From an uncultured Bacteroidales bacterium (GTDB lineage Bacteria; Bacteroidota; Bacteroidia; Bacteroidales; Bacteroidaceae), in the NCBI GenBank assembly GCA_902774335.1, contig CACYHW010000003.1:1-64000 (forward strand): a DNA stretch of 64,000 nt. The letters run 5' to 3'. This document shows, in pieces, positions 1-64,000 of this stretch; positions within the stretch are counted from its first letter, which is position 1, and every line of letters starts with the position of its first letter. The notes below the pieces were generated by a model that worked only from the letters and a program-made list of their open reading frames with translations, was not told the DNA's origin and made no database searches. The position numbers and the translations under genes are program-made.

Positions 1-517
1 CCTGTAAATTACGGGCCGACAAAGATACGACATTATTGCTCTCGGGCAGGACGAACAAAGATTTCTTATCACAAACTTTAAGATTGTTTAAGATTTCTAT
101 GAAACTCTTGGTTTTGGGAGCCTCGAAAGCGAAGTCCTCAACTACGATAAGAGCGTTCTCCTGAACTTTGTATGAAAGGGCAGACTTGCGGGCAAGCTGT
201 TTCTCCTTCTTGTTTACCTTGAAGCTGTAATCACGGGGCTTGGGACCGAATACGCGGGCACCACCTACCAATACAGGTGAGTTGATGTCACCACGACGGG
301 CACCGCCGCCACCCTTCTGACGGCCCAGTTTCTTGGTTGAACCGCTGATCTCACTTCTCTCTTTCGACTTGTGTGTACCCTGACGCTGGTTGGCCATGAA
401 CTGCTTCACATCCAGGTAGATGGCGTGATCGTTGGGCTCAATGCCGAAAATAGCATCGTTAAGGACTACCTTTCTGCCGGTATCCTCACCTTTAATATTT
501 AATACACTAATTTCCAT
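1..517 (-). CDS. rplD: 50S ribosomal protein L4 (3' end cut by window edge)
   Basis: Primary 23S-rRNA-binding protein lining the peptide exit tunnel. Reading the minus strand from 517 gives [19 protein letters not shown], then the L4 core with [17 protein letters not shown] and the Gly-rich stretch [15 protein letters not shown] that belongs to the tunnel loop. About 172 codons are visible and the frame stays open to base 1, so only the C-terminal few dozen residues are missing. The ATG at 517-515 shares one base with the rplC stop (TAATG), pointing to translational coupling. It is the sixth gene of the str/S10 operon. Confidence 0.95.
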
Positions 518-1134
518 TACCTAAGAATTGAAACGATTGAACCTTTATAACCCGGAATAGAACCCTTGATAAGAAGGAGGTTGTGCTCCGGAATAACCTT
601 AAGAACCTGGAGGTTCTGAGTAGTCACGCGCTCGTTACCCATGTGACCGGCCATACGCATGCCCTTGAACACCTTAGCGGGGTAAGAGCAGGCACCGATT
701 GAACCGGGCTTACGACCGCGGTTGTGCTGACCGTGGGTCTGCTGACCTACGCCACCAAAACCGTGTCTCTTAACGACACCCTGGTAACCATGACCTTTTG
801 ATACTGCAATGACATCAACAAAGTTTGCGTCATTGAACAACTCGACGGTAAGAACATCACCCAGATTGAGTGAACCGTCAAAATCCTTGAACTCGGCCAA
901 GTGTCTCTTGGGAGTTACACCAGCTTTCTTGAAGTGTCCCATGAGGGCGTTTGTGGTGTTCTTCTCCTTGGCATCCTCGAAGCCAAGCTGAACTGCCTCA
1001 TAGCCATCCTTCTCAACACTCTTGATCTGGGTAACCACGCAAGGACCAACTTCGATAACGGTGCATGGAACATTCTTTCCATCAGCACCGAAGACCGATG
1101 TCATACCGATCTTTTTTCCTAATAATCCTGGCAT
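517..1134 (-). CDS. rplC: 50S ribosomal protein L3
   Basis: Assembly-initiating 23S rRNA-binding protein. The 205-residue product has the L3 start [15 protein letters not shown] and the conserved central loop with [15 protein letters not shown] and [15 protein letters not shown], which reaches toward the peptidyl transferase centre; Gln149-type residues modified in enterobacteria fall in this loop. Length is normal for the family. It lies 50 bp downstream of rpsJ and overlaps rplD by one base. Start chosen at the only ATG before the conserved N-terminus. Confidence 0.97.
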
Positions 1135-1184
1135 TTCAAATAAAAATTAAGTTACTGTAAAAAATTTGTCAATCACTTTGTTTA

Positions 1185-1490
1185 TCAAACCTTGATCTCT
1201 ACGTCTACACCGCTGGGAAGCTCAAGCTTCATCAGTGCGTCAACAGTCTTTGCAGTTGAGCTGTAGATGTCGATCAGTCTCTTGAATGAAGAGAGCTGGA
1301 ACTGCTCACGTGACTTCTTGTTGACGAATGTTGAACGGTTAACAGTGAAGATACGCTTGTGTGTGGGAAGTGGAATAGGACCGCTTACTACAGCACCGGT
1401 AGCCTTAACAGTCTTAACGATCTTCTCGGCACTCTTGTCTACGAGATTGTGGTCGTAAGACTTCAGTTTGATTCTGATTTTCTGACTCAT
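1185..1490 (-). CDS. rpsJ: 30S ribosomal protein S10
   Basis: S10 of the 30S head, also NusE in antitermination complexes in other bacteria. The 101-residue sequence starts [20 protein letters not shown] and contains the conserved loop [20 protein letters not shown]. Length is normal. In this operon it follows fusA directly with no tuf gene between, an arrangement typical of Bacteroidota, where the str and S10 operons are joined. Confidence 0.97.
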
Positions 1491-1589
1491 TGTCTAAAAT
1501 TTAAATGTTTGTTTGAATTTTATTGTAAGCGGCTTTGATAAGAGTCATTTGCTATCGCAGCCGCTTTCTCTCTCTTTTACCTTATTATA

Positions 1590-3707
1590 TTAAAGCAGTG
1601 AAACGTTACCACCCTGCTCCTCTACAACCTGACGGGCAAGAGCCTTGGAAACCTCGGCATGACGCTCGTAAGACATTGAAGAAGTAGCACGACCTGAAGT
1701 GATTGTACGCAGAGCGGTTACATAACCGAACATCTCGGCCAGAGGTACGTGTGCCTTGACAACCTTGGCACCTGAGTGGTTGGTCTCCATACCCTCAACC
1801 TGACCGCGACGCTTGTTAAGGTCACCGATAACGCTACCCATGCTCTCCTCGGGAGTTACAACCTCAAGTGCCATGATAGGCTCGGTCAGACCGGGAGCGG
1901 CCTTAACGCAAGCGTTACGGAAGGCATTTGTTGCACAAACCTCGAATGAGAGGGCATCTGAGTCAACCGGGTGATACTTACCATCCAGAACGGTAACCTT
2001 GAGAGACTCCATGGGAGCACCCATCAGCACACCATTCTTCATGGCATTGGTAAAGCCCTTCTCGATAGCAGGCAGGTAGGTCTTAGGCAGAGCCTCACCC
2101 TTGGTGGCATCGATGAACTGGAGGCCGCCCTTCCAATCAGGATCGGCAGGACCGATTTCAACGACAATACAAGCGTAGTGACCCTTACCACCGGTCTGCT
2201 TCTTGTACTCTTCACGCAGCTGGACTGTCTGTGAGATTGACTCCTTGTAGCTAACCTGAGGACGACCCTGGTTGCACTCTACGCCAAACTCACGTTTGAG
2301 ACGGTCGATAATAATATCAAGGTGGAGCTCACCCATACCTGAGATCAGGGTCTGGCCTGAATCCTCATCAACCTTAACGGTGAATGTGGGATCCTCCTCG
2401 GCAAGACGTGCAAGACCGTCAGAGAGCTTGCTCATATCCTTCTCGGTCTTGGGCTCAACAGCGATGCTGATAACGGGATCCGGGAAGTCCATGCTCTCGA
2501 GTACCAACGGTGCATCCTCATCGCAGAGGGTATCACCGGTACGGATATCCTTAAGAGCAACAACTGCACCTATATCGCCTGCTGCTACCTCATCAACCTG
2601 AATCTGCTTCTTTGAGTACATCTGGAACAGACGGCTTACACGCTCCTTCTTACCTGAACGGGTGTTGAAGATGTAGCTTCCGGCTGTTACCTTACCTGAA
2701 TATACGCGGAAGAAGATAAGACGGCCGACATAGGGGTCAACAGCAATCTTGAATGCGAGAGCGGCTGTCTTCTCGTCTGAGCGGGGATCACGGTGAGTGG
2801 TCTCGTCCTCAGAACCGGGCAGGAAGCCGTCTACGCCACCGCAGTCGATAGGTGACGGAAGGAATGCGCATACATAGTCAAGCAGAGGCTGAACGCCCTT
2901 GTTGCGGAAAGAAGTACCGCAGACAACAGGAACAAGCTTCTGGCTGATGCAACCCTTACGGATAGCACGCAGGATCTCATCCTCGGTGATGGTTGAAGCG
3001 TCATCAAGATACTTCATCATCATCTCGTCATCAAAATCGGCAGCCTTCTCAAGAAGGTTGTCACGCCACTGCTGGGCCTCCTCCATCTGATCGGCGGGGA
3101 TATCCTCGACGGTGTACTCAGCACCGAGAGACTCATCGCGCCAGTAGATGGCCTTCATTTTAATAAGGTCTATAACGCCCTTGAATGACTCCTCCTGGCC
3201 GATAGGAATTTCTATGGGGCAAGCGTTTGCCTTGAGAATCTCCTTCATCTGGGTGATTACACCAAAGAAATCAGCACCAGAGCGGTCCATCTTGTTGACA
3301 TAACCCAGACGGGGTACACCGTACTTGCTGGCCTGATGCCATACGGTCTCAGACTGGGGCTGAACGCCACCTACTGCGCAGAACACTGCAACAGCGCCGT
3401 CAAGCACGCGGAGTGAACGCTCAACCTCGGCGGTGAAGTCCACGTGTCCCGGAGTGTCAATAAGATTGATCTTATATGTGTTTCCCTGCCATTTCCAATG
3501 TGTGGTAACGGCAGCTGAGGTAATAGTGATACCGCGCTCCTGCTCCTGGACCATCCAGTCCATGGTAGCGGAACCGTCATGAACCTCACCTATTTTATGT
3601 GTTAATCCTGTGTAGTAAAGAATACGCTCTGAAGTCGTAGTCTTTCCGGCATCAATGTGAGCCATGATGCCGATGTTTCTCGTGAGATGTAAATCCTGAT
3701 CTGCCAT
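1590..3707 (-). CDS. fusA: Translation elongation factor G
   Basis: Ribosomal translocase GTPase. The 705-residue protein has all G-motifs: AHIDAGKTT (16-24), switch I with [14 protein letters not shown] (84-88) and NKMD (about 139-142), followed by domains II-V. Domain IV (around GKGHYACIV and [16 protein letters not shown]) and domain V ([19 protein letters not shown]) are complete. It sits 3 bp after rpsG and 99 bp before rpsJ in the str operon, so this is the housekeeping EF-G rather than a stand-alone paralog. Confidence 0.97.
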
Positions 3708-3710
3708 TTA

Positions 3711-4187
3711 TTAGAATCTGAAGTGTGCAAAAGCTCTGTTGGCCTCAGCCATACGATGCATGTCCTCTTTACGCTTGAATGCGCCACCGGTGCTGTTGAA
3801 AGCATCAACAATCTCGGCTGAAAGCTTGTCTGACATAGACTTGCCACCGCGCTTACGGGCGAATGAAATAAGGTTCTTCATAGAGATTGACTCCTTGCGG
3901 TCTGCACGGATCTCGGTAGGAACCTGGAAAGTAGCACCACCAATACGGCGGGACTTAACCTCTACCTGAGGAGTTACGTTATCAAGAGCCTTCTTCCAAA
4001 TCTCAAGGGCAGACATCTCCTCGTTGGGGAGCTTGGTCTTAACCTTCTCAAGGCTCTCATAGAAAATCTCGAATGATGTGTTCTTCTTACCATCGTACAT
4101 GAGATGGTTGACGAACTTGGTCACTGCAACGTCGCCGAATACGGGATCCGGAAGGATGACGTGCTTTCTCGGTTTTGCTTTTCTCAT
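3711..4187 (-). CDS. rpsG: 30S ribosomal protein S7
   Basis: Primary 16S rRNA-binding protein that nucleates the 30S head. The 158-residue product begins [19 protein letters not shown] and contains the conserved [20 protein letters not shown] and [17 protein letters not shown] segments. It lies 97 bp downstream of rpsL and 3 bp upstream of fusA. Length is usual. Confidence 0.97.
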
Positions 4188-4284
4188 TTTAAACTGTTTG
4201 TTTTGTTCGGGTTGTCATTCTGATTCTTCAACGTCCACGCTTGGACATTTACTCAACCTCACTCTAACCAAAACTTGTTATTGA

Positions 4285-4668
4285 TTACTTCTTAGCTGCT
4301 TTAGGACGTTTTGCACCGTACTTGGAACGTCTCTGGAGACGACCGTTAACGCCGGCGGTATCAAGTGTACCGCGGATGATGTGGTAACGTACACCGGGAA
4401 GATCCTTTACACGACCTCCGCGAACGAGAACGATTGAGTGCTCCTGCAGGTTGTGACCCTCACCCGGAATGTAGGAGTTAACCTCCTTCTGGTTGGTCAG
4501 ACGAACACGGGCAACCTTTCTCATGGCTGAGTTAGGCTTCTTAGGTGTTGTTGTGTAAACTCTCACGCAAACGCCTCTCCTCTGGGGGCAGGAATCCAGG
4601 GCCGGAGACTTACTCTTGTCCTCCAGGACCTGACGTCCTTTGCGTACTAACTGCTGAATTGTTGGCAT
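4285..4668 (-). CDS. rpsL: 30S ribosomal protein S12
   Basis: Decoding-centre protein, first gene of the str operon. The 127-residue protein contains the conserved [19 protein letters not shown] and [16 protein letters not shown] loops. The lysines at the positions where streptomycin-resistance substitutions usually arise (PKKP and RVKDLP) are wild type, so the sequence predicts a streptomycin-sensitive S12. A promoter match lies 57-87 bp upstream. Confidence 0.97.
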
Positions 4669-4724
4669 GTTTGTTTGTTTTTAATTATTATATATTAAAT
4701 AGTAAATCCAGAATTTTTGGCGTG

Positions 4725-4755
4725 CAAAGATACGGCTATTATTTTATAACGCAAG
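4725..4755 (-). promoter_or_regulatory. Promoter of the str/S10 ribosomal operon
   Basis: On the minus strand, TATCTTTG (4732-4725) matches the Bacteroidota -7 consensus TAnnTTTG, and CTTG (4755-4752) lies 19 bp upstream, a one-mismatch match to the -33 TTTG at canonical spacing. Transcription would start near 4718, giving a leader of about 50 nt to rpsL. Confidence 0.7.
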
Positions 4756-4795
4756 CGAAATCACGTAGTTTTTAATGATTTCGACCGAAAAAAGG

Positions 4796-4832
4796 CAAAA
4801 AAGTGGCGGATGCCGCAAAAACATCCGCCACT
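4796..4832 (-). terminator. Rho-independent terminator after the DUF3467 gene
   Basis: An 11-bp perfect stem (4802-4812 with 4822-4832) with a 9-nt loop is followed on the minus strand by a run of T (complement of the A-run ending at 4801). It separates the DUF3467 gene from the str promoter. Confidence 0.85.
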
Positions 4833-4855
4833 GAACCTATCCCGAAGACCCGGTT

Positions 4856-5173
4856 TCAAGCCTCTCCGTGGAAGTCGGAGATGGGTGGCATGTAGGTGCC
4901 CTTCTGAGCCTTCATCTCGATCGTTCCGAACGCATTCTCATACTTGGCCACGTTATCCTGAAGAGCCATCAGAAGACGCTTGGCGTGCTCGGGCGACATA
5001 ATGACGCGGGACTTTACCTGAGCCTTGGCCATGCCCGGAAGAATGCTTATAAAATCCATTACGAATTCCGATGACGAATGAGTGATCATGGCGAGGTTGG
5101 AATATACCCCCTGAGCCGTCTCCTCCTTGAGTTCTATCTGGAGTTGTTTCTGTCCGTTTCCGTTCTGTTCCAT
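4856..5173 (-). CDS. DUF3467 domain protein
   Basis: A 105-residue cytosolic protein of the DUF3467 family, recognised by the pattern YSNLAMITHSSSEFVMDFI, then RVIMSPEHAKRLLMALQDNV and a short acidic tail. No enzymatic motif is visible and the function is unknown. In my memory of Bacteroides genomes this family sits beside the RNA polymerase and ribosomal protein genes, as here directly upstream of rpsL. It has its own terminator downstream and a TATATTCG (5209-5202) -7-like element about 30 bp upstream, so it is probably monocistronic. Confidence 0.85.
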   Translation of the reverse strand: MEQNGNGQKQLQIELKEETAQGVYSNLAMITHSSSEFVMDFISILPGMAKAQVKSRVIMSPEHAKRLLMALQDNVAKYENAFGTIEMKAQKGTYMPPISDFHGEA

Positions 5174-5406
5174 ATTGTGCGGGTGTTATTTGTTTTTGTT
5201 GCGAATATAGCACCATTCGGCCGTAACTGCAAGTTTGAGCAGCACAAATCCACAATACGGACAGCAGAAAAATCCGGAAGCGGGCTACATACAATAGTAA
5301 TATTTCCTTACATAAAACAACCCTTGCGCCTGCACGTATATTCAAGCACATTAAAAAATGATAAAAAAAGTTCAGGCCAAATCGAAAGCGTTTGTCTACT
5401 AATTAT

Positions 5407-5414
5407 TATATTTG
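5407..5414 (+). promoter_or_regulatory. Candidate -7 element for the XylE-like gene
   Basis: TATATTTG fits TAnnTTTG and lies 63 bp upstream of the start codon. The nearest TTTG (5391-5394) is only 12 bp away, shorter than the usual 19-21, so only the -7 is claimed. The 5174-5477 intergenic stretch otherwise contains only the divergent DUF3467 promoter. Confidence 0.5.
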
Positions 5415-5477
5415 CCGTTCGCGTCGGAAAACGCAGAATAACAAACAACTGAACCAACATCAAATAAATACTTACTT

Positions 5478-6923
5478 ATGAGCAATTACAAAGAGACTGG
5501 CAGTAAAGCTTACCTTTACGGAATCTGCGCAGTGGCCGTTATCGGCGGTCTGCTGTTCGGATATGACACCGCTGTCATATCCGGTGCCGAGCAGGCATTG
5601 CAGAAGTTCTTCGTCAGCGGACTTGGTGCATACTACACAACCGGAATGCACGGCTTTGTGACTTCATCCGCACTGATAGGATGCATCATCGGAGGTCTGA
5701 TCTCCGGTATCATGGCCACCAGGCTTGGCCGTCGTAACGCACTGATCTTTGCATCAGTACTGTTTTTCCTGTCTGCACTCGGCAGCTACATGCCCGAGTT
5801 CCTTTTCCGTCCCAACTTTGAGTTCTTCCAGCCCGGCGAGGCTACAAAGGGCCTTATGTGGGCATTTATCCTTTACCGTATCCTGGGAGGTATCGGCGTA
5901 GGTATGGCATCAGCCATCTGCCCCATGTACATCGCCGAGGTCGCACCCGCTCAGATACGCGGAACACTGGTTTCATGCAACCAGTTCGCCATCATTTTCG
6001 GTCAGTTGGTAGTATACGCAATCAACACCCTTATCCGTAGCGGTCTGGCCGATACAGCCGAGCTTATCCAGGCTGCAATGGTCAACATAGGATGGCGCAG
6101 GATGTTCGTAAGCGAGGCCTTCCCGGCCGGCGCATTCGGACTGCTTCTGCTGCTTGTCCCCAAGACCCCGCGTTACCTGGTTATGCGTGGCAACACACAG
6201 AAGGCAATGGAGGTTCTTACCCGCATCAACGGCGAGGGACGCGCACAGGAGATCCTGCAGGAGATCAAGGATACTCTGGTAGAGAAGAAGGAGAAGCTGT
6301 TCTCATACGGTATTATGGTTATCGTTGTAGGCGTGCTGCTCTCATTCTTCCAGCAGGCCGTAGGTATCAACGTGGTGCTCTACTACGCTCCCCGTATCTT
6401 CCAGAACATGGGTTCGAGCGGTGACGCCGCCATGATCCAGACCGTAGTAATGGGTGTGGTCAACATACTGTTCACGGTAGTGGCCATCCTGACCGTCGAC
6501 AAGTGGGGCCGCCGACCCTTGCTTATTGTAGGTTCAATAGGTATGGCTATCGGCATGATCGCCCTGAGCATACTCTCATTCTGCGACGTGATAGGCATTG
6601 CCGCACTCGTATTCATCATCATCTACACCGCATCGTTCATGATGTCATGGGGCCCCATCTGCTGGGTTCTCATTTCCGAGATATTCCCCAACACCATCCG
6701 CAGTAACGCTGTGGCTGTAGCTGTTGCCGCACAGTGGATTTCGAACTACATCATATCATCCACATTCCCGTCACTCTGTGAGTGGAGCGTAGGCGGAACA
6801 TATCTGATCTATGCCGCATTCTCAGTCCTGTCGGCCCTGTTCGTATTCAAGATGGTCCCCGAGACCAAGGGCAAGACTTTGGAGGAGATGAGCGCTCTGT
6901 GGAAGAGCAAGATGAAGAAGTAA
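5478..6923 (+). CDS. xylE: XylE-like sugar:proton symporter (MFS sugar porter family)
   Basis: Inner-membrane sugar importer of the major facilitator sugar porter family, most like D-xylose:H+ symporter XylE. The 481-residue protein has 12 predicted helices, the TM1 signature GGLLFGYDTAVISGAEQAL, the RLGRR and DKWGRRP loop motifs after TM2 and TM8, QQAVGINVVLYYAP in TM7 (sugar-binding QQxSGIN motif variant), and the C-terminal PETKGKTLEEM. Substrate cannot be fixed from sequence alone; xylose, arabinose or glucose are possible. No xylose isomerase or xylulokinase lies beside it. It shares a bidirectional terminator with the convergent asd gene. Confidence 0.88.
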   Translation: MSNYKETGSKAYLYGICAVAVIGGLLFGYDTAVISGAEQALQKFFVSGLGAYYTTGMHGFVTSSALIGCIIGGLISGIMATRLGRRNALIFASVLFFLSALGSYMPEFLFRPNFEFFQPGEATKGLMWAFILYRILGGIGVGMASAICPMYIAEVAPAQIRGTLVSCNQFAIIFGQLVVYAINTLIRSGLADTAELIQAAMVNIGWRRMFVSEAFPAGAFGLLLLLVPKTPRYLVMRGNTQKAMEVLTRINGEGRAQEILQEIKDTLVEKKEKLFSYGIMVIVVGVLLSFFQQAVGINVVLYYAPRIFQNMGSSGDAAMIQTVVMGVVNILFTVVAILTVDKWGRRPLLIVGSIGMAIGMIALSILSFCDVIGIAALVFIIIYTASFMMSWGPICWVLISEIFPNTIRSNAVAVAVAAQWISNYIISSTFPSLCEWSVGGTYLIYAAFSVLSALFVFKMVPETKGKTLEEMSALWKSKMKK

Positions 6924-6953
6924 TTGAGAATTGAAAATTGAAAATTGAGAATT
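6922..6953 (+). repeat. Short AATTGA-type direct repeats after the xylE-like gene
   Basis: Three to four near-identical copies of a unit like attgaaa/attgaga follow the stop codon. Such runs are common intergenic filler in Bacteroidota; no function is assigned. Confidence 0.6.
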
Positions 6954-6989
6954 AAAAAAATCCTTGCGATGATTTCGCAAGGATTTTTT
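6954..6989. terminator. Bidirectional terminator between xylE-like gene and asd
   Basis: A 9-bp perfect GC-containing stem (6961-6969 with 6975-6983) is flanked by an A-run on the left and a T-run on the right, so it can terminate both convergent transcripts. Confidence 0.9.
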
Positions 6990-7007
6990 ATTGGGGGACA
7001 AATTAGC

Positions 7008-8018
7008 TTACTTAACCACGCCCTGCTTGATCAGATACTCTGCAATCTGAACAGCGTTCAGAGCTGCGCCCTTGCGGATCTGGTCACCTACAATCCAGAA
7101 GCACATTACGTTGGGATTGGCGATATCCTTGCGGATACGGCCCACGTATACGGGATCGGTGCCTGACAGGAACAGAGGCATGGGATATTCCTTCTTGGCG
7201 GGATCGTCCATCAGGACAAGGCCCTCACCGTTCTTAACGGCCTCGCGGAATGCCTCAACTGATACAGGCTCCTCGGTCTCGGCCCAGATAGCCTCGGAGT
7301 GGCAACGCAGGGCAGGAACGCGAACGCATGTAGCGCTGCACTTGATGTCGTTGTGGAACATCTTACGAGTCTCGTAGAACATCTTCTCCTCCTCCTTGGT
7401 ATAACCGCTCTCCTTGAAGACATCGATATGAGGAATCAGGTTGTAAGCAAGCTGATAAGCGAACTTGTTGACGGTAACCTCCTCGCCGGCAAGAGCCTGA
7501 CGGTACTGCTGCTCGAGTTCGGCCATGGCAGCTGCGCCGGCGCCGCTGGCAGCCTGATAGGTTGAAACCTGTACGTTCTTGACGGGTGAAAGGTCGTTGA
7601 GTGCCTTAAGTGCCACAATCATCATGATTGTTGAGCAGTTAGGATTGGCGATGATACCCTTGGGACGAACCAGAGCATCCTCGGGGTTAACCTCGGGAAC
7701 TACCAGAGGAACCTGGGGATCCATACGGAAGGCACTTGAGTTATCGATCATGATTGCACCGTACTTGGTGATGGTCTCGGCATACTCCTCGGAAGTACCG
7801 CCGCCGGCCGATACGAATGCAATATCTATACCCTTGAAATCATCGTTATGCTGGAGTAACTTGACCTGAATCTTCTTACCGCCATAGGTGTAATAAGATC
7901 CGGCACTGCGGGATGACCCGAACAAAACCAACTCGTCGAGCGGAAAATTACGCTCTTCCAGCACACGCAGGAACTCCTGTCCTACTGCTCCGCTGGCTCC
8001 AACAATTGCTACTCGCAT
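7008..8018 (-). CDS. asd: Aspartate-semialdehyde dehydrogenase
   Basis: NADPH-dependent reduction of aspartyl phosphate to aspartate semialdehyde, the branch point to lysine/diaminopimelate, methionine and threonine. The 336-residue protein has the nucleotide-binding start [20 protein letters not shown], the catalytic cysteine in [11 protein letters not shown], the ASGAGAAAM loop, and the substrate-binding [11 protein letters not shown]. An upstream in-frame start at 8126 would add 36 unrelated residues and run through the promoter (-7 TAATTTTG at 8059-8052), so the ATG at 8018 is chosen. Diaminopimelate dehydrogenase (ddh, near 36.5 kb) uses a product of this pathway. Confidence 0.95.
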
Positions 8019-8051
8019 ATGATTATTAGTTATTTGTGAATAAATCGGGCG

Positions 8052-8059
8052 CAAAATTA
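8052..8059 (-). promoter_or_regulatory. -7 element of the asd promoter
   Basis: TAATTTTG on the minus strand is a perfect TAnnTTTG. It lies 33 bp upstream of the chosen asd start and rules out the longer reading frame. It is divergent from the lolD promoter about 75 bp away. Confidence 0.6.
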
Positions 8060-8134
8060 GTGTTTCCAAACCAAATAGACATCCTATAAAGCATAAAATA
8101 TCATGATAATAGGTCAAATTCAACATAAAGCGTA

Positions 8135-8142
8135 TATTTTTG
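8135..8142 (+). promoter_or_regulatory. -7 element of the lolD promoter
   Basis: TATTTTTG fits TAnnTTTG and lies 21 bp upstream of the ATG at 8164, giving a short leader. The alternative ATG at 8140 lies inside the element and so cannot be the start of this transcript. Confidence 0.6.
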
Positions 8143-8163
8143 CAATGCTATAAGAACAGAAAC

Positions 8164-8817
8164 ATGATTGAACTGGACAACATAACAAGAAGCTTCGGCT
8201 CACTTCAGGTACTCAAGGGAATCAGCCTCAAGGTGGACAACGGCGAGGTGATAAGCATTACCGGCCCCAGCGGCGCCGGCAAGACCACGCTGCTGCAGAT
8301 CATGGGTTCGCTGGACCGTCCGGACGGAGGCCGTGTTCTCTACGACGGGCAGGACATAACCCGCATGGGCGAGAAAGAGCTGTCGGCCTTCCGCAACAAG
8401 CACATAGGATTTGTATTCCAGTTCCATCAGCTGCTGCCGGAGTTCACCGCCCTGGAGAACATCATGATACCCATGCTGATTGCCGGCAACGGGATGAAGC
8501 AGGCTTCGGCAAGAGCCAAGGAGTTGCTGGAGATGCTTGGACTGGCCGATAGGGCCCAGCACAAGCCCTCAGAACTGTCAGGTGGCGAAAAGCAGAGGAT
8601 TGCAGTGGCACGCGCGCTGGCCAACCAGCCCGATGTAATACTGGCCGATGAGCCATCGGGCAGCCTTGACACCAAGAACAAGGAAGAGCTGCACAAACTG
8701 TTCTTTAATCTGAGAGACAAACTGGGACAGACATTCGTGATAGTGACTCACGACGAGTCGCTTGCCGCCATGACCGACCGCACAATACATCTGCTGGACG
8801 GTATGGTTCAGCCCTGA
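8164..8817 (+). CDS. lolD: Lipoprotein-releasing ABC transporter ATPase LolD
   Basis: ATPase subunit of the LolCDE/MacB-type family that extracts outer-membrane lipoproteins from the inner membrane. The 217-residue protein carries Walker [10 protein letters not shown], the Q-loop in [22 protein letters not shown] (typical of LolD), signature [15 protein letters not shown], Walker [13 protein letters not shown] and the switch histidine in [10 protein letters not shown]. The permease partner is not in the window, so a MacB-like role cannot be excluded. Its stop is only 1 bp from the end of the convergent lipoprotein gene. Confidence 0.88.
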
Positions 8818-8818
8818 A

Positions 8819-9238
8819 CTACCACTTTCTTAAATGCAGGACAACCCTGTCGTTCGACAGGATGAGACCGCCCTTGGGATACTTAACACCGAAGGTGGTG
8901 ACCGTACTGTCTATACCGCATCGGCCAAGACCCTCCAAAACGTCCGATACATCAGGATACATTGAGAAGTCGAACCTGATTGAATCGCCCGTATCGGTGG
9001 TGATGCCATGACGGGTAAAGGAGGAACCGGACAGTATCTCGATAAGTACGATATGACGTGAAAAGCCGAACATGGTGTTGTCCACCCGCTCTGTAGCACC
9101 ACCCTTATGCTCGATGCTCTCCAGACGCCAGTAGAAATCCAGGTCATCGTTAGGGAACGCATGCTCACACGAACTGACCGCCACCGCCCCGAAGAGCAGC
9201 AGCACCCATGCCGCTATTGTAAGGAATCTTTTACTCAT
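8819..9238 (-). CDS. Small lipoprotein, lipocalin-like size, unknown function
   Basis: A 139-residue predicted lipoprotein: the signal segment ends in the lipobox AVSSC with Cys24, followed by a mature domain rich in beta-prone stretches (DDLDFYWRLESIEHKGG, LHLRKW at the end). I do not recognise a named family, though size and pattern resemble Bacteroidota lipocalin-like lipoproteins. Start at 9238 is chosen because its ATG overlaps the stop of the upstream wzi-like gene (ATGA), indicating translational coupling and a joint role at the outer membrane. Confidence 0.75.
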   Translation of the reverse strand: MSKRFLTIAAWVLLLFGAVAVSSCEHAFPNDDLDFYWRLESIEHKGGATERVDNTMFGFSRHIVLIEILSGSSFTRHGITTDTGDSIRFDFSMYPDVSDVLEGLGRCGIDSTVTTFGVKYPKGGLILSNDRVVLHLRKW

Positions 9239-10758
9239 AGCACATTCCACAGTTTTGTGACGGTAAACATAACACCCTTGTTGTTTCCTATAAGATTGCC
9301 GCTGTCAAAATCCATGGATCCCGACAGGCTGAAGTTCCATCCATATGTTTCGAAGCCACGGTACGAGCACTCGAGCATGAGTGACGTGACACGCTCAACA
9401 TCCTTCAGAGGCGCTCCGTAACAGCCCCAATGGAGGGTTGTCGTAGCCAGCACGCGGTAGTCAATATCATCGGTTATACCGCCGTCCACACCCAGATGGA
9501 ACATCTGCACGCGGTTGCTGCGGAAGCGGTTGTCGCCCTCCTTGTTGTAGGCCGGCGATATAAGTACCGGATTACCCATAGCATAGCCCCAGTGGCTGTA
9601 TGACGAGTATATGCCATGATTGTACATGCCGTCACGGCCGTCAACCTCCTCAATCACGTACATACCGTCCGTGTTGCAGGACGCGCTGTGACAGATAGGA
9701 CCGCACAGACCGCGGGTGTTCATGAACTCGAACACAGCATTACGGAAGTACATGAAATTATCAGGGGCGTTCAACTCTATTCCGAACAGGCCGTCAAACC
9801 AGTTGCGGCGGAACCCGAAGAATATGAAATCCTTTTTACCCTCCATATCGTTCTTGTATTCGATACCGAGCATGGAGGAGTGGTCCTCGTAGAAGTGTTC
9901 ATAGTAGGCGCCGATGTGCCAGTCGTTCAGTTTGTAATCAAAATTCAGATGCCAGCTGCCCAGATTGTCGCCATCCTCGTTTCCCTGTTCCTCGACATGA
10001 TGGAACGGGAAGAGCACGGTCCAGTAGGCGTTGACATCGGAAGGAAGGCTCTTATCGGCCCCACCCTGATGACGCACGCCACCGAACATATTGTTCATCT
10101 CCAGCCCCAAAGTGACCTGCAGGGGGAACCTGCTCTGGTCGCCGAACCTTAAGAATGCGGACTTGCTATGGAACAGCACGCCGTCCACATAGTCCAGGTT
10201 ATTGTCGTGAGAGCTGCGCCATTTATCGTCAGTAAGACGTCCGTAGCCCAGGTGTCCCTTTACGGAAAACCAGCTCCCAAGGATAGGCACACGGACATAC
10301 TCGGGAATCCCCACCCTGACCTCGGGCACAGGCTTGCTGTTGCCGGACCAGGTGAGCGCACCGGAACTCAGATAACGGTTCCTGTCACCCCAGCGCTCCT
10401 TCATTCCGACGGACATACCCAGCCATCGGTAGTTCAGGTCCATATATAGCTGATGCAGCAGCAAGTCCCTTTCAAGACCCGCACCGAACCCCACATCGGC
10501 CCCATAGTCCAGGCCGAAGCCTCCGGACTGTTGAACGCTGCCCAGGGCGGCAAAAAGCATATATCCGTTGTTGTTATTTACCGAAGGGAGTCCCTGACGG
10601 TTCGATGTATGCCAGAACGGAGCATGTCTGCCTGTTCCGGCCAGACCGGCCGTCTGCAACCGGCAGACAAGGGAACGGCTCTCAGTCTGAGCCCACATTC
10701 CTGCCGGGATGAGCGCCAGAACCAGAAGCGTCAGTATCCGTCTGATATTATGTTTCAT
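9235..10758 (-). CDS. Wzi-family outer-membrane beta-barrel protein
   Basis: Capsule-assembly Wzi-like family of Bacteroidota, outer-membrane barrels thought to help attach surface polysaccharide. The 507-residue protein has a signal peptide ending near AGMWAQ, the typical N-terminal pattern GTGRHAPFWHTSNRQGLPS, and many alternating amphipathic strands ending in an aromatic-rich C-terminus (FTVTKLWNVL). The upstream TTG at 10761 is passed over for the ATG at 10758. No capsule biosynthesis genes lie nearby, so its polysaccharide partner is not apparent. It is coupled by ATGA overlap to the lipoprotein gene downstream. Confidence 0.8.
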   Translation of the reverse strand: MKHNIRRILTLLVLALIPAGMWAQTESRSLVCRLQTAGLAGTGRHAPFWHTSNRQGLPSVNNNNGYMLFAALGSVQQSGGFGLDYGADVGFGAGLERDLLLHQLYMDLNYRWLGMSVGMKERWGDRNRYLSSGALTWSGNSKPVPEVRVGIPEYVRVPILGSWFSVKGHLGYGRLTDDKWRSSHDNNLDYVDGVLFHSKSAFLRFGDQSRFPLQVTLGLEMNNMFGGVRHQGGADKSLPSDVNAYWTVLFPFHHVEEQGNEDGDNLGSWHLNFDYKLNDWHIGAYYEHFYEDHSSMLGIEYKNDMEGKKDFIFFGFRRNWFDGLFGIELNAPDNFMYFRNAVFEFMNTRGLCGPICHSASCNTDGMYVIEEVDGRDGMYNHGIYSSYSHWGYAMGNPVLISPAYNKEGDNRFRSNRVQMFHLGVDGGITDDIDYRVLATTTLHWGCYGAPLKDVERVTSLMLECSYRGFETYGWNFSLSGSMDFDSGNLIGNNKGVMFTVTKLWNVL

Positions 10759-10878
10759 CAATTACGCGCAGTGTCGTTATACCTGCAAAGATAATGGAAA
10801 AGCGCTTATGTGCACACATGTACAAAAGCAAAGAACGGCAACCTTACGGCTGCCGTCCTGTAGATTGATATCCCGGAA

Positions 10879-11238
10879 TCAGGCGTTAGCTCTCTTCTCA
10901 CGGATACGGGCCTTCTTACCTGTGAGGTTACGCAGGTAGTAAAGCTTAGCGCGACGCACCTTACCGATCTTGTTGACCTCGATGCTGTCGATAGCCGGTG
11001 AGCTGATGGGGAAGATACGCTCTACACCAACGGTGCCAGACATCTTACGAACAGTGAAACGACGGTTGTCACCGTGTCCGCTGATCTTGATTACTACACC
11101 ACGATAGAGCTGGATACGCTCCTTGTTACCCTCGATGATACGGTATGCTACTGTTACGGTGTCACCAGACTTGAATGCGGGGAACTTACCCTCATTACCG
11201 GTAGCAAATGCCTGTTCTGCAATTTTGATTAAATCCAT
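10879..11238 (-). CDS. rplS: 50S ribosomal protein L19
   Basis: L19 at the 30S-50S interface. The 119-residue protein contains [20 protein letters not shown], the RVERIFP-type motif ([18 protein letters not shown]) and [20 protein letters not shown]. It has its own canonical promoter and an unusually long leader of about 75 nt for this genome. Confidence 0.96.
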
Positions 11239-11321
11239 TGTTCTGGAAATTTCAATGTTTCGTATACGCTAGAGCGACATACCAAGTTACTCTTCCTTGA
11301 CAGCGATCGCATAAAGCGGCG

Positions 11322-11352
11322 CAAAGATACTATAAATTTCTTTTTGAGCAAA
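11322..11352 (-). promoter_or_regulatory. Canonical promoter of rplS
   Basis: On the minus strand TTTG (11352-11349), a 19-bp spacer and TATCTTTG (11329-11322) match the full Bacteroidota -33/-7 consensus. It begins immediately after the stop of the upstream PorT-like gene. Confidence 0.8.
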
Positions 11353-11357
11353 ATAAA

Positions 11358-12107
11358 TTACTCAAAATAGAGAGTCAGCACTATCATGGCACTCTGAGCC
11401 TTGTCCAGCGACTGGCTGTATTTGAGTAGTAAGGGATCGGTCAGATCCGTTCGTTTGCTTTCAAGAATGTTCTTAAGGCCGAAGCAGAACTTGAGTTCCG
11501 GGATCATCTTGAAGAAGGGATAATATAGGTCCAGACCCATTCCCACCTCGAGCATAAGGTCGGACGACTTGACCAGCAGCTCCTTTCCTTTCTTTACTGT
11601 AAGGTCAAACACCGGAGCAACACCCGCGACAACATATGGACGGTAGTTGTTGAAACGCTCGGCGCTTATCTTGAAGTCCAGGGGGAAAGAGAGCAGCGTG
11701 GATTTGAGATACTGCTCCACCACCTTACCGGAGCGCTGTTCCTTGAACACCACCTTCTTGTCGCCGAAGTGCATGGTGGGGATAAGCCTGACCGACAGCC
11801 ATTCGTTGGCCTTGAGTTCGCCCAACACGCCTACACTGAATCCGGGTATGTATTCGGGAACATCGCCATACCAGTATTCGGCCGAACCCGCCGAGTTGAT
11901 GTAGGGAAGTCCGTTATTGGCCAGGCGCAGGTCCTGGATATTGAAGCCCACCAGGAATCCGTAATGCCACACCCTGTCATCCAGATAGGGACGGTTCTGT
12001 ATCTTGCGTTCCTGCGCAAAGAGACGGCCCGCACCCATGGAGGGTACGAGCAGCAGGAGAACAACGGCTACAAAGGCCGCTCTGAGTGTGCTACGGTTCA
12101 GAGTCAT
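11358..12107 (-). CDS. porT: PorT-like outer-membrane beta-barrel protein (type IX secretion)
   Basis: A 249-residue protein with an N-terminal signal peptide (cleavage near GRLFAQ), then an eight-strand type barrel pattern: YGFLVGFNIQDLRLANNG, GVLGELKANEWLSVRLIPTMHFG, and a late region matching PorT/SprT (FNNYRPYVVAGVAPVFDL, ELKFCFGLKNILES, ALLTLYFE-like end). PorT is an outer-membrane component required for the type IX secretion system. Length is close to P. gingivalis PorT as I recall it. It is consistent with sprA at 37.7 kb and T9SS cargo at 50-52 kb. A generic outer-membrane porin-family protein is the alternative. Confidence 0.78.
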   Translation of the reverse strand: MTLNRSTLRAAFVAVVLLLLVPSMGAGRLFAQERKIQNRPYLDDRVWHYGFLVGFNIQDLRLANNGLPYINSAGSAEYWYGDVPEYIPGFSVGVLGELKANEWLSVRLIPTMHFGDKKVVFKEQRSGKVVEQYLKSTLLSFPLDFKISAERFNNYRPYVVAGVAPVFDLTVKKGKELLVKSSDLMLEVGMGLDLYYPFFKMIPELKFCFGLKNILESKRTDLTDPLLLKYSQSLDKAQSAMIVLTLYFE

Positions 12108-12157
12108 CGGTATAAAAACGATGAAAAGGGCAAGTTATTGTAAAAAGTAACTCTCCA

Positions 12158-12189
12158 TTTGGCAGAGTACCTAAAAGTGTGTATTTTTG
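12158..12189 (+). promoter_or_regulatory. Canonical promoter of the ferredoxin gene
   Basis: TTTG (12158-12161), a 20-bp spacer and TATTTTTG (12182-12189) match the full -33/-7 consensus, 31 bp upstream of the ferredoxin start. Confidence 0.8.
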
Positions 12190-12220
12190 CACCGCACAAA
12201 CCTAAAAAACATTTATCATT

Positions 12221-12391
12221 ATGGCATACGTTATTGGTGACGACTGCATCGCATGCGGAACTTGCATCGATGAGTGCCCGTCAGAGGCTATCTCAGAGGG
12301 CGATAAGTACTCAATCAACCCTGATCTGTGCGTAGACTGCGGCACTTGCGCCGGTGTCTGCCCTTCAGAGGCTATCCATCCGGGAGAATAA
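12221..12391 (+). CDS. Small 2[4Fe-4S] ferredoxin
   Basis: A 56-residue clostridial-type ferredoxin reading MAYVIGDDCIACGTCIDECP, with a second cluster motif CVDCGTCAGVCP and a short acidic C-terminus. Both CxxCxxCxxxCP motifs are intact, so it should carry two [4Fe-4S] clusters and serve low-potential electron transfer in anaerobic metabolism (for example with pyruvate:ferredoxin oxidoreductase). It is monocistronic, with a canonical promoter upstream and a strong terminator shared with aspC downstream. Confidence 0.95.
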   Translation: MAYVIGDDCIACGTCIDECPSEAISEGDKYSINPDLCVDCGTCAGVCPSEAIHPGE

Positions 12392-12407
12392 TCCGGAAGG
12401 AAGACAA

Positions 12408-12447
12408 AATAAAAGCGGGGGTCCCGAAAGGAACCCCCGCTTTTATT
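12408..12447. terminator. Bidirectional terminator between ferredoxin and aminotransferase genes
   Basis: An 11-bp perfect stem (12411-12421 with 12434-12444) extends into a partly paired loop and is flanked by A- and T-runs on either side. Confidence 0.9.
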
Positions 12448-12458
12448 GTATCGGCCGT

Positions 12459-13649
12459 TTACTTGAGGTTGGCAAGAGCCACCTTGATGCGGCGGAAAGC
12501 CTCGATAATCTTATCCTCGCTGGTAGCGTAGCTGAAACGGATGCACTCAGGTGAGCCGAATGCGGTACCGCCTACTGTAGCCACGTGTCCTACCTCAAGC
12601 AGGTACATAGCCAGGTCCTCGGCGCTGTTGATTACCTTGTCACCGTAACGCTTGCCGAAGTATGAATCGCACTTGGGGAACAGGTAGAAGGCACCCTGAG
12701 GATTGTTAACCTCGAAGCCGGGAATCTCCTTGGCCAGAGATACAATCAGGTCGCGGCGCTTCTGGAACACCTGGCGCATCTTCTCCACATCGTCCTGCGG
12801 GCCGTCAAAAGCCACCTGGGCAGCCTTCTGGGCAACAGAGCAGGTACCGCTGGTGTACTGACCCTGCAGCTTATTGCAAGCCTTTACGAGCCAATCGGGA
12901 CCGGCCATGAAACCTATACGCCATCCGGTCATTGCATAAGCCTTGGATACACCGTTGATGACAGCGATGCGGTCCTTGTCCACAAACTGGGCCAGGCTCT
13001 GGTGACCACCTATAAAGTTAATGTGCTCGTATATCTCATCGGACACGATAAACACATCGGGATACTTGTTAAGAACCTTGGCGATAGCCTCCAGCTCATC
13101 CTTGCTGTAAACCGAACCGGTAGGATTCGAGGGTGAGCAGATCATGATAGCCTTGGTCTTGGGAGTGATGGCAGCCTCAATCTGGGCGGGTGTAACCTTG
13201 AAGTCCTGGTCGATACCGGCCTTGATTACAACGGGAACGCCGCCGGCCAGCTTAACCATCTCAGGGTAGCTTACCCAGCAGGGTGAAGGCAGAAGAACCT
13301 CGTCGCCGGGGTTTACAACAGCCATGATCACGTTGCAGAGTGACTGCTTGGCACCTGTTGATACGAGAATCTGGGTAGGCTCGTAGTTGAGGTTGTTCTC
13401 ACGCTTGAGCTTGTCGCTGCATGCCTTGCGCAGCCACATGTAACCCGGAACGGGAGAATACTTGGAGAAGTTCTGCTCAACTGCCTCGATAGCAGCCTTC
13501 TTAACGTAATCGGGAGTGTTGAAGTCGGGCTCGCCCACGCTCATGTTAACTACATCGACACCCTGTGCCGAAAGTTCATTGCTCTTCTGCAGCATAGCGA
13601 AAGTAGCCGATGCCGCAAGTCTGTTGACTCGATCTGAAATTTGTGCCAT
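12459..13649 (-). CDS. aspC: Pyridoxal-phosphate aspartate aminotransferase (class I)
   Basis: PLP-dependent fold-type I aminotransferase, best matched to bacterial aspartate aminotransferase subfamily Ib. The 396-residue protein has the MSVGEPDFNTPDYVK N-terminal loop, STGAKQSLCN phosphate-binding region, NPTGSVYSKDEL, the SDEIYEHI aspartate, the Schiff-base lysine in GVSKAYAMTGWRIGF, and the C-terminal arginine in CIRFSYATS that binds the substrate carboxylate. It lies 1 bp after the upstream permease gene, so the two are probably co-transcribed. Substrate range (aspartate versus aromatic amino acids or prephenate) cannot be set from sequence. Confidence 0.88.
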   Translation of the reverse strand: MAQISDRVNRLAASATFAMLQKSNELSAQGVDVVNMSVGEPDFNTPDYVKKAAIEAVEQNFSKYSPVPGYMWLRKACSDKLKRENNLNYEPTQILVSTGAKQSLCNVIMAVVNPGDEVLLPSPCWVSYPEMVKLAGGVPVVIKAGIDQDFKVTPAQIEAAITPKTKAIMICSPSNPTGSVYSKDELEAIAKVLNKYPDVFIVSDEIYEHINFIGGHQSLAQFVDKDRIAVINGVSKAYAMTGWRIGFMAGPDWLVKACNKLQGQYTSGTCSVAQKAAQVAFDGPQDDVEKMRQVFQKRRDLIVSLAKEIPGFEVNNPQGAFYLFPKCDSYFGKRYGDKVINSAEDLAMYLLEVGHVATVGGTAFGSPECIRFSYATSEDKIIEAFRRIKVALANLK

Positions 13650-13650
13650 T

Positions 13651-15534
13651 CTATTTATTGTTGTTTGTTATATATTCAATCAAATTGTCGGCCACCTGTG
13701 CCGTCTTTACCATCTGACGCTTGAGCTTACGTGTAAAGAGCCATGCACGGAGTTCGAACAGGAGTCCGATGGGGAAGATTATTCCCACCATCCTGTCGGC
13801 CCACGTACGGGCAAACGGGGGCTGTACGCCGTGGCTCTGAAGCAGCGGGAATCCGTTGAGCATGTCAAGCTCCACCCTGTCGCGGCTGTTACCCAGCTCC
13901 GAAACCAGCACCTCAAGCTCGTCGCTGAGCTCGGTCAAGCGGGCCGAATCCACGCTGCCGAAGAAAAGCTTGCGGTAGTCGGGTACCGAATTGAGCAGGG
14001 CCGAATTCTCCAGCTCCACACTCATGCGCTTTATGTCGTTGAGCGACCTTACGCACTTGTCCCTGTCGGGATCGTCAATCACCACATCCTTACGTACGAT
14101 ATTGCGGTTGACCTTGGTTCCGAACCAGTATCTGAAGAACTCAATTATCACATCCCACTGGAACAGCGTGGAGTCGCCGTTGGCCTTGACCGTGAAGAAG
14201 ACGCTCAAAGGCGAGAGGACCATGACGCTGAACCAGCATCCCACTATACTCCACTCGCCCTCTCGGTACATCTTCTCGCCCGATACCGACGTAATATAGA
14301 AGAGTATAAAGGTAAACACCGACACAATGACCGGGACACCCAGACCGCCCTTGCGGATGATTGCACCCAGAGGAGCACCGATAAAGAAGAATATCAGCAC
14401 CGACAGGGCGTTTGTAATCTTTTTCATCCACTCTATCCAGTGACGGCGTATGCTCTTGTCCTGATAATACATATTGGTGCTCTTGATAGCCAGGTCACTT
14501 GCCTGCGTCTGTATCCTGGAGCGCATGGCAGCCTTTATATCCACCTGCCTGTTACGGCTTGAAACCGCATAGACACTGTCGGCGTTGATATAGAGAACAC
14601 CCATGTTATTGTATGCCAGGGAGTCCGATTTCTGATAACGGAAGGTAGCCAGAGCGGTGGATCTGTACTCATCCAGGTTACCCAGTCCTATGCTGTCCTG
14701 ATTCAGGGAGAGCGAATCGATGGTAAGCTTGATCTCGTTCATGTTCTTACTCATGGCCTGCGAGCCCACCAGTCCGTCGGGAGCCTCTTTCATGCCCGAG
14801 TTGAACTCCAGCAGGATATGCTTTTCGCGGAATCCCTCGCGACGGTAGGGCTTACCGTTGCTCTCTATATCCGTCTCCTGGGTGAACCAGAATCCGCTGA
14901 ACAAGTGCAGGTAGAGATGCTGTTTATCGGCCGTAGTCTCCATATAGCCCGAATCGGCCACAATCACGCTCAGGTTCTCGTATCCTTTACGGTGATCGTA
15001 GATTGTGACATCATACAGGTTTCCGTTACTGAAGTCCTTATGCTTGACATACATGTTGAAGCCCTGGATCTGGTTATAGAACACTCCCTCCGGAATATCC
15101 AGTTCAGGGTTCTTCTCGTTGATGGAGTAGATTATGGAGTAGAGGTTCTTGGCAGCCTTGGGCACCGTGACGTTCTGGAAGTAGAACGATACGCCCGCCA
15201 GGAAGATGGAGAACACCATTACCGGACGCATGATGCGCAGCAGCGGGATACCGGCCGTTTTCATGGCCAGCAACTCCAGACGCTCTCCAAAGTTACCGAA
15301 GGTAATGAGCGACGCCATGAGCACAGCCAGAGGCAGTGCCTGCGGAACAAGCGTGAGAGCGAACTCCCAGAAAAATTTGGCCAGGAAAGAAAAGTTGAGA
15401 CCCTTTCCCACTATATCCTCGGCATAACGCCAAAGGACATTCATGAGGAGCACAAAAAGACAGATGGCAAACGCTGCCACAAAAAGCAGCAGGAAGCTCT
15501 TGAGAATAAATATATCCAGTCTTTTAGGCCTCAT
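13651..15534 (-). CDS. LptF/LptG-family permease (lipopolysaccharide export)
   Basis: Inner-membrane permease of the YjgP/YjgQ family that, with LptB2, drives lipopolysaccharide transport. It has N-terminal helices (KSFLLLFVAAFAICLFVLLMN and a following VPQALPLAVLMASLITFGN), a large periplasmic beta-jellyroll middle (about residues 110-350), and C-terminal helices around ALSVLIFFFIGAPLGAIIRKGGLG, a family hallmark. At about 627 residues it is longer than enterobacterial LptF/G (about 360), as usual in Bacteroidota; the extra C-terminal part is cytosolic. F versus G cannot be told. Start 15534 is preferred over 15546, which would leave almost no leader after a TACCTTCG -7-like element. Confidence 0.85.
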   Translation of the reverse strand: MRPKRLDIFILKSFLLLFVAAFAICLFVLLMNVLWRYAEDIVGKGLNFSFLAKFFWEFALTLVPQALPLAVLMASLITFGNFGERLELLAMKTAGIPLLRIMRPVMVFSIFLAGVSFYFQNVTVPKAAKNLYSIIYSINEKNPELDIPEGVFYNQIQGFNMYVKHKDFSNGNLYDVTIYDHRKGYENLSVIVADSGYMETTADKQHLYLHLFSGFWFTQETDIESNGKPYRREGFREKHILLEFNSGMKEAPDGLVGSQAMSKNMNEIKLTIDSLSLNQDSIGLGNLDEYRSTALATFRYQKSDSLAYNNMGVLYINADSVYAVSSRNRQVDIKAAMRSRIQTQASDLAIKSTNMYYQDKSIRRHWIEWMKKITNALSVLIFFFIGAPLGAIIRKGGLGVPVIVSVFTFILFYITSVSGEKMYREGEWSIVGCWFSVMVLSPLSVFFTVKANGDSTLFQWDVIIEFFRYWFGTKVNRNIVRKDVVIDDPDRDKCVRSLNDIKRMSVELENSALLNSVPDYRKLFFGSVDSARLTELSDELEVLVSELGNSRDRVELDMLNGFPLLQSHGVQPPFARTWADRMVGIIFPIGLLFELRAWLFTRKLKRQMVKTAQVADNLIEYITNNNK

Positions 15535-15615
15535 TAAAACGTGCATTTTTTTCCAAACTGCGAAGGTACGAAAAAAAACGCATGTTATTTGACCAGTTAG
15601 GATTATTTCATGATT

Positions 15616-16017
15616 CTACAGGCCACATCGATGCAGAGCGTCGATTGAGGTATCCCAGAGACTGCGCACATCATCCTCGTCGTCCGAATCGGCAAAATCA
15701 GTGATCTCCAGCGAGTAGTTTGATGTCAGGTCATTCTTGAGTATTCGCAGTTCAAAATATGTTCCGGGCTCCTCGTCCAGCCAGTGGAAACGAACATATG
15801 TGTTCTGTCTACAGTTGATGAGCTCAGCAACGCGCGACTCTTGCTTTCCCCATATGAAACTGAAATTCTTACCGTCCGATGTCACATCATCGGCAAACCA
15901 TGAGGTCAAGCCCGGAGCAGTGGCTATCGCGTCCCAAATCATAGGTATTGACTGCGAACTCAATACATATTCCAGAACGACCTTGGTCTTGGTTGGTATA
16001 TTTTTATCTGTAGCCAT
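15616..16017 (-). CDS. START-like domain protein (AHSA1/SRPBCC fold)
   Basis: A 134-residue protein of the START-like/SRPBCC fold: an N-terminal beta strand (TKVVLEYVLSSQSIPMIWDAI), the helix-grip pattern GLTSWFADDV and a long C-terminal amphipathic helix (VRSLWDTSIDALHRCG). Such proteins bind hydrophobic ligands or act as co-chaperones; no specific role is known to me. An upstream TTG at 16035 was rejected in favour of the ATG at 16017. It lies next to the Lpt permease on the same strand. Confidence 0.75.
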   Translation of the reverse strand: MATDKNIPTKTKVVLEYVLSSQSIPMIWDAIATAPGLTSWFADDVTSDGKNFSFIWGKQESRVAELINCRQNTYVRFHWLDEEPGTYFELRILKNDLTSNYSLEITDFADSDDEDDVRSLWDTSIDALHRCGL

Positions 16018-16155
16018 AGCATTATGTTTTTTCAATAGCGGTACCGGAATACTCCGCCCAGGTCCCGCCTAGGTTCTAATGCAAAGAAATATTAAAATCT
16101 TTTAATTTCCAAATGAATGGAAGACAAATTTCTAACAAAAATATGCAGATAAAAT

Positions 16156-16187
16156 GTTGCAGGTATCAAAAATGAGCATTACCTTTG
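16156..16187 (+). promoter_or_regulatory. Promoter of the tRNA-Met gene
   Basis: TACCTTTG (16180-16187) is a perfect TAnnTTTG, with GTTG (16156-16159) 20 bp upstream as a one-mismatch -33. The tRNA 5' end lies 20 bp downstream. Confidence 0.65.
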
Positions 16188-16206
16188 CACCCGCTTATCA
16201 AGCGAT

Positions 16207-16280
16207 GGCGGGATAGCTCAGCTGGTTAGAGCGCATGATTCATAATCATGAGGTCCCCGGTTCAATCCCGGGTCCCGCTA
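16207..16280 (+). tRNA. tRNA-Met (anticodon CAT)
   Basis: A 74-nt cloverleaf: the acceptor stem begins GGCGGGA and pairs with TCCCGCT (one G-U at the end), followed by discriminator A. The D-arm is GCTCAGCTGGTTAGAGC, the anticodon loop TTCATAA with CAT, and the T-arm CCCGG-TTCAATC-CCGGG. Elongator Met is favoured by the overall sequence; a lysidine-modified tRNA-Ile(CAT) cannot be formally excluded. No CCA is encoded, consistent with a need for the cca gene at 46.7 kb. Confidence 0.93.
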
Positions 16281-16288
16281 CAAAAAAT

Positions 16289-16313
16289 GGAGGTCGTTCG
16301 GCCTCCTTTTTTT
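16289..16313 (+). terminator. Terminator after tRNA-Met
   Basis: A GGAGG/CCTCC-based hairpin (16289-16306) with a GTTC-type loop is followed by seven T residues. Confidence 0.85.
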
Positions 16314-16335
16314 GTAGCGGGACCCGGGATTGAAC
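16308..16335 (-). repeat. Inverted 28-bp copy of the tRNA-Met 3' end
   Basis: The reverse complement of 16308-16335 is identical over 28 bases to 16260-16287, that is, the T-loop to the 3' end of the tRNA plus the A-run after it. The tRNA terminator sits between the arms. This may be the trace of an element that integrated into the tRNA, or a local inverted duplication. Confidence 0.85.
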
Positions 16336-16368
16336 GTTAGAAGAAGGGGTCGACCCCCTTCTTCTAAC
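16336..16368. repeat. 33-bp near-perfect palindrome next to the tRNA copy
   Basis: Arms of 14 bp (16336-16349 and 16355-16368) surround a 5-base centre containing TCGA. It abuts the inverted tRNA copy. Further short hairpins follow (around 16401-16413). The rest of 16281-16590 holds no gene that I can support. Confidence 0.7.
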
Positions 16369-16538
16369 TAAACCTTCTTTTAGTTTGCTATGCAAACGCG
16401 CTCCCTTCGGGAGCTTGGCGGCCCTCCGGGTCCGCGGTCTCGCTCCAGGCATTCGCTCGCTCCAATAGGTTTGAACCTGCGTATTTATGTTACTTGCGTA
16501 TTTATAATTTATTATGGTGTTGGTATTGGGAAAAAGTG

Positions 16539-16546
16539 TAATTTTG
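16539..16546 (+). promoter_or_regulatory. Candidate -7 element of pta-ackA
   Basis: TAATTTTG is a perfect TAnnTTTG 44 bp upstream of the pta start. No TTTG is present at the usual -33 distance. Confidence 0.5.
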
Positions 16547-16590
16547 TGGTGCTTTTGCTAAGTGGAGATTACAATTTAATATATATCGCT

Positions 16591-17604
16591 ATGGAATTAA
16601 TAGAGCAGATTATTGCGCGTGCCAAGGAGAATAAGCAGCGCATTGTGTTGCCCGAAGGTACCGAGGAGCGTACTCTTAAGGCAGCCGACAGGGTTCTGGC
16701 CGACGGTGTGGCAGACCTTGTTATCATAGGTAACAAACAGGAGATAGAGGGACTCGCAGCCCAGTGGGGACTCAAGAACATCTCAAAGGCCACAATCATC
16801 GACCCTGAGAACAACCCCAAGAAGGACGAGTACGCCAACCTGCTGTTCGAGCTGCGCAAGAACAAGGGCATGACAATCGAGGAGGCTCAGAAGAAGGTGC
16901 TCGATCCTCTTTACCTGGGATGCCTCATCATCAAGAGCGGCGATGCCGACGGTCAGCTGGCCGGTGCCCGCAACACCACAGGCAACGTACTCCGCCCTGC
17001 TCTCCAGATAATCAAGACCGCCCCCGGCATATCAGTTGTATCGGGCGCTTTCATCATGCTCACCAAGACCCCGCAGTACGGTGAGAACGGTATCATGGTA
17101 TTTGCAGACTGCGCCGTAACTCCGGTGCCCGATGCAGACCAGCTGGCTCAGATTGCAGTTGCATCGGCCGGAACCGCAACAGCTGTTGCAGGATTCGCCG
17201 AGCCCCGCGTAGCCATGCTCAGTTTCTCAACCAAGGGTTCAGCCAAGCATGAGGTAGTAGACAAGGTTACCACAGCCCTTCAGAAGGCCAAGGAGCTTGC
17301 TCCCGACCTCAAGATTGACGGTGAACTCCAGGCCGATGCAGCCATCGTACCCTCTGTAGGTGCCAGCAAGGCTCCCGGATCGGAGATTGCAGGTAAGGCC
17401 AACGTACTTGTATTCCCCAACCTCGAGGTTGGAAACATAGCTTACAAGCTGGTTCAGCGCATCGGTAACGCCGAGGCCATCGGCCCTATCCTTCAGGGTA
17501 TAGCACGTCCCGTGAACGACCTTTCACGCGGCTGCTCAGTAGACGACGTTTATAAAATGATTGCAGTTACCGCCAACCAGGCTATGGCTGCCAAAAAAGC
17601 ATAA
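16591..17604 (+). CDS. pta: Phosphate acetyltransferase
   Basis: Interconverts acetyl-CoA and acetyl phosphate; with AckA it makes ATP and acetate. The 337-residue short-form Pta begins [29 protein letters not shown] and contains [20 protein letters not shown] and the [11 protein letters not shown] substrate loop. It lacks the N-terminal DRTGG/CobB-like domain of the long enterobacterial enzyme. Start at 16591 is chosen because upstream in-frame codons run through tRNA-flank repeats and the promoter. It lies 6 bp before ackA. Confidence 0.95.
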
Positions 17605-17610
17605 CCAAAC

Positions 17611-18813
17611 ATGAAGATTCTGGTACTCAACTGCGGCAGCTCGTCAATCAAGTACAAGCTGTTCGACATGGACAAGAACGATGTCATTGCACAGGGTGGC
17701 ATCGAGAAGATAGGAATGAAGGGATCATTCCTGAAGCTGACCGACAAGAACGGCGAGAAGGTTATCCTGGAGAAGGAGATTCCCGAGCATACCGTAGGCG
17801 TTAAATTCATATTCGAGGTTCTTACCGGCAGCCAGTACGGCGTAATCAAGTCTCTCAAGGAGATTGATGCCGTAGGTCACCGCATGGTGCACGGAGGCGA
17901 GAAGTTCAACAAGAGCGTACTGCTGACTCCCGAGGTTCTGGAGGCATTCGCAGCCTGCAACGACCTGGCTCCCCTGCACAACCCCGCAAACCTGAAGGGT
18001 GTGAATGCTGTAAGCGAGCTGCTTCCCGACGTTCCGCAGGTTGGTGTGTTCGACACCGCATTCCATCAGACCATGCCCGACTACGCATATCTGTATGCTA
18101 TTCCCTACGAGCTCTATCAGAAGTACGGCGTTCGCCGCTACGGATTCCACGGAACATCACACCGTTTTGTATCGGGCGAGATATGCAAGTACCTGGGCAT
18201 TAAGGCCGAGGGTTCCAAGATCATCACCTGCCACATCGGTAACGGCGGTTCAATCACAGCTGTCAAGGACGGCAAGAGCGTTGACACCACCATGGGTCTG
18301 ACTCCTCTGGAGGGCATCATGATGGGTACCCGCAGCGGTGACATCGATGCCGGTGCAGTTACATTCCTTATGGAGAAGGAGCACCTGGACAGCACAGGCA
18401 TGTCAAACCTTCTGAACAAGAAGTCAGGCCTGCTGGGCATATCGGGTGCATCGAGCGATATGCGTGAGGTTACAGCCTCAATGGAGGCCGGTAACGAGCG
18501 TGCCGCTCTGGCCAAGAAGATGTATGCTTACCGCATCAAGAAATACATAGGCGCATTCGCTGCTGCAATGGGTGGCGTGGACGTAGTTGTGTTTACCGGA
18601 GGCGTTGGTGAGAACCGTCATGAGGTTCGCGAGGCCGTATGCGAGAACATGGAGTTCCTGGGTATAAAGCTTGACAAGGAGCAGAACGCCAAGATCATGT
18701 TCGGCAAAGACGGCATCATCTCTACTCCTGACTCTAAGGTCAAGGTGGTTGTACTGCCTACCGATGAGGAACTGATGATCGCGCAAGACACAATGGCGCT
18801 GGTCAAAAGATGA
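17611..18813 (+). CDS. ackA: Acetate kinase
   Basis: Phosphotransfer from acetyl phosphate to ADP. The 400-residue protein has the ASKHA-fold phosphate-1 motif LNCGSSSIKYKLF, the signature YGFHGTSHRFV, TCHIGNGGSITAVKDGKSVDTTMG, and VFTGGVGENRHEVREAVC in the adenosine region. All are intact. It forms an operon with pta. Its TGA stop is the first three bases of the inverted-repeat element that follows, so the element has inserted at or replaced the original gene end. Confidence 0.96.
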   Translation: MKILVLNCGSSSIKYKLFDMDKNDVIAQGGIEKIGMKGSFLKLTDKNGEKVILEKEIPEHTVGVKFIFEVLTGSQYGVIKSLKEIDAVGHRMVHGGEKFNKSVLLTPEVLEAFAACNDLAPLHNPANLKGVNAVSELLPDVPQVGVFDTAFHQTMPDYAYLYAIPYELYQKYGVRRYGFHGTSHRFVSGEICKYLGIKAEGSKIITCHIGNGGSITAVKDGKSVDTTMGLTPLEGIMMGTRSGDIDAGAVTFLMEKEHLDSTGMSNLLNKKSGLLGISGASSDMREVTASMEAGNERAALAKKMYAYRIKKYIGAFAAAMGGVDVVVFTGGVGENRHEVREAVCENMEFLGIKLDKEQNAKIMFGKDGIISTPDSKVKVVVLPTDEELMIAQDTMALVKR

Positions 18814-18931
18814 CAAAGGGGACGGTTCCGTTTGGCACCTTATAATGAAAACGTCTGGATTTCTCCAGACGTTTTTTGTTCATATATGGCCTTATTTCTA
18901 AAGATGCCAAACGGAACCGTCCCCTTTGTCA
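18811..18931. mobile_element. 121-bp element with 27-bp perfect inverted repeats (MITE/REP-like)
   Basis: Positions 18811-18837 and 18905-18931 are perfect 27-bp inverted repeats enclosing 67 bp that contain a terminator hairpin. The arm sequence (ACAAAGGGGACGGTTCC core) is one I recall seeing dispersed in several bacterial genomes, but I cannot check copy number here. The left arm includes the ackA stop codon and the right arm encodes the last residues of lpxH. No transposase is present, so any movement would be in trans. Confidence 0.65.
18848..18877. terminator. Bidirectional terminator between ackA and lpxH
   Basis: A 12-bp perfect stem (18848-18859 with 18864-18875), TTTC loop, with A- and T-runs on both sides. 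It lies inside the inverted-repeat element. Confidence 0.9.
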
Positions 18932-19680
18932 CCTTCCAGATAGTTGCGCATAGAGAGGGTTTTGCCATCAAACACCGCATAGGTATATTGACTGATCCAG
19001 TCGCCGATAATAAGCAGACGGCAGGAGTGGCTGATCATCAGATCCAGCTCAATGTGACGGTGTCCGAATATGAAATAGTTTATGTCGGGATGGGATTTGA
19101 GATACTCCTTTGCGTAGAGGACCTGAAACTCCCTATCCTCACCCAGATATTTGTCAACGCCTTTGAGACGGTGTTTTTCCATGCTATGCTTAGCCCAGGA
19201 CTGACCAAGGCGCATGCTCCAGCGGGTAGGCAGCAATGAGTAGAAGAACTGGCATACACGGCTGCGGAATATCTTCCTCATAAAACGGAATACAGGATCG
19301 GGATCACCCATGCCGTCACCGTGAGCCAAAAAGAACTCCTTACCCATAATCTCAACAGTTACAGGCTCCTTGTGCAGTATCACTCCGCATTCACGCTCCA
19401 GATAACCGAACATCCAGATGTCATGGTTACCTATAAAGTAGTGAACCTCGACACCGCTGTCGGTCAGTTCCGATATCTTACCCAGGAAACGGGTGTAGCC
19501 TTTGGGTACCACATATTTGTACTCATACCAGTAGTCAAACATGTCTCCCAGCATATAGACCGCCTGCGCCTTGTCCTTGATGTCATCAAGGAAACGCACC
19601 AGACGGCGCTCCTGCATCCGGCGATGGTCGATAGCCCACGATCCCAGATGTGCGTCAGAGATGAAATAAACGTTTTTCAT
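18898..19680 (-). CDS. lpxH: UDP-2,3-diacylglucosamine diphosphatase LpxH
   Basis: Calcineurin-like metallophosphoesterase that makes lipid X in lipid A synthesis. The 260-residue protein has the metal ligands in SDAHLG (8-13), LGDMFDYWYEY, GNHDIWMFGYLE, LAHGDG, and FGHRHIE. The family's usual end would be near SMRNYLE; the final residues GDKGDGSVWHL are read from the right arm of the inverted-repeat element at 18905-18931 and so are an added tail. It is the last gene of an efp-radC-DUF59-lpxH group. Confidence 0.92.
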   Translation of the reverse strand: MKNVYFISDAHLGSWAIDHRRMQERRLVRFLDDIKDKAQAVYMLGDMFDYWYEYKYVVPKGYTRFLGKISELTDSGVEVHYFIGNHDIWMFGYLERECGVILHKEPVTVEIMGKEFFLAHGDGMGDPDPVFRFMRKIFRSRVCQFFYSLLPTRWSMRLGQSWAKHSMEKHRLKGVDKYLGEDREFQVLYAKEYLKSHPDINYFIFGHRHIELDLMISHSCRLLIIGDWISQYTYAVFDGKTLSMRNYLEGDKGDGSVWHL

Positions 19681-19691
19681 ACCGCAAACTT

Positions 19692-20006
19692 TTATATCAG
19701 TCCAAGTTCAAGTTTGGCCTCTTCACTCATCATGTCCTTGTCCCACTCAGGTTCAAAGACAAGGTTTACAGTAGCTGAGTTGACACATTCCAGCCCCTCC
19801 ACCCTGAGACGTACGTCTTCCACGATGAAATCGGCCAGGGAACATCCGGGTGCGGTCAATGTCATATCAATGGCCACATTGGCGTTATCATCGACATCGA
19901 CCTTGTAAATAAGGCCCAGATTATATATGTCAACAGGTATCTCAGGATCATAAACGGTCTTGAGAACCTCAACAACTTTTTCCTCTATCTCAAACTTATC
20001 ACTCAT
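19692..20006 (-). CDS. DUF59/MIP18-family protein (Fe-S assembly, SufT/PaaD-like)
   Basis: A 104-residue protein of the DUF59 family, implicated in iron-sulfur cluster maturation. Hallmarks are YDPEIPVDIYNLGLIYKV, MTLTAPGCSLADFI with the conserved cysteine, and VNLVFEPEWDKDMMSEEAK. Start 20006 is used rather than 20036, which would overlap radC. Seven bases separate it from radC. Confidence 0.85.
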   Translation of the reverse strand: MSDKFEIEEKVVEVLKTVYDPEIPVDIYNLGLIYKVDVDDNANVAIDMTLTAPGCSLADFIVEDVRLRVEGLECVNSATVNLVFEPEWDKDMMSEEAKLELGLI

Positions 20007-20013
20007 CTCCTTT

Positions 20014-20796
20014 TCAAAGCCGGCCATGGTCGGCATAACTGTAATATCCGCTGTCTGTGAATATCACATGATCCAGCAACGATATGTCCATCGTGTAGCA
20101 GGCCTGCCGGACAGCAGTGGTCAGCCCGTCGTCCTGACGGCTGGGAATAAGATTGCCCGACGGATGATTATGACACATGGCTATCGCGGTAGCCCTGTGC
20201 AGAATCGCCTCACGCACTATCAGACGTACATCAACCGAGGCGCTCGTCAAACCTCCCTGGCTCACAAGTATGCTGTCAACCACCCTTCCGGCCTGATTGA
20301 GCAGCAGAACATGACACTCCTCAACCTGCTTGTCGGCCATGACAGGGTAGAACCAGTCATAGATGTCACGAGACGTCCTCACTACGGGCTTACGCTGCGG
20401 ATCCTCCTCCTTGCGGCGTCTGCCCAACTCACACGCGGCCAGGATGGTTATTGCCTTGGCCTCGCCTATTCCTTTAAAAGAGCATAGCTCCCCGACGCTA
20501 AGTTTTCCAAGTTCGGAAAGACTGTTGCGGCAGGAAGCCATCACTTTTTGTGTTAAAGCCACCACCGAATCTTCATCCCCGACGCTAAGTTTTCCAAGTT
20601 CGGAAAGACTGTTGCGGCAGGAAGCCATCACTTTTTGTGTTAAAGCCACCACCGAATCTTCAGTGTTTCCAGTGTGTATTAGAATCGCCAATAACTCAGC
20701 GTTTGTGAGCGCACCTGCGCCCTTTTGCTTCATCTTTTCACGGGGGCGATCCTCAATGGCCCACTGCTTAAGATTCAGCTTGTCTGGCTTATTCAT
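20014..20796 (-). CDS. radC: RadC-family JAB/MPN protein with internal duplication
   Basis: RadC (UPF0758) protein, role uncertain despite its name. It has an N-terminal helix-hairpin-helix-like region (ALTNAELLAILIHTG ... LCSFKGIGEAKAITILA) and a C-terminal JAMM/MPN domain with CHNHPSGNLIPSRQDDGLT, whose His/His/Asp metal ligands are intact. Odd feature: residues 46-74 are repeated as 75-103, from a perfect 87-bp tandem duplication, so the protein (260 residues) is 29 longer than the family norm. The frame is kept. The duplicated helical segment lies just before the hairpin and may disturb folding. Confidence 0.9.
   Translation of the reverse strand: MNKPDKLNLKQWAIEDRPREKMKQKGAGALTNAELLAILIHTGNTEDSVVALTQKVMASCRNSLSELGKLSVGDEDSVVALTQKVMASCRNSLSELGKLSVGELCSFKGIGEAKAITILAACELGRRRKEEDPQRKPVVRTSRDIYDWFYPVMADKQVEECHVLLLNQAGRVVDSILVSQGGLTSASVDVRLIVREAILHRATAIAMCHNHPSGNLIPSRQDDGLTTAVRQACYTMDISLLDHVIFTDSGYYSYADHGRL
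20489..20662. repeat. Perfect 2 x 87-bp tandem duplication inside radC
   Basis: Positions 20489-20575 and 20576-20662 are identical over all 87 bases (29 codons). The absence of any difference indicates a very recent event or an assembly error. Confidence 0.95.
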
Positions 20797-20803
20797 TCAT
20801 ATC

Positions 20804-21370
20804 TTACGCCTTTACGCGGCCCTGGTATGAACCGTCACGGGTGTCTACCTCGATGAGCTCACCTTCGTTGATGAACAGAGGTACACGAACCTCGCAACCG
20901 GTCTCAACCTTAGCGGGCTTGGTGGCATTGGTAGCCGTATCACCCTTAAGGCCGGGTTCTGTATATGTAACTTTAAGTACTACCTTAACGGGCAGGTCGG
21001 CGAACAGGATCTCGCCGGTATTGGCGTTGGTAACAACGTCTACAACCTCACCCTCCTTGAGGTAATCAACACCGTTGATAAGGTCCTTTATGATTGTAAC
21101 CTGCTCAAAGTTCTCCTGGTTCATGAAAATGTAACCCATGTCATCCTGGTAAAGATACTGGTAGGGACGACGCTCCACGCGGACATCCTCCAACTTGAAA
21201 CCGATCTGGAATGTACGCTCCAGCACGCGGCCGTTTACCACGTTCTTAAGCTTGGTACGTACAAATGTGTTACCCTTGCCGGGCTTAACGTGAAGGAAAT
21301 CGATGCAGAAATAGAGCTGGCCCTCCAGGTTGATGCAGGTACCGATCTTGATGTCTTGACAAAGAATCAT
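20804..21370 (-). CDS. efp: Translation elongation factor P
   Basis: Relieves ribosome stalling at polyproline stretches. The 188-residue protein has domain I with [18 protein letters not shown], where the lysine of PGKG sits at the modification site, a middle OB domain with [21 protein letters not shown], and a C-terminal domain ending [33 protein letters not shown]. The modification type cannot be inferred here. It leads the efp-radC-DUF59-lpxH group with 7-bp spacing to radC. Confidence 0.96.
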
Positions 21371-21468
21371 AAAAAATTGTTTGATCTATAATTAATAAAA
21401 AACTTTTCGGACTACAAAAGTAGTGCAATGACACAAATAGACAAAACTTTAGACAAAAAAAGAGATGC

Positions 21469-21502
21469 AATTTGCATATTAAGAAAAAAGAAACTACCTT
21501 TG
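21469..21502 (+). promoter_or_regulatory. Promoter of rpmH
   Basis: TACCTTTG (21495-21502) is a perfect -7, with TTTG (21469-21472) 22 bp upstream, slightly long for the -33 spacing. Confidence 0.65.
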
Positions 21503-21548
21503 CCCTCCGATTCCCAAAACGGATAGAAAACAATAAAAATATATAACG

Positions 21549-21710
21549 ATGAAAAGAACATTTCAGCCTTCCAACAGGAAGAGAAAGAACAAGCACGGTT
21601 TCCGTGAGAGAATGGCCACAGCAAACGGCCGTCGTGTACTCGCTTCACGCAGAGCCAAGGGCCGCAAGAAGCTGACAGTTTCTGACGAGTACTGCGGAAC
21701 CAAGAAGTAA
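21549..21710 (+). CDS. rpmH: 50S ribosomal protein L34
   Basis: The 53-residue basic protein starts [20 protein letters not shown] and continues [22 protein letters not shown], the L34 signature, followed by a short C-terminal extension ([11 protein letters not shown]) usual in Bacteroidota. It has its own promoter and terminator. dnaA/rnpA, its common neighbours in other phyla, are absent here. Confidence 0.97.
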
Positions 21711-21726
21711 TTCTTGAGTCAAACGC

Positions 21727-21763
21727 AAAAAAGAGGTCGGGCAAATGTCCGACCTCTTTTTTT
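21727..21763 (+). terminator. Terminator after rpmH
   Basis: An 8-bp GC-rich stem (21733-21740 with 21749-21756) extended by an A-run/T-run pairing and ending in a T-tract. Confidence 0.9.
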
Positions 21764-21783
21764 ATATCTCTCACTGAAGGCTC

Positions 21784-21820
21784 AAAAAAAGATCAGGAGG
21801 TGAACGGATTCACCTCCTGA
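21784..21820 (-). terminator. Terminator after the susC-susD pair
   Basis: A perfect 12-bp stem (21793-21804 with 21809-21820), CGGA loop, followed on the minus strand by a T-tract (complement of the A-run at 21784-21790). Confidence 0.88.
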
Positions 21821-21843
21821 CCTGTATTTAATGAAGCACGGGA

Positions 21844-23517
21844 TCAGGCTTCGCCACCTTCGCCACCTTCACCGCCTTCGCCTCCTTCCTCACCGAAGTC
21901 GGGTACAGGTTCCGGAGCAGGAGCATTCGGGTTATTGTCCTCATCGGAGATCAGTTTGTTGGCCTGAATCTCAGACTCAGGAATTCTCCAAAGAAGGATA
22001 GGATCGTCATTTGCTATGTTGAAGATTGTGTGGTCATCGGGATATCCGGCACCACGACGGTCAACACCCTTCTTAAGTCTCATGATATCGTACCATGAAA
22101 GACCCTCGCCCCAGAGCTCGATTCTGCGCTGTCTCCAGATCTCGTCCTGCAACTCTGCACCGGTAACATCCGGGCATGTGTAGAGAGAGTCTCTGCAGCT
22201 TGTGATAAAGTCCTCAAGAGTGGTCTTAGCCTCAGCTGAACCGCTCATAGCCTGACCTTCAGCAAGGATCAAATACATCTCCTCAACACGCATAATGGGC
22301 ATATCATTAGCGTTTGTCTCTGTGAAAAGCTCATTCTTGTAAGGAGCGAACTTAACCTGGGTGTAAGCAGGATAGCAGAAGCACTCCTCTTCGTTTGTAG
22401 CACCCATGTAATAATTCTCTTCCTCTGTAAGATTCTTGGATGTTGTGTCTGCACCAACCCACCAACCTTTGCGCACATCAGAATCATTGATTGAATTGAA
22501 CAAAGTCTGGTTGATCTGACGGCCGCCACTGTACCAGCAGTAACCGTAGTTGAATGATCCCATATGAGATATCCAGTTGCAGATACCGGTCTCGACAACC
22601 TCATCGGTCTCCTCGATAATGATACCCCACATCCAGTTGGGCTCGTTGATATCGGCAAAAGCAGGTCTTGAAGCCTCTGCAAATGATGAGGGCACTGCGT
22701 CTGTATTATCGATTGCGCTCTGAGCATCCTCAGCGGCCGCACTCCAGTTCTCCATAGTCAGGTTAACCCTGGCGCGGAGTCCGTAGGCAACAGCAAGGTC
22801 AATGTATCTCCTATCGGCACGTTTAACGCCATTTGTCTGAGCATAGGTCAGAGCCTCAATAGCACCGTCAAGATCCTCAAGGATCTGCTTGTAAACATCC
22901 TCGACAGTTGCTCTTGCGCATCCGTTCTCAAGAGCCTCCTCTGTGTTCTCCTCAGTGATCAGGGGAACGCAGGGTTTGGTCTTGTTATCCTTGTAGTTAA
23001 ACTGATACAACTGAGCCAGCAGCCAGTAATCAAATGCTCTCACAGCCAGAATCTGACCGATATAGAACTGAACGGTAGGATCCTCTGATTCAAGATCAAC
23101 CTTGCTTATTACATCGTTGGTAGCAAAGATCATCTTGTACATTGTGCTCCATACAATCAGAGACTCGTTTGATGTATAGATACGGTCTGAATAATCAAGC
23201 TCGTTTCCGCTCCAGTTATAACCGTTATCCTCGGATACCACGTCAAAACCGTTGGCATCGGTGAACATCATGATTGAAGGATAGCCAAAGTCATTATGTC
23301 TTTCGGTTCCTGTTCCACTCTCACCTGTTACAGGCATTGAAGCCTTCATAGATGCGAAAATGGCATTCACACTTGAAGCAAGCATATTCTCAGGATTGGT
23401 CTCGTTCATCTCCTCCATCTGTCCTGAGGTAACTGTGCTACCGCCGGGAAGCATATCGCTTTCAACGCAACCGGTCAAAAGCAGCAATGACAATCCGAAT
23501 AATATTTGTTTTTTCAT
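21844..23517 (-). CDS. SusD/RagB-family outer-membrane nutrient-binding lipoprotein
   Basis: Surface lipoprotein that caps a SusC transporter and binds glycan or peptide. The 557-residue protein has a lipobox LLTGC (Cys17), the SusD-like TPR-containing N-terminal half (AVRAFDYWLLAQLYQF motif, typical) and the C-terminal SusD domain with RVEEMYLILAEGQAMSG and EIWRQRRIELWGEGLSWYDIMRLKKG. An unusual tail after about residue 540 is made of repeated GGE triplets. The ligand is unknown; no glycosidases or sensor genes lie beside the pair. Confidence 0.92.
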   Translation of the reverse strand: MKKQILFGLSLLLLTGCVESDMLPGGSTVTSGQMEEMNETNPENMLASSVNAIFASMKASMPVTGESGTGTERHNDFGYPSIMMFTDANGFDVVSEDNGYNWSGNELDYSDRIYTSNESLIVWSTMYKMIFATNDVISKVDLESEDPTVQFYIGQILAVRAFDYWLLAQLYQFNYKDNKTKPCVPLITEENTEEALENGCARATVEDVYKQILEDLDGAIEALTYAQTNGVKRADRRYIDLAVAYGLRARVNLTMENWSAAAEDAQSAIDNTDAVPSSFAEASRPAFADINEPNWMWGIIIEETDEVVETGICNWISHMGSFNYGYCWYSGGRQINQTLFNSINDSDVRKGWWVGADTTSKNLTEEENYYMGATNEEECFCYPAYTQVKFAPYKNELFTETNANDMPIMRVEEMYLILAEGQAMSGSAEAKTTLEDFITSCRDSLYTCPDVTGAELQDEIWRQRRIELWGEGLSWYDIMRLKKGVDRRGAGYPDDHTIFNIANDDPILLWRIPESEIQANKLISDEDNNPNAPAPEPVPDFGEEGGEGGEGGEGGEA

Positions 23518-23536
23518 ATCTCTATCGTTTTAATTG

Positions 23537-26500
23537 TTAGAAGGTAAGGCTTACACCACCGCTGAGTGTCTTGATTGCAGTGTAACGTGATGTAGTTGCT
23601 GTAGTAAAGCTCTGACGGGGATCAAGACCGTTTCTTGCTGAGAAGAGGGCAAGATTGTCGGCTGTAAAGTAAACGCGCATCTTGCTTACCAGGAACTTGC
23701 TTGTCAGAGTTGACGGGAATGTATAACCGACAGTGATATTGTTGATTGACAGATAGTTTGAACTGGTAAGGAATCTGTCAGAAGTGCTGTTGGTATATTT
23801 GTCGCTTGTGCACAGTCTGGGAACATCGGTATCGGTATTCTCGGGAGTCCATGCATTTCGGATATCAGTGCTCCAGTTTCTACCCATATCGCTTGATGAA
23901 CCGCCGTGCATCAGGAGCTGATAGCCATAGTCGCGGATGTAACCGCCCAGCTGATATGAGAACTGAGCCGAGAAATCAAATCCGTAAGCCTGAACTGTGG
24001 TTCCGAAACCGCCGTATACCTTAGGCATAAGATCCTTGGTGGCAACCTTGTTGGTCTCGTTAGCAGTTGTCCAGTCATCGGTCTTGTACTCCTCACCCTG
24101 AGCATTCTTAGCCCAGTAGAGAGCCTTACCGTTAGTGGGATCTACACCGGCATACTTGACCAGATAAAGACGGTACATTGACTCACCCTCCTCATAGATT
24201 CTGGTACCATCCTCAAGACGGCCACCCAGATCCGGATGGAGCTTGATGATCTTGTTCTTTACGGATGTAGCGTTGAAGTTGATATCCCACTGAACCTTCT
24301 TGGTCTTGATAGGAGTATATGTTACATCCAACTCAACACCGCTGTTCATAAGAGAACCTACGTTCATAGGAAGCTCTGCATAACCCAGTGAAGGATTAAC
24401 GGGCTTGAAGTAGAGCATATCGGATGACTTGCGGCCGAAGTACTCGATAGATCCCTGCAGCTTTCCGTCAAACATTGCAAAGTCAAAGCCTGCATTGTAT
24501 GAGGTTGTTGTCTCCCATGTGATATCGGGATTACCCTTGAAGGTAAGAGTGGTGGCGAATACGCCGTTGGCTCCTGTCATCTTGTACTGGTCCATATAGG
24601 GATAATAGTTAGCTTCATCGTTCTTTATGAACTGGTCGTTACCCTGCTGGCCGAATGATGCCTTGAACTTGAGGAGATCCAGCCATGAAGCCTGAGAGAG
24701 GAAGTCCTCGTTGCTCAGTACCCATGCTGCAGATGCAGAGTAGAAGTTACCCCAACGGTTCTCGGGAGCAAAACGTGAAGAAGCATCCCTACGATATGAT
24801 ACGCTGGCAATGTACTTCTCGTTGAATGTATAGTTCAAACGGCCGAAGTAACCCTGAGTAGAGTAGTTGTCAGCACTGCCGTATCCGTTCTTCTGGTCGA
24901 TGGCGTTGCTTACATAGTACTGATCCGGGTTATACAGATTTACACCTGATGCCTCAACTCTTGTAATATTCAACTCGTAGCCCTCATAACCTGCGGTCAG
25001 GTCGATGGCGTGCTTGCCGTCAAGAACGACGTTGTAGTTGGCAACATACTGCTGGTCAAAGCCGCTTGTTCTCTCAGCGTACTGATATGCTGTACCGCCG
25101 TAGTTTGCAGACTGTCCGTATCTGGCATTACCAAGATCGTTGTATCTGGTGTTGTCGATATCAAGACCGTAACGTGCGGTAAATGAAAGGCCCCTGAGAG
25201 GAGTGATCTTGGCGAACCAGTTGCCATGGAAAATATCCATCAGGTACTCGGTCTTGTTGTAAGTCAGGTCACCTGCAGGGTTGGCAATCTGCATGTATTT
25301 TCTCTTCTGCTTTGTGCTCTTTCCGTCACCGTAGTCATATACAGGCTTGTTGTAAACATCATCGTAAATGATGTTACCCTGAGCATCGCGTACATATATG
25401 GGATATACAGGAGCGATGGAGTTAGCCAGGAAGAAGGCGTTACCGGAAGAGCTTGTGTTGGTCTGCTCACCGGGATAGTAGCTCTTGGAGTTAGAATAAG
25501 AGACGTTACCGCCTACTCTCAGCCACTTGGAAGCCTGATACTCTGAGTTGACACGTACAGTGTTTCTTTCAAAACCTGATCCTGTGATAACACCCTGATC
25601 ATCCAGGTTACCATATGAGATAAAGTAGTTGAAATTGTCATCACCGGCCGATACGCTGGCGTTCAACTCCTTACGGGTATTGTTTGAGAAGATCTCATCG
25701 GACCAGTTGTCGGGAGTATAATAATAGGTACCGTCGGTGTAACCCAGGGTAGCGTTTGAATTGAGTGATCCGTCGGCAAGGAACAGTCCTTCACCTGAAG
25801 GAATTGTGTAAATCTTATAACCGGTACCGTTTGATGTAAACAGACGGCCGTTAGCCCATGTGGTAGCGGCATCCTCGGCATAATTGGCAGCCATACGCTG
25901 GTTCTTGAGAGCGGTGAATACGCCCTTCATGTACTCGGCGGGATCAGTAAGAACATCGTAGTTCTTGATACCACGGCTGTTGACACCGTATCTTGCATCG
26001 ACATTGACAACTGCCTTGGATGACTTACCGGTCTTGGTGGTAACCATGATGATACCGTTGGCACCACGGGCACCGTAAAGAGCGGTAGAAGCAGCATCCT
26101 TAAGAACTGTCAGGTTCTCGATATCGGCTGTATTGATTGATGAAAGGTCACCGTCAAAAGGAACACCGTCAACAACGATAAGAGGAGATGTACCTGAGTT
26201 GATAGAACCCACACCACGGATAAGGATCTTTGAAGAAGTACCGGGCTGACCGTTGTTGTTCTGGATCTGAACACCGGCCATGGCACCTGCCAGAGCGTTG
26301 GATACGTTTGAAACGGTGCGCTGCTCAATCTTTCTTGAGTCTACAACAGCGGCAGAACCGGTAAATGTACCCTTGGTTGATGTACCATAGGCTGTGATGA
26401 GGACTTCGTCAACCTCAATTGAGCCGGGGTTAAGTGTTACATTGATCACTCTACGTCCGTTCACGGGAACAACGGCATCTTCGTAACCTACGAATGAGAA

Positions 26501-26710
26501 CAACAGTGTACCGTTTGAAGGAGCTGAAATTGAATAAGCACCATCCATATCGGTTGTTGTTCCGATTGATGTACCCTGAACAGATACTGTCACAGCAGGC
26601 ATAGGACTACCGTCATCAGCTGCGGTAGCAATACCTGTAACTTGCACGTTCTGAGCAAAAGCGAAGCCTGCGCTCAAAACAGCAGTCATCATTAAGAGAA
26701 GTTTTCTCAT
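23537..26710 (-). CDS. SusC/RagA-family TonB-dependent outer-membrane transporter
   Basis: TonB-dependent importer paired with the SusD protein 19 bp downstream. The 1057-residue protein has a signal peptide (cleavage near SAGFAFAQ), an N-terminal carboxypeptidase-regulatory-like domain (about 24-105), the TonB-box/plug region starting near DEVLITAYGTSTKGTFTGS with RGVGSINSGTSPLIVVDGVPFDGD and LKDAASTALYGARGANGIIMVTT (SusC plug hallmarks), and a 22-strand barrel ending in an aromatic (GGVSLTF). No STN domain is present, so no anti-sigma signalling is predicted. Start 26710 is chosen because the 31 upstream codons to 26803 lack signal-peptide character. Confidence 0.95.
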   Translation of the reverse strand: MRKLLLMMTAVLSAGFAFAQNVQVTGIATAADDGSPMPAVTVSVQGTSIGTTTDMDGAYSISAPSNGTLLFSFVGYEDAVVPVNGRRVINVTLNPGSIEVDEVLITAYGTSTKGTFTGSAAVVDSRKIEQRTVSNVSNALAGAMAGVQIQNNNGQPGTSSKILIRGVGSINSGTSPLIVVDGVPFDGDLSSINTADIENLTVLKDAASTALYGARGANGIIMVTTKTGKSSKAVVNVDARYGVNSRGIKNYDVLTDPAEYMKGVFTALKNQRMAANYAEDAATTWANGRLFTSNGTGYKIYTIPSGEGLFLADGSLNSNATLGYTDGTYYYTPDNWSDEIFSNNTRKELNASVSAGDDNFNYFISYGNLDDQGVITGSGFERNTVRVNSEYQASKWLRVGGNVSYSNSKSYYPGEQTNTSSSGNAFFLANSIAPVYPIYVRDAQGNIIYDDVYNKPVYDYGDGKSTKQKRKYMQIANPAGDLTYNKTEYLMDIFHGNWFAKITPLRGLSFTARYGLDIDNTRYNDLGNARYGQSANYGGTAYQYAERTSGFDQQYVANYNVVLDGKHAIDLTAGYEGYELNITRVEASGVNLYNPDQYYVSNAIDQKNGYGSADNYSTQGYFGRLNYTFNEKYIASVSYRRDASSRFAPENRWGNFYSASAAWVLSNEDFLSQASWLDLLKFKASFGQQGNDQFIKNDEANYYPYMDQYKMTGANGVFATTLTFKGNPDITWETTTSYNAGFDFAMFDGKLQGSIEYFGRKSSDMLYFKPVNPSLGYAELPMNVGSLMNSGVELDVTYTPIKTKKVQWDINFNATSVKNKIIKLHPDLGGRLEDGTRIYEEGESMYRLYLVKYAGVDPTNGKALYWAKNAQGEEYKTDDWTTANETNKVATKDLMPKVYGGFGTTVQAYGFDFSAQFSYQLGGYIRDYGYQLLMHGGSSSDMGRNWSTDIRNAWTPENTDTDVPRLCTSDKYTNSTSDRFLTSSNYLSINNITVGYTFPSTLTSKFLVSKMRVYFTADNLALFSARNGLDPRQSFTTATTSRYTAIKTLSGGVSLTF

Positions 26711-26859
26711 AGACAAAGTATTTAGTTTGACAATAGTTTGATTATCTCCTTTCCATAAAAAAACAAAGTTGGAACAAGAGTAAGGCGTTGTCCCAAGTAA
26801 CACTGCATAAATATTACAATTTTATTCCTTTTCAATCATACACAATATCACTTTCGCGG

Positions 26860-26867
26860 CAAATATA
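26860..26867 (-). promoter_or_regulatory. Candidate -7 element of the susC-susD operon
   Basis: TATATTTG on the minus strand fits TAnnTTTG, giving a leader of about 145 nt to susC. The 26711-27063 interval otherwise holds only the divergent PASTA-gene promoter; I see no regulatory RNA motif in the long leader. Confidence 0.5.
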
Positions 26868-26999
26868 CGTAAATTCTACAAAAAGTTATAAAAATACCGA
26901 TTTTTTTAGTACAACTGATATAAACCGTAGCATTATAAATATACAATTTGCAATTCAGGAGGGCTCTGCTGAGACTTTTACAACAGTAAAAGAACAAGT

Positions 27000-27031
27000 T
27001 TTGATACTACCCTTAAAAACCATTATCTTTG
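27000..27031 (+). promoter_or_regulatory. Canonical promoter of the PASTA-rluD-ddl operon
   Basis: TTTG (27000-27003), a 20-bp spacer and TATCTTTG (27024-27031) match the full consensus, 32 bp upstream of the PASTA gene start. Confidence 0.8.
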
Positions 27032-27063
27032 CACTATCTTTAGGTCAAAACAAACTGGATAAT

Positions 27064-27669
27064 ATGACAAAAGAGAAGAAACGCGCCATTGGCCGGATAC
27101 TGATACACATACTCGTTATGGTGGTTCTGGCCTTTATAATCATACTGATGACATTCCGATGGATGAAATCATACACCCGCCACGGACAGTACATCACCGT
27201 GCCTGACGTATCGGGCATGTACGAGGAGGAGGCTGCCCAGACGCTTGCCGCATCAGGTCTGATATATGAGATATCGGATTACAAGTACGACAAGGAGATG
27301 GTGGAGGGCGGTGTCATTGAGCAGAAGCCCAAATCCGGATCGTATGTAAAGGAGGGACGCAAGGTCTACCTGACACTCAACTCCGGCAAGGAGCCGCTCA
27401 AGGCTATCCCCGACCTGGCCGATAACAGTTCGCTGCGTGCCGCCGAGTCTCATCTGAGGGCTGCCGGTTTCAAACTGAGCCCCACAATCTATATAGACGG
27501 CGATCAGGACTGGGTATATGAGATAAGGTATCTGGGACAGAAGATAGAGGCCGGAACCGAGATTCCCGAGGGTTCGGTGCTGACCATCGTTGCGGGCAAC
27601 GGCAATCCGGTGGAGCATATCGAGGAGGTGGATTCTGCCACCATTGTGGATTCTGACTTTTTTGAGTGA
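27064..27669 (+). CDS. PASTA-domain inner-membrane protein
   Basis: A 201-residue protein with a short cytosolic N-terminus, one transmembrane helix (about residues 13-32) and two PASTA domains outside (ITVPDVSGMYEEEAAQTLAASGL and AIPDLADNSSLRAAESHLRAAGF). PASTA domains bind peptidoglycan fragments in other bacteria. No kinase or transpeptidase domain is attached, as is usual for the Bacteroidota stand-alone form. It lies 1 bp upstream of rluD and two genes upstream of ddl, suggesting a cell-wall link. Confidence 0.88.
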   Translation: MTKEKKRAIGRILIHILVMVVLAFIIILMTFRWMKSYTRHGQYITVPDVSGMYEEEAAQTLAASGLIYEISDYKYDKEMVEGGVIEQKPKSGSYVKEGRKVYLTLNSGKEPLKAIPDLADNSSLRAAESHLRAAGFKLSPTIYIDGDQDWVYEIRYLGQKIEAGTEIPEGSVLTIVAGNGNPVEHIEEVDSATIVDSDFFE

Positions 27670-27670
27670 T

Positions 27671-28741
27671 ATGCTGGATCTGGAGGACGAGATTGAAGAG
27701 TCGCTGGACGACCTGGAACCTACTGCCGATGCGGTAGAGCTCTTTGAGCACTTCCGGGTAGTAGCCGACAAGGGACAGTCTCTGCTCCGTGTGGACAAGT
27801 TCCTGTTTGACCATCTGGAGCACTCGTCGCGTAACCGTATCCAGAAGGCAGCCGATGCCGGAATGGTGATGGCTAACGGCAAACCGGTAAAAAGCAACTA
27901 CAAGGTCAAGCCGCTGGATGTAATCACGGTCATGATGGACCGCCCCCGATACAGCAGCGACATAGAACCTGAAGATATTCCCCTGGACATTGTATACGAG
28001 GATGACTGCCTGCTGGTGGTGAACAAGCCCGCGGGACTGGTGGTACATCCGGGCTGCGGAAACTTTCACGGGACACTGGTTAACGCCGTTGCCTGGCACT
28101 TAAGGGATAATCCCGACTATGATCCAAACAGCCCGCAGGTAGGTCTGGTACACCGTATAGACAAGGACACCAGCGGTCTGCTGGTGGTGGCCAAGACACC
28201 CGACGCCAAGACCTGTCTGGGAAAGCAGTTCTTCAACAAGACCACCAAGCGTGCCTATCAGGCATTGGTATGGGGAGTACCCGAGCCGGCTCAGGGCACC
28301 GTTGAAAGCCAGATAACCCGCAACCCCAAGGACCGTCTGCAGATGGCCGTATCGTTTGACCCCGAGGTGGGCAAGCATGCCGTCACCCACTACACGGTGC
28401 TGGAGAGATTCGGATATACATCACTGGTGGAGTGCCGTCTGGAGACAGGCCGTACACACCAGATTAGGGTACACATGAAACATCTGGGACACCCCCTGTT
28501 CAGCGACGCCCGTTACGGAGGCGACCAGATACTCAAGGGTACCACATACAGCCGCTACCGTCAGTTTGTGCAGAACTGCTTTGACACCTGCCCGCGTCAG
28601 GCCCTTCATGCCAAGACCCTGGGTTTTGTGCACCCCACAACCGGAAAGGAGATGTTCTTCAACTCCGAACTTCCGGAGGACATGACAACTCTCATAAACA
28701 GGTGGCGCGATTACGTTAGTTCAAGAGACTTTGAAAAATAA
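27671..28741 (+). CDS. rluD: RluA/RluD-family 23S rRNA pseudouridine synthase
   Basis: Isomerises uridines in 23S rRNA. The 356-residue protein has an acidic N-terminal extension (about 35 residues), an S4 RNA-binding domain (LLRVDKFLFDHLEHSSRNRIQ), and the catalytic domain with VVNKPAGLVVHPG and the nucleophile motif HRIDKDTSGLLVVAKT, whose aspartate is present, and LETGRTHQIRVHMKHLGHPL. The alternative upstream frame to 27590 overlaps the PASTA gene and is not used. Confidence 0.9.
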   Translation: MLDLEDEIEESLDDLEPTADAVELFEHFRVVADKGQSLLRVDKFLFDHLEHSSRNRIQKAADAGMVMANGKPVKSNYKVKPLDVITVMMDRPRYSSDIEPEDIPLDIVYEDDCLLVVNKPAGLVVHPGCGNFHGTLVNAVAWHLRDNPDYDPNSPQVGLVHRIDKDTSGLLVVAKTPDAKTCLGKQFFNKTTKRAYQALVWGVPEPAQGTVESQITRNPKDRLQMAVSFDPEVGKHAVTHYTVLERFGYTSLVECRLETGRTHQIRVHMKHLGHPLFSDARYGGDQILKGTTYSRYRQFVQNCFDTCPRQALHAKTLGFVHPTTGKEMFFNSELPEDMTTLINRWRDYVSSRDFEK

Positions 28742-28749
28742 ACATATAA

Positions 28750-29724
28750 ATGAAACGCATCATAGCAATTGTAGCAGGCGGTGACTCAAGCGAGAACCCC
28801 GTTTCCCTGAGGAGCGCCGCAACCATCCTTGAGTACATGGACAAGGATAAGTACGAACCTTATATCCTGGAGATAGAGGGAAAGAAGTGGCAGGTTCACG
28901 TAAAGGAGGGCGTAACGGCACCAGTGGACCTGAACGATTTCAGCTTTACCTATCAGGACAGGAAGACCGTCTTTGACTACGCATACATAATCATTCACGG
29001 TACACCGGGCGAGAACGGAGTACTGGAGGGTTACCTGCGCCTGATGCGTATCCCCTTCTCTACCTGCGACGTTCTTCCTTCGGCCCTCACCTTCAACAAG
29101 TTCGTACTCAACAAGACCATGAAGAGCTGCAAGGTTAATGTAGCCGATTCAAGGCGCCTGCGCCGCGGAGACCCCGTAGATCCCGACAAGATTATCGAGA
29201 AGGTGGGACTGCCCTGCTTTATCAAGCCAACCGACGGCGGCTCCAGCTTCGGCACCACCAAGGTAAAGACCCGCGAGCAGATCATACCCGCCGTGGAGGA
29301 GGCCTTCAAGGAGAACTCCGAGATTATGATAGAGTCCTTCATGCAGGGTATTGAGGTTACCAACGGCTACTTCAAGACACGCAAGCGCGAGGTCAAGCTG
29401 CCTGTAACCGAGGTTGTTCCCAAGACCGATTTCTTTGACTATGACGCCAAGTACAACGGTCAGGTGGAGGAGATAACCCCCGCCCGCATATCGGACGAAC
29501 TGCGCGACCGCATCCAGGACCTGACCGCCAGGATCTACGACCTGCTGGGCTGCCACGGAATAATCCGCAACGACTACATCATTACCGACGGTGACAAGAT
29601 AAACCTGCTGGAGGTGAACACCACACCCGGCATGACCGCCACAAGCTTTATCCCGCAGCAGATCAGGGCCGCCGGTCTGAACCTGACCGATGTGCTCACC
29701 GAGCTGATTGAAGACAGTTTCTAA
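28750..29724 (+). CDS. ddl: D-alanine--D-alanine ligase
   Basis: ATP-grasp enzyme joining two D-alanines for peptidoglycan. The 324-residue protein has AIVAGGDSSENPVSLRSA at the N-terminus, IIHGTPGENGVLEGYLRLMRIPF in the first substrate site, KPTDGGSSFGTTKV (ATP loop), and the metal/dipeptide region LLEVNTTPGMTATSFIPQQ. Length and motifs are standard. It sits 8 bp after rluD and 12 bp before the acyltransferase. Confidence 0.95.
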   Translation: MKRIIAIVAGGDSSENPVSLRSAATILEYMDKDKYEPYILEIEGKKWQVHVKEGVTAPVDLNDFSFTYQDRKTVFDYAYIIIHGTPGENGVLEGYLRLMRIPFSTCDVLPSALTFNKFVLNKTMKSCKVNVADSRRLRRGDPVDPDKIIEKVGLPCFIKPTDGGSSFGTTKVKTREQIIPAVEEAFKENSEIMIESFMQGIEVTNGYFKTRKREVKLPVTEVVPKTDFFDYDAKYNGQVEEITPARISDELRDRIQDLTARIYDLLGCHGIIRNDYIITDGDKINLLEVNTTPGMTATSFIPQQIRAAGLNLTDVLTELIEDSF

Positions 29725-29736
29725 AACATAAGGACG

Positions 29737-30894
29737 ATGATCATACCTGCCGAATTTGAAAAGATGCGTTCCTTTGAGGACGAAGAGGTACGCGGAGCCA
29801 TACTCTCTCTTCTGGACGACCCCTCATTCAGAAGGATAGCAAAGGCCAATGTCAAGTTTATTCCCATATGGCTGCTCAAGCTCTATACCAAGCGTTTCAA
29901 GACGGTGAACAGTTTCCAGTTAGGTATGATCTACCCCATCCTCAAGAGGATACTCAAGAAGGGATGCACCGGATACTCGGCCGACTTTTCGGCTCTGCCC
30001 CAGGGACGCGAGGACTTTATCTACCTGTCCAACCACAGGGATATTGTACTGGACTCGGCCTTCCTGGACTACCACCTGCTGCTTGACGGCAAGAAATCGG
30101 TCGAGATTGGCATAGGCAACAACCTGCTTATCTACCCTTGGATTGAGACCATAGTACGTCTGAACCGCAGCTTTGTGGTGAACCGCTCAGCCACCGCCGC
30201 CGAGCTTCTGGAGTCATCACAACAACTGTCACGCTACATACGCTTTGTCATTGAGCAGAAGAAGGCCCCCGTATGGCTTGCCCAGCGCGAGGGACGCGCC
30301 AAGGATTCCGATGACCGCACACAGAAGAGCGTGCTCAAGATGCTGGCCATGTCCGGGCCCGATGAGATGCCGCTGTCGGAGCGCCTGCAGTCCCTGCACA
30401 TAACGCCCCTGACCATATGCTACGAGTATGACCCCTGCGACTACCTCAAGGCCGAGGAGTTCCAGCTCAAGCGCGACAACCCCGCCTACCGCAAGACCAA
30501 GAAGGCCGATCTGGACAACATGAAGACCGGCATCTGGGGATTCAAGGGACACATGCACTATCAGGTATCGGCCCCCATTGACAGCGAGATTGCCGCACTG
30601 GACAGCTCGGTTCCTCGCAACCAGTTCCTGGACCAGGTGGCACAGATCATAGACCGTCATATCTTTGAGGGTTACCGCATCTATCCTTGCAACCACATAG
30701 CACTTGACATGCTGCGCGGCGATGCCGCCGAGAGCGCCAACTACACCCCGGAGCAAAAGGCCCAGTTCCAGGAATACCTGGAAGGACAGCTGGCCAAGAT
30801 AAACATACCCAACCCCGATTGGGATTTCCTCAGGGAGCGCATACTCACCATGTATGCCAATCCTCTTATCAACCAAAAAAGCGTAATGAGATGA
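29737..30894 (+). CDS. PlsC-like glycerol-3-phosphate/lysophospholipid acyltransferase family protein
   Basis: A 385-residue protein of the LPLAT superfamily. The catalytic-type NHxxxxD motif is in YLSNHRDIVLDSAFLD and a second block is VVNRSATAAELL. A further motif VWLAQREGRAKDSDDRTQ fits the EGxRS-type acceptor-binding block. It is longer than PlsC (about 240) and may represent a Bacteroidota-specific branch, acyl substrate unknown. It overlaps the NigD-like lipoprotein gene by 4 bases (ATGA). Confidence 0.8.
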   Translation: MIIPAEFEKMRSFEDEEVRGAILSLLDDPSFRRIAKANVKFIPIWLLKLYTKRFKTVNSFQLGMIYPILKRILKKGCTGYSADFSALPQGREDFIYLSNHRDIVLDSAFLDYHLLLDGKKSVEIGIGNNLLIYPWIETIVRLNRSFVVNRSATAAELLESSQQLSRYIRFVIEQKKAPVWLAQREGRAKDSDDRTQKSVLKMLAMSGPDEMPLSERLQSLHITPLTICYEYDPCDYLKAEEFQLKRDNPAYRKTKKADLDNMKTGIWGFKGHMHYQVSAPIDSEIAALDSSVPRNQFLDQVAQIIDRHIFEGYRIYPCNHIALDMLRGDAAESANYTPEQKAQFQEYLEGQLAKINIPNPDWDFLRERILTMYANPLINQKSVMR

Positions 30895-31535
30895 AAAGAT
30901 CCTTTGTACTGTTATCCCTGTGCGCAATGACCGTCCTCGCACTGGTTTCATGCCAAGACGATGAGGGAGAGTTCATTGAGACCATGTACACCGGTTTCCT
31001 GACCGGACGCACCAACTCGAAAGGAGAGGTTAAGACCCTTAAGACTGACTTTGGCGACACATATACGGTAACGGAAACCGAGGTCAACAGCAAGTTAAGG
31101 CCCGACACCACCTACAGGTTGGTCTGCTCTATTGCACTTGACGGCAACAACGCGCGTATCATACAGTTGGTCAAGCCCATCTCATACATCGCACCCCCCG
31201 ACTCCGTCATACCCGACAGCCTTCGCATAACGGATCCCGTGCAGATTGAGAGCCGATATGTGGGCGGCGGTTTCCTTAACATAATAGTCGGAGTCAAGGT
31301 TCAGTCCGAGGAATCCAAATACAAACATGAGATAAACTACACCAGACTTGACACCCCGGGTAAGTACACCTTTACCATATATCACGATGCGCACGGCGAC
31401 GGACAGGTATTAACCAAACACGCCTATCTGTCCATACCCCTGTACGGCTATGCGGGACTGGCAAAAAACGACACAGTCTTCCTGAAGTGCAAAGGCTATC
31501 AGGAAGACTATGACATTAAGTTGCTCTACAAGTAA
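30891..31535 (+). CDS. NigD-like lipoprotein
   Basis: A 214-residue predicted lipoprotein: signal peptide with lipobox ALVSC (Cys21), then beta-rich NigD-like N- and C-terminal domains (FLTGRTNSKGEVKTLKTDFG; GGGFLNIIVGVKVQSEE; TKHAYLSIPLYGY). The family is widespread in Bacteroides with no established role. Its start ATG overlaps the acyltransferase stop, so it is the last gene of this operon. It converges on argF' with only 3 bp between stops and no obvious terminator. Confidence 0.82.
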   Translation: MKRSFVLLSLCAMTVLALVSCQDDEGEFIETMYTGFLTGRTNSKGEVKTLKTDFGDTYTVTETEVNSKLRPDTTYRLVCSIALDGNNARIIQLVKPISYIAPPDSVIPDSLRITDPVQIESRYVGGGFLNIIVGVKVQSEESKYKHEINYTRLDTPGKYTFTIYHDAHGDGQVLTKHAYLSIPLYGYAGLAKNDTVFLKCKGYQEDYDIKLLYK

Positions 31536-31538
31536 CTC

Positions 31539-32495
31539 TTATTTCAATCCTTCAAGGATTTTCTTGAGAACCACCGTGGCCGATATCTCACGGTTGGCAG
31601 CTTCGGGGATTACCAGTGAACGGGGTCCCTCGATGACGTCGTCGGTAACGATCATGTTACGGCGTACAGGCAGGCAATGCATAAAGAAGGCATTGTCGGT
31701 CACTGCCATCTGACGTTCGCCGATGGTCCAGCTGCGATCGGTGCTCAGTATCTGTCCGTAATGCTCGGGGCTGGCGCATGACCAGTTCTTGCCGTATATA
31801 AAGTGTGCACCCTCAAAGGCCTTCATCTGATCATACTCGATAGTGGCGCCGGCGGTGAACTTGGGATCAAGCTCGTAGCCGTGGGGATGTGTAATCACAA
31901 CCTCATAGCCTGCAGCCACCATCCACTGCGCAAATGAGTTAGGCACAGCCTGGGGAAGAGCCTTGGGATGCGGAGCCCAGCTCATGACAACCTTGGGACG
32001 CTCCACGGTCTTGTGCTCCTCGATTGTAATCCAGTCGGCAAAGCTCTGCAGCGGATGACCTGTGGCAGCCTCCATGGAGAACACGGGACGGCCTGAGTAC
32101 TGGATGAACTGATTCAGGATCTTTTCCTGATAATCATCCTCGCGGCTCTCAAAGCGGGCAAAAGAGCGAACGCCAATCACGTCGCAGTAGCAACCCATCA
32201 CGGGAATGGCCTCGAGCAGATGCTCCGACTTGTCGCCGTCCATAATGACGCCGCGCTCGGTCTCGAGTTTCCAGGCGCCCTGGTTGACATCAAGTACAAT
32301 TACGTTCATTCCAAGATTCAGACCTGCCTTCTGTGTGCTCAGACGGGTACGCAGGCTGGAGTTGAAGAACACCATGAGAAGGGTCTTGTTGCGGCCCAGC
32401 TCAACATATTTGTAACGGTCACGCTTTATCTCGAGGGCCTCCTGCAATGCCTGATGCAGATCGCCCAGATCCTTTACGCTGGTAAAATGTCTCAT
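31539..32495 (-). CDS. argF': N-succinylornithine-type carbamoyltransferase (argF')
   Basis: Carbamoylates an N-acylated ornithine in the Bacteroidota arginine pathway. The 318-residue protein closely follows the Bacteroides fragilis enzyme as I remember it: FFNSSLRTRLSTQKAGLNLG (carbamoyl phosphate site), GVIMDGDKSEHLLEAIPVM, MEAATGHPLQSFAD, and FMHCLPVRRNMIV. Residue 90, which in the literature switches substrate preference (Pro for succinyl, Glu for acetyl), is Ser here. It lies 11 bp after proA in a DUF2007-proB-proA-argF' operon joining proline and arginine synthesis. Confidence 0.88.
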   Translation of the reverse strand: MRHFTSVKDLGDLHQALQEALEIKRDRYKYVELGRNKTLLMVFFNSSLRTRLSTQKAGLNLGMNVIVLDVNQGAWKLETERGVIMDGDKSEHLLEAIPVMGCYCDVIGVRSFARFESREDDYQEKILNQFIQYSGRPVFSMEAATGHPLQSFADWITIEEHKTVERPKVVMSWAPHPKALPQAVPNSFAQWMVAAGYEVVITHPHGYELDPKFTAGATIEYDQMKAFEGAHFIYGKNWSCASPEHYGQILSTDRSWTIGERQMAVTDNAFFMHCLPVRRNMIVTDDVIEGPRSLVIPEAANREISATVVLKKILEGLK

Positions 32496-32506
32496 ATCTG
32501 TTTCAA

Positions 32507-33751
32507 TTACTGTCTTGTCTGGCCGTCACCGTTGATCAGCCATTTGTAAGTGGTTATCTCTTCAAGAGCCATAGGGCCGCGGGCATGCATCTTCTGGGTG
32601 CTGATGCCTATCTCGGCTCCCAGACCGAACTGACCGCCGTCGGTGAATGCTGTGGATACGTTCACGTAGACGCAGGCGGCATCGGTGTACTGCTGGAACA
32701 GGCGTGCCTTGTCGGCGTTCTCGGTTATGATGCACTCGCTATGGTGTGAGGTGTAGCGGCGTACGTGCAGCACAGCCTCGTCGAACGAGTCAACGGTCTT
32801 GATTGACATGCGGTATGCCAAAAACTCCTTACCGAAGCTTTCGTCGGTGGCATGCTCCAGAAGATTGGCGGGATACTTGCCGTCAAGGGCGGCAAAGGCA
32901 CGCTCATCAGCCTCGATAGCCACGTTCTTCTGTGCCATGCGGATGCACAGCTCAGGCAGATCGGCCAGACGGTCCTTGTGTATTATCAGGGAGTCCAGCG
33001 CGTTGCATACGCTCACGCGGCGGGTCTTGGCGTTGAATATGATATCGGCACCTTTCTTGAGGTCACCTTCGGAGTCAAAATATGTGTGGCATACACCTGC
33101 ACCGGTCTCGATGACAGGAATCTGAGCCTGCTCGCGTACCGACTTGATAAGACGGGCGCTGCCGCGCGGTATGAGCAGGTCAACCATGCCCACGGCACGC
33201 ATAAGCTCCTGGGCGGCCTCGTGGCCTGCGGGCAGAAGCTCCACGGCATGGGGGTTGATACCCTTCTGCTCAAGCACGCTGTGGATAAGCTCGACTATTG
33301 CGCAGTTGGAGCTGTAGGCGTCGCTGCCACCCTTCAGGGCGCAGGCGTTGCGGGTCTTGAGGCAGAGTGAGAATACATCAAAGCTTACGTTAGGACGGGC
33401 CTCGTATATCACGCCGATTACACCGAAAGGCACACGAACGCGGGTTAGCTTCATGCCGTTGGGACGGACAGTCTCACTGATGACCTTGCCCACGGGATTG
33501 GGCAGTTTGGCCACGCTGCGCATATCGGATGCGATACCGGCCAGACGCTCCGGGGTGAGCATGAGGCGGTCATACAACGGACTTGCCGGATCCATGCGCG
33601 ACAGGTCATCGGCATTGGCTTTGAGCAGCATGTCCGTATTGCTCTCTATGGCATCGGCCACCGAGAGAAGGGCGTCGGTCACCTGGCTCTCCTCAAGCAG
33701 GGGAAGCGAGTAAGACGCGTCTTTAAGCAGTTGTAAGGTATTCTCTATCAT
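32507..33751 (-). CDS. proA: Glutamate-5-semialdehyde dehydrogenase (gamma-glutamyl phosphate reductase)
   Basis: Second step of proline synthesis. The 414-residue ALDH-fold protein contains [27 protein letters not shown], the catalytic cysteine in [15 protein letters not shown], and [25 protein letters not shown], a ProA hallmark. It follows proB by 9 bp. Confidence 0.96.
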
Positions 33752-33760
33752 TTGTGGTAT

Positions 33761-34540
33761 TCACTTTTTGGGTGCATGGAAACGGGTGCAGCGGGCATTT
33801 TCGGGGTCCGAAAGGACATCCAGCAGCACATCCTGACGGCGGCCGTTGGCTATACGGACCTCAATGCCGTCGGCAGCTACGCCCAGAGCGGTCTTCATCT
33901 TGGTCATCATTCCGCCACGGCCGAACTTGGACTTGGTACCGCTCACGTAGCCGGAGTAGTCATCTTCGGGATATACGTCATGAATGAGCTCGGAGCCCGG
34001 TTCATCGGGATTGCCGGTAAACACACCGTCCACGTTGCTGAGTATCACCAGCAACTCGGCCTTCATCATGCGGGCTACCAGTCCTGACAGCTCGTCGTTA
34101 TCGGTAAACATAAGTTCCTCAACCGACACGGTATCGTTCTCGTTGATTACGGGCACCACACCGTTGTCAAGCATGGCTGTCATACAGCGCATCTGATTGG
34201 CATGAAGGGTCTCGTTAATGAAGTTCTCCTTAGTGGTAAGTATCTGGCCTACCGTGATGCCGTACTCCTGGAAAAGGTCGTAGTAGTGCTCAATGAGCTT
34301 GGCCTGACCCACGGCGGCAAAGAGCTGACGTCCGGTCACGCTCTCATCCTTGAGGTTGGGCAGTGCTCCGCGGCCCGATGCCACAGCACCCGACGATATG
34401 AGCAGGACCTCGATCCCCCTGTGACGCAACTCGGCAATCTGGTCCACCAGAGCCGCCATACGCGATATGTCCAGACGGCCGTCCGGACGGGTAAGTACGT
34501 TGCTGCCTACCTTGACAGCTATTCTTTTGGGCTGTTTCAT
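33761..34540 (-). CDS. proB: Glutamate 5-kinase without PUA domain
   Basis: First committed step of proline synthesis. The 259-residue protein contains the kinase core only: VKVGSNVLTRPDGRLD, LISSGAVASGRGAL, VINENDTVSVEEL, and KSKFGRGGMMTKMKTA. The C-terminal PUA domain of the E. coli enzyme (367 residues) is missing, as in several other lineages; feedback inhibition by proline maps to the kinase domain and may persist. Its ATG overlaps the DUF2007 stop (ATGA). Confidence 0.94.
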   Translation of the reverse strand: MKQPKRIAVKVGSNVLTRPDGRLDISRMAALVDQIAELRHRGIEVLLISSGAVASGRGALPNLKDESVTGRQLFAAVGQAKLIEHYYDLFQEYGITVGQILTTKENFINETLHANQMRCMTAMLDNGVVPVINENDTVSVEELMFTDNDELSGLVARMMKAELLVILSNVDGVFTGNPDEPGSELIHDVYPEDDYSGYVSGTKSKFGRGGMMTKMKTALGVAADGIEVRIANGRRQDVLLDVLSDPENARCTRFHAPKK

Positions 34541-34755
34541 TGTTCGTTAAGCAATTGGTCGGCACGCTCCTTGTCCTGAGGGTTAACAAGCACGCTCACG
34601 GGGCCTGCCGTAATGGTATATGTTGAGAATATGGCACTCATGGAGTTGTTCATGATCATGGCTGGGATACCCTCTGACTCCAGACGGGCACGCACCACCT
34701 CGGCCTCAAAGGGCTGGCCTTTGAAAACGCACACCAAATCCTGTTTTTCATTCAT
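34537..34755 (-). CDS. DUF2007-family small protein
   Basis: A 72-residue protein of the DUF2007 family (putative signal-transducing, ferredoxin-like/GlnB-like small fold). Pattern: VCVFKGQPFEAEVVRARLESEGIPAMIMNN, and the C-terminal VSVLVNPQDKERADQLL. The function is unknown. It is the first gene of the proB-proA-argF' operon, coupled to proB by ATGA overlap. Confidence 0.85.
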   Translation of the reverse strand: MNEKQDLVCVFKGQPFEAEVVRARLESEGIPAMIMNNSMSAIFSTYTITAGPVSVLVNPQDKERADQLLNEQ

Positions 34756-34785
34756 AGCAGTTACTGTTTAACTATTGTGAACCTG

Positions 34786-34793
34786 CAAAGTTA
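34786..34793 (-). promoter_or_regulatory. -7 element of the DUF2007-proB-proA-argF' operon
   Basis: TAACTTTG on the minus strand fits TAnnTTTG, 30 bp upstream of the DUF2007 start. On the opposite strand TACCTTTA (34807-34814) is a one-mismatch -7 for the divergent MORN gene. Confidence 0.55.
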
Positions 34794-34820
34794 ATGATTT
34801 TTCCCTACCTTTACACCGAT

Positions 34821-35972
34821 ATGTCCCGCAAACAGATACTCATAGTCTCAATATTGCTTCTGAACGTGCTGTCAGCCCGCGCATTAGCGCCCGACGGTGA
34901 TGTACTCAGCGGTGACACCATCCTGTTTGACGACGGTTCCTGGTACACAGGTCAAGTGGCCGACTCCCTGTTCAACGGATACGGAAAGATGGTCTATGCC
35001 GACAGCACCGTCTATGAGGGAGAATGGAAGAACGGCCTTTGGAACGGAAAGGGAAAACTGTTCTATCCCGACGGAGACAGTTATGAGGGCGAGTTCATGG
35101 AGCATGAGTTCTCCGGTTACGGAGTATACCTGTATTCCGACGGAGCCAAATACGATGGCTACTGGGAAAACGGAATGTTCAACGGTGCCGGCACCATGAA
35201 CTATGCCGACGGAAGCACCTACTCAGGTTCCTGGAAGGACGACATGAAGGATGGTCTGGGTTTCCTTTACGACAATCAGGCCGGCGTCCTGTACAAAGGC
35301 CATTTTGAGAATGACAGTTACGTCAGTCCCATAAGCAGCAACTACCACGAAAACATATACGGGAAATTCGAATCGGTTTCTGACTATGACTTTGACGGAT
35401 TCTTTTATGAGCCGCCCCGCCGTCCGGATACACTGTTCCACAGCAAAGGCGACATGATGGCCGGAATAACGGCAGGCACCCGCCATATGTTCTCGTTCCA
35501 TTTTGACTACTACGTAACCAACCGCTTCTTTGCCGGAGCCAGGATAGGTCTGGACCCCAACGACCACACTGTGGGAGAGTCGTCCGAGGCCGTGGATGAC
35601 GAGACCGGCGAACAGATATCCCTGGTGGGATGGAACTCATACGTGGACGAGATCATGTCCGAAAAGGAGTACACCAACTTCAGGATTGCCGGCGAGTGCG
35701 GACTGAGCTGGGGCTGGTTCTCACTGGGTATGAACCTGGGAATAGGACTCCGTCACACCATAAGGAACTGCAAGAGCCTGGAGCATAACGACAGCTACTT
35801 TGAGCCCGGCACGCTCTACTACAGGGACAAGATTACCGGAGCAAAGTTTGATTACGGTGTGTTTACCGACATAGTCCTGAGCCGCTCAATCCCCGTGTTC
35901 CACTCCTGCTCACTGCGCACAGGATACGGCAGTCTGGACGGGTTCTTTATAGGAATGAGCGTGATATTCTGA
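34821..35972 (+). CDS. MORN-repeat outer-membrane-type protein
   Basis: A 383-residue exported protein: signal peptide (residues 1-19), five consecutive MORN repeats of about 23 residues (YTGQVADSLFNGYGKMVYAD, YEGEWKNGLWNGKGKLFYPD, and so on, about 35-150), a linker, then a beta-rich C-terminal half (FRIAGECGLSWGWFSLGMNLGIG, ending GMSVIF) that looks like a small outer-membrane barrel. MORN repeats often bind lipid or act as rulers; the role here is unknown. Start 34821 gives the signal peptide its usual charged N-terminus. Confidence 0.78.
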   Translation: MSRKQILIVSILLLNVLSARALAPDGDVLSGDTILFDDGSWYTGQVADSLFNGYGKMVYADSTVYEGEWKNGLWNGKGKLFYPDGDSYEGEFMEHEFSGYGVYLYSDGAKYDGYWENGMFNGAGTMNYADGSTYSGSWKDDMKDGLGFLYDNQAGVLYKGHFENDSYVSPISSNYHENIYGKFESVSDYDFDGFFYEPPRRPDTLFHSKGDMMAGITAGTRHMFSFHFDYYVTNRFFAGARIGLDPNDHTVGESSEAVDDETGEQISLVGWNSYVDEIMSEKEYTNFRIAGECGLSWGWFSLGMNLGIGLRHTIRNCKSLEHNDSYFEPGTLYYRDKITGAKFDYGVFTDIVLSRSIPVFHSCSLRTGYGSLDGFFIGMSVIF

Positions 35973-35990
35973 ACGCCCCATACGTAAACA

Positions 35991-36027
35991 GGAACGGCCC
36001 GGAAGCAGATCCGGGCCGTTCTTTGTT
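35991..36027 (+). terminator. Terminator after the MORN gene
   Basis: A 12-bp perfect stem (35992-36003 with 36010-36021), AGCAGA loop, followed by a short T-rich tail. It may also serve the convergent ddh gene. Confidence 0.8.
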
Positions 36028-36043
36028 TATGATTATCCTTGCA

Positions 36044-36943
36044 TCATACCAGATGCTTTACCAGATCATCCCTGTCACCGTACAGATAGTCGATAACAGG
36101 CATCTCGATCATGGTGTAGCAACCGGGCTTCTGCAGGACAGATGCACGTGCGGCGCATACCAGGATCTGACCGGTAAGTGCGGGATTGTTGATCTTCATG
36201 TCAAACTCAAAGAGCTGGTTCTGGGTCTTGCCTGATACACCCTTGCGGGTCAGGTTAACACCGTGTCCCATATCCTTGAGAGCATCGACCGACTCCACCT
36301 GCATTACGTGGGTCTCGTCGTTTACAAAGTAGGGATCGGCCTTGATTGCAGCGGCCACATCCTCAAAGCGGTAACCGTCAAGAATCTCAACATATACCAT
36401 ACGGCGATGGATTCCTGTGCCTACAGGGATTGTCATGGAGAGGGCAGCCTTTACACCGGGAACGGCCTTAACGGCTACTGAGTGACCCATTGACATACCG
36501 GGGCCGAAGTTAGTGTAGCTTACACCCTTGGGAGCCATGGCCTGCATGAGAGCGCGTACGATTGAATCGGTACCCGGATCCCATCCTGCTGATATCACAG
36601 CTACCTTTCCGGCCTTAGCGGCAACCTGCTGCAGACGCTTGCGGGTCTCGGGGATGAGAGTATGTATATCAAAGCTGTCAACCGTGTTGATACCCAACGG
36701 AAGAATCTCGTTGGCGTACTCCTCGGTCTTGCGTGAAGGAACGCACAAAATGGCCACATCGGGCTTGGGGAGTTCTGAAATATTCTTTACAATCTTGTAA
36801 CCGTCAAGTTCCTTGGGGCAGTCTGCGCTGCCGTTACGGCGAACTATACCGGCCACCTCGAAATCAGGTGCTGTCTCAAGTGCCTCAAGCACGTACTTGC
36901 CAATGTTTCCATAGCCTACGATCGCTGCTTTGATCTTTTCCAT
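36044..36943 (-). CDS. ddh: meso-Diaminopimelate dehydrogenase
   Basis: NADPH-dependent enzyme making meso-DAP directly from tetrahydrodipicolinate, a one-step bypass of the DapD/E/F branches for lysine and cell-wall synthesis. The 299-residue protein has the Rossmann motif AAIVGYGNIGKYVLEALE, VDSFDIHTLIPETR, SAGWDPGTDSIVRAL, and NFGPGMSMGHSVAVKAV, which are hallmarks of the family. An upstream TTG (36952) was rejected for the ATG at 36943. It stands alone, convergent with the MORN gene. Confidence 0.93.
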   Translation of the reverse strand: MEKIKAAIVGYGNIGKYVLEALETAPDFEVAGIVRRNGSADCPKELDGYKIVKNISELPKPDVAILCVPSRKTEEYANEILPLGINTVDSFDIHTLIPETRKRLQQVAAKAGKVAVISAGWDPGTDSIVRALMQAMAPKGVSYTNFGPGMSMGHSVAVKAVPGVKAALSMTIPVGTGIHRRMVYVEILDGYRFEDVAAAIKADPYFVNDETHVMQVESVDALKDMGHGVNLTRKGVSGKTQNQLFEFDMKINNPALTGQILVCAARASVLQKPGCYTMIEMPVIDYLYGDRDDLVKHLV

Positions 36944-37074
36944 AGTCTTCAATATTAAGGTTTTCTGGGCGCGAAGTTATGAAAAAAGGGCTTTATGTGT
37001 ACGCGTGCGTGCAATAATAACGCGCCGAATACGTTATTTCTTAGCAACAGATACTTAACCAACGCATAATTATC

Positions 37075-37671
37075 ATGATTGAATTCATTCAGGGAAAGAT
37101 TGAAGAACTTACACCCACGCAGGCCGTACTGCTTACACAGGGCGGTGTAGCTTATGATCTGAACATATCCGTCTATACATATTCGGCCATCCAGGGCAAG
37201 GAGGAGACACGTCTGTATGTATACGAAGCCATACGCGAGGATGCCTACATACTTTACGGATTCAGCGGCAAGCAGGAGCGCGAGCTGTTCCTGATGCTCA
37301 TATCCGTACCGGGCATTGGAGGCGCATCGGCCCGTATGATACTGTCGTCGTTCTCACCCCAGGAGCTGATAGGCATAATCAGCTCGGGCAATGACTCGCT
37401 GCTCAAGAAGGTCAAGGGCATCGGCGCCAAGACCGCACAGCGCATCATCGTGGACCTGCACGACAAGATTGCCAAGACCGAGTCCGATGACACCCCGCTC
37501 AACCTGCAGTCAGGCATACAGACCGGCCAGGTAGCTACCGAGGCCGTGACAGCACTCGTAACCCTGGGATTCCCGCAGGCCGCATCACAGAAGGTTGTAC
37601 AGGGCATTCTCAAGGAACAGGATGGTCTGACCGTGGAGGCCGTAATACGTGAAGCTCTGAAACGCATCTGA
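37075..37671 (+). CDS. ruvA: Holliday junction branch migration protein RuvA
   Basis: Binds four-way junctions and recruits RuvB. The 198-residue protein has the N-terminal OB fold ([19 protein letters not shown]), tandem helix-hairpin-helix motifs ([16 protein letters not shown] and [20 protein letters not shown]) and the flexible C-terminal domain III ([20 protein letters not shown]). It lies 22 bp upstream of sprA, an adjacency I recall from other Bacteroidota. Confidence 0.96.
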
Positions 37672-37693
37672 CAAAACACCTTCCCACTGTCTG

Positions 37694-40600
37694 ATGATTA
37701 AAGCAAAGCACCTTGCTGCAGCACTGCTGCTCATGGGCTCCTGCATGTGCGGGAGCCTTAACCCGCTTTATGCGCAAGGTAAGCAGCGCACACTCCCCAA
37801 TCCCGAGAACATCAAGGAGGAGGTCATCTACAATGAGGAGGACAATACATACAAGGTAGGCTACAAACTGGGCGACAGCTATCTGGAGGTGCCCGATGTG
37901 ATGACGCCAAATGAGTACAACCGCATGCTCATGCAGCGCTCCATGCAGTCCTACTACCTGGACAAGTATGCCGAGGAGATGAAAGCCCAGGGCGATGACC
38001 GCTTTGACTTTACCAACATGAAGTTCGACCTGGGTCCGGCCGAGAAGATATTCGGACCGGGCGGAGTGCAGGTAAGAACCAGCGGATCGGCCGCCGTAAA
38101 GTTCGGATACAACCGCAACAAGGTGGACAACCCCTCGCTGTCGGTCCAGAACCGTACCACCGGAGGATTTGACTTTGACGAGCAGATAAACCTGAACATC
38201 AACGCCAAGGTGGGCGACAAGATCAACATGAACCTCAACTACAACACCGAGGCCACGTTCGATATTGACGCCAAGATGATCAAGCTGCGCTACGAGGGCA
38301 AGGAGGATGAGATTATCCGACTCCTGGAGGCCGGTAACATAAGTTTTCCCACCAACTCGTCGCTCATACAGGGTGCAACATCGCTCTTTGGTGTACGTAC
38401 CGACCTGCAGTTCGGCAAGCTCAAACTGCAGATGGTGCTCTCGCAGAAGGAGTCGTCATCATCATCGGTCAACTCACAGGGCGGTCAGCAGATAACGGAC
38501 TTTGAGATTGACGCCAGCAGCTATGACGAGAACCGTCACTTCTTCCTGGCCCATTTCTTCCGCGACAACTATGACGCCAACATGGCCATGCTGCCCAACA
38601 TCATATCGGGAGTGCAGATTACCCGAATCGAGGTGTGGGTAACCAACAAACGCAGCAACTACGACAACCCGCGTAACATAGTGGCCTTTACCGACCTGGG
38701 TGAGACGGACCACATCAGCAACAACACCTGGAATCCGCAGGGCGGCCCCGCTCCCGCCAACGCAGCCAACGACCTGTACCGCCGCATCAGCACCGACTAC
38801 TCGGCTATTCGCGACATAGACCAGGTGGCTGTCACGCTGGGAAACATACTGGAGGGCAGCACCGACTATGAGAAGATATCCAACGCCCGCAAGCTCACCA
38901 CATCGGACTATACACTCAACAGCGAACTGGGTTACATATCGCTCAAGAGCGCTCTTTCATCGGACGAGGTGCTGGCTGTAGCCTTTGAGTACACCTATGG
39001 CGGACAGAGCTATCAGGTGGGTGAGTTCTCATCGGACAATACCGATGCGGGACAGACGCTTATTGTCAAGCTGCTTAAATCCAACTCCAACTCTCCCGGC
39101 AGCGGCACATGGGACCTTATGATGAAGAACATCTACTCCATCACGCAGGGCAACATACAGAACGCTCAGTTCAAGCTGGGCATCTACTACGACAGCGACA
39201 GCACCGGAAGCCGCCTGTCATATATTCCCGAGGCCGACCTCAAGAGCACCCCGCTGCTGCGCATGATGAACCTGGACCGTCTGGACGACAAGAACAACCC
39301 CCACCCCAACGGCAAGTTCGACTTTATTGACAACTATACCGTCCAGGCACAGAACGGTAAGATCATATTCCCCGTAGTGGAGCCTTTCGGCAGCCATCTG
39401 CGCAAGATGATAGACAACGACGCCATAGCAGGCAAGTACGTGTTCCAGGAGTTGTATGACTCCACACGCGTAGTGGCCAAGCGTATTGCCGACAAGGATA
39501 AGTTCGTACTTATGGGCCAGTACTCGGGATCTGGCAGCAACGTGATACAGCTGGGCTCCTACAACATACCGCGCGGATCGGTGATAGTGACTGCCGGCGG
39601 TGTGACACTGATAGAGAACGCCGACTACACGGTGGACTACAGCATGGGTACGGTGACCATCATCAACCAGGGTATTATCGATGCCGGCACCAGCGTGAAC
39701 GTGCAGTTGGAGAGCAACACCGAGTACAGCATGCAGCGCAAGACCATGGCCGGACTGAACTGGATGTATGACTTCAACCCCAACCTGCAGTTAGGCGGTA
39801 CATTCATGCACCTGAACGAGAAGCCTCTGACCAGTAAGGTGACCATGGGTGACGAGCCTCTGGTCAACACCATGTACGGACTCAACATAAACTGGAAACA
39901 TGAGAGCCAGGCCATAACCAACATACTGGACAAGATACCGTTCGTGACAGCCACCAAGCCGTCCAGCATCAATTTCAAGGCCGAGATGGCCGCGCTGCAG
40001 TCGTCGGTATCGGACAAGGTACAGGGACAGGCATCGTACATAGACGACTTTGAGGCAGCCGAGAGCGGCATATCCATATCACAGCCGTCGGCATGGTCGC
40101 TGTCGTCAGTGCCCAAGGGCATGCCGGGATACGGTCTGTCAGGCCAGGTGGAGTCCGGCTTTAACCGTGCTCTCATAAACTGGTTCACAATAGACCCGCT
40201 GTTTACCAGACGTAACTCGCCGCTTACCCCCTCACATATCAAGACCGATCTGGACCAACTGTCCAACCACTATGTACGTGAGGTCTACGAGCGTGAACTC
40301 TACCCCAACAAGGAGAGCACGTCAAGCGAGTCCACCACCCTGCAGGTGCTCAACCTGGCATACTACCCCAATGAGCGCGGTCCATACAACCTGAACCCCG
40401 CCCTGGATGCCGACGGTCATCTGACCAACCCGCAGAGCAACTGGGGCGGTATAATGCGCCGACTGACCACTACCGACTTTGAGGCAGCCAACATTGAGTA
40501 CATTGAGTTCTGGATGCTGGATCCCTTCATATACAACCCAAGCGCCGCCGGCGGTGACATGTACCTGAACCTGGGTGAGGTCTCCGAGGACGTGCTGCTG

Positions 40601-43600
40601 GACGGCAAGAAGTTCTATGAGAACGGACTGCCCGTGGACGGCGACTCCGCCAAGTGGACGCAGACCGTATGGGGTAAGGTCCCCAACGGAAAGAGCCTGG
40701 TATATGCATTTGACAACAACAATGCCGACAGCCGCGACCGTCAGGATGTGGGTCTGAACGGACTGTCATCGGACGAGGAGCGCACATGGCCCGCCTACGC
40801 AGCCTACCTGAACCAGATACGCGGCATATTGAGGCCCGAGGTGTTCAAGACATTCTATGACGACCCCGCAGCCGACAACTACCACTACTATCGCGGATCG
40901 GACTACGACGATGTACACATGTCCGTGCTGGACCGCTACCGCAGGTACAACGGCACCGAGGGCAACTCGCCCAACTCGGCCGAGAGCGGCAGCCGTTATG
41001 ACCAGTCGGCCCGCACCACCCCCGATGTGGAGGATGCCAACGGCGACTATACCATGGATGAGTACGAGAAGTTCTTCCAGTACCGCATATCACTTCGTCC
41101 CGCCGACCTGGAAATAGGCCGCAACTATATATCCGATAAGCGTGAGGTCAAGGTCAAACTGCGCAACGGCAACACCGAGACCGTGAACTGGTACTGCTTC
41201 CGCGTGCCCGTGACCGACTTTGAGAAGGCCGAGGGCGGCATACGCGACTTCAGTTCAATAAGGTTCATGCGCATATACCTGACCGGATTCAGCGAGGAGG
41301 TTCATGTACGATTCGGTTCCCTGGAGCTCATGACCAGCCAGTGGCGTAACTACGAGCAGCCCATATACAGTGCCACCAACCGCACTCCCTCCATATCGGG
41401 CAAGTTCTCGGCCACATCGGTCAACATCGAGGAGAACGGCGACCGCGCCCCCGTGAACTACGTGGTTCCTCCCGGCGTGACACGTATACTCGACCCCACA
41501 CAGGTTCAGCTGGTTCAGGACAACGAGCAGGCCATGAGCCTGAGAGTGCTCGGACTGGGTGCCGGCGAGGCACGCGGTATCTACAAGAAGAGCTCGCTTG
41601 ACCTGCGCAAGTACCAGCGCATACAGATGTTCAGCCACGCCGAGGCCGTGGTGCCCGATGACGGATCGCTCAGGGACGGTGACATATCGGTATTCATACG
41701 TCTGGGATCGGACTACTCGGGCAACTACTACGAGTATGAGATTCCGCTGGACCTCACCCCCGCCGGCCATTACAGCGGTACCAACGAGAGCGACCGCCGT
41801 CTGGTGTGGCCGCTGGAGAACATGCTGGATATTGACTTTGACATACTGACACAGGTCAAGAACAACCGCAACATACAGAAGAACCTGGGTGCCATTAACG
41901 GTACATCGGTCTACAGCGAGTATGACCCGGGCCATCCCGAGAACAGGATAAGTGTTGTGGGTAACCCATCCATAGGCAATGTACGCGCCATAATGATAGG
42001 TGTGCGCAACAACTCCATGAGCGCCAAGAGTGCCGAGGTATGGGTCAACGAGCTTCGTCTGGTAGGTTACGAGAGCAAGGGTGGAATGGCAGCCCACAGC
42101 ACCCTGGGACTCAAGCTGTCCGACCTGGCATCGGTAGACCTGTCAGGTCAGATGAGCACTGCCGGTTACGGAGGACTGGAGCAGAGCATCAAGGACCGTA
42201 AGACCGATGACTACTACAAATACTCCATAACCACCAGCACCAACGTAGGACGTTTCCTGCCCGAGAAGTCCAAGATATCCATACCTGTCTACTACTCCTA
42301 CACCAAAGAGAAGACGTCGCCCAAGTACAGTCCGTATGATACCGACCTTATTCTGGACGATGTGATAGAGTCATACCCCGAGGGACATGCACGTGACTCC
42401 ATACAGAGCATATCGCAGGATATCAGGGAGAGCCATAACTTCAGTGTCTCCAACGCCAAGGTCAACATAAGCAGTGAGAATCCTATGCCTTATGACCCTG
42501 CCAACTTCTCGTTCAGCTATTCGCAGAGCGTAACCGACAGAAGCAACAGCACCATTGAGTACGAGCATGACGAGAACTGGAGAGCAGCACTTGACTACAG
42601 CTATTCACCCTCGTTAAAGGGATGGACTCCCTTTGCATCCATACCCATCGAGGGCCGATGGTTCAGCATTGTCAAGGACACCAGGATAAGTTTCCTGCCC
42701 CAGAGCTTCTCGTTCAACACAAGCCTTCAGCGCAGCTACCACGAGCTTCAGGAACGTGACCTGGAGGGATCGGACGGCATTCCCGTAACATTCTCGCAGC
42801 AGTTCTACTGGAACCGCGACCTCTCCATACGCTGGGATCCGTTCCAACTGCTCAAGCTGTCACTGACTGCACGCACCAGAGCCGAGGTGGAGGAACCCTA
42901 CACCGTTGTGAACAAGGATCTCTATCCCGATGAGTACCAGTTCTGGAAAGACTCCGTCAAGACCAGCCTCATGAATATGGGACGTCCGCTTGACTACAGC
43001 CAGTCCTTCAACGCATCCTATAACATACCCATCAACAAGATACCCGTGTTTGACTGGATGACGGCCGATGCCAGCTTCAACTCCAGCTATTCATGGAACC
43101 GCGGAACCACCTATGCCGGCGGCGTATCCTACGGTAACATTATATCCAACAGACGCTCCGTTTCACTCAACGGAAGGTTCAACCTGCTCAACATGTACAA
43201 CAAGGTGACCTATCTGCACAGGATCAACAACAGGTACTCCACCAACAGCACTGCCGCCAACGCATACGCAGTGAACCGTAACAAGAGGTTCCAGCAGGAG
43301 ATGACCCTTATACCGGGTAAGCGCAACGTCATACTGCACCAGTTGGGTACGCTCAACCCGCTCATTACCGCCACCACCAAGGACGGCAAGAGCGTCAAGC
43401 TCAAATACAGGAAGCTGAGCGCCGACAGCGTGCTTATCAAGGTAAAGGACACCATGGACGTAGTGATTAAGGCCATACAGGATCCCGATATGCCGGTAAG
43501 GAGAAACAGGTTCAACATGCGTGAAGGAATGGATATGGGACTCCGTGCTCTCATGATGGTGCGTAACATCTCTGTCACCTACCGCAACGACTACTCAATG

Positions 43601-44932
43601 TCACTGCCCGGATTCATGCCCAACTCGCAGATGCTGGGTCAGAACAGCAGCGCCGGCCTGTTGGCTCCGGGTCTGGACTTTGCATTCGGACTTACCGGTG
43701 ACAACTACCTGTACCGCGCCATCGATAACGGCTGGCTGCTCACAGGCGACAGCATAGCCCACACCGCAGCCTCCACCGCCACACAGGATCTGCAGGTCAA
43801 GATGACCATAGAGCCTTTCGCCGACTTGAGAATCGATGCCAACGCCAGCTGGAGCAAATCGGACAACAACCGTATACAATATATGTACGCGGGCATGCCG
43901 CGCACGCGCGGAGGTAACTTCAGCATGACCGTCATCACCATAGGAAGTGCGTTTGAGAGCCACTCGTCAAGCAATAACTACCGCTCACGCGCCTTTGACC
44001 GCTTTATCAGCAGTCTGCCCACATTCCGTGACCGCATAGAGGCACAGTATCAGGGTGCACGCTATCCTGCAGCCTCGTCACTGGCAGGACAGGCTTACAA
44101 CAGCGCCAACGGCGGCGTGGACATGTACTCATCGGACGTACTTATACCCGCCTTCCTGGCGGCCTATACCGGACGTGACGCCAAGAAGGCAACCCTGGAC
44201 CTGTTCCCCGACATGCTTAGCATACTGCCCAACTGGTCATTCACATACAGCGGTCTGAGCAAGCTGCCGTTCTTCAAGAAGTACTTCAAGAGCTTCAACC
44301 TGACACACGCCTACAAGAGCGTCTACTCGGTGGGCAGCTTCAACACCTTCAACAGTTATATGGAGTACATGAACGGACGCGGATTCATAGAGGATGTCTC
44401 CACCGGCAACCCCATACCCAGCAGCATGTTCAATATCGGTTCGGTATCCATCAACGAGTCATTCTCACCTCTTTGCGGCGTCAACATGACGTTCCTCAAT
44501 GACGTATCGGCCCGTCTGGAATACCGAAAGACACGCGTGCTCACACTGAGTACCACTGCCGTCCAGGTTGTTGAGACCACGTCCGATGACATTACCGCAG
44601 GTGCCGGCTACAAGATTACGGGAGTCAAGCTGTTCGGAGCCCAGCCTGGAAGCGGACGCAACAGGGTAAGCAACGACCTGAACCTGAGCGCCGACTTCTC
44701 GCTGCGCAACCAGAACGCCCTGTGCCGCAACCTGCGCGAGGATATGACCCAGGCCACCAGCGGCAACCGCGCCATCAAGTTCTCGTTCCAGGCCGACTAC
44801 ACCTACAGCCGCATGCTGACGCTCAACTTCTACTATGATTTCCAGAGCAACTTCCCGCTGGTATCAACATCATCCTACCCCACCAGCACTCACGATGCCG
44901 GCATGACATTGAAGTTCACTCTGACCAGGTAA
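37694..44932 (+). CDS. sprA: Type IX secretion translocon SprA/Sov
   Basis: Giant outer-membrane barrel that forms the T9SS pore (36 strands in Flavobacterium SprA). The 2412-residue protein has a signal peptide (cleavage near NPLYAQ), the SprA N-terminal region (ISFPTNSSLIQGATSLFGVRTDLQFGKL; KESSSSSVNSQGGQQITDF, a typical SprA segment), two to three repeated blocks such as YKLGDSYLEVPDVMTPNEYN, and a C-terminus of alternating strands ending LKFTLTR. Its length matches the family (about 2400-2500). With PorT and CTD-bearing proteins in this window it shows that the organism has a T9SS. No other T9SS core genes (porV, gldKLMN) are present here. Confidence 0.95.
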   Translation: MIKAKHLAAALLLMGSCMCGSLNPLYAQGKQRTLPNPENIKEEVIYNEEDNTYKVGYKLGDSYLEVPDVMTPNEYNRMLMQRSMQSYYLDKYAEEMKAQGDDRFDFTNMKFDLGPAEKIFGPGGVQVRTSGSAAVKFGYNRNKVDNPSLSVQNRTTGGFDFDEQINLNINAKVGDKINMNLNYNTEATFDIDAKMIKLRYEGKEDEIIRLLEAGNISFPTNSSLIQGATSLFGVRTDLQFGKLKLQMVLSQKESSSSSVNSQGGQQITDFEIDASSYDENRHFFLAHFFRDNYDANMAMLPNIISGVQITRIEVWVTNKRSNYDNPRNIVAFTDLGETDHISNNTWNPQGGPAPANAANDLYRRISTDYSAIRDIDQVAVTLGNILEGSTDYEKISNARKLTTSDYTLNSELGYISLKSALSSDEVLAVAFEYTYGGQSYQVGEFSSDNTDAGQTLIVKLLKSNSNSPGSGTWDLMMKNIYSITQGNIQNAQFKLGIYYDSDSTGSRLSYIPEADLKSTPLLRMMNLDRLDDKNNPHPNGKFDFIDNYTVQAQNGKIIFPVVEPFGSHLRKMIDNDAIAGKYVFQELYDSTRVVAKRIADKDKFVLMGQYSGSGSNVIQLGSYNIPRGSVIVTAGGVTLIENADYTVDYSMGTVTIINQGIIDAGTSVNVQLESNTEYSMQRKTMAGLNWMYDFNPNLQLGGTFMHLNEKPLTSKVTMGDEPLVNTMYGLNINWKHESQAITNILDKIPFVTATKPSSINFKAEMAALQSSVSDKVQGQASYIDDFEAAESGISISQPSAWSLSSVPKGMPGYGLSGQVESGFNRALINWFTIDPLFTRRNSPLTPSHIKTDLDQLSNHYVREVYERELYPNKESTSSESTTLQVLNLAYYPNERGPYNLNPALDADGHLTNPQSNWGGIMRRLTTTDFEAANIEYIEFWMLDPFIYNPSAAGGDMYLNLGEVSEDVLLDGKKFYENGLPVDGDSAKWTQTVWGKVPNGKSLVYAFDNNNADSRDRQDVGLNGLSSDEERTWPAYAAYLNQIRGILRPEVFKTFYDDPAADNYHYYRGSDYDDVHMSVLDRYRRYNGTEGNSPNSAESGSRYDQSARTTPDVEDANGDYTMDEYEKFFQYRISLRPADLEIGRNYISDKREVKVKLRNGNTETVNWYCFRVPVTDFEKAEGGIRDFSSIRFMRIYLTGFSEEVHVRFGSLELMTSQWRNYEQPIYSATNRTPSISGKFSATSVNIEENGDRAPVNYVVPPGVTRILDPTQVQLVQDNEQAMSLRVLGLGAGEARGIYKKSSLDLRKYQRIQMFSHAEAVVPDDGSLRDGDISVFIRLGSDYSGNYYEYEIPLDLTPAGHYSGTNESDRRLVWPLENMLDIDFDILTQVKNNRNIQKNLGAINGTSVYSEYDPGHPENRISVVGNPSIGNVRAIMIGVRNNSMSAKSAEVWVNELRLVGYESKGGMAAHSTLGLKLSDLASVDLSGQMSTAGYGGLEQSIKDRKTDDYYKYSITTSTNVGRFLPEKSKISIPVYYSYTKEKTSPKYSPYDTDLILDDVIESYPEGHARDSIQSISQDIRESHNFSVSNAKVNISSENPMPYDPANFSFSYSQSVTDRSNSTIEYEHDENWRAALDYSYSPSLKGWTPFASIPIEGRWFSIVKDTRISFLPQSFSFNTSLQRSYHELQERDLEGSDGIPVTFSQQFYWNRDLSIRWDPFQLLKLSLTARTRAEVEEPYTVVNKDLYPDEYQFWKDSVKTSLMNMGRPLDYSQSFNASYNIPINKIPVFDWMTADASFNSSYSWNRGTTYAGGVSYGNIISNRRSVSLNGRFNLLNMYNKVTYLHRINNRYSTNSTAANAYAVNRNKRFQQEMTLIPGKRNVILHQLGTLNPLITATTKDGKSVKLKYRKLSADSVLIKVKDTMDVVIKAIQDPDMPVRRNRFNMREGMDMGLRALMMVRNISVTYRNDYSMSLPGFMPNSQMLGQNSSAGLLAPGLDFAFGLTGDNYLYRAIDNGWLLTGDSIAHTAASTATQDLQVKMTIEPFADLRIDANASWSKSDNNRIQYMYAGMPRTRGGNFSMTVITIGSAFESHSSSNNYRSRAFDRFISSLPTFRDRIEAQYQGARYPAASSLAGQAYNSANGGVDMYSSDVLIPAFLAAYTGRDAKKATLDLFPDMLSILPNWSFTYSGLSKLPFFKKYFKSFNLTHAYKSVYSVGSFNTFNSYMEYMNGRGFIEDVSTGNPIPSSMFNIGSVSINESFSPLCGVNMTFLNDVSARLEYRKTRVLTLSTTAVQVVETTSDDITAGAGYKITGVKLFGAQPGSGRNRVSNDLNLSADFSLRNQNALCRNLREDMTQATSGNRAIKFSFQADYTYSRMLTLNFYYDFQSNFPLVSTSSYPTSTHDAGMTLKFTLTR

Positions 44933-44951
44933 TGCAATTACCCGTCAACGG

Positions 44952-46649
44952 TCATTCCAGTGAGATAGAGAAAGATGTCTTGCAACGGGTGTCCTGTGAT
45001 GAGGCCGAGAAATCGGCCTTGTATTCACCCTGTACGTTCAGGTCATACTCCGGGAGAACAAACTCAAGGATCTGGCTCTCACCGGGCTGAAGCATGGAGG
45101 TTTTGGCATATGACCGGAGTTCGCGGGTCTGATTGGCCAAACGGCTTCCCGGCCTTTCAAGATAGAGTTGTACAATATCCTTTCCTGGTACGACTCCGGT
45201 ATTGGTTACAGTTACGGAAAGATTGACCGTCCCTGCCTGGAACTCAACCTGCGGTTCGCTATAGATAAAGGATGTGTAGCTCAGGCCGTATCCGAACGGG
45301 TATGATATCTGTCGGGAGTTACCCGATATGTTATCGTCAAGGTAAGTCTCAATCAGTTTGCCCGATGTGTTTACGCGGCCGTTCAGAATATCGGTAACGG
45401 CACTGCCTGTCAACTGTCCGGGCTTTCCTGCCAGCAGGATGGCATCAGGCTGCGACTTCCAGCTTGCGGTCCCGATGGGGCTGTCGGTGTTGAGCAGTAC
45501 AACCACCTTTTTGTTCTTGGAGTGGAAGGCGTCACATACATCCTTGATTAATTCCTTCTCGGCATCCGTAAGCAGATAATCATTTGCATCGGCACGACCC
45601 AGTGTTATTATGGCCAGATGGCTCGCTATGGCATCGGCACGGAACTGATACGGCTTGCGTACCAGCGTAGAAGGAACGACCGGTTCCTTGGAGTATTTGC
45701 TGTAGGCTGTGTACACCGACGGCTCAAGTTTGAAGCCGGCATCTTTGAGGGCCTGGGCATACATATCGTATGAGTTTACACCGTAAAGGGCAATCATATT
45801 GAAGTTTCGGCCCAAGGGCAGGATTCCGTTGTTCTTGAGCAGCACCATGCCCTCGGCTATACCGCTGCGCAGCATGTCGGCATCAGGTTCCTGAACGGGA
45901 ACGTTGCGTTGGTCATCGGACTGCATACGGGGTGAGCCGGCAATAAGATCCAGCATTCTCTCCACGTTATAGTCGATGACTGCGGCGTCCAACAATCCGT
46001 TTTGGACAGCCTCGGCAATGCTTTGTACATAGTTAACCGCACTGTCACCCGGACAGCCCATCATAATGACGCCTTCAAAGCCCCACTCACTGCGCAGTAT
46101 GCTGTCGGTGGCAGCTATCAGGTCCGGAGCGGCGCAGCTGACAATGACGGCCCGCGGCTGTGACTCACGCAGAGTAACTTCGAAGCCTTTGTCATCAATG
46201 GTATTCACACTCAGAGCGGCACCCAATCCGTTGGACTGCACTCCCTCAACCAGGGCGGCTGTCATGCGGCCTTTGATAACAGGATTTTCAATGTCCGGTT
46301 CCTCAATGAGCAGCAGGTCTGTACCGCCGCTTCTCATGCGGGCTCCCGTTGAGACACCGGACTCACGGACAAGCTGCAGATTCCAGCTTTGGGCCAAGGA
46401 ATTGACATTGTACTCCTTCCCGGCAGCACAGGCCGATACCTCTACGGACGGAATGCCCAAACGGGATATGGGATATGTCTGGCCGGAACCCTGCGTATAT
46501 ACGAGCAGATTCACTTTATCCTGAAGTGTCATGGCATCGATTAGCTTGCTCACGGGCGATTTGCCGAACACGGCTTTGCGGTTACATGATACCGTAAATA
46601 CCATTGCTGCAAGAATGCATGCTACAGGAAAAAGGTGACGCTTACTCAT
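44952..46649 (-). CDS. Degenerate GH3-like lipoprotein, probable non-catalytic
   Basis: A 565-residue predicted lipoprotein (lipobox TVSC, Cys22) related to glycoside hydrolase family 3 beta-glucosidases. Recognisable parts are the start MTLQDKVNLLVY...GIPSVEVS, the end of the barrel WGFEGVIMMG, the alpha/beta-sandwich domain (ADMLRSGIAEGMVLLKNNGILPLG ... PFGYGLSYTSF) and a fibronectin-III-like C-terminal domain. The TIM barrel is strongly shortened and the nucleophile motif SDW after GFxG is replaced by MGC (about residues 197-199); the KH/xN substrate motifs are missing too. It is therefore likely a binding or scaffold protein. It lies 19 bp downstream of cca. Confidence 0.8.
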   Translation of the reverse strand: MSKRHLFPVACILAAMVFTVSCNRKAVFGKSPVSKLIDAMTLQDKVNLLVYTQGSGQTYPISRLGIPSVEVSACAAGKEYNVNSLAQSWNLQLVRESGVSTGARMRSGGTDLLLIEEPDIENPVIKGRMTAALVEGVQSNGLGAALSVNTIDDKGFEVTLRESQPRAVIVSCAAPDLIAATDSILRSEWGFEGVIMMGCPGDSAVNYVQSIAEAVQNGLLDAAVIDYNVERMLDLIAGSPRMQSDDQRNVPVQEPDADMLRSGIAEGMVLLKNNGILPLGRNFNMIALYGVNSYDMYAQALKDAGFKLEPSVYTAYSKYSKEPVVPSTLVRKPYQFRADAIASHLAIITLGRADANDYLLTDAEKELIKDVCDAFHSKNKKVVVLLNTDSPIGTASWKSQPDAILLAGKPGQLTGSAVTDILNGRVNTSGKLIETYLDDNISGNSRQISYPFGYGLSYTSFIYSEPQVEFQAGTVNLSVTVTNTGVVPGKDIVQLYLERPGSRLANQTRELRSYAKTSMLQPGESQILEFVLPEYDLNVQGEYKADFSASSQDTRCKTSFSISLE

Positions 46650-46668
46650 ACGCAACAGGTTTTTGGGG

Positions 46669-48099
46669 TTATTTGGGCTCAAGACCACGCTTGCGGGCCT
46701 CGTCCAGCAGGAAGCGGAACGCGGCATCGTGCTCGTTGGGAATGACGCCGTCCAGTATGGCATCCTTGATAGCCGCCTTGAGCTCGCCCACTATGGCAGT
46801 AGGACTCAGACCGAAGGTCTGCATTATCTCCAAACCGTCCACAGGAGGCTGGAAATTGCGTATACGGTCACGCTCCTCAAGGTCCACCATCTTTTGGCGT
46901 ACCAGTTTGAAGTTCTCCAGATGACGCTGTTTCTTCTGCTCGTTCTTGGAGGTTATATCGGCCTCGCAAAGGGTCATAAGGTCATCAATGTCATCGCCGG
47001 CGTCAAACAGCAGACGGCGTACGGCAGAGTCCGTAACCTCATCATCTACTATAGCTATGGGGCGCATGTGCAGCTCAACCATTTTCTGCACGTATTTCAT
47101 CTTCTCGTTCTTGGGCAGCTTCATGCGCTCGAATATGCCGGGAATCATCTTCATGCCCACATAGTTGTGGTTGTAGAATGTCCAGCCATGGGCGGGTTCC
47201 CACTTCTTGGTGCGGGGTTTGCCTATGTCATGCAACAGGGCGGCCCAGCGCAGCCACAGGTCTCCGCCGTTACGGGCCACGTTGTCAAGCACCTCCAGTG
47301 TATGCAGAAACACATCCTTGTGACCGCGTCCATTGACAGTCTCCACTCCCTGCAGGGCAGTGAGTTCGGGGAATATGAGTTCCAGCAGGCCGCATCGGTC
47401 CAGGTCGATGAATCCCTTGGAGGGTATGGGTGCAAGCAATATCTTGTTGAGCTCCTCGGATATGCGCTCCTTGGAGATGATCTTAATGCGTTCGCGGTTC
47501 TTCTCTAGAGAGCTGAACGTGTTGTCCTCTATATAGAAATTGAGTTGCGTGGCAAACCTTATGCAGCGCATCATGCGCAGGGGGTCGTCACTGAATGTGA
47601 TCTCAGGATCAAGCGGAGTACGGATAATGCGGTCCTGCAGGTCATTAATGCCGCCAAACGGATCAACCAGTTCACCAAAACGCTCTGCATTGAGGCATAT
47701 CGCCATGGCGTTTATGGTAAAGTCACGGCGGTTCTGGTCATCCTCAAGGGTTCCGTCCTCAACAATGGGATTGCGTGACTCACGGTGATAAGACTCCTTG
47801 CGTGCACCTACAAATTCCACCTCAAGGTCTCCTTTCTTGACCTGAGCCGTACCAAAGTTCTTGAAAAGGCTCACGTGTGCTCCGCGTCCCAATGCCTTGC
47901 CGTAAGCCTTGGCCATCTCAAGGCCGCTGCCCACAACCACCACATCAATATCCTTGCTGGGACGCTCCAGAAACAGGTCACGAACATATCCGCCCACCAC
48001 ATAGCACTCAAGTCCCAGACTATCAGCAGTCTGAGACAGCAGCCTGAACTCCTTACGGTCAAGCAGTTCTGCAAGTTCCCTGTCGCTGTATATTTTCAT
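46669..48099 (-). CDS. cca: CCA-adding tRNA nucleotidyltransferase / poly(A) polymerase-family protein with HD domain
   Basis: Class II nucleotidyltransferase that builds or repairs the tRNA 3' CCA end. The 476-residue protein has the active-site block VVGGYVRDLFLERPSKDIDVVVVGSG with both catalytic aspartates, RRDFTINAMAICL, a tRNA-binding neck, and an HD domain (WAALLHDIGKPRT). The tRNA-Met in this window does not encode CCA, which fits. Start 48099 follows closely on a -7 element at 48116-48109 and an upstream in-frame ATG at 48129 lies outside that transcript. Confidence 0.9.
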   Translation of the reverse strand: MKIYSDRELAELLDRKEFRLLSQTADSLGLECYVVGGYVRDLFLERPSKDIDVVVVGSGLEMAKAYGKALGRGAHVSLFKNFGTAQVKKGDLEVEFVGARKESYHRESRNPIVEDGTLEDDQNRRDFTINAMAICLNAERFGELVDPFGGINDLQDRIIRTPLDPEITFSDDPLRMMRCIRFATQLNFYIEDNTFSSLEKNRERIKIISKERISEELNKILLAPIPSKGFIDLDRCGLLELIFPELTALQGVETVNGRGHKDVFLHTLEVLDNVARNGGDLWLRWAALLHDIGKPRTKKWEPAHGWTFYNHNYVGMKMIPGIFERMKLPKNEKMKYVQKMVELHMRPIAIVDDEVTDSAVRRLLFDAGDDIDDLMTLCEADITSKNEQKKQRHLENFKLVRQKMVDLEERDRIRNFQPPVDGLEIMQTFGLSPTAIVGELKAAIKDAILDGVIPNEHDAAFRFLLDEARKRGLEPK

Positions 48100-48108
48100 T
48101 TCGGTGTG

Positions 48109-48116
48109 CAAAGATA
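48109..48116 (-). promoter_or_regulatory. -7 element of cca
   Basis: TATCTTTG on the minus strand is a perfect TAnnTTTG only 10 bp from the ATG at 48099, so the transcript would be nearly leaderless. TTTG lies 23 bp upstream (48143-48140). Confidence 0.55.
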
Positions 48117-48176
48117 GTGCAAGCATCACTTAATGTGTGCAAACAGACAGAAGAAAAGCAAATCAGAAAAGACATC

Positions 48177-48254
48177 GGGACAAGAATGTCCCGTTTTTGT
48201 CCCGTTTTTGTCCCATTTCAAATTTTGCATGTGGGACAACTGCTTCTATATTCG
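48177..48254 (+). promoter_or_regulatory. Operator/promoter region with three GTCCC boxes in 11-bp phase
   Basis: GTCCC occurs at 48188, 48199 and 48210, exactly 11 bp apart and separated by T-rich spacers; two inverted GGGAC copies flank them (48177-48181, 48233-48237). A -7-like TATATTCG begins at 48247, with 32 bp between it and the last box. The same arrangement occurs at 51654-51721. This looks like a binding site for a regulator contacting one face of the helix, upstream of the 48.4-51.6 kb operon. Confidence 0.75.
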
Positions 48255-48367
48255 CCTTATAATGATCTAGTAAACAATAGACATATAAGATAAATAAAAA
48301 ACAAGTACATTTGTTCCAGTAGGAATAACATTGCGTATAAAAAGTTTGATCTTAAAAGGAAAAGGCT

Positions 48368-48685
48368 ATGAGTATTATTCATTCTTCAACAATAAAGATG
48401 GCATTATTATTGGCACTGCTGTCTTTTAATGTCTGTGCACTTGGGCAGGATCAGCCCAATACTGAATATTGTTTAAAATATGGCCCATCAAAAGTAAAAT
48501 ATTTTGTAAAAGCAAAGAACAGGCTATTCGTAGAAAAAGATTCGACAATTTCACAAGATTACATTACATCGTTGTTGAACAGATTAACTGATTCAAATAT
48601 TGAGATTAGTTGGATTTCCCAAACAAGTCCAAGAAATAACCTTTGCAGAGTAGTTTATGAAGATTCATTAATTGAGGCAGCGTAA
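48368..48685 (+). CDS. Small secreted protein of unknown function
   Basis: A 105-residue protein with a signal peptide (hydrophobic MALLLALLSFNVCALG, cleavage near GQ) and a mature part of about 75 residues with no cysteine pairs or motif I know. The segment STISQDYITSLLNRLTDSNIEISWIS is helical and amphipathic. It is first in the island operon, 22 bp before the TPR-HTH regulator, and has AT-rich codon use like the other island genes. A signal or ligand for the regulator's periplasmic TPR domain is one speculative role. Confidence 0.65.
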   Translation: MSIIHSSTIKMALLLALLSFNVCALGQDQPNTEYCLKYGPSKVKYFVKAKNRLFVEKDSTISQDYITSLLNRLTDSNIEISWISQTSPRNNLCRVVYEDSLIEAA

Positions 48686-48707
48686 AGACTGAAAAGAAAC
48701 TGTTCAA

Positions 48708-50312
48708 ATGAAGAGAATAATCTCCATAGTAATATCTTTGACGCTTGTATCAGCATGCGGAGATAATGCTGTATACAACAGTTTGCAGGATATAGAGCAA
48801 CTGCTGGAGACTGATGTTGTGGCTGCAGATTCCATGCTCAGCACCATTCCATTGTCCGGCAGCAGGAAAGACAGAGCTTTATATGCAATACTCAAGACAC
48901 AGGCTGATTACAAGAATAATGTCATAGCTCAGGATGACAGTCTGATTCTTACGGCTACTGAGTATTATGGAACAAAAAAAAGAGATTATCATGCTGCCAT
49001 GGCCTGGTACTCACTTGGCTGTGTATACTCGGATATGGGCAATGACCCTGAAGCGATCAATGCATATCTAAAGGCTAAGTCTCTGTTTCCTGACACTCTG
49101 GTACGTTATTATGCGCTTACAGAACAGAATCTGGGACAGCACTATCTGAACCAGATGATGTTTGACGAATCCTTGGATAACCTCATATGGTGTCTCAAGA
49201 ACTCTCTGCGGTTACATGAGAGTGTACTTACCACAAATGCAAGATATCTTATAGCCCTGAACTCTCTCTACCAGGCCGATTATACTACTGCGGACTCTCT
49301 ATTCAATATCATTATTAAGGACCCGCTCGCATCAAGTCTACGCAGCCGCCAATGCTACATGAATCTGGCCAAGATTCAGTTGCATGGATATAAGGATTAT
49401 GACAAGGCTATGTATTACATTGACCGATATCTCTGGGAACTCAAGGATCCGGCCGAATCCGGTATAGGCTACAGCGTAAAGGCTGACATATTCTATGAGA
49501 CAAATCAGTATGATTCGGCCTACACTTACTATATAAAATCCATGGAGTGTCCTAGCGAGTTGTATACAGTATGTGACAATAGCGGCAAGCTGGCAGTACT
49601 GTCAGTGATTATGGGTAATCAGGACGAGGCTCGTGAATACCTGGAATTGCATGATGAACTCATCGATTCCATATATGACCTGCGCAAAGACATTGCCACC
49701 CAGGAGGTTATCCGTAACCACAACATCATGTTGATGGATAATGAAGCCGATTACAGGAACAGACGTCTCATTATTATAAATATATCCATCCTGACTATCC
49801 TCATTTTGTCATACTTGCTATATATGTCACATAGAAGGATACGAATGGCCCGGAGACAGATCAGGCAACGTGATATAGCCCGCAACAACAGCATAGAAAT
49901 AATGAAAGCGCACATGCTTGACTCCGGGTTCAATGACCAGAGGTTGCCAAGAGACAAGATTCTGGATATGTATAAAGAGGAACTTGAGGAGTGTAAGAAT
50001 CTGTTCCGGGAGACTGATGCCTACACGTTACTGTCATCAAAGTTACTCAATAACGACCTTACGTTCAGCATAGAAGAAAGGAACTCTGTAATAGACCAGA
50101 TATCGGAGTCTTTCATAGACATCATATTGGATATGAACATTGAGATAGAGAACCTGGGGCGTGAAGACATTGTCATCTGCATTCTTTCCGGCATGAAATT
50201 CAGTAATAAATTCATTTCTGCATTCATAAATATATCTGAAAGCGGTGTGAGGAAACGCAAGTTGAGACTGGCAGAGAAAACCGGAAAAGACTTTATAGAA
50301 TTGTTTGTTTAG
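48708..50312 (+). CDS. TPR-transmembrane-HTH one-component regulator
   Basis: A 534-residue protein with a lipoprotein-like signal (LVSAC, Cys17), a periplasmic domain of degenerate TPR repeats (about 60-330; AMAWYSLGCVYSDMGNDPEAINAYLKA is clear), one transmembrane helix (about 352-374, IIINISILTILILSYLLYM) and a basic cytosolic part. The end (LGREDIVICILSGMKFSNKFISAFINISESGVRKRKLRLAEKTG) fits a LuxR-like helix-turn-helix: GMKFSNKFISAFINISESGVRKRK is the HTH. Such proteins in Bacteroides and Prevotella sense outside conditions and act on nearby genes. It is the likely regulator of both island transcription units. Confidence 0.78.
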   Translation: MKRIISIVISLTLVSACGDNAVYNSLQDIEQLLETDVVAADSMLSTIPLSGSRKDRALYAILKTQADYKNNVIAQDDSLILTATEYYGTKKRDYHAAMAWYSLGCVYSDMGNDPEAINAYLKAKSLFPDTLVRYYALTEQNLGQHYLNQMMFDESLDNLIWCLKNSLRLHESVLTTNARYLIALNSLYQADYTTADSLFNIIIKDPLASSLRSRQCYMNLAKIQLHGYKDYDKAMYYIDRYLWELKDPAESGIGYSVKADIFYETNQYDSAYTYYIKSMECPSELYTVCDNSGKLAVLSVIMGNQDEAREYLELHDELIDSIYDLRKDIATQEVIRNHNIMLMDNEADYRNRRLIIINISILTILILSYLLYMSHRRIRMARRQIRQRDIARNNSIEIMKAHMLDSGFNDQRLPRDKILDMYKEELEECKNLFRETDAYTLLSSKLLNNDLTFSIEERNSVIDQISESFIDIILDMNIEIENLGREDIVICILSGMKFSNKFISAFINISESGVRKRKLRLAEKTGKDFIELFV

Positions 50313-50332
50313 AATTAAAACCGTATTCGATT

Positions 50333-51631
50333 ATGAGAAACAAGACTGTGTTATTGATTTTGATGTTATCACTTACTCTGGCAGCCGGCGCAAAGAGATA
50401 TATACCCCTTGTAAAGAGTGTGCCCACCGGAGCCGGAGGTGGTGGCAGCGCCAAAGCCCCATTAAGGACGAGCGTCTACTCGCCTATGGCATTTTATGAA
50501 GATAATATACTCTATGTGCAGTTTCCCGCAAGCACAGTCTCAAGCGTCATCATAACCAATGATTCAACAGACCTTGCGGTTATAAATAAAAACTTTGAGA
50601 TAGAATCAACAGGTATTCAGATTGATATCGCTTCCCTTCTGCTTTATAATTCATATAACTTATATGTCAATGCATTCGGAAACTGGTGGGTAGGTTATTT
50701 TGATTATGAACTTTCAAGTGATGAACAATCCATCCAGAAAGCATTTTTCAGTTTAAGTGAAGACGCAGACAAAGAACGCAATTATGGCGTTTACAGCGTT
50801 GCCGGAAATGCTTCATCAGGATGGAATTTTGGTGTGAGCGGAATCCTGTCCGGCCAACAGGGAGGAACCGGAATCTATGGCTCGTCCAGTTATGATGAAG
50901 GATTCAACACAGGAGGCAAGTATGCCGGTCTATTCCATGGAGACCTTAAGGCCACTGACGCCGTATATGCATCAGTTTATAATACGTTGGCCGATTCCAG
51001 GCTGAATCAGGAAATGGAGCTTGTGGATGAAAGCAGTCTGGATAATATGATGCAGATTAACGTATACCGATACAACCTGAAACAGTTTAATGTTGACGGA
51101 GGAGATGAATCTGACCCTCAGAGTTACTACAATGATGACTCCGGTATTCTGCAAAATGATCATTTTGGTCTGACCGGACAGGAGATAAAGGAAATCTATC
51201 CCAATCTGGTAACAGAGAATCAGGAAGGATACTACTCTATAAACTATGTTGAGATGATTCCTCTCCTTATCCAGTCCATTCAGGAACTCAAAAAAGAACT
51301 GGAAGAGACCAACAAGGAGATGGAGGCCTTGAAGACGACCACAAGAGTGTCAGGCAGAACAACGCCAGACAAAGCCGTTTTGTTGCAGAACACGCCCAAT
51401 CCTTTCCGTGAAAGGAGCATTATCAAATGTGTTATTCCTCAAAGCGTTGCCGATGCATCATTATACCTGTATGATTATAATGGACATCAAATACAATCCA
51501 GATCTATCAGTGACAGAGGAGACGTTCAGATAATTGTAGAAAGCAATGGACTGATTCCCGGCATCTACCTGTATTCATTGGTTACTGATGGAGAGATTAT
51601 TGACACAAAAAGAATGATTCTTGCGGAGTAA
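50333..51631 (+). CDS. T9SS-exported surface protein with DUF3244-like, S74-like and T9SS sorting domains
   Basis: A 432-residue protein with a signal peptide (1-20), a DUF3244-like beta domain (about 45-126), a collar-like Gly-rich stretch (YGVYSVAGNASSGWNFGVSG), an intramolecular-chaperone (peptidase S74) like domain (about 210-320; HFGLTGQEIKEIYPNLV, YYSINYVEMIPLLIQSIQEL), a coiled coil (KKELEETNKEMEALK) and a type A T9SS sorting domain (about 352-432; LLQNTPNPF, GIYLYSLVTDG, KRMILAE). The S74 motif SDxRLK reads ADSRLN (Ala220, Asn225), so self-cleavage is probably lost. Translation follows the regulator by 20 bp. Confidence 0.85.
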   Translation: MRNKTVLLILMLSLTLAAGAKRYIPLVKSVPTGAGGGGSAKAPLRTSVYSPMAFYEDNILYVQFPASTVSSVIITNDSTDLAVINKNFEIESTGIQIDIASLLLYNSYNLYVNAFGNWWVGYFDYELSSDEQSIQKAFFSLSEDADKERNYGVYSVAGNASSGWNFGVSGILSGQQGGTGIYGSSSYDEGFNTGGKYAGLFHGDLKATDAVYASVYNTLADSRLNQEMELVDESSLDNMMQINVYRYNLKQFNVDGGDESDPQSYYNDDSGILQNDHFGLTGQEIKEIYPNLVTENQEGYYSINYVEMIPLLIQSIQELKKELEETNKEMEALKTTTRVSGRTTPDKAVLLQNTPNPFRERSIIKCVIPQSVADASLYLYDYNGHQIQSRSISDRGDVQIIVESNGLIPGIYLYSLVTDGEIIDTKRMILAE

Positions 51632-51653
51632 GATGGTTTAGCGGGAAGCTTAT

Positions 51654-51721
51654 GTCCCGAAATTGTCCCGTTTTTGTCCCGTATCTTTTGCTGTCATTGT
51701 TGTTTTAGCCATATATATTTG
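51654..51721 (+). promoter_or_regulatory. Second operator/promoter with three GTCCC boxes in 11-bp phase
   Basis: GTCCC at 51654, 51665 and 51676 (11-bp steps), then 33 bp to a perfect -7 TATATTTG at 51714-51721, with a TTTG (51687-51690) 23 bp before it. This repeats the geometry at 48188-48254 almost exactly (32 versus 33 bp), making a shared regulator likely. Confidence 0.75.
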
Positions 51722-51786
51722 CCTTTGGATTTGACCTGGACATTCAGGCATTGACAAGCAACATGAACAATTAAACGAAAAGGATT

Positions 51787-52599
51787 ATGAAAAAGACTGC
51801 AACCTTAGCATTAGTGCTTATGACTGTAAGCTTGACAGCTTATGGAATTGAACCGCGTGACACAACGCAGGTTGAAGATTTTACTTTGACAAAACAAAGT
51901 ATTACCCTGAATATTGGCGAAAGCTTCCAACTGTATGTAAGTCCGGCCAATGCAGATGTAAGATGGTTTTCATCTCAGAGTTTTATGGATAATCCTGTAG
52001 CACTGGTTGATGAGAACGGTCTGGTTACCGCAGTAAGAGCCGGACAGGCCTATGCCGCTGCTGAATCAAAAGACGGAAGTATAAGACGACAGTGCCAGAT
52101 AACCGTAACGCAGAACGGAAGCATTAAGACCGGCAACAAGAAGTTTTCTCCTGTAAATGAAAGTGTATGGCAGGACGTAGACTTTACCCTTACAAATGAC
52201 GGTAAGTTCACTGCACAGGGCACCTTCGTGGGTAGCGGAGCAAGAGAGAACTGTCTTAATTATGTTGTTACTGACCAATGTATCTACCTTTCATTTGAGA
52301 TAGACTACGAGGACTCCACCAAGTTGTTCTACTCCCAGCCGTTCAGCATTGAGATTGAAGGCTGCAATGCATCACAGTATAACATATACTTCAATAACAG
52401 TGCCCAGGTCGTGGAGTCTCAAAAGGGTTTTGTAAGGTATTCAATAGCCAGAGGCTCATCAGTTAACACTACCGGAACCAAGAGGATTGAGGCTAAAGAG
52501 AAAGATGGACTGATCTATAATCTGAAAGGACAGATTCTGGATTCAAAGTCACAAAAGGGATTCTACATCCATAACGGAAGGAAATATCTGGTTAGGTAG
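51787..52599 (+). CDS. Secreted protein with BIg2-like domain and short T9SS-like C-terminal motif
   Basis: A 270-residue protein with a signal peptide (1-20), a bacterial Ig-like group 2 domain (about 33-108: LTLNIGESFQLYVSPANADVRWFSS, LVDENGLVTAVRAGQAYAAAES), a beta-rich middle domain of unknown type (about 115-240), and a C-terminus IYNLKGQILDSKSQKGFYIH followed by NGRKYLVR. The latter matches the short sorting-like C-terminal motif seen in Prevotella and Bacteroides exported proteins (YNLxGQ...KGxYIxNGKK). It has its own GTCCC-box promoter and a terminator. Confidence 0.72.
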   Translation: MKKTATLALVLMTVSLTAYGIEPRDTTQVEDFTLTKQSITLNIGESFQLYVSPANADVRWFSSQSFMDNPVALVDENGLVTAVRAGQAYAAAESKDGSIRRQCQITVTQNGSIKTGNKKFSPVNESVWQDVDFTLTNDGKFTAQGTFVGSGARENCLNYVVTDQCIYLSFEIDYEDSTKLFYSQPFSIEIEGCNASQYNIYFNNSAQVVESQKGFVRYSIARGSSVNTTGTKRIEAKEKDGLIYNLKGQILDSKSQKGFYIHNGRKYLVR

Positions 52600-52632
52600 C
52601 AAACGTTTACATACCAAGCATTACCGTAACAT

Positions 52633-52661
52633 AAACGAGTCCACTGCGGACTCGTTTTTTT
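52633..52661 (+). terminator. Terminator after the BIg2-like gene
   Basis: A 10-bp perfect stem (52633-52642 with 52648-52657), 5-nt loop, followed by T residues. It merges directly into the next promoter. Confidence 0.88.
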
Positions 52662-52663
52662 AT

Positions 52664-52671
52664 TACTTTTG
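52664..52671 (+). promoter_or_regulatory. -7 element of the lipoprotein gene at 52695
   Basis: TACTTTTG fits TAnnTTTG, 23 bp upstream of the start, and abuts the terminator T-tract. Confidence 0.55.
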
Positions 52672-52694
52672 CACCGTAAAAGACAATCGATAAT

Positions 52695-53561
52695 ATGAAA
52701 AAGACCATTGCATTACTGGCTGTATGCGCTGCACTATGCGGTTGCGCAGATAATGTGGAGAAACTGGCTGGACGCCATCTGGATAACGCCAAGGAGGCAT
52801 TCAGCATTGGCAATTACAATGTTGCCAAGCAGGAGATTGACAGCATACGCATACTCTACCCCAAAGCTTTCGAGGCCCGCAAGCAGGGCATCAAGCTTAT
52901 GCAGCAGGTCGAGGAGGCCGAGCAGATGCGTGCCATTGAGTATGAGGACAGCATGATTACCGTAGCTCAGGCAGCCTTTGACCAGATAAAGGCCGGATAC
53001 GCGTTCCAGAAGGATGAGCAGTATCAGGACCTGGGCCTGTACACCATAAAGAGCCAGGATCCAACCCGCAACACCGACCGCACATACATACGTGCCCAGG
53101 TGGACGAGCTGGGACGCATGACTCTCATTTCAAGCTACCGCGGCAGTTCATACATACATCACGACTGGCTCAAGCTGAGCGTGGGTGACCTGTATGTGGA
53201 CACCCCCGAGTCAAACGACCGTCATGAGTTCAAGGATCTGGACGTATGCTACGAGTGGCTCAGCTTCATTAACGGCAATGACGGAGGCGCCGCAGCTTTC
53301 ATCAGTGCCAACAAGGACGCAAACATCACATACACCCTGTACCGCAAGACCGGTCCCGACAGCAGCCGTCCCGTATACCGCAATCTCAAGATGACCAAGG
53401 ATGACCGCTATGCCATTGCCAAACTGTACGAGTTGTCACTTGTACTGTCGACCCTGGATGAGCACAAGAAAGCTCGTGAGGAGGCTGACCGCCACCTCAA
53501 GTTCATCCGCTCAAGGATGACACAAGACTTATCTGAAGAAGGTGTTCAGGAAGATAAGTAG
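52695..53561 (+). CDS. Lipoprotein of unknown function with coiled-coil/TPR-like start
   Basis: A 288-residue predicted lipoprotein (lipobox LCGC, Cys17). The first 100 residues form helical pairs typical of TPR-like repeats (KLAGRHLDNAKEAFSIGNYNVAKQEIDSIR), followed by a beta-rich region (RTYIRAQVDELGRMTLISSYRGSSYIHHDWLKLSV) and a charged helical C-terminus. I know of no function. Codon use is that of the core genome, unlike the neighbouring island. Its last 33 bases overlap the convergent symporter gene. Confidence 0.78.
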   Translation: MKKTIALLAVCAALCGCADNVEKLAGRHLDNAKEAFSIGNYNVAKQEIDSIRILYPKAFEARKQGIKLMQQVEEAEQMRAIEYEDSMITVAQAAFDQIKAGYAFQKDEQYQDLGLYTIKSQDPTRNTDRTYIRAQVDELGRMTLISSYRGSSYIHHDWLKLSVGDLYVDTPESNDRHEFKDLDVCYEWLSFINGNDGGAAAFISANKDANITYTLYRKTGPDSSRPVYRNLKMTKDDRYAIAKLYELSLVLSTLDEHKKAREEADRHLKFIRSRMTQDLSEEGVQEDK

Positions 53562-54896
53562 GATTCCTATCGGAGCCACCAACTTTACCAGATAGTAGAT
53601 TGTAAGACTGAGCCAGCGGGGAATCCTGAGTTTTCCGCTGTTGGTCAGTTCATCCAGGAAGTTGGCACGTCTCAGACGCCAGCCGGCAAAGACAGCCAGC
53701 AGCAGGCCTCCGATAGGAAGCATTATGTTGGATGTGATGTAGTCAAAGAAATCAAACAAACTCAGTCCGAACAGTTTGAACTCTGAAAGCGGTCCGAAAG
53801 AGAGTGAGCAGAACGCTCCCACCACACCGCAGATAACAAAGCAAAGGGCCACAGCCCTCTTTCGTGAGCGGTGCATCTCCTCAATGATGAATGCCACTAC
53901 AACCTCCATAAGTGATATGGCCGATGTCACGGCAGCCAGCAGAAGAGCCAGGAAGAACAGTATGGCAGCAACATTACCCAGAGGCATCTGACTGAACACA
54001 CCCGGAAGCGTAATGAATACCAGACCGGGACCCGCGCTTACATCGGGCTCAACGCCATTCATGTAGGCGATGGCATAAACAGCCGGAATAATGGCCAGAC
54101 CGGCAATTATGGCAAACGTAGTATCAAAGAATGATATCCAGGCCGATGACGCCAGAATATTCTCATCCTTCTTTACGTACGATGCATAAGTCAGAATGGT
54201 TCCGCAGCCTATGCTGAGCGAGAAGAAGGCCTGTCCCATAGCCGCGATACAGGTATCGGCCGTAACCTTGCTGAAATCAGGTACGAACATATACTTGACG
54301 CCGTCCATGGCACCCGGCAGGGTAAGCGAGCGGACTACCACCATCACAATGATGACAAACAGCATGGAGATCATGACCTTTGACATTCGCTCAATGCCCT
54401 TGCGCACACCAAAGACTATGATTGCTCCAGTCAGCCCCAGGAAAATGAGGGTATAGGCCAGAGGTTTCCACGGGTTGCTTATGAATGAGCTGAAACTGAG
54501 CGCATAGTCACCCTGAGCGTCTGAGAAAGCCAGGATGCATGAGTCGGCCAGATACTTGACTGACCAGCCTCCCACAACGCAGTAGAAAGAGAGGATGCAG
54601 GCCGATGCCAACACGGCCAGAAAACCTATCCAGCGCCATTTGGAGCCGGGAGCCAGACGGTCAAAACTGCTGAACGGATTGGATGCACCGCGTCGGCCTA
54701 TCAGGTACTCCGATACCATTACGGGCAGACAGAGCACAACCAGCATGATGACATACAGAAGTATGAATGCGGCCCCGCCGTTCTTTCCCATCATGTAGGG
54801 GAAACGCCAGATATTACCCAGGCCGATGGCGGATCCTGCCATAGCCAGAAGCATGCCCATGCGGCTGCCGAATGTTTCGCGGGGCTTGTGTACCAT
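53529..54896 (-). CDS. Neurotransmitter:sodium symporter (NSS/SNF) family transporter
   Basis: Sodium-coupled amino-acid or related solute importer of the LeuT family. The 455-residue protein begins with the TM1 hallmark MLLAMAGSAIGLGNIWRFPYMMGKNGGAAFI (unwound sodium/substrate site) and has about 11-12 helices; GQAFFSLSIGCGTILTYASY in TM6 carries the second substrate site. Substrate is unknown. It is the last gene of the tsaB-to-rseP operon, its ATG sharing one base with the rseP stop. Its 3' end overlaps the convergent lipoprotein gene by 33 bp. Confidence 0.9.
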   Translation of the reverse strand: MVHKPRETFGSRMGMLLAMAGSAIGLGNIWRFPYMMGKNGGAAFILLYVIMLVVLCLPVMVSEYLIGRRGASNPFSSFDRLAPGSKWRWIGFLAVLASACILSFYCVVGGWSVKYLADSCILAFSDAQGDYALSFSSFISNPWKPLAYTLIFLGLTGAIIVFGVRKGIERMSKVMISMLFVIIVMVVVRSLTLPGAMDGVKYMFVPDFSKVTADTCIAAMGQAFFSLSIGCGTILTYASYVKKDENILASSAWISFFDTTFAIIAGLAIIPAVYAIAYMNGVEPDVSAGPGLVFITLPGVFSQMPLGNVAAILFFLALLLAAVTSAISLMEVVVAFIIEEMHRSRKRAVALCFVICGVVGAFCSLSFGPLSEFKLFGLSLFDFFDYITSNIMLPIGGLLLAVFAGWRLRRANFLDELTNSGKLRIPRWLSLTIYYLVKLVAPIGILLIFLNTFFR

Positions 54897-56389
54897 CAGA
54901 ACAGTCTAATTACATCGTTAAGGTTAGCGAATATGAGCAATCCGAAGAGTATGATCATGCCAATGGTGTTAGCCACTTCAAGGAATTTGTCACCCGGTTT
55001 TCTGCCTGTTACCACCTCTACGAGCAGGAACAGCACGTAGCCGCCGTCAAGAGCAGGTATGGGAAGAATGTTCATGAAGGCCAGGATGATGGAGAGGAAT
55101 GCCGTCATGAGCCAGAAGTCATGCCAGTTCCAACGGTCGGGGAATATGCTTCCGATGGTTCCGAATCCGCCCAGGCTCTTGGCGCCCTCCTTGGTGAACA
55201 CATATCGGAAATCACCTACATAACCCTTCAGAGTGTTCCATCCGTAACCGATACCGGCAGGGATGGAACTCAGGAATCCGTATTCAAGTTCTACAGGCTT
55301 GTACTCATCGGTCAGATGTATGATACCTATGCGGAAACCTGAATCGGCGGTAACCATGACTGTATCACGTCCTGCACCCGGACGGCCGATAACCATCTGC
55401 AGGTCGTGACTCACGTATGAATCCTGTGCACGGGTGCGCAGATCGGACAGTATGGCCTTGAACGATGTCCACGTACATGCGCTCTGTCCGTTCACGGTCA
55501 GGATGGTGTCACCGGCCAGAAGGCCTGCGGCAGCTGCTCCCGACACTTCGCCCTGGCTTATGACGCTGTCTATCGTCATGGGGCTCAGAATGGATACGAA
55601 CGGAACGGTGCGTGTAAAGTCAAACAATGACAGTTCTTCCGGCATATCCAGAGTTATCTCCTGTCCGTTACGCAGCACAGTTACCTTACTGGCCTTGGCA
55701 ATGGCGCGGTACAGGTCTACGTCAAACTCACGGGTTGCTTTGCCGTCGGTGGCAATGATAACGTCACCGTCACGGAAGCCCAGTGACTCGGCATGCTCAT
55801 TGAACTCCATGCCGTACTTGAGACCCTGGGCGGGGATATAGCTGTCACCCCACTTGCAGAGCACCATGGAGTATACAAAGAATGCCAGGATAAGGTTGAA
55901 GAGCACACCTCCCACCATGATAAGCAGACGCTGCCATGCCGGTTTGGTACGGAACTCCCAAGGCTTGGCCTCCTGCTGCATGGCTGCCACATCCATGGAT
56001 TCGTCTATCATTCCGGCAATCTTGCAATAACCGCCGAACGGCACCCAGCCCACACCGAACTCGGTGTTCTCGGGTGAACGGCGCCAGTCGCCCTCGGGGA
56101 GCGAATCAATGTCTATAGGTTTGTATGTAATCTCCTCTTTACCCTCAAAATTATAGTGTTTCTCCTCCTCATAGCTGTCGGGGACATTGGGACTGAAGAA
56201 CTTTACTCTGATCTTTCCGTCCACTCTCTTGATCCTGACAAGCGAGAAGCGGGGATTGAAGAACGCATAGAATTTATCCACCCTGACACCGAAAAGGCGT
56301 GAAAACAAGAAGTGTCCGAATTCATGGAATACGACAAGGATGGTAAGCGCAAGGACTAATTGGATTGCTTTGATCCAGAATGTTGACAT
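54896..56389 (-). CDS. rseP: Site-2 protease RseP-type zinc metalloprotease
   Basis: Intramembrane protease that cleaves membrane-bound regulators, such as anti-sigma factors, and remnant signal peptides. The 497-residue protein has the catalytic HEFGH (22-26) in TM1, two PDZ regions (around VITAT...LGFRDGDVIIATDGKA and GLLAGDTILTVNGQSA), and the second metal-site helix with NILPIPALDGGYVLF containing the LDG motif. It lies 14 bp downstream of dxr, the common Bacteroidota arrangement. Confidence 0.92.
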   Translation of the reverse strand: MSTFWIKAIQLVLALTILVVFHEFGHFLFSRLFGVRVDKFYAFFNPRFSLVRIKRVDGKIRVKFFSPNVPDSYEEEKHYNFEGKEEITYKPIDIDSLPEGDWRRSPENTEFGVGWVPFGGYCKIAGMIDESMDVAAMQQEAKPWEFRTKPAWQRLLIMVGGVLFNLILAFFVYSMVLCKWGDSYIPAQGLKYGMEFNEHAESLGFRDGDVIIATDGKATREFDVDLYRAIAKASKVTVLRNGQEITLDMPEELSLFDFTRTVPFVSILSPMTIDSVISQGEVSGAAAAGLLAGDTILTVNGQSACTWTSFKAILSDLRTRAQDSYVSHDLQMVIGRPGAGRDTVMVTADSGFRIGIIHLTDEYKPVELEYGFLSSIPAGIGYGWNTLKGYVGDFRYVFTKEGAKSLGGFGTIGSIFPDRWNWHDFWLMTAFLSIILAFMNILPIPALDGGYVLFLLVEVVTGRKPGDKFLEVANTIGMIILFGLLIFANLNDVIRLF

Positions 56390-56403
56390 AACGGTTTAAT
56401 TAA

Positions 56404-57555
56404 TCAGTTTTTTATAAGTGATGCTGCCACGCGACGTGACTCGGCATCGGTTTCTATATACTCTTGAAGTGTTGACTTGCTGCGGAACGGTACGCGCTCC
56501 ATGGTCTCGGCAATGACGTCGCTCATCTGCAGGAATCCTATCCTGTCATGCAGGAAAGCGGCCACGCAGACCTCGTTGGCGGCATTCAGGATACACGGCA
56601 TGTTACCGCCGCGCTCGATGGCCAGGTAGGCCAGAGCCAGGTTGCGGAAACGATCCGTATCGGGCTCCTCGAACGACAGCATGTGCATGGTGGTAAAGTC
56701 CACCCTGGGGAAATCGGCCTTGAGGCGGCGCGGATAGGAGAACGCATACTGTATGGGCAGTCGCATGTCGGGGGCTCCCAACTGTGCCTTGATGGCGCCG
56801 TCGGCAAACTGTACCATGGAGTGTATGACAGACTGCGGGTGTACCACCACCTGTATCTTGTCATACGGTACGCCAAAGAGCCACTTGGCCTCGATAACCT
56901 CGAAACCCTTGTTCATCATGGATGCCGAGTCGATGGTGATCTTGGCACCCATATCCCAGTTGGGATGCTTTAGAGCCTGGGCCTTGGTTACTATGGAGAG
57001 CTGATCCTTGCCCAGCGTACGGAACGGGCCGCCGCTTGCGGTAAGCAGTATCTTCTCGACCGGGTTGTCCATCTCGCCGCTCAGGCACTGGAATATGGCC
57101 GAGTGCTCCGAATCCACGGGGAGTATGGGTGTCTTGTACTGGAGGGCCAATGATGTCACCAGCTCGCCGGCCACCACCATGGTCTCCTTATTGGCCAGAG
57201 CTATCACCTTGCCTGCCTTGATGGCCTCGATAGTGGGGCAGAGTCCTGCGAATCCCACCATGGACGCCAGCACAATGTCAATAGGCTGGGCAGTGACAAT
57301 CTGGTTGATGGCATCGGCACCCGCATAAACCTTGACAGGCTGTCCGGAGAGTGCCTCCTTGAGTTTGGGGTAGTGCTGTTCATTGGCTATCACCACCGCC
57401 TCGGGCTTGAACCTGAGCGCCTGCTCAATGAGCAGATCCACGCTGTTGTTGGCGGTAAGTGCATATACTTCATATTCGTCAGGATGGGAAGCAATGACGT
57501 CAAGCGCCTGCTTTCCTATGGAACCTGTCGAACCCAATATCGCTATCTGTTTCAC
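56404..57555 (-). CDS. dxr: 1-deoxy-D-xylulose 5-phosphate reductoisomerase
   Basis: Converts DXP to MEP in isoprenoid synthesis (target of fosmidomycin). The 383-residue protein has the NADPH motif ILGSTGSIGKQALDV, ALANKETMVVAGELV, LPVDSEHSAIFQCL (metal/substrate acids), the flexible loop LTASGGPFRTL and SASMMNKGFEVIEAKWLF. It starts with GTG at 57555, coupled by GTGA overlap to the preceding M23 peptidase gene. The ATG-free start is supported by the conserved N-terminal KQIAILGSTGS. Confidence 0.95.
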   Translation of the reverse strand: MKQIAILGSTGSIGKQALDVIASHPDEYEVYALTANNSVDLLIEQALRFKPEAVVIANEQHYPKLKEALSGQPVKVYAGADAINQIVTAQPIDIVLASMVGFAGLCPTIEAIKAGKVIALANKETMVVAGELVTSLALQYKTPILPVDSEHSAIFQCLSGEMDNPVEKILLTASGGPFRTLGKDQLSIVTKAQALKHPNWDMGAKITIDSASMMNKGFEVIEAKWLFGVPYDKIQVVVHPQSVIHSMVQFADGAIKAQLGAPDMRLPIQYAFSYPRRLKADFPRVDFTTMHMLSFEEPDTDRFRNLALAYLAIERGGNMPCILNAANEVCVAAFLHDRIGFLQMSDVIAETMERVPFRSKSTLQEYIETDAESRRVAASLIKN

Positions 57556-58436
57556 TGAAAGAGAATATATTTTTCGGGATCAAGGGGCTGGCCCTGATAC
57601 CACAGTTCAAAATGAAGATGTGAGCTCTGCAGAGAATTACCCGTCATGCTGCCCACAAGTGCCACCACATCGCCCTGCTTTACACGGTCGCCCGCCTTCT
57701 TGAGCAGCGACTCGCAGTGCTTGTAGACCGAAATAAGCTCACCAGGATGCACAACGCAGATGGTATAACCCATGTCCGATGTATAATTGGCCATGAGCAC
57801 CGTGCCGTCCAGCACCGATACCACACTCTGGTTGGGGCTGGCCACTATGTCAACGCCCAGATGGGAGTCCATGGCATTATAGCTGCGGTTCACGATTCCT
57901 GCGGTAGGACGGAACATATTGATGGTAAGCACGTCGTTCACAGGCTGTGACTGTGAGGTAATGTTATAGCGCTCGGCCTCCTCATACTGGCGCACAAAGT
58001 TCTCCTCGCGCTCGGTACGCTCCATGAGCAGTTCGCTGCGCTGGCGGGCCAGTGAGTCCACCGAGTATACGGTGTCAATCCTTATTGTTCCGGCTATGAT
58101 ATCCTGCAGGGTGGTGATGTAACGGTTCTGCATCTCGAACACCTGCTCCAGGGAGTCTATTCGGAGAGCCTCGTTTACGATAGCCTGGCGGATCCTGTAG
58201 TCCTCAAGGCTGGTTCCCCTCTGCTTGGGCGAGTTACGGTATATCTCAATGCCTATCCATGCACCCAGCAGCGCTATTACAAGCACGGTTGTGGTCAGGA
58301 TAAAATGGGATATCTTCATCCTGAATACCCTGCGCTGCTCGTCCTCGTTGACCACTGTCAGGCGGTACAGATAGACGAACCTGCGGAACAGGCTCTTGCG
58401 GCCCACGGCTTTGCGTTTCTGACGGATACTTTTCAT
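57552..58436 (-). CDS. M23-family murein endopeptidase/LytM protein
   Basis: A 294-residue cell-wall protein: basic cytosolic start, a transmembrane helix (about 45-65), a coiled coil (about 90-160, rich in Glu/Arg) and a C-terminal LytM/M23 domain. The metal ligands are present: SHLGVDIV (HxxxD) and SSHLHFELWYQG (HxH). This is the domain layout of membrane-tethered LytM regulators of peptidoglycan cleavage. It lies between rimM and dxr with 1-bp gap and 4-bp overlap. Confidence 0.9.
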   Translation of the reverse strand: MKSIRQKRKAVGRKSLFRRFVYLYRLTVVNEDEQRRVFRMKISHFILTTTVLVIALLGAWIGIEIYRNSPKQRGTSLEDYRIRQAIVNEALRIDSLEQVFEMQNRYITTLQDIIAGTIRIDTVYSVDSLARQRSELLMERTEREENFVRQYEEAERYNITSQSQPVNDVLTINMFRPTAGIVNRSYNAMDSHLGVDIVASPNQSVVSVLDGTVLMANYTSDMGYTICVVHPGELISVYKHCESLLKKAGDRVKQGDVVALVGSMTGNSLQSSHLHFELWYQGQPLDPEKYILFQ

Positions 58437-58437
58437 A

Positions 58438-58956
58438 TCACAGTTCGGCTAACCCCTCGGGGAGTTCATATTTAAGGGTACGGTTCTTGCGGTCCACACC
58501 TGTTATCCATTCCTCGTTGGCCGGGATAATGCGCTCACGCTCGCCGTCACGTACCAGGAACAGTATGTTAGGCGTGCTGTCATCCACGGTGTGTATGGTT
58601 CCCAGCATTCCGGCGGCGGCATCCACCACCTTCCAGTCCAGGAAGCAGCCCCACTCCAGCTCATCCTCCGAGCTCTGGGCCACAAAACGGAGCGGCATGT
58701 ATACGGTCACTCCCATGAAACGCTGGGTCTGCTCGACCGTATCCACATCCTCGAACTTGACAAGCAGCGTGGTGCGGCTCTTTTCACGGAGTGACTCCAC
58801 CCAGAAGGGCACCAGTATGCCGTCCATGGAGCAGACCAGGCAATCCAGATCATCGGTCCAGTCAAGAGCGGCCGGTACGCTCACGGCCATCTCGCCGCCC
58901 ACTCCGTGCGGTTTGACGATCGTGCCTATTCTCTGTACCTCGCTCTGCTCTATCAT
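58438..58956 (-). CDS. rimM: Ribosome maturation factor RimM
   Basis: 30S-head maturation factor that binds S19. The 172-residue protein has the N-terminal RimM domain (RIGTIVKPHGVGGEMAVSV) and a PRC-barrel C-terminal domain (GCFLDWKVVDAAAGMLGTIHTVDDS, then ERIIPANEEWITGVDRKNRTLKYELPEGL). It is not accompanied by trmD/rpsP as in enterobacteria; instead it lies 1 bp after murA. Confidence 0.94.
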   Translation of the reverse strand: MIEQSEVQRIGTIVKPHGVGGEMAVSVPAALDWTDDLDCLVCSMDGILVPFWVESLREKSRTTLLVKFEDVDTVEQTQRFMGVTVYMPLRFVAQSSEDELEWGCFLDWKVVDAAAGMLGTIHTVDDSTPNILFLVRDGERERIIPANEEWITGVDRKNRTLKYELPEGLAEL

Positions 58957-58957
58957 A

Positions 58958-60265
58958 TCACTCTATTCTGGTTATCTTGGCTCCAAGGGCGTTCAGACGT
59001 CCGTCAATATCCTGATAACCGCGGTCTATCTGGCCGATGTTATCGATGCGGCTGGTGCCGTTGGCGCTCATGGCGGCTATCAGAAGGGCAATACCGGCAC
59101 GTATATCGGGCGACGACATACGGCGTGCCTGCAGCGGGAAGCTGCGGTCATGACCTATCACCACCACACGGTGCGGGTCACACAGTATCACCTGGGCTCC
59201 CATGTCTATCAGGTTGTCCACAAAGAACAGGCGGCTCTCGAACATCTTCTGATGAATGAGCACGCTGCCCTTGGCCTGGGTTGCGGTTACCAGCAGCACG
59301 CTCAGAAGATCAGGCGTGAGTCCGGGCCACGGCGCATCTGCCAGTGTCATTATGGATCCGTCAATGAAAGATTCTATCTGATAGTGTTCCTGAGCGGGGA
59401 TGTATATGTCATCGGCATGCTGCTCCATCTTAATTCCCAGACGGGCAAAGCTCTCGGGAATGATTCCAAGGTTCTGGTATGAGACATCCTTGATGGTTAT
59501 CTCACTGCCTGTCATGGCGGCCATACCGATAAAACTGCCCACCTCAATCATATCGGGCAGCACCTTATGGCTGGTTCCGTGGAGTTCGGTCACTCCGTGT
59601 ATGGTGATCAGGTTACTGCCGATGCCCTCGATGCGTGCGCCCATGCGTACCAGCATGCGGCACAGTTGCTGCACGTAAGGCTCGCAGGCGGCGTTGTAGA
59701 TCACAGTGTCGCCCTGCGCCAGTACGGCAGCCATGATGATGTTGGCAGTACCTGTTACCGATGCCTCGTCAAGCAGCATGTAGGTTCCGCGCAGGCATGA
59801 AGCCTTGAGCTCGTAGTAGCCGCGTGACTCGTTGAGCGAGAAGGTTGCGCCCAATGCCTGGAAGCCCTTGATATGGGTATCCACGCGACGGCGTCCTATC
59901 TTGTCTCCGCCCGGCTTGCTTACCGTGGCGTGTCCCAGACGGGCAAGCAGCGGTCCCAGAAGCATGACCGATCCGCGCAGACCTGCGCTGCGGGTGACAA
60001 AGTCCATGCTCTCGGAATAACTGCGGTCAATGCTGTCGGCCTTGAAACTCCAGCATCCGGGAGCGGTGTTCCTGACCTTGACACCCAGCTGAGCCAGCAT
60101 GTCGATCAGGTTCCTTACATCCAGAATGTCAGGAACATTGCTTACCGTCACCTCGTCGGAGGTGAGCAATACGGCGCAGAGTATCTGCAGAACCTCGTTC
60201 TTGGCACCCTGCGGACAGATGGTCCCCTGGAGTCTGTGACCTCCCTCTATAAGAAATGACGGCAT
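58958..60265 (-). CDS. murA: UDP-N-acetylglucosamine 1-carboxyvinyltransferase MurA, Cys-to-Asp type
   Basis: First committed step of peptidoglycan synthesis. The 435-residue protein has the EPSP-synthase fold hallmarks QGAKNEVLQ (catalytic lysine region), SVMLLGPLLARLGHATVSKPGG and RRVDTHIKGFQALGA. The active-site residue corresponding to Cys115 of E. coli MurA is Asp121 here (GGDKIG), the variant known to give fosfomycin insensitivity. Start 60265 is used since the extra 30 codons to 60355 overlap the DUF4290 gene and lack homology. Confidence 0.95.
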   Translation of the reverse strand: MPSFLIEGGHRLQGTICPQGAKNEVLQILCAVLLTSDEVTVSNVPDILDVRNLIDMLAQLGVKVRNTAPGCWSFKADSIDRSYSESMDFVTRSAGLRGSVMLLGPLLARLGHATVSKPGGDKIGRRRVDTHIKGFQALGATFSLNESRGYYELKASCLRGTYMLLDEASVTGTANIIMAAVLAQGDTVIYNAACEPYVQQLCRMLVRMGARIEGIGSNLITIHGVTELHGTSHKVLPDMIEVGSFIGMAAMTGSEITIKDVSYQNLGIIPESFARLGIKMEQHADDIYIPAQEHYQIESFIDGSIMTLADAPWPGLTPDLLSVLLVTATQAKGSVLIHQKMFESRLFFVDNLIDMGAQVILCDPHRVVVIGHDRSFPLQARRMSSPDIRAGIALLIAAMSANGTSRIDNIGQIDRGYQDIDGRLNALGAKITRIE

Positions 60266-60269
60266 AGTA

Positions 60270-60872
60270 TCAATATCTGCGTTTGTTCTTTTTCTTTCCG
60301 TGCTGCTGAGCGCGCTGCTGTGGCGGTGCCTGTGCAAAGGTGACGTCAAGGTCACCCTCCTGCAGGTTCAGACGCCCATGTGAGAAGTAGGCCAGGTCAT
60401 CGGCTATGCGCTCGTCGCTTACCATCTCCTTGTTCCAGGTCATCAGGTCCTTCTTCATCTGGACAGCCAGAAGACGTACCAGCTGGCTGCGCTCCGGGCC
60501 CTCGGGCATGGATACGGCCACCTTGACCATGGAGGGCAGCAAATGTCCGTAATGACGGTAACGGATATCGCCGGCCGGATAGTTGATATGATCCGGTATC
60601 TGCTTGGTCTTTTCCAGACGTGTTATCTCACACGGATAGTCTATGTCCAGCTTGTAGTCCGACATGAATGCCAGATGATCCCACAGCTTTCCCTGGAAAT
60701 CGGGTACGTCACGCAGCGTGGGGAACATGCTGCCCATGATGTTTATGATAGTGTTGGCGCAATGCTGACGCTCTGCACGATCGGGTATTGTTACAGCATA
60801 CTCCACCATCTCCTGTACGGCACGTCCGTACTCGGGCATGGGAAGTTTCTCGCGTTGGGTGTTATAGTTCAT
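60270..60872 (-). CDS. DUF4290 protein
   Basis: A 200-residue cytosolic protein of the Bacteroidota-specific DUF4290 family: MNYNTQREKLPMPEYGRAVQ, AERQHCANTIINIMGSMFPTLRD, and NYPAGDIRYRHYGHLLPSMV. The C-terminus ends in a basic KKKNKRRY tail. The function is unknown. It sits tightly between tsaB (ATGA overlap at 60872) and murA (4 bp), as in related genomes I recall. The TTG at 60875 is not used. Confidence 0.9.
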   Translation of the reverse strand: MNYNTQREKLPMPEYGRAVQEMVEYAVTIPDRAERQHCANTIINIMGSMFPTLRDVPDFQGKLWDHLAFMSDYKLDIDYPCEITRLEKTKQIPDHINYPAGDIRYRHYGHLLPSMVKVAVSMPEGPERSQLVRLLAVQMKKDLMTWNKEMVSDERIADDLAYFSHGRLNLQEGDLDVTFAQAPPQQRAQQHGKKKNKRRY

Positions 60873-61561
60873 CAAACCAGTTTTTTAGGTTTAACAGCAA
60901 TAAAATCCTTCAGATAGTAGGGCTCAAAATAGGCCACGTCACGGAACTCCTCGCGGTTGAACGACTGTTCGGCCAGAGGGAACATCCATCGGGCATCAGG
61001 GTTCACATCGTCTATGAACCGGGCGTTGGGATGGTTGATGGTCTCGCGGCACTTGGCGGCTCCGTTACCCATGAACCATACCGGGTGGCTGTCCAGGAAC
61101 TCGCGGTACGTATCGGGCGTAACGATATCGGCCTGAATCTTGCGGACCTCATTCAGGGCACGGTCATAGACGGCACTGTACACCTCCATACGGCGAGCGT
61201 CGATCATGGGACAGAGCAGAGCGTCATCGGGCAGGTCGAGCGACAGGAGCGGCTGCACGCAAAGCAGCTTGAGGGTGGAGACCGATATCAACTTGATTCC
61301 GCGGCCGTAGCAAATGCCCTTGGCCATGGAAACGCCTATGCGCAGTCCGGTATATGAACCGGGGCCCTCGCTCACCGAAACGGCATCCAGCTTGAGACCG
61401 CGACTGTCAACCAGCGACAGCGCCTCATCCACCAGCACACCCAGAGAGACGGCATTGTTATGTCCCTCACGGTCAGCCTTGTTGAAGACCAGCTGACCCT
61501 CATCACTCACCGCCACCGAACAACCGTCCGTAGCTGACTCTATATGCAGAATGACACTCAT
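60872..61561 (-). CDS. tsaB: tRNA threonylcarbamoyladenosine biosynthesis protein TsaB
   Basis: Partner of TsaD in making the t6A modification of tRNAs that read ANN codons. The 229-residue ASKHA-fold protein begins MSVILHIESATDGCSVAVS, and has VSEGPGSYTGLRIGVSMAKG, the TsaB signature loop, followed by a C-terminal region ending RDVAYFEPYYLKDF. It heads the long minus-strand operon running to the sodium symporter gene at 53.5 kb. Confidence 0.94.
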   Translation of the reverse strand: MSVILHIESATDGCSVAVSDEGQLVFNKADREGHNNAVSLGVLVDEALSLVDSRGLKLDAVSVSEGPGSYTGLRIGVSMAKGICYGRGIKLISVSTLKLLCVQPLLSLDLPDDALLCPMIDARRMEVYSAVYDRALNEVRKIQADIVTPDTYREFLDSHPVWFMGNGAAKCRETINHPNARFIDDVNPDARWMFPLAEQSFNREEFRDVAYFEPYYLKDFIAVKPKKLV

Positions 61562-61586
61562 CCCTACAATTCTACCTATTAACTTG

Positions 61587-61594
61587 CAAAAATA
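61587..61594 (-). promoter_or_regulatory. -7 element of the tsaB operon
   Basis: TATTTTTG on the minus strand fits TAnnTTTG, 25 bp upstream of tsaB. Its upstream region overlaps the terminator of the rubrerythrin gene. Confidence 0.55.
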
Positions 61595-61606
61595 ATGATT
61601 TCTTTG

Positions 61607-61653
61607 AACAAGAAAGGCCGTACAGAGCAGAAAATGCCACTCTGTACGGCCTT
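61607..61653 (-). terminator. Terminator after the rubrerythrin gene
   Basis: A perfect 14-bp stem (61614-61627 with 61640-61653), 12-nt loop, followed on the minus strand by a T-rich tail. Confidence 0.85.
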
Positions 61654-61672
61654 AAACCGAATGACCGGACTT

Positions 61673-62227
61673 TTACTTGCCGAAATAGCGCTTGTAGAGA
61701 GCCTCGAATCCCTTGCCGTGACGGGCCTCGTCCTTGGCCATCTCGTGAACGGTGTCGTGGATGGCATCCCAGTTCTGGGCCTTGGCGGTCTTGGCAATCT
61801 CCAGCTTGCCGGCGCATGCACCGTGCTCGGCCTTCATACGCTTTTCAAGGTTGGTCTTGGTGTCCCATACAACCTCGCCCAGCAGCTCGGCGAACCTTGC
61901 GGCATGATCGGCCTCCTCGAATGCGTAACGCCTGAACGCCTCGGCAACTTCGGGATAACCCTCGCGGTCGGCCTGACGGCTCATAGCCAGGTACATGCCC
62001 ACCTCGGAGCATTCGCCGGTGAACTGCATGCGCAGATCGTTTATCATAGCCTCGGTAGTACTCTTGGCGGTGCCAAGCTCATGCTCGCAGGCAAACTGCA
62101 GTGACTCGCCATCGTCTACAACCTCCTTGAATCTCTCTCTGGGTGCTTTACACTGTGGGCAACGCTCCGGTGCCTCGTCTCCTTCATGTACATATCCGCA
62201 TACGGTGCAGATGAATTTCTTTTTCAT
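61673..62227 (-). CDS. Reverse rubrerythrin (rubredoxin domain first)
   Basis: Peroxide-reducing non-haem iron protein of anaerobes. The 184-residue protein has an N-terminal rubredoxin domain ([20 protein letters not shown], both CxxC pairs intact) followed by a ferritin-like diiron four-helix domain with ligands such as [40 protein letters not shown] and [13 protein letters not shown]. This is the reverse of classical rubrerythrin order. It is monocistronic, with a TATATTCG -7-like element (62274-62267) about 40 bp upstream. Confidence 0.92.
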
Positions 62228-62295
62228 AATCCTTTTGAATGATTGGTTTGTTAATTGGTTGGATTGCGAATATATGATAATTTGCGGGAAATGAC

Positions 62296-62303
62296 TAATT
62301 TTG
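62296..62303 (+). promoter_or_regulatory. -7 element of yicC-gmk-nadD
   Basis: TAATTTTG is a perfect TAnnTTTG 23 bp upstream of the yicC start. It is divergent from the rubrerythrin promoter. Confidence 0.6.
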
Positions 62304-62326
62304 TGTCCAAAATTACAGCTCAGATT

Positions 62327-63202
62327 ATGATTCAGTCAATGACAGGTTACGGCAAGGCTACGGCCGAGACCGGAAACAGGAAGGTGATAGTTGAAATCAA
62401 GTCGCTCAACAGCAAGGCTATGGATATATCCACCAAGATAATCCAGGCTTACCGCGACAAGGAACTGGACATAAGGTCCCGTATCACAGCCGCATTGGAG
62501 CGTGGAAAGGTGGATTTTTCACTCTATATCGACGCTGCCGCCGCCACAGGTGCACAGACCATCAACACGGCCATCTTCAACAACTACCTGCAGCAGATTG
62601 AGTCAATTGCGGCACAGACCGAGTATAAGGTTCCGGAGGATATCATTACCACCGTACTGCGCATGCCTGACGTAATAAGCAGCAACCAGCAGGAGGAGGT
62701 CAGCGACGAGGAGTGGGCAGCCGTCTCAAAGGCTGTCGACCAGGCCATTAACGCTCTGGTAGAGTACCGCAAGGTTGAGGGCGCAGCGCTGGAAAAGAAG
62801 TTCCGCGAGAAGATTGCCAACATATCGGCCCTGCTCCAGTCTGTCGAGCCCTACGAGAAAGACCGCGTAGCCAAGATAAAGGAGCGTATGCGCACCTCCA
62901 TGCTCGATGCCGTAGGCAAGAACTACGACGAGAACCGTTTTGAGCAGGAGATGATATTCTATATCGAGAAGCTTGACATCAGCGAGGAGAAGCAGCGTCT
63001 GAGCAACCACCTGGACTACTTCATCAAGACTCTTGAGGAGGGTCACGGACAGGGCAAGAAGCTGGGATTCATTGCACAGGAGATGGGACGCGAGATCAAC
63101 ACCCTGGGCAGCAAGAGCAACCAGGCCGAGATGCAGAACATCGTGGTCCGCATGAAGGACGAGCTGGAGCAGATCAAGGAACAGGTGCTGAACGTAATGT
63201 AA
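62327..63202 (+). CDS. yicC: YicC/YloC-family endoribonuclease
   Basis: YicC-like protein, an endoribonuclease family conserved next to gmk. The 291-residue protein begins [20 protein letters not shown], has the conserved [16 protein letters not shown], and the C-terminal DUF1732 region [24 protein letters not shown]. Start 62327 is used since the 24 upstream codons cross the promoter. Gap to gmk is 10 bp. Confidence 0.92.
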
Positions 63203-63212
63203 TCCTAAGGTT

Positions 63213-63782
63213 ATGCGTGGAAAATGTCTTATATTCTCTGCCCCGTCGGGCTCCGGTAAGTCAACCATTGTAAACTGGCTGCTACAGCATCCTGAGCTTA
63301 AGATGGTATTCTCCATATCGGCTACCAGCCGTGCTCCGCGAGGCACCGAGCAGAACGGAGTAGAGTATTTTTTCCTTACAGCCGATGAGTTCCGCAGCCG
63401 CATTGCGAACAACGAGTTCCTGGAGTATGAGGAGGTATATTCAGGCTGTTTCTACGGAACACTTAAGGAACAGGTCGAGAAGCGCTTGAATGAGGGAATG
63501 AATGTAGTCTTTGACGTTGATGTGGTAGGCGGCTGCAACATCAAGAAATACTATGGCGACGAGGCCCTGTCCATGTTCATCCAGCCCCCTTCGGTAGAGG
63601 AGTTGGAGCGCCGCCTCAAGAACCGCGGCACCGACAGCGACGAGATGATTGCCAAGCGTGTGGCCAAGGCCAGCTACGAACTTACCTTCGCTCCCAGGTT
63701 TGACGTCGTGATTGTAAACGACGACCTTGAGGAGGCTCAGCAGAAGGCTTTATCTACCATCAAGTCATTCCTTAATGTCTGA
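63213..63782 (+). CDS. gmk: Guanylate kinase
   Basis: Phosphorylates GMP to GDP. The 189-residue protein has the P-loop FSAPSGSGKSTIVNWLL, the GMP-binding pattern SATSRAPRGTEQNGVEYFFL, a lid region and RGTDSDEMIAKRVAKASYEL. It overlaps nadD by 8 bases, suggesting coupling. Confidence 0.95.
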   Translation: MRGKCLIFSAPSGSGKSTIVNWLLQHPELKMVFSISATSRAPRGTEQNGVEYFFLTADEFRSRIANNEFLEYEEVYSGCFYGTLKEQVEKRLNEGMNVVFDVDVVGGCNIKKYYGDEALSMFIQPPSVEELERRLKNRGTDSDEMIAKRVAKASYELTFAPRFDVVIVNDDLEEAQQKALSTIKSFLNV

Positions 63783-64000
63783 GGGTATCAGGACAGCCCT
63801 CTTCGGCGGCACTTTCGACCCGCTCCACAACGGTCATCTGGCCATTGCGCAGAGCGTGATTGAGCAGGGTCTGGCCGATGAGCTGTGGCTGCTAATCACC
63901 CCATGCAACCCCTGGAAGGTCAACCGGCAGCTGCTTGACGACCGCCTGCGCTACGAGATGGCGTCCCAAGCCGTGAAGGATCTGCCGCACGTATGTGCAT
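63775..64000 (+). CDS. nadD: Nicotinate-nucleotide adenylyltransferase (5' part only)
   Basis: NAD biosynthesis enzyme. About 75 codons are visible, starting MSEGIRTALFGGTFDPLHNG, with the HxGH motif in GGTFDPLHNGHLAIAQSV and the run LWLLITPCNPWKVNRQLLDD. The gene continues past the window edge. The ATG at 63775 lies inside the end of gmk. Confidence 0.93.
   Translation, partial: MSEGIRTALFGGTFDPLHNGHLAIAQSVIEQGLADELWLLITPCNPWKVNRQLLDDRLRYEMASQAVKDLPHVCA

Follow-up and report, generated by a model that had tools for sequence, protein, structure and literature searches.

The window (the whole stretch of 64,000 nucleotides that was analysed) carries two promoters, at 48186-48254 and 51652-51721, in each of which three boxes of the TTGTCCC type can be read directly at exact 11-bp steps. 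At the first promoter the direct boxes ATGTCCC, TTGTCCC and TTGTCCC lie on the forward strand at 48186-48192, 48197-48203 and 48208-48214 (span 48186..48214), followed 32 bp after the proximal box by a predicted -7 element, TATATTCG (48247..48254, forward strand, 5 of 6 matches to TAnnTTTG). The second promoter has the same three boxes, also at 11-bp steps (51652..51680, forward strand), and a predicted -7 element TATATTTG 33 bp after the proximal box (51714..51721, forward strand, 6 of 6 matches to TAnnTTTG). At both sites the distal box is thus the ATGTCCC variant of TTGTCCC in this genome. Also at both sites, an inverted half-site that the original prediction had overlooked is present on the reverse strand 2 bp upstream of the distal box; on the forward strand it reads directly as GGGACAA at the first site (48177..48183) and, in degenerate form, as GGGAAGC at the second (51643..51649). 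An extra inverted GGGACAA (48233..48239, reverse strand, read directly) lies between the -33 and -7 regions of the first promoter and is, by eye, unique to it among 28 sites compared. All four genes of the locus are on the forward strand. The first one downstream of the first site (48368..48685) codes for a predicted exported protein of 105 aa for which a Pfam scan gave no family at its cut-off. Next is the regulator gene, TPR-HTH (48708..50312), with a lipobox Cys17, TPR, a hydrophobic segment at about 352-375 and a predicted C-terminal helix-turn-helix with SESGVRKRKLRL. It is followed by a predicted exported protein (50333..51631) having a DUF3244-like start (18.3 bits, under the cut-off of 25), a Peptidase_S74 chaperone domain and a T9SS type A sorting tail. 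The gene downstream of the second site (51787..52599), its likely target, encodes a Big_2-domain protein predicted to be exported.

The GTCCC positions given in the original prediction (48188/48199/48210 and 51654/51665/51676) were exactly confirmed, and re-measuring the gap from the last box to the -7 element returned the same 32 and 33 bp. Its claim that the window has no other triplets also holds, as all 4 matches to GTCCC-N6-GTCCC fall within the two triplets, against 0.13 on average and never more than 2 in 100 shuffles. The spacers are T-rich as had been described, with the exception of the first spacer of the second site, which is not because its sequence is GAAA. The conserved box is the 7-mer TTGTCCC rather than GTCCC. 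Searching all 2.35 Mb of the assembly (87% complete) gave 2 exact triplets and 0 matches to the reversed-pattern control, and allowing up to 2 mismatches adds two further matches that by eye are unlike the sites. The triplets are therefore not scattered at random over this assembly, which would have counted against the original prediction, but are placed only at the two promoters. A wider regulon was not found in the same assembly: doublets with up to 2 mismatches outside both sites gave 12 matches, and the reversed control gave 14.

Upstream of the TPR-HTH gene the triplet is present at the window locus and at 6 of 6 close orthologue loci with at most 1 mismatch, so that the absence from close relatives raised as a counter-argument in the original prediction is not seen; the spacers vary among these seven loci while the triplet is kept. 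A second paralogue group (about 33% identity) carries two boxes, whose gap to the -7 element equals that of the triplet promoters. Doublets of TTGTCCC with at least 13 of 14 matches were counted over 49 loci (520 kb) gathered through the protein. Step 11 accounts for 36 of them and step 22 for 11; at the remaining steps from 8 to 23 there is 1 at step 16 and otherwise none. Averaged over all 140 orderings of its letters, TTGTCCC among them, the count in these loci is 0.51 doublets, and the next highest ordering reaches 5. A chance origin of the triplets is rejected by this control together with the window shuffles and the assembly-wide control. Across the TPR-HTH loci the spacers diverge and the boxes hold. 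In two-box and three-box promoters alike, 32-34 bp separate the proximal box from the -7 element (24 of 26 sites), the position of this element being the best score within a range with ties resolved towards 33. In the 12 three-box sites the inverted half-site is conserved, scoring on average 5.42 out of 7 at offset -9 where the next best offset scores 3.58; the 16 two-box sites show no such conservation (best 2.38).

On dividing the 49 loci by the type of protein, the doublet is found in 15 of 17 loci of RKRK-type proteins versus 1 of 32 of the others, counting related loci as independent here as in the other counts, and this single non-RKRK locus also contains an RKRK gene. Of the two RKRK genes with no TTGTCCC doublet in the fetched stretch, L087 has one 5.7 kb off on its contig and L078 has a doublet of another sequence, TTTTCCG. 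The box-bearing proteins form two separate clades of the sensor tree, and in 14 loci compared no ORF family apart from TPR-HTH is common to both clades in all. Since the loci were mostly gathered through the protein, its presence in most of them is by construction; the searches by DNA pattern only are free of this. In such a search of 37 genomes of the genus, all 14 genomes with an RKRK TPR-HTH protein have the doublet versus 1 of the 23 without (G017, which has no TPR-HTH match). The expected clustering beside TPR-HTH genes is borne out, as 23 of the 27 exact doublets in these genomes are within 6 kb of an RKRK-type gene or its remnant; one further doublet (G031:C64) is on the same contig as the start of such a gene. 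A genus-wide search for a single box plus -7 element gave 17 matches, 16 of them at known sites, a raw count that is uninformative because the reversed control gave 15.

The TPR repeats of the 48708 product are recognised by Pfam TPR_1 (E 6.4e-9) and its central hydrophobic segment by hydropathy windows starting at 352-357. In the regulator family the lipobox cysteine C17 is invariant in 31 of 31 aligned proteins; the central hydrophobic segment is found in 109 and a simple lipobox pattern in 73 of 111 genes. For the C-terminus no Pfam family was matched, and in NCBIfam TIGR02937 sigma70-ECF scored below the cut-off (E 0.034). The C-termini of relatives match Sigma70 region 4 weakly (Sigma70_r4_2, 6 of 21 members, best E 0.0025) and also the winged-helix HTH_24 (4 of 21, best E 0.00032). 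Neither Pfam nor the PDB sequence search fixed the HTH family, and in the latter only the TPR part was recognisably matched among the best 60 of 75 matches. No curated family for TPR - transmembrane - HTH regulators of Bacteroidota (our working name) came up in the Pfam and NCBIfam scans. Relatives are present in 32 of the 37 genus genomes and in 23 of 60 searched genomes from other genera. Among the matches listed in open-licence PMC literature for such membrane TPR-HTH proteins or their boxes, no paper assigns one of these proteins a DNA site.

In regulators of the ToxR/CadC topology a single transmembrane segment joins a sensor in the periplasm to a DNA-binding domain in the cytoplasm, RRNPP quorum-sensing receptors are cytoplasmic with an N-terminal HTH and a peptide-binding TPR, and ComA is a soluble response regulator. 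The membrane-anchored one-component regulators of the ToxR/VtrA kind, as presented in PMC9214523, share their three-part layout with our protein, but here the order is reversed (predicted C-terminal HTH), the sensor is TPR and a lipobox is at the N-terminus. RRNPP regulators (PMC10075063) likewise combine a TPR domain and HTH in one protein with a small adjoining gene; they are described there as intracellular receptors of Gram-positive bacteria, whereas the 48708 product has a central hydrophobic segment and a predicted C-terminal HTH. With this segment and its N-terminal lipobox the 48708 product does not fit the RRNPP definition. As regards the sites, those of the OmpR/PhoB family, with ArcA as example, are reported in PMC3798270 to have 2-5 direct repeats, mostly 11 bp centre-to-centre and including three-repeat sites, and OmpR and PhoB are described there as recruiting polymerase, which we also propose here. 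Unlike our boxes, ArcA sites are, according to that account, not fixed in position with respect to the promoter. The receiver domain and winged helix that are the OmpR/PhoB hallmark were both absent from the 48708 product in Pfam/NCBIfam up to E 0.1, and its relatives' C-termini match Sigma70 region 4 weakly and, in 4 of 21, the winged-helix HTH_24. Sites of ComA of Bacillus subtilis (tetrahelical helix-turn-helix), going by the description in PMC4797271, mix one inverted and several direct elements like the three-box sites here; they differ in the box (TTGCGG), in an inverted-repeat spacer of 4 nt against 2 here, and in that up to three direct boxes occur here, the comparison being one of site layout.

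The conservation of the box, its spacing and the -7 distance, and the co-occurrence with the HTH type, are shown directly by comparing loci and genomes. Because of the orthologue conservation, the shared -7 distance and the co-occurrence by genome, the boxes are very probably the binding sites of the neighbouring TPR-HTH protein. From the sequence we consider it likely that this protein (48708-50312) binds them and activates its own operon and the adjacent exported- or surface-protein gene. The 48708 product would be a one-component regulator anchored in the membrane, its TPR sensor facing the periplasm and its helix-turn-helix the cytoplasm, with a single transmembrane segment between the two, a topology that we infer. 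Upon a signal, which the TPR part may sense, its subunits would bind the TTGTCCC boxes cooperatively along one face of the DNA, one helical turn apart, and from just upstream of the -33 region may recruit RNA polymerase, thereby activating the regulator's operon and the adjacent gene. The original prediction of an activator or repressor site of a small dedicated regulon is thus supported, with the placement of the boxes favouring an activator, a direction that we infer. Its proposed T9SS/Big_2 targets are one kind only, the others found being DUF3244, transglutaminase-like, BspA-type LRR and further exported proteins.

That the TPR-HTH protein instead sits on the boxes as a repressor until a signal releases it seems unlikely; self-regulation is frequent among repressors, and a protein bound to the extra inverted box of the first promoter would block polymerase, but this box is at a single site only, and boxes upstream of -33, at a fixed distance from the -7 element in 24 of 26 sites, are in an activator's position. 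Still less probable is binding by another protein encoded elsewhere, with TPR-HTH merely a linked target. Binding by TPR-HTH is putative, and the doublets G015:C84 and G034:C8, both followed by a good -7 element, are away from an RKRK gene; against this stand the co-occurrence by genome (14/14 vs 1/23) and the shift of box sequence across paralogues with the HTH of the adjacent gene. We give almost no credence to functionless period-11 minisatellites like other GTCCC repeats in public genomes: a scan for three TTGTCCC-N4 units gave at least 117 stretches with, among the matches listed, one TPR-HTH relative (L153, apparently the G007 contig) and mostly near-identical spacers in the Bacteroidota, a kind to which the genus array G019:C1, with no TPR-HTH relative in its 3 kb, also belongs, but at the TPR-HTH loci the spacers differ, the boxes hold and the -7 distance is fixed. 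A neutral minisatellite is rejected for these loci, though it suits most other Bacteroidota triplets among the matches listed.

Returning to activation by the neighbouring TPR-HTH protein, GTCCC is the site here but not the sole type in the regulator family. In two more paralogue groups, tandem boxes of other sequences (TTGTATAC, TTGGGAC, TTTGGACA and TTGTAACA) occupy roughly the same place. Box distance rises with the distance between HTHs (r=0.62; with the sensor partialled out 0.58, permutation p=0.0002) and shows no association with sensor distance (partial -0.22, p=0.97). We lean towards the view that in the genus the paralogous membrane-anchored TPR-HTH activators and their operators diversified together, with one geometry and an own box for each HTH type. 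The geometry would be 2-4 direct boxes, each one helical turn (11 or 12 bp) from the next, with the last of them some 32-33 bp ahead of TAnnTTTG. In the proposed code HTH [RK]KR would read TTGTCC(C/A), KQR would read TTGTATAC or TTGTAGTC, SRT(M/L)K TTGTAAC, SRKFK TTTGGACA, and VRTLK/SRNLK TTGGGAC; L078, with an RKRK protein and TTTTCCG, is a misfit. TGTATAC-N5-TGTATACC was predicted only beside KQR-type genes. Three of its 4 matches agree, and each of these comes from the discovery set; around the only new match (G019:C1) the 9 kb fetched contain no convincing TPR-HTH match. Every regulator would be wired to its own exported-protein gene, often DUF3244, and such wiring may yield a series of insulated sensor-operator-cargo cassettes within one genome. 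Some related sensors seem to have their own tag version. If the HTH/box pairs truly co-diversified, they would be a natural specificity series showing how duplicated regulators avoid cross-talk. Also, the boxes supply a candidate site, promoter and target gene for each of several paralogues, and function is therefore directly testable in a reporter strain.

The pattern does not extend to all paralogue groups. Under a strict test several TPR-HTH groups had nearby tandem boxes at 0 of 64 loci, and the family regulator is therefore not always accompanied by one. A box rule for all TPR-HTH failed on 45 further genes from the remaining TPR-HTH matches, mostly of the L068 and L069 groups: there was no excess, boxes going with 2 of 60 promoter elements close to the gene and with 2 of 42 distant ones. 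One of the two hits (L349) has an HTH string and box identical to L107. In other genera the figures were 4 of 32 for close and 3 of 49 for distant elements (p=0.43). L419 and L420 are suggestive single cases from other genera. Across the order, 27 matches to the TTGTCCC doublet are spread over 19 of 295 genomes, our own among them, while the reversed control occurs in 5 of 295. Of these matches 25 are outside our own genome, and with 1.5 kb read per side, or less where the contig ends sooner, 1 of them has a TPR-HTH relative within 1.5 kb. In this case (L256, from another family of the order) the doublet lies between the TPR-HTH gene and a divergent gene for a predicted exported protein, 33 bp before AATATTTG by hand count on the sequence.

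The two window triplets of GTCCC at 11-bp steps (48188/48199/48210 and 51654/51665/51676) were confirmed where the original prediction had placed them, and its claim that the window holds no others is borne out in the whole 2.35-Mb assembly, in which the exact triplet occurs twice (none with the reversed pattern as control). Allowing up to two mismatches gave two more matches in the assembly, neither of which resembles the sites by eye. Across 37 genus genomes we found 11 exact matches in 6 genomes (reversed control 0); 7 of these, in 5 genomes, lie at the TPR-HTH locus, and the other 4 overlap as one array in genome G019 with no TPR-HTH relative in its 3 kb. In the family as a whole, with this genus counted in, the exact triplet is present in 17 of 399 genomes and the reversed control in 9 of 399, and therefore a bare triplet means little outside the genus. 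The window TPR-HTH protein (48708..50312, forward strand) has six orthologues at 68-74% identity. Absence of the triplet from orthologous loci would have counted against the original prediction; instead, all 7 loci, window included, carry one upstream of the TPR-HTH gene, each with no more than a single mismatch. Five of the 7 also showed a second triplet near a gene further downstream, and in the two where none was found only 1.4 and 2.5 kb of contig lie beyond the end of the TPR-HTH gene. The boxes are kept among these loci and the spacers are variable.

Constraint falls on TTGTCCC boxes set 11 bp apart. In 49 TPR-HTH loci (520 kb), TTGTCCC doublets occur at steps 11 (n=36), 22 (n=11) and 16 (n=1), and none at any other step from 8 to 23; 140 orderings of the box letters, TTGTCCC included, gave a mean of 0.51 doublets. 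Three-box sites also have an inverted half-site (GGGA..) that precedes the distal box by 2 bp, with a mean of 5.42/7 at offset -9 (n=12, two being near copies); it was not seen in 16 two-box sites. In 24 of 26 sites a TAnnTTTG-like element starts 32-34 bp past the proximal box, its position being the best score in the search with ties resolved towards 33. All six bases match in 18 sites, the per-position chance of at least five being 0.006. It may be noted that this set excludes L231 and sequence-identical repeat sites and keeps near copies (L089/L095, L096/L238). The Bacteroides promoter is described in PMC7366714 as TAnnTTTG at -7 with TTTG at -33, which places the end of the boxes immediately before the -33 region in two-box and three-box sites alike.

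A paralogous group with the recognition-helix string AIRKRK, sharing about 33% identity with the window protein, has two boxes. In a set of 49 proteins with a length of 400 aa or more, the locus contains a doublet for 15 of 17 with the string RKRK vs 1 of 32 others (p=1.3e-9, related loci counted as independent), and this one locus also contains an RKRK gene; counting adjacent doublets only, the values are 13/17 and 0/32. By genome, doublets are present in 14/14 with RKRK vs 1/23 without (p=2.5e-9, relatives counted as independent), where RKRK was read in 30 of 43 HTH matches and, of the remaining 13, only G011:C1 (E 7e-6), not seen by other means, comes from a genome that is not among the 14. 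The exception, genome G017, has no TPR-HTH match and also shows a reversed-control match; no gene start was found after the site, which was treated as a chance match and omitted from the -7 distance set. Of 27 exact doublets in the 37 genomes (reversed control 2), 23 have an RKRK-type gene no more than 6 kb away, a count that takes in one IHKRK gene broken by an in-frame stop and one gene so truncated that its HTH is missing. The doublet of G031:C64 is on a contig that also holds the start of an RKRK-type gene, and those of G015:C84 and G034:C8 are separate from such genes. Among the ten largest ORF families listed for 14 box loci, none besides TPR-HTH is found in more than 7, and those reaching 7 are all inside the window's clade; the loci were gathered via the TPR-HTH protein, whose presence there is by construction. 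In a tree of the sensor domain, made by quick search with no bootstrap, two box-state changes are required by well-supported branches; on the HTH tree the boxes may have a single origin. At L077 (G018:C72:29367-31004) an in-frame TAG interrupts the TPR-HTH gene, and the TTGTCCC doublet and the DUF3244 gene after it remain.

Tandem boxes of any sequence were sought as self-repeats (7-mer, at least 6/7, step 10-12, ending 31-35 bp upstream of exact TAnnTTTG). These accompany 23 of 67 elements adjoining TPR-HTH genes vs 8 of 211 distant elements of these loci (p=4e-10). TTGTCCC boxes account for 13 of the 23, on whose removal 10 of 54 near elements have a self-repeat (p=0.0007, in a subset drawn later from the same data). 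The other ten boxes are TTGTATAC (loci L071, L073, L074), TTGTAGTC (L079), TTGTCCAC (L076), TTTTCCG (L078), TTGGGAC (L104, L108), TTTGGAC (L107) and TTGTAGC/TTGTAAC (L109). Of the 8 loci in the QKF group, 7 have tandem boxes after the gene (L101, L104, L107, L108, L109, L349, L350), L101 being admitted with none of the required -7 elements near enough and L350 on a five-base one; at the eighth, L375, the next gene seems to start directly. No boxes were seen at L100, L102, L103 and L351, which have no QKF string. For 24 regulators, from loci selected for having boxes and with box register set by hand, the distance between boxes rises with that between HTHs (correlation 0.62; 0.58 when the sensor is partialled out, p=0.0002), and sensor distance shows no correlation with it once HTH is accounted for (-0.22, p=0.97). 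Held-out genus TPR-HTH genes gave no self-repeat excess (2/60 near vs 2/42 far), and other genera gave 4/32 vs 3/49. Strict TTG-doublets were found in RKRK 12/17, QKF 4/8, KQR/KKR 1/5, another genus (g30) 1/12 and other genera 1/6, and in 0/64 of five further TPR-HTH groups. A genus-wide TTGTATAC search gave four matches, of which three, already known before the search, adjoin KQR genes and one does not. The claim of box-HTH co-diversification is therefore restricted to three groups of one genus, for which it has good support.

The TPR-HTH proteins of L074, L075 and L079 have near-identical N-termini (MFI.N.KT.RR.LY.SVLAIAFLTSCRDTTC) and different C-terminal HTH strings, which points to recombination that joined sensor and DNA-binding portions anew. 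Arrays resembling ATTTTACGTCGT.., at steps of about 21-22 bp, lie upstream of TPR-HTH genes of other groups (L070 about 4340-4430, L082, L083). At L070 and L072 a TGTCACG repeat at a 21-bp step, possibly a two-turn version of the tandem-box site, stands just after an IRQRR-type TPR-HTH gene and shortly before a promoter-like element.

Downstream of the sites are the TPR-HTH regulator and predicted exported proteins, with Big_2 (window, L066, L067), DUF3244 (L077), BspA-type LRR (L230) or a transglutaminase-like match under the cut-off (L088); several have no family assigned. At loci with other boxes, 8 of 10 next genes scanned pass the Pfam DUF3244 cut-off. The window protein has a lipobox (C17 invariant in 31/31 aligned), TPR, a single hydrophobic segment in the centre with a basic stretch after it, and a putative C-terminal HTH. 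The sensor part would thus be periplasmic and the DNA-binding part cytoplasmic, lining up on one DNA face, and the bound protein would activate the promoter, activation being suggested by box position alone. Inverted-plus-direct elements work in ComA (PMC4797271) and multiple 11-bp direct repeats in ArcA (PMC3798270); the arrangement here resembles both. No paper on such TPR-HTH proteins or boxes was found in a search of mostly open-access literature.

Of 25 exact doublets in the order's other genomes, one has a TPR-HTH relative in the stretch examined (L256, another family; G423:C4:87775-87792). It lies between this relative, whose HTH string is ESIRKIRQRL, and a divergently oriented gene for a predicted exported protein; in this single case 33 bp separate the end of the second box from AATATTTG, as counted on the sequence. 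One Bacteroidales MAG, JAGCOF01, has several TTGTCCCATTG period-11 arrays followed by GGACAACAA arrays (L136, L140, L145, L171); no TPR-HTH relatives were found in the stretches examined, and the arrays read as a dispersed repeat family.
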